Below, piece after piece: positions 1-7,297 of a stretch of 7,297 nt of DNA. The stretch comes from Chloroflexota bacterium. GTDB taxonomy: Bacteria; Chloroflexota; Dehalococcoidia; JACQGW01. Location: assembly GCA_016199325.1 (NCBI GenBank), contig JACQGW010000073.1, positions 1 through 7,297 of the forward strand, read 5' to 3'. Positions within the stretch are counted from its first letter, which is position 1. Each line of letters opens with the position of its first letter. Both the position numbers and the translations under genes were made by a program. Under the pieces are notes generated by a model, which saw nothing but the letters and a program-made list of their open reading frames with translations, made no database searches and had not been told where the DNA came from.

Positions 1-390
1 ATCGGCTACGAGCTGCGCTGCGCCGATCCCATCCCCTTCGACATGGAGTACACGCGCGACCTGGGCTATTGCGCGGCGAAGTTCCTGCTGGAGGGCGGCA
101 GCAACGCGATGATCACCATGGTCAACGGCCATTTCGAGCCGATCCCGTTCAGCAAGATGCTCGATCGGAAGACGGGCCGCACGCGCATCCGACGGGTGGA
201 TGTGCAGAGCGAGCAGTACAAGATCGCCCGCCGGTACATGGTCCGGCTGCGGCGCGATGACTTCGAGGACTCGGCGTTCCTGGCCCAACTGGCTGCCACC
301 GCCGGCCTGTCGCTCGACGAGTTCCGACAGCAGTTCGAGTACACCGTCGCCAACGATCTGCCGCCGCTGCACTTCGACGTCGCCGTCTGA
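1..390 (+). CDS. 6-phosphofructokinase family protein, C-terminal part (5' end outside window)
   Basis: The frame is open from the first base and ends at TGA 388-390, leaving about 129 C-terminal residues. The segment reads ...CADPIPFDMEYTRDLGYCA..., then a glycine-rich stretch (LEGGSNAMITMVNGHF), PIPFSKMLDRKTGRTRIR and VDVQSEQYKIARRYMVRL. This resembles the C-terminal lobe of the long phosphofructokinases, many of them annotated as diphosphate-dependent, where the Asp/Tyr-Thr-Arg-Asp segment and the 'DVxSExYxIARxYM' segment recur. The family phosphorylates fructose 6-phosphate at C1 in the cytosol using ATP or PPi, in glycolysis (reversibly with PPi). The residues that decide the phosphoryl donor lie upstream of the window, so donor specificity cannot be called. 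The next gene begins about 12 nt after the stop, which suggests co-transcription. Family assignment is by recognition of sequence style, not by a search. Confidence 0.75.
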   Translation: MGYELRCADPIPFDMEYTRDLGYCAAKFLLEGGSNAMITMVNGHFEPIPFSKMLDRKTGRTRIRRVDVQSEQYKIARRYMVRLRRDDFEDSAFLAQLAATAGLSLDEFRQQFEYTVANDLPPLHFDVAV

Positions 391-405
391 GGAGCGACTG
401 ATCTG
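391..405 (+). promoter_or_regulatory. Shine-Dalgarno GGAG and candidate CTG start of the DUF1848 gene
   Basis: GGAG at 391-394 directly follows the TGA of the preceding gene and is 8 nt upstream of CTG 403. In this frame there is no ATG, GTG or TTG between the upstream stop (388-390) and GTG 544. GTG 544 would delete the conserved N-terminal ISASKRTDIPAFY block. The spacing makes CTG 403 (or the adjacent CTG 406) the best available initiator, probably helped by termination-reinitiation from the upstream gene. Confidence 0.45.
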
Positions 406-1359
406 CTGCCGGACTGCCCCCACGGCCGAGCGAACCGCCTTCCGGCGCCGCGCTCGCGCGTCATCTCCGCCAGCAAGCGCACCGACATCCCGGCGTTCTA
501 CCTCCGCTGGCTGATCGAGCGGTGCCAGACCGGCTGGGTCGACGTGCCCAACCCGCTCTTTCGCCACGCCTCGGACCCGCTCAAGCGCCTCACCCACGTC
601 TCGCTCCGGCCGGAGCACGTGGTCGCCATCGTGTGGTGGTCAAAGAACTACGCCGTCTACGAGCGGCTCCACGCCGCCTTTGCGCGGTATCCCGTCCAGT
701 ACTTCCAGTTCACCGTCACCTCGCGCCGGCCGGACCTCCGCTGGTTAGAGCCGGACGTGCCGCCCCTCGACGAGGCGATCCGGCAGATGCGCTTCCTGGC
801 CGGGCTGCCGGGCGGCCCTGGAATGGTTGCCTGGCGCTACGACCCCATCTGCTTCTGGGCCGAGGGCGGCAAGCCCCGCAGTAGCTGGGACGCCGAGGGA
901 TTCGAGCGCATGTGCGGCGCGCTGACGGCCATCGGCGTCCGGTGCTGTTTCACCAGCCTGGCCGACCGTTATGTCAAGTTCGAGCAGCGGGTCAAGCGGT
1001 ACTGCCCCGGCGTCGCACTGCGCAACCCCGACGAGGACGAGATCGCGACGATAGCCGCCGAGATGGCAACGATCGCCACCGCCAACGGCATGGCGCTCCT
1101 GACCTGCTCCGAGCCGGTGCTCGCCCGGCACGCGGGTTTCGCCAAAGGCGCCTGCATCGACGGCGCGCTCCTCGGCGCCAGCCGTGCCGCCGCCACCGAC
1201 CGCAAGATGCCCGGGCGCGAGGAGTGCGGCTGCACCCTCCACACCGACATCGGCGATTACGAGTCGCAGCCGTGTGGGTATGCCTGCTTGTACTGTTATC
1301 AACTCCCAGTTCAAAAGGGGGAACGGAACGCGGACCTCCGGAGCCGTATCGAAGGGTAA
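403..1359 (+). CDS. DUF1848 family protein with C-terminal Fe-S-type cysteine cluster
   Basis: Recognised as DUF1848 from the N-terminal VISASKRTDIPAFY (residues 20-33 counting CTG 403 as 1), the VAIVWWSKN segment, QYFQFTVTS, MVAWRYDPI, and the C-terminal block EECGC...DIGDY...CGYACLYCY. Cysteines 291, 295 and 298 form CX3CX2C, the spacing of the radical SAM [4Fe-4S] motif, here at the C-terminus. That placement is typical of this uncharacterised family and suggests, without proving, a cluster-binding enzyme. Two further cysteines are at 275 and 277. The product is about 318 residues, close to what I expect for the family. The last 20 residues (QLPVQKGERNADL...) do not look like the usual family tail, so a 3' frameshift or a replaced end is possible. 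No ATG/GTG/TTG start covers the conserved N-terminus. The true substrate is unknown. It lies 12 nt after the phosphofructokinase gene and is probably co-transcribed with it. Confidence 0.8.
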   Translation: MLPDCPHGRANRLPAPRSRVISASKRTDIPAFYLRWLIERCQTGWVDVPNPLFRHASDPLKRLTHVSLRPEHVVAIVWWSKNYAVYERLHAAFARYPVQYFQFTVTSRRPDLRWLEPDVPPLDEAIRQMRFLAGLPGGPGMVAWRYDPICFWAEGGKPRSSWDAEGFERMCGALTAIGVRCCFTSLADRYVKFEQRVKRYCPGVALRNPDEDEIATIAAEMATIATANGMALLTCSEPVLARHAGFAKGACIDGALLGASRAAATDRKMPGREECGCTLHTDIGDYESQPCGYACLYCYQLPVQKGERNADLRSRIEG

Positions 1360-1381
1360 GGGTCGCCATCCTGCGCTGGGG

Positions 1382-1415
1382 GACGGGCGGCTCCTTCAGG
1401 TCGAGCTCGCCCGTC
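1382..1415 (+). terminator. Strong GC hairpin 3' of the DUF1848 gene (possible terminator, no T-tract)
   Basis: GACGGGCG (1382-1389) pairs with CGCCCGTC (1408-1415). The stem continues as GCTC (1390-1393) with GAGC (1403-1406), with T1407 bulged, giving 12 bp around a 9-nt loop. It begins 23 nt after the DUF1848 stop. There is no T-run on either side, so it is not a classical intrinsic terminator. It may protect the 3' end or assist termination. The rest of 1360-1581 shows no gene or clear signal. Confidence 0.35.
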
Positions 1416-1581
1416 TGCAGGAGCGACGCGTCTGCGTGACCGGCGCGACTCGTCCATCGGCTCCAATCCGTTCAATCCGCTCCCAGAATCCGTTGACAGC
1501 TCGTCTCCTCGATCTCGCCGGCCCCGACCGTTGCCGCGCTGCGGGGTGTTTTCGCTCAGTCCCGATCAGCCCCACGGTGCG

Positions 1582-1824
1582 CTACGCCGCCGCATCCACA
1601 AGGTCGATCGTGATCGCCTGCGGACGTTCCTGCTCCTCGGGGATTGGCATGCCGTGAGCTTCGAGGGTTTCGAGGTAGACGGCGATCGCCTCCTGGGCGT
1701 TGGCGATGCATTCGGCAACGGTTTCCCCTTGCGTCGCACAGCCAGGAAGGGCCGGCACGACGACGGAGTAGCCGCCTTCCTCGGGCTCGGGGTACAGGAT
1801 GATCGTGTATCGGCGCTTGCTCAC
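1582..1824 (-). CDS. hicB: HicB-family antitoxin
   Basis: An 80-residue protein with the HicB partial RNase-H-like fold signature: an N-terminal beta strand (RRYTIILYPEPEEGGY, residues 4-19), then VVVPALPGCATQGET (21-35), then a helix AECIANAQEAIAVYLETLEAHG, ending in PIPEE and a short tail. HicB proteins bind and neutralise HicA and often repress their own operon. This copy has no room for a C-terminal ribbon-helix-helix or HTH domain, so it is of the short type. The start is GTG (complement of 1822-1824), chosen because AGGAGG lies 5 nt upstream (complement of 1830-1835) and the conserved strand begins immediately. The stop is TAG at 1584-1582. It is the second gene of the pair, 13 nt after the hicA stop, so the order is toxin then antitoxin, as is usual for hicAB. 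Confidence 0.9.
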   Translation of the reverse strand: MSKRRYTIILYPEPEEGGYSVVVPALPGCATQGETVAECIANAQEAIAVYLETLEAHGMPIPEEQERPQAITIDLVDAAA

Positions 1825-1837
1825 GGTCTCCTCCTGG

Positions 1838-2065
1838 CTACAAGAGTGCTCGCAGTTCGTCGGCGGTCAAGCCGGCCTGGTCCAGAATGGTCTGGAGCGT
1901 CTTCGGCTTGATGATGCGGCCGGCGTGCATCGCCACAATGACGGCGCCCGGCTTCCTCGGATGCACCAGAGACAGGTGGGAACCACGCTGACGGTCGGGC
2001 ATCCAGCCATCCCGTCGCAGGGCTCGCAGCAGCTCGGCCCCCGTGATGCGGGGCAATGGTGGCAT
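1838..2065 (-). CDS. hicA: HicA-family mRNA interferase toxin
   Basis: A 75-residue protein with the HicA double-stranded-RNA-binding-like fold pattern: PRITGAELLRALRRDGW (residues 5-21), QRGSHLSLVHP with the conserved Gly-Ser-His (28-30; the His is the catalytic residue of the family), VAMHAGRIIKPKTLQTILDQAGL. In this family the toxin cleaves mRNA independently of ribosomes and is neutralised by HicB, which is encoded immediately downstream. The start ATG (complement of 2063-2065) has AGGA 7 nt upstream, and the length is typical. Nothing is truncated and the key motif is intact, so the toxin is probably functional. It diverges from a Phd/YefM-type gene across 80 bp. Confidence 0.9.
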   Translation of the reverse strand: MPPLPRITGAELLRALRRDGWMPDRQRGSHLSLVHPRKPGAVIVAMHAGRIIKPKTLQTILDQAGLTADELRALL

Positions 2066-2145
2066 GTCTCAGTCCTGCTCAGCGGCGTCCCGCTGTCAAC
2101 TCACCCGCCCCGGAAGAAGGCCGAGCACAAGGAGTATAGCACACC
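2066..2145. promoter_or_regulatory. Divergent intergenic region between hicA and the Phd/YefM gene
   Basis: These 80 bp must hold the start signals for both directions. On the minus strand a perfect TTGACA lies at 2099-2094, but no good -10 follows at 16-18 nt. On the plus strand TATAGC (2135-2140) is a fair -10, but no -35 precedes it. AAGGAG (2129-2134) precedes GTG 2146 by 11 nt, which is long for a ribosome binding site. I see no clear palindromic operator. Confidence 0.3.
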
Positions 2146-2409
2146 GTGAAAGAGATAGACGTTCGAGAGCTCCAGCAGAAGATCCGCCAGACGCTGGAGA
2201 CCGCGCAGCAGGAAAACGTCGTGATCACGCGCCACGGCGAGCCGGTCGCGATTCTGCTCGGCATCGAAGGGTACGATTGGGAAGACGTCTTCTGGGCGAC
2301 CAGCAGGGACTTCTGGAAGACGATCCAGCAGCGGCGCCAGGAGCCGATCGTGCCGCTGACAGAGGCGCGCCCGCTGCTCCAGAGCCAACCCGAGCCTGAC
2401 AGCCCGTAG
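2146..2409 (+). CDS. Orphan Phd/YefM-type antitoxin
   Basis: An 87-residue protein. Residues 4-39 (IDVRELQQKIRQTLETAQQ, then ENVVITRHGEPVAILL) match the Phd/YefM N-terminal DNA-binding dimer domain: helix, helix, then two beta strands with the typical 'V-I-T-R-x-G-x-P-V-A' hairpin. In this family that domain dimerises, binds operator DNA and represses the operon, while the C-terminal half wraps the toxin. Here residues 40-87 form a charged and Pro-rich tail (YDWEDVFWATSRDFWKTIQQ, ending PEPDSP). No RelE, Doc or PIN partner follows: the next 350 bp are repeats. It is therefore an orphan, a regulator, or one half of a decayed module. The start is GTG 2146 with AAGGAG 11 nt upstream. The stop TAG lies within a 13-bp hairpin. 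Confidence 0.8.
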   Translation: MKEIDVRELQQKIRQTLETAQQENVVITRHGEPVAILLGIEGYDWEDVFWATSRDFWKTIQQRRQEPIVPLTEARPLLQSQPEPDSP

Positions 2410-2434
2410 CGCGTCCTCGTGGAGGACGCGCTAC
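2406..2434 (+). terminator. Perfect 13-bp hairpin overlapping the stop codon of the antitoxin gene
   Basis: GTAGCGCGTCCTC (2406-2418) and GAGGACGCGCTAC (2422-2434) are exact reverse complements around a GTG loop. The antitoxin's TAG (2407-2409) is part of the left arm. No T-run follows (CACACACC), so this is either a non-canonical terminator or one copy of a short REP-like palindrome. Confidence 0.5.
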
Positions 2435-2495
2435 ACACACCGTGCGTCTTGCTGGTGCATCCGGCAGGTCCGTTGGAGATTGGGTGCGCCGTCCA

Positions 2496-2580
2496 CCGTC
2501 ATGCTGAGCCGCAGCGAAGCATCTCCCGGACGCTGCTGGTCCAGGCCGGGGAGATGCTTCGCTGCGGCTCAGCATGACGG
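2496..2580. repeat. Perfect 32-bp inverted repeat of the interspersed 'GTCATNCTGAGCCGCAGCGAAG' type
   Basis: The left arm 2496-2527 (starts CCGTCATGCTGAGCCGCAGC) and right arm 2549-2580 are exact reverse complements, separated by 21 nt. The core belongs to a style of intergenic repeat that is scattered in several high-GC bacterial genomes, often gives spurious predicted peptides such as 'SRSEAS...RCFAAAQHD', and carries no transposase. The transcript would form a very stable long hairpin on either strand. Mobility and function cannot be judged from one locus. Confidence 0.85.
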
Positions 2581-2586
2581 AAGGGG

Positions 2587-2616
2587 GCATCCAGCCGCGA
2601 GGGACACGCTGGATGC
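2587..2616. repeat. 9-bp inverted repeat next to the 32-bp palindrome
   Basis: GCATCCAGC (2587-2595) and GCTGGATGC (2608-2616) are reverse complements around 12 nt. It starts 7 nt after the large palindrome and may be part of the same element. No T-tract follows. Confidence 0.4.
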
Positions 2617-2663
2617 ATCACCGACGTCAAGTGTGCGTGAGAGTCCGCCACGCGGCTTGCGCG

Positions 2664-2703
2664 AGGATGCAACGATCGGGCTGCCCTTGACAGATTGTGA
2701 GGG
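2664..2703 (+). repeat. 40-bp direct repeat, copy 1
   Basis: Identical over 40 bp to 2736-2775; the repeat period is 72 bp. It starts AGGATGCAACGATCGGGC and contains TTGACAGATTGTGAGGG. In this copy TTGACA (2687-2692) has no -10 at 16-18 nt, so it probably no longer acts, or never acted, as a promoter. It may be an upstream regulator site. Confidence 0.85.
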
Positions 2704-2735
2704 GAACAACCTGACGCAGGCGACAGCGAGCCGCC

Positions 2736-2775
2736 AGGATGCAACGATCGGGCTGCCCTTGACAGATTGTGAGGG
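2736..2775 (+). repeat. 40-bp direct repeat, copy 2 (feeds the leader promoter)
   Basis: The second exact copy. Its TTGACA (2759-2764) is followed at the right distance by an extended -10, so this copy supplies the -35 of the promoter of the leader RNA. The shared 23 bp upstream of TTGACA contain the palindrome CGATCG and could be an activator or repressor site. Confidence 0.85.
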
Positions 2776-2786
2776 TGTGGTACAAC
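2759..2786 (+). promoter_or_regulatory. Sigma-70-type promoter with extended -10
   Basis: TTGACA (2759-2764), a 16-nt spacer, then TACAAC (2781-2786) preceded by TGG (the TGn extended -10). The expected start of transcription is about 2793, exactly the first base of the GCCCGCC arm of the structured leader. No other convincing promoter is seen between here and ATG 2933. Confidence 0.65.
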
Positions 2787-2792
2787 GGCAAT

Positions 2793-2895
2793 GCCCGCCC
2801 GGCTGGTTAGAGAAATGCCGAGCCGGGGGGCTGTAGTCGAATACCGACAACTTCAGGCGGGCTGCCGGTATCGGGCGAGCCCGCTTTTTCTTTCT
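2793..2895 (+). ncRNA. Structured leader RNA with attenuator architecture (orphan riboswitch or small RNA)
   Basis: A transcript from the promoter at 2759-2786 would begin with GCCCGCC (2793-2799), which pairs with GGCGGGC (2856-2862) as a 7-bp GC-only closing stem. Inside are CGGCT/AGCCG (2800-2804/2821-2825) and GTCG/CGAC (2836-2839/2845-2848). The 3' arm of the closing stem overlaps the 5' arm of the terminator (2857-2866), so the two structures exclude each other. This is the layout of a transcriptional attenuator, with the closing stem as antiterminator. It matches no riboswitch class I can recall: no c-di-GMP, SAM, cobalamin, fluoride, TPP or T-box consensus is present. It ends 37 nt before ATG 2933 of a secreted protein. 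It could instead be an independent ~100-nt small RNA. Confidence 0.5.
2857..2895 (+). terminator. Intrinsic terminator inside the leader
   Basis: GCGGGCTGCC (2857-2866) pairs with GGC (2874-2876), a bulged G, and AGCCCGC (2878-2884) around a 7-nt loop. The stem is followed by TTTTTCTTTCT (2885-2895). This is a textbook rho-independent terminator, lying between the promoter and the coding region that starts at 2933. Confidence 0.8.
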
Positions 2896-2916
2896 GGCCG
2901 GGGTACATTTGGCGTC

Positions 2917-2935
2917 AGAGGAGGCGGGTCCCATG
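2917..2935 (+). promoter_or_regulatory. Shine-Dalgarno AGAGGAGG deciding the ATG 2933 start
   Basis: AGAGGAGG (2917-2924) is 8 nt upstream of ATG 2933, an ideal distance. It lies inside the 8-codon extension from TTG 2909, which argues for ATG 2933 rather than TTG 2909. Confidence 0.75.
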
Positions 2936-5563
2936 GTTTCCCTGATGGCACACCGCATCGCGCTCCACCTTCGTTCTACGCTGCCGGCGGAAGGAGAGCG
3001 CCCCCACTGGGGCTGGCCCGCCATCGTCGGCCTGGCCATCATGGTCGCCTTCGCGGTCGCGCTGGGCTCGCTGTGGCCGCCGGCATCGGCACGGGCCGCG
3101 CCGATGCGCTCCGTACCGGGTGGGCGCGCGGTCGCCGCCGCGGTGCAGGCGGACGCTCCGCTGCCGGTCGTCAGCAAGTGCGGCGAGATCGGCAGCGAGA
3201 CCTGGACCGCGGGCAACGTCTACGTCATCAACTGTGGCGTCAGCGTGCCGGCCACTGCCACGCTGACGATCCAGCCGGGGACGGTGGTCAAGGGGGCGAA
3301 TAAGTGGCAGGGCATCTGGGTCAGCGGCGGCCTGAACGCCCAGGGCACGGCGGCGGCTCCGATCGTCTTCACGTCCATCGCCGACGACGTCCACGGCGGC
3401 GACACGAACGGGGACGGCACGGCGACGGCGCCGAAGCCGGGGGACTGGTGTACCATCTCCTTTGCCGCCGGCAGCCGAGGACGGATCGCCAACGCCTTCG
3501 TCGGCTACGGCGGCTACTCCAACTGCGATAATAAGTCTACCTGGGATGGCATGGTCTACAGCGCCAGCAGCGACGTCGTCCTGGACCGGGTGACGCTGCA
3601 GGGGAGCGGTTCGAGCGGCCTGCACGCCGCGGGCGCGAGTGTGAGCCTCAGCAACAGCACCGTGATCAGCAACACCGGTAGTGGCTTCTACTACAACGGC
3701 GTCGACGCCACGGTTCCCCTGATGCTGACGGACAACACGTTCACCGGGCAGGTGAATCGCGCCAGTGCCTACTTCTACAACCCCGGCTATGCGGGGGTCC
3801 TGGCCCTCGCCGGCAACCCCGAGCAGATCAGCCTGCTGCGCAACACCGCCAGCGGTAACCTCCTCAACGGCTTCCGGGTCTCCGGCGTGATCACAGGAGA
3901 CCTCACCTGGGACAACACGGGCAGCCTGCCCCTGATCCTGGACGGCGGCCTGTCCGTCGGTCCGACGGCGACGCTGACGCTCCAGCCGGGAACGGTGGTC
4001 AAGCTGCCGGAAAGGCACCAGGGCATCTGGGTCAGCGGCGGCCTGAACGCCCAGGGCACGGCCGGGGCACCGATCGCCTTCACGTCGGTCGCCGACGACA
4101 TCCACGGCGGCGACACGAATGGCGACGGCACGGCGACGGCGCCGTCGCCGGGGGACTGGTGCGCCATCTTCTTCAACGCCGGCAGTCGAGGGCGCATCGC
4201 CAACGCCTTCATCGGCTACGGCGGCTGGGACTTCTGCAATAATGAGAACTACCGGAACGGCATGGTGTACAGCGCCAGCGGCGACCTGGGGCTGGAGCGG
4301 GTGACGCTGCAGGGGAGCTGGACCAGCGGGCTCTACGTCAACGGCGGCTCGCCGAGCCTGCACCACAGCGTGATCATCAGCAACGCCTTCGGCGTCCGGA
4401 ATGCCCAACCCGCCGACCTGATGGACGCCCGCGTCAACTGGTGGGGCGACGCCAGCGGCCCCTATCACCAGACCTCGAACACCGACGGCAAGGGCAACGG
4501 GGTCAGCGACGGCGTCATGTACTTCCCCTGGGTCACCGATCGGAGCACGGGGCAGCGGGCGGGGCTACAGGTGACCGGCCCGAGCATCGCCAGCCCCGGC
4601 CAGCGGGTGGACTACGCCATCTCGTATGCCAATGGGCCGGACGAGACGATCGAGAATGCCGTCGCCGTCCTGATCCTGCCGGTGGCCGCGGTGTACGTCG
4701 ACAGCACGGCCGGCGGCATCTACTGGCCCGAGCGGCACGAGGTGTTCTGGCGTCTGGGCAACCTGGCGCCGGAGGCCAGCGGCACCCTCTCGGCCCGCCT
4801 GCGCTACTATTGGGGCGTCCCCTCGAATGCAGTGGATACCGCGGTCGGCATCCTGGTCGGGACCAACGTCGGCCAGGCCGGCATCGTGGTCGCGCCCTAC
4901 CTGACCTACACCCCCCGCACCATCGCCGGTGCGGTGGCGCTCAGCAGCGGCGAGCTCCAGTCGGAGCGCGCCACCTACGCCGACCTGGAGAAGATCTACG
5001 GCGAGGCCATCGCCGCGGGGTTCATCCTGGGCGAGGCGAGCCGGCTGACCATGAGCGGCGGCGAATCGGTCGTCCAGGTCGTCCTCTTCAACGGCAACGC
5101 GGGAAGCGTGATGTATCTCCGCCGCCAGGGCCTGCGCGTCCAGGCTTCGACCTTCGACCGCACATCCTACGCGATCCGCGACGCCACGGGCGGCATGACC
5201 CAGAGCGTGCAGTTGGGGACGACCGAGTACTGGGGCAGTTGGGCCAGCGCGTCCGGAGACGTCCAGGCCCAGGGCCTGCTCTCCATGGCCGAGTGCTTCC
5301 GCAACTGCGTGATGGAGAGCATACCGGGCTGGCTGGTAGCCAACAAGATCAAGTCCATCGGCGCCGTCCTCAGTGCCGCCGATTGCTTCGACGCCGTGCG
5401 CCTCGGAGACCTGGACGCAGCCGCCAAGTGCGCCGCCGCGCTCAAGGACATCCCGGGCGCCGGTGAGGTCATCGATACCGTCAAGTGCGCCGCGGATTGC
5501 GCCGGCGATCCCGATACTCACCTCTGCAAGGGCGACAAGGTGACCTGCGACCAGAGTTGGTAG
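2933..5563 (+). CDS. Secreted beta-helix / DUF11-like surface protein, N-terminal part ending at in-frame amber
   Basis: An 876-residue exported protein. Residues 1-55 are a signal peptide: a basic N-region, a hydrophobic core at about 29-48 and an Ala-Arg-Ala cleavage site at 53-55. Residues ~105-500 are two right-handed beta-helix modules (Leu111 and Leu348 start equivalent strands) sharing LTxQPGTVVK, QGIWVSGGLNAQGT, GGDTNGDGTATAP and RIANAFxGYGG. Each has a DTNGDG loop resembling calcium sites and a Cys pair (DWC, later a Cys near Asn). The helix closes with NWWGDASGP (502-510), a common end of such folds. Residues ~545-660 resemble a DUF11/conserved-repeat beta-sandwich. From ~670 comes an unrecognised region, then a Cys-rich block (~790-876) cut by TAG at codon 877. 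The frame stays open to 6976, so this is probably the front of a 1347-codon gene. Its role is probably adhesion or cell-surface binding; no catalytic motif is seen. Expression is probably gated by the leader attenuator. Confidence 0.85.
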   Translation: MVSLMAHRIALHLRSTLPAEGERPHWGWPAIVGLAIMVAFAVALGSLWPPASARAAPMRSVPGGRAVAAAVQADAPLPVVSKCGEIGSETWTAGNVYVINCGVSVPATATLTIQPGTVVKGANKWQGIWVSGGLNAQGTAAAPIVFTSIADDVHGGDTNGDGTATAPKPGDWCTISFAAGSRGRIANAFVGYGGYSNCDNKSTWDGMVYSASSDVVLDRVTLQGSGSSGLHAAGASVSLSNSTVISNTGSGFYYNGVDATVPLMLTDNTFTGQVNRASAYFYNPGYAGVLALAGNPEQISLLRNTASGNLLNGFRVSGVITGDLTWDNTGSLPLILDGGLSVGPTATLTLQPGTVVKLPERHQGIWVSGGLNAQGTAGAPIAFTSVADDIHGGDTNGDGTATAPSPGDWCAIFFNAGSRGRIANAFIGYGGWDFCNNENYRNGMVYSASGDLGLERVTLQGSWTSGLYVNGGSPSLHHSVIISNAFGVRNAQPADLMDARVNWWGDASGPYHQTSNTDGKGNGVSDGVMYFPWVTDRSTGQRAGLQVTGPSIASPGQRVDYAISYANGPDETIENAVAVLILPVAAVYVDSTAGGIYWPERHEVFWRLGNLAPEASGTLSARLRYYWGVPSNAVDTAVGILVGTNVGQAGIVVAPYLTYTPRTIAGAVALSSGELQSERATYADLEKIYGEAIAAGFILGEASRLTMSGGESVVQVVLFNGNAGSVMYLRRQGLRVQASTFDRTSYAIRDATGGMTQSVQLGTTEYWGSWASASGDVQAQGLLSMAECFRNCVMESIPGWLVANKIKSIGAVLSAADCFDAVRLGDLDAAAKCAAALKDIPGAGEVIDTVKCAADCAGDPDTHLCKGDKVTCDQSW
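3263..3667 (+). repeat. Beta-helix module 1 (intragenic DNA repeat)
   Basis: This segment aligns with 3974-4378 at a constant offset of 711 bp for the first half. A 44-bp stretch is identical (3308-3351 and 4019-4062). It encodes the LTxQPGTVVK to GYGG block and the following S-rich coils. It shows an internal duplication within the surface-protein gene. Confidence 0.8.
3974..4390 (+). repeat. Beta-helix module 2 (intragenic DNA repeat)
   Basis: The second copy of the duplicated module. Relative to copy 1 it carries conservative protein changes (IVFTSIADDV to IAFTSVADDI, CTISFAAG to CAIFFNAG), while the DTNGDG loop and the Cys positions are kept. This suggests a duplication held under protein-level selection. 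Confidence 0.8.
5561..5563 (+). other. Single in-frame TAG interrupting the surface-protein gene
   Basis: The codon context is TGG TAG AAC. The same frame is open from 2909 to 6976 except for this codon, and cysteine-rich sequence runs on both sides. The hicA, hicB and Phd/YefM genes and the end of this gene itself (6974-6976) all stop with TAG, so amber is a normal stop here. Confidence 0.9.
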
Positions 5564-6976
5564 AACATCTACTACTGGGCCGGCGTCCCCAACAAGAAGA
5601 TCATTCGCTGCACGAACGGGCGCTACAGCTTCAAACCTGAGATCGTCCCCTGCGCCTTCGGCGAACGGTGCGTCGAGGACGTCGGCTGCGTGGACTGTAG
5701 CAGCAGCGCTCGCAGTAGCGCCGCCCTCGGCGGCGAGAACGACGGCACCGCGGCCGACGCCAACGGAGCGCGTGCTCCGTCCGAAACGAGCGCCGCCAGT
5801 GCCGAGCCCGACGGCATTACGGCCAGCGACTTCTGCCGGGTCCTGGCGGAGGCCGGCGGCGCCTGCGGCAAGAAGAAGACCCGGGTGCGCGTGGCCCGGG
5901 ACCCCAACGCCAAGTACGGGCCGCAGGGCGACCTGCTCCCCGGCCAGCTCCTCACGTACACCATCACCTACGAGAACGAGGGCGCGGGCGATGCCTACGG
6001 CGTCTACGTTGTCGATCCGCTGAGCGAGGTCTTCGACGACGGCTCGCTGGCCGTCCTCGGCGGCGGGCGCTTCATCACCGCCACCCGCACCATCGTCTGG
6101 AAGGTGGGCGACCTCAAGCCGAAGGGGCAGGTGGGCTCGACCGGCGCCGTCACCTTCACCGTCAAGCTGAAGCCGGGCCTGCCCAGCGGCACCGTGGTCG
6201 TGAACCAGGCCACGGTCTACTTCCCCAGCGTGCCGGAGGAGACGCCGACCAATCCGGTGGTCAACGTCGTGCAGCCCCTCGCGGCCCGGCCGCAGGACGT
6301 GCAGACGGCGGCGGGGCAGGCGGTGGCGATCACGCTCCAGGGTGTCGAGGCGAGCGGGCTGCCCCTCACCTTCACCGTGCAGGCCAGCCCGCTGAACGGG
6401 CGGCTGAGCGGGACGGCGCCCAGTCTGACCTACACGCCGGCCGCCAACTTCAGCGGCCAGGACCGCTTCAGCTTCATCGTGAGCAACGGCATCACCGAGA
6501 GTCGGGCGGCCGAGATCAGCATCGTCGTCGTTCCGTCGCCAACTGACTCGACCGCGCCCGAGGTGCTCTGGACATCGCCGGCCGCCAACGCATCGCTGCC
6601 GGAGGTGCAGAGCACGCCGGTGTTGACCGACAGCGCCGGAGCCGGGTACGCGCCTTCGATCGCCGTCCAGTTCAGCGAGGCGCTGAGCACGACGACGGTG
6701 ACGACGGCAACGATCCGGCTGGCGGACGCCGGCGGGCGGGCTGTGACGATCACGGTGGGGTATGACGCCTTCGCGAAGCAGGTGACGATCACGCCGCGGC
6801 GGGCGCTGGGTGGCGGGCGCTACACGGTGGCGCTGACGCGGAACGTCCAGGACGTCGCCGGCAATGGGCTGGCGGCCGACTACAGCTTCAGCTTCGACGT
6901 CGCCGGCCCGGTCGCGGCGCAGCAGTACAGGGTTTACCTGCCGGCCACCTTCAAGAAGCTTGACGCCGGGTGGTAG
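5564..6976 (+). CDS. C-terminal part of the amber-interrupted surface protein (cadherin-like and SbsA-like Ig domains)
   Basis: In the same frame as the upstream part, 470 residues follow the TAG. Counting through from ATG 2933: a Cys-rich stretch with five Cys in about 45 residues (RCTNGRYSF, PCAFGERC, GCVDC) that completes the upstream Cys block; a Ser/Ala linker; a DUF11-like domain (~983-1117; VRVARDPNAKYGP, LLTYTITYENEG, VWKVGDLKP); a cadherin-like/Ig domain (~1118-1205; LTFTVQASPLNGRLSG, LTYTPAANFSGQDRFSF); an SbsA-type Ig-like domain (~1207-1323; TAPEVLWTSPA, VQFSEALS, RYTVALTRNVQDVAGN); and a tail YRVYLPATFKK (1332-1342) ending in TAG. There is no signal peptide. The only plausible separate start is GTG 5690, with a weak GAGGA 10 nt upstream, and such a product could not be exported. 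It is therefore either the untranslated 3' part of a broken gene or a readthrough extension. Confidence 0.75.
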   Translation, partial: NIYYWAGVPNKKIIRCTNGRYSFKPEIVPCAFGERCVEDVGCVDCSSSARSSAALGGENDGTAADANGARAPSETSAASAEPDGITASDFCRVLAEAGGACGKKKTRVRVARDPNAKYGPQGDLLPGQLLTYTITYENEGAGDAYGVYVVDPLSEVFDDGSLAVLGGGRFITATRTIVWKVGDLKPKGQVGSTGAVTFTVKLKPGLPSGTVVVNQATVYFPSVPEETPTNPVVNVVQPLAARPQDVQTAAGQAVAITLQGVEASGLPLTFTVQASPLNGRLSGTAPSLTYTPAANFSGQDRFSFIVSNGITESRAAEISIVVVPSPTDSTAPEVLWTSPAANASLPEVQSTPVLTDSAGAGYAPSIAVQFSEALSTTTVTTATIRLADAGGRAVTITVGYDAFAKQVTITPRRALGGGRYTVALTRNVQDVAGNGLAADYSFSFDVAGPVAAQQYRVYLPATFKKLDAGW

Positions 6977-7033
6977 TGGTCTGTCAGCCGTGGATCGAGG
7001 GTTCGTAGTTGGCGCTGATGCAGGTTGACGAAA

Positions 7034-7063
7034 TGATCGCATGCGGGGAGACGGGGGCGATCA
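7034..7063 (+). repeat. 7-bp inverted repeat downstream of the surface-protein gene
   Basis: TGATCGC (7034-7040) and GCGATCA (7057-7063) flank a 16-nt G-rich loop, 57 nt after the last stop. With no T-tract it is only a weak terminator candidate. The rest of 6977-7125 shows no gene or clear signal. Confidence 0.25.
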
Positions 7064-7125
7064 GGGGGCATGTGATCGAGGTCATTGGGCGAAGCACACC
7101 ACGACCCTCATCTGACGAGCAGGGA

Positions 7126-7250
7126 GGTGGGCCGGCGCGTCCCGGCCATTCCGAGCCGCAGCGGGGAGTATTCCCGCGTGACCCGGAGTCGCGACGACTA
7201 CGGTGGGCCGGCGCCACTGTCATTCCGAGCCGCTGCGAGGACTCTCCTCG
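7126..7250. repeat. Two degenerate tandem copies of the interspersed repeat family
   Basis: GGTGGGCCGGCGC occurs at 7126-7138 and 7202-7214, and CATTCCGAGCCGC at 7147-7159 and 7221-7233. This gives two roughly 75-bp diverged units. The CATTCCGAGCCGC(A/T)GCG core matches the arms of the perfect palindrome at 2496-2580 (CATGCTGAGCCGCAGCG), so both loci belong to one repeat family. The whole of 6977-7297 carries no convincing gene. Confidence 0.6.
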
Positions 7251-7297
7251 TCCGTCAGTAAACGGCGCTATCCAAGGCAGCACCGCAGGCCAGGCAC

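Follow-up and report, generated by a model that had tools for sequence, protein, structure and literature searches.

Terminators in 5′ leaders are widespread, and in E. coli RNA 3′ ends occur in large numbers within 5′ UTRs and ORFs, suggesting that premature termination is used for control (PMC7815308). The crcB and pfl riboswitches have overlapping terminators, placed 3′ in a structured leader (PMC2864571), and among the genes regulated by the c-di-GMP (GEMM) riboswitch many fall into the categories of motility, virulence and biofilm formation (PMC3766115). We analysed a stretch of 7,297 bases from a Chloroflexota contig (hereafter the window), in which a leader is placed between a Phd/YefM antitoxin-like gene (2146–2409) and a surface-protein gene (ATG at 2933). 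It resembles the terminator-containing leaders of E. coli in that it is short, its RNA is predicted to end within the 5′ UTR and a gene lies downstream; whereas the E. coli attenuators come from RNA 3′-end mapping, the leader here is known from the sequence of a single contig. With crcB and pfl it shares the 3′ position of the terminator in a structured leader, but it has no Rfam match, no recognised homologues and a disfavoured antiterminator, and no conserved aptamer was found. It also differs from the c-di-GMP riboswitch, GEMM, a class that an earlier sequence-only reading of this DNA had suggested, giving no match at E ≤ 10 over 2640–2960. With a probability of roughly one half, we take it to be a terminator-containing 5′ leader of an ordinary kind, with partial or factor-controlled readthrough, seen on one contig. 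The features considered are the following.

2660–2703, + strand: direct repeat, copy 1, 44 nt
2732–2775, + strand: direct repeat, copy 2, 44 nt, holding the −35 of the promoter-like site
2759–2764, + strand: −35-like element TTGACA, 6 of 6 matches
2781–2786, + strand: −10-like element TACAAC, 4 of 6 matches
2793–2799, + strand: segment a, GCCCGCC, complementary to 2856–2862
2793–2831, + strand: 5′-terminal hairpin A, −25.9 kcal/mol, containing the GCCCGCC arm in the fold of 2793–2895
2833–2851, + strand: small middle hairpin in the fold of the leader
2855–2886, + strand: stem of the intrinsic terminator, 12 pairs, one bulge and a 7-nt loop
2856–2862, + strand: segment b, GGCGGGC, part of the terminator's left arm
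2879–2891, + strand: segment c (GCCCGCTTTTTCT), right arm of the terminator plus U-tract, able to pair over 13 bp with 2917–2929
2885–2895, + strand: U-tract TTTTTCTTTCT, the first two bases of which also close the terminator stem
2917–2929, + strand: segment d, the Shine-Dalgarno region AGAGGAGG (2917–2924) followed by CGGGT
2933–5563, + strand: first part of the surface-protein gene, ending at an in-frame TAG, no Pfam family
5564–6976, + strand: continuation in the same frame, with Ig-like (Big_5), DUF7619 and DUF11-type domains

TTGACA and TACAAC, separated by a 16-nt spacer, form the only sigma-70-like site in the window, on either strand, with at least 10 of 12 matches (at least 4 per hexamer, spacing 16–18), and a site as good was present on the + strand of 0.4% of 2000 dinucleotide shuffles of 2410–2932. 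A stricter scan, requiring the final T of the −10 element, returned no promoter-like site in the window; it missed this one because TACAAC lacks that T. Promoter activity and a start at 2793 are predictions from these two hexamers. The −35 element belongs to the second copy of the direct repeat, whose copies are 98% identical at a spacing of 72 and are perhaps a duplicated promoter or operator segment; the first copy also carries TTGACA, with no −10 of at least 4/6 at 16–18 nt. Between terminator and gene we found no site of at least 8/12 with its −10 in 2887–2925, as the sequence-only reading had maintained, and a lone TACATT at 2904–2909 has no −35-like element.

Downstream of this putative promoter, the GC-rich stem at 2855–2886 is directly followed by its U-tract, the hallmark of an intrinsic terminator, and the strong terminator said to end 37 nt (2896–2932) before ATG 2933 is indeed present. 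Under a strict rule (hairpin ≤ −12 kcal/mol, at least 7 T of 9), no second terminator occurs on either strand of the window, and 0.15 clusters are expected per shuffled window (20 shuffles). A looser rule gave 4 in the window against 2.5 (sd 1.7) expected; being near expectation, it leaves the terminator set apart by the strict rule only. The antitoxin gene, which ends at 2409, has its own 13-bp perfect hairpin at 2406–2434, overlapping the stop codon and without a T-run, so the terminator need not be that gene's. These data support a leader with a terminator, lying between a single promoter-like site and the surface gene, and from this arrangement attenuation or conditional readthrough at the leader may fairly be inferred.

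The window, of which seven frames were scanned against Pfam, also encodes a DUF1848 protein, and a HicA/HicB toxin–antitoxin pair (1582–2065, − strand) adjoins the Phd/YefM-like antitoxin. The DUF1848 protein gave 108 hits at E ≤ 1e-40; nine of them carry an organism in their source name, and all nine are labelled Chloroflexota/Chloroflexi, Chloroflexia, Thermomicrobiales, Thermomicrobium or Tepidiforma, which points to Chloroflexota. A perfect 32-nt inverted repeat lies at 2496–2580; at E ≤ 1e-5, palindromic pieces resembling it were present in 5 of 29 related genomes, one of which gave as many as 9 matches over the two strands, a pattern like that of a REP-like element.

The MFE fold of 2793–2895 (103 nt) consists of hairpin A, the small hairpin and the terminator, at −54.2 kcal/mol (z −3.9, none of 200 shuffles as good). 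When the terminator half is removed (2793–2875), z is −1.67 and 12 of 200 shuffles are as good, and the fold of 2793–2932 is equalled by 3.2% of 500 shuffles; much of the strength of the leader fold is that of the terminator. In MFE folds of the growing RNA, computed at 4-nt steps between ends 2810 and 2898, hairpin A is fully formed by end 2834 and kept through 2898, the terminator appears at 2882–2886, and the antiterminator proposed by the sequence-only reading is never present. The probability of hairpin A is 0.70, 0.98, 0.67 and 1.0 for RNAs ending at 2932, 2940, 2955 and 2980, the 5′ arm 2793–2799 also having other partners in longer RNAs. Stem-loops that stabilise mRNAs from their 5′ terminus are a known kind of element, and hairpin A is like them in starting at the predicted first base. 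No sensor domain was identified in the leader.

Under the reading that we prefer, a terminator-containing leader of an ordinary kind, transcription most likely starts near 2793 from the TTGACA/TACAAC site, and the nascent RNA would form the 5′-terminal hairpin 2793–2831, the small hairpin and then the terminator 2855–2886 with its U-tract at 2885–2895. Many transcripts would end near 2890–2895, giving a stable RNA of ~100 nt, and a fraction would read through into the surface-protein gene, by incomplete termination, through a protein factor or upon a change in RNA polymerase speed. The degree of termination, and any regulation of it, are predicted from the elements described above.

The same compact succession of promoter, RNA and terminator, with a stable hairpin at each end, might instead represent a free-standing small RNA gene at 2793–2895, the surface gene being driven otherwise or barely expressed. 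We consider this unlikely, though worth keeping in view. The lone TACATT speaks for it, but that hexamer has no −35-like partner and the U-tract lies only 37 nt from the start codon. Rfam, searched over the whole window at gathering score, returned no family, which weighs against a small RNA gene and also agrees with the earlier statement that the leader fits no known riboswitch class; the two matches obtained at E ≤ 10 over 2640–2960 (E 4.8 and 5.9) are not to riboswitches. The in-frame stop of the downstream gene is also in favour of a separate small RNA. This TAG (5561–5563) splits the surface-protein gene into a first part that its relatives suggest to be a beta-helix and the domain-bearing continuation; Big_5, DUF7619 and DUF11-type domains stand in one chain in several relatives (for example P0003, P0004, P0007, P0011 and P0016; 1293–1521 aa). 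The TAG may reflect decay of the gene or an error of assembly, and recoding is a further possibility. Because of this stop, the leader may not be under selection, and with either decay or an assembly error arguments from function weigh less.

The sequence-only reading had itself put forward an orphan riboswitch, in which a ligand would stabilise the pairing 2793–2799/2856–2862 and thereby prevent the terminator; we regard this as improbable. GCCCGCC and GGCGGGC are complementary as strings, and 2856–2862 does lie within the left arm of the stem found, but formation of the a:b pairing has a probability of ~1e-11 over 2793–2895, and of 0.0065, 0.0005, 5.5e-5 and 2e-7 for RNAs ending at 2932, 2940, 2955 and 2980. 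The complementarity is only mildly unusual: a perfect complement of at least 7 nt to the left half of the terminator was found in 8.4% of 5000 upstream-leader shuffles, and in 1.8% within the first 20 nt, the latter figure, which concerns the predicted 5′ end, being a point for the riboswitch. Forcing a:b is 15.7 kcal/mol worse over 2793–2895, a loss to the terminator fold that tells against it, but only 2.6 worse over 2793–2932 and 0.5 over 2793–2862. For a transcript ending at 2862, the hairpin form (−32.1 kcal/mol) and the a:b form (−31.6 kcal/mol) are thus nearly equal, so the idea of a switch is not absurd, though hairpin A, at −25.9 kcal/mol, must open. The exact fit claimed between promoter, start and structure stands insofar as the predicted start is the first base of GCCCGCC, but it is equally the first base of hairpin A; starts at 2789–2793 give the same fold energy and starts at 2794–2796 a weaker fold. 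Since the fit is shared with hairpin A and tolerates these starts, it is no evidence for the a:b stem. Another local antiterminator, ~2841–2849/2863–2871, occurs in the MFE folds of RNAs ending at 2874–2878, with a probability of 0.24 at RNA end 2932 and of 0.02 or less in longer RNAs.

A search for related leaders in 29 class-mates and 400 sampled genomes of the phylum recognised none. Compared with plasmids and phages, the leader DNA gave no match, and the exact promoter and terminator strings were found 0 and 0 times in viral contigs. Within one order, 7 of 16 genomes matched at E ≤ 0.1, the best over 28 nt (E 0.0034) in the upstream repeat; among the class-mates, 22 of 29 matched 2732–2932 at E ≤ 1, the best over 33 nt (E 0.0016). 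All of these matches of the leader DNA are short, none exceeding 40 nt, and the terminator stretch (~2851–2887) accounts for several of the better ones (L105, L092, L094, L107 and L109); inspection of these five showed no leader at any. The L092 match (35 nt, 83%) lies inside an open frame reading QAGCR that resembles the window's frame from 2791. The intergenic stretch was accordingly considered as a decayed gene and this was rejected: none of five overlapping open frames had a Pfam match at E ≤ 1, and the likeness to L092 is therefore taken as chance. An RNA model of the leader, built from the single window sequence (self-score 132.4 bits) and so able to find only close kin, gave matches in 3 of 29 class-mates at E ≤ 1 and, among 400 sampled phylum genomes that included some of the 29, in 2 at E ≤ 0.1; this second search used stricter filters and scored no more than 10 candidates per genome. 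These five matches (20.6–26.4 bits) were rejected as leader homologues, each overlapping a long open frame.

We also looked upstream of related genes. A total of 21 loci were mapped (11 from a set of 80 plus 10 further regions, L020 and L133 being the same place), of which six were left out (L124, L130, L131, L133 and L020, with no clear start, and L036, at a contig edge); for the remaining 15, two of which (L127 and L128) come from one genome, the start was picked by eye. Under a fixed rule (hairpin ≤ −9 kcal/mol, at least 6 T of 9), 1 of the 15 has a terminator in the 300-nt upstream stretch. This sole relative, L018, has its terminator at about −80 and a weak promoter-like site at −145, which would make for a much shorter leader; its terminator may be no more than the end of a gene upstream. 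Note that the relatives are distant, with ~27–36% protein identity in the best segment, and the missing arrangement therefore says little about close kin. With 14 of 15 related genes devoid of an upstream terminator, no recognised leader homologue, no Rfam class, an antiterminator disfavoured energetically and an ordinary fold of 2793–2875, the orphan riboswitch is not borne out, and a lineage-specific riboswitch at the leader is possible but unsupported.

Copies of GCCCGC and GGCGGG alternate at four places in the leader, and the terminator's right arm with its U-tract can form with segment d a duplex of 13 continuous pairs, G-U included. Control could thus be translational, segment c burying the Shine-Dalgarno site and the hairpin 2855–2886 serving mainly to prevent this sequestration, which we find very doubtful. 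The c:d duplex has a probability of 0.30 in the free fold of 2793–2932, but of 0.05 with coding sequence to 2955, and one of this strength turns up in 5.5% of 2000 shuffles that keep the Shine-Dalgarno site unchanged, so that its value as a sign of design is limited; the U-tract, moreover, is better explained as that of a terminator. In RNA ending at 2940, the Shine-Dalgarno site is 56–59% unpaired in both free and terminator-forced folds, which is compatible with an anti-sequestering hairpin, but at end 2955 the corresponding values are 0.12 and 0.13, the site being mostly paired locally, and over ends 2955 and 2980 they span 8–13%. As the site pairs locally in these longer RNAs, there is no clear control of translation by the leader. 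When a:b is forced, c:d reaches a probability of 0.99–1 and the Shine-Dalgarno site is 1% unpaired; this favours a role for c:d and equally makes the proposed ON state of the riboswitch translationally unfavourable, its ribosome-binding site being buried in the 13-bp helix.

It is highly improbable, in our estimate, that four segments (a 2793–2799, b 2856–2862, c 2879–2884 and d 2923–2929) couple transcription and translation. In such a scheme, the state with hairpin A and b:c would terminate the RNA, and the state with a:b and c:d would allow readthrough with the Shine-Dalgarno site buried until a further event frees it; if true, this would be a lineage-specific two-layer lock on the surface protein, with a sensor in hairpin A. 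Ribosome-mediated attenuation by a leader peptide is scarcely credible: a frame across the terminator is indeed opened by ATG 2791, which lies two bases upstream of the predicted start, and by ATG 2815, but it has no stop until 3301, far beyond the terminator, 2793–2895 contains no other ATG, GTG or TTG start and the only further start before ATG 2933 is TTG 2909, in frame with the gene, so that no leader peptide would end before the terminator.

The locus carries a caution for GC-rich DNA, in which 7-nt complementarities to a terminator arm are common by chance (8.4% of shuffles here); because they arise so easily, homologues are needed before such pairings are called switches. If transcripts truly end in the leader, as the terminator-containing leader that we favour predicts, this would be one more attenuated surface-protein gene, in a poorly studied bacterial phylum.
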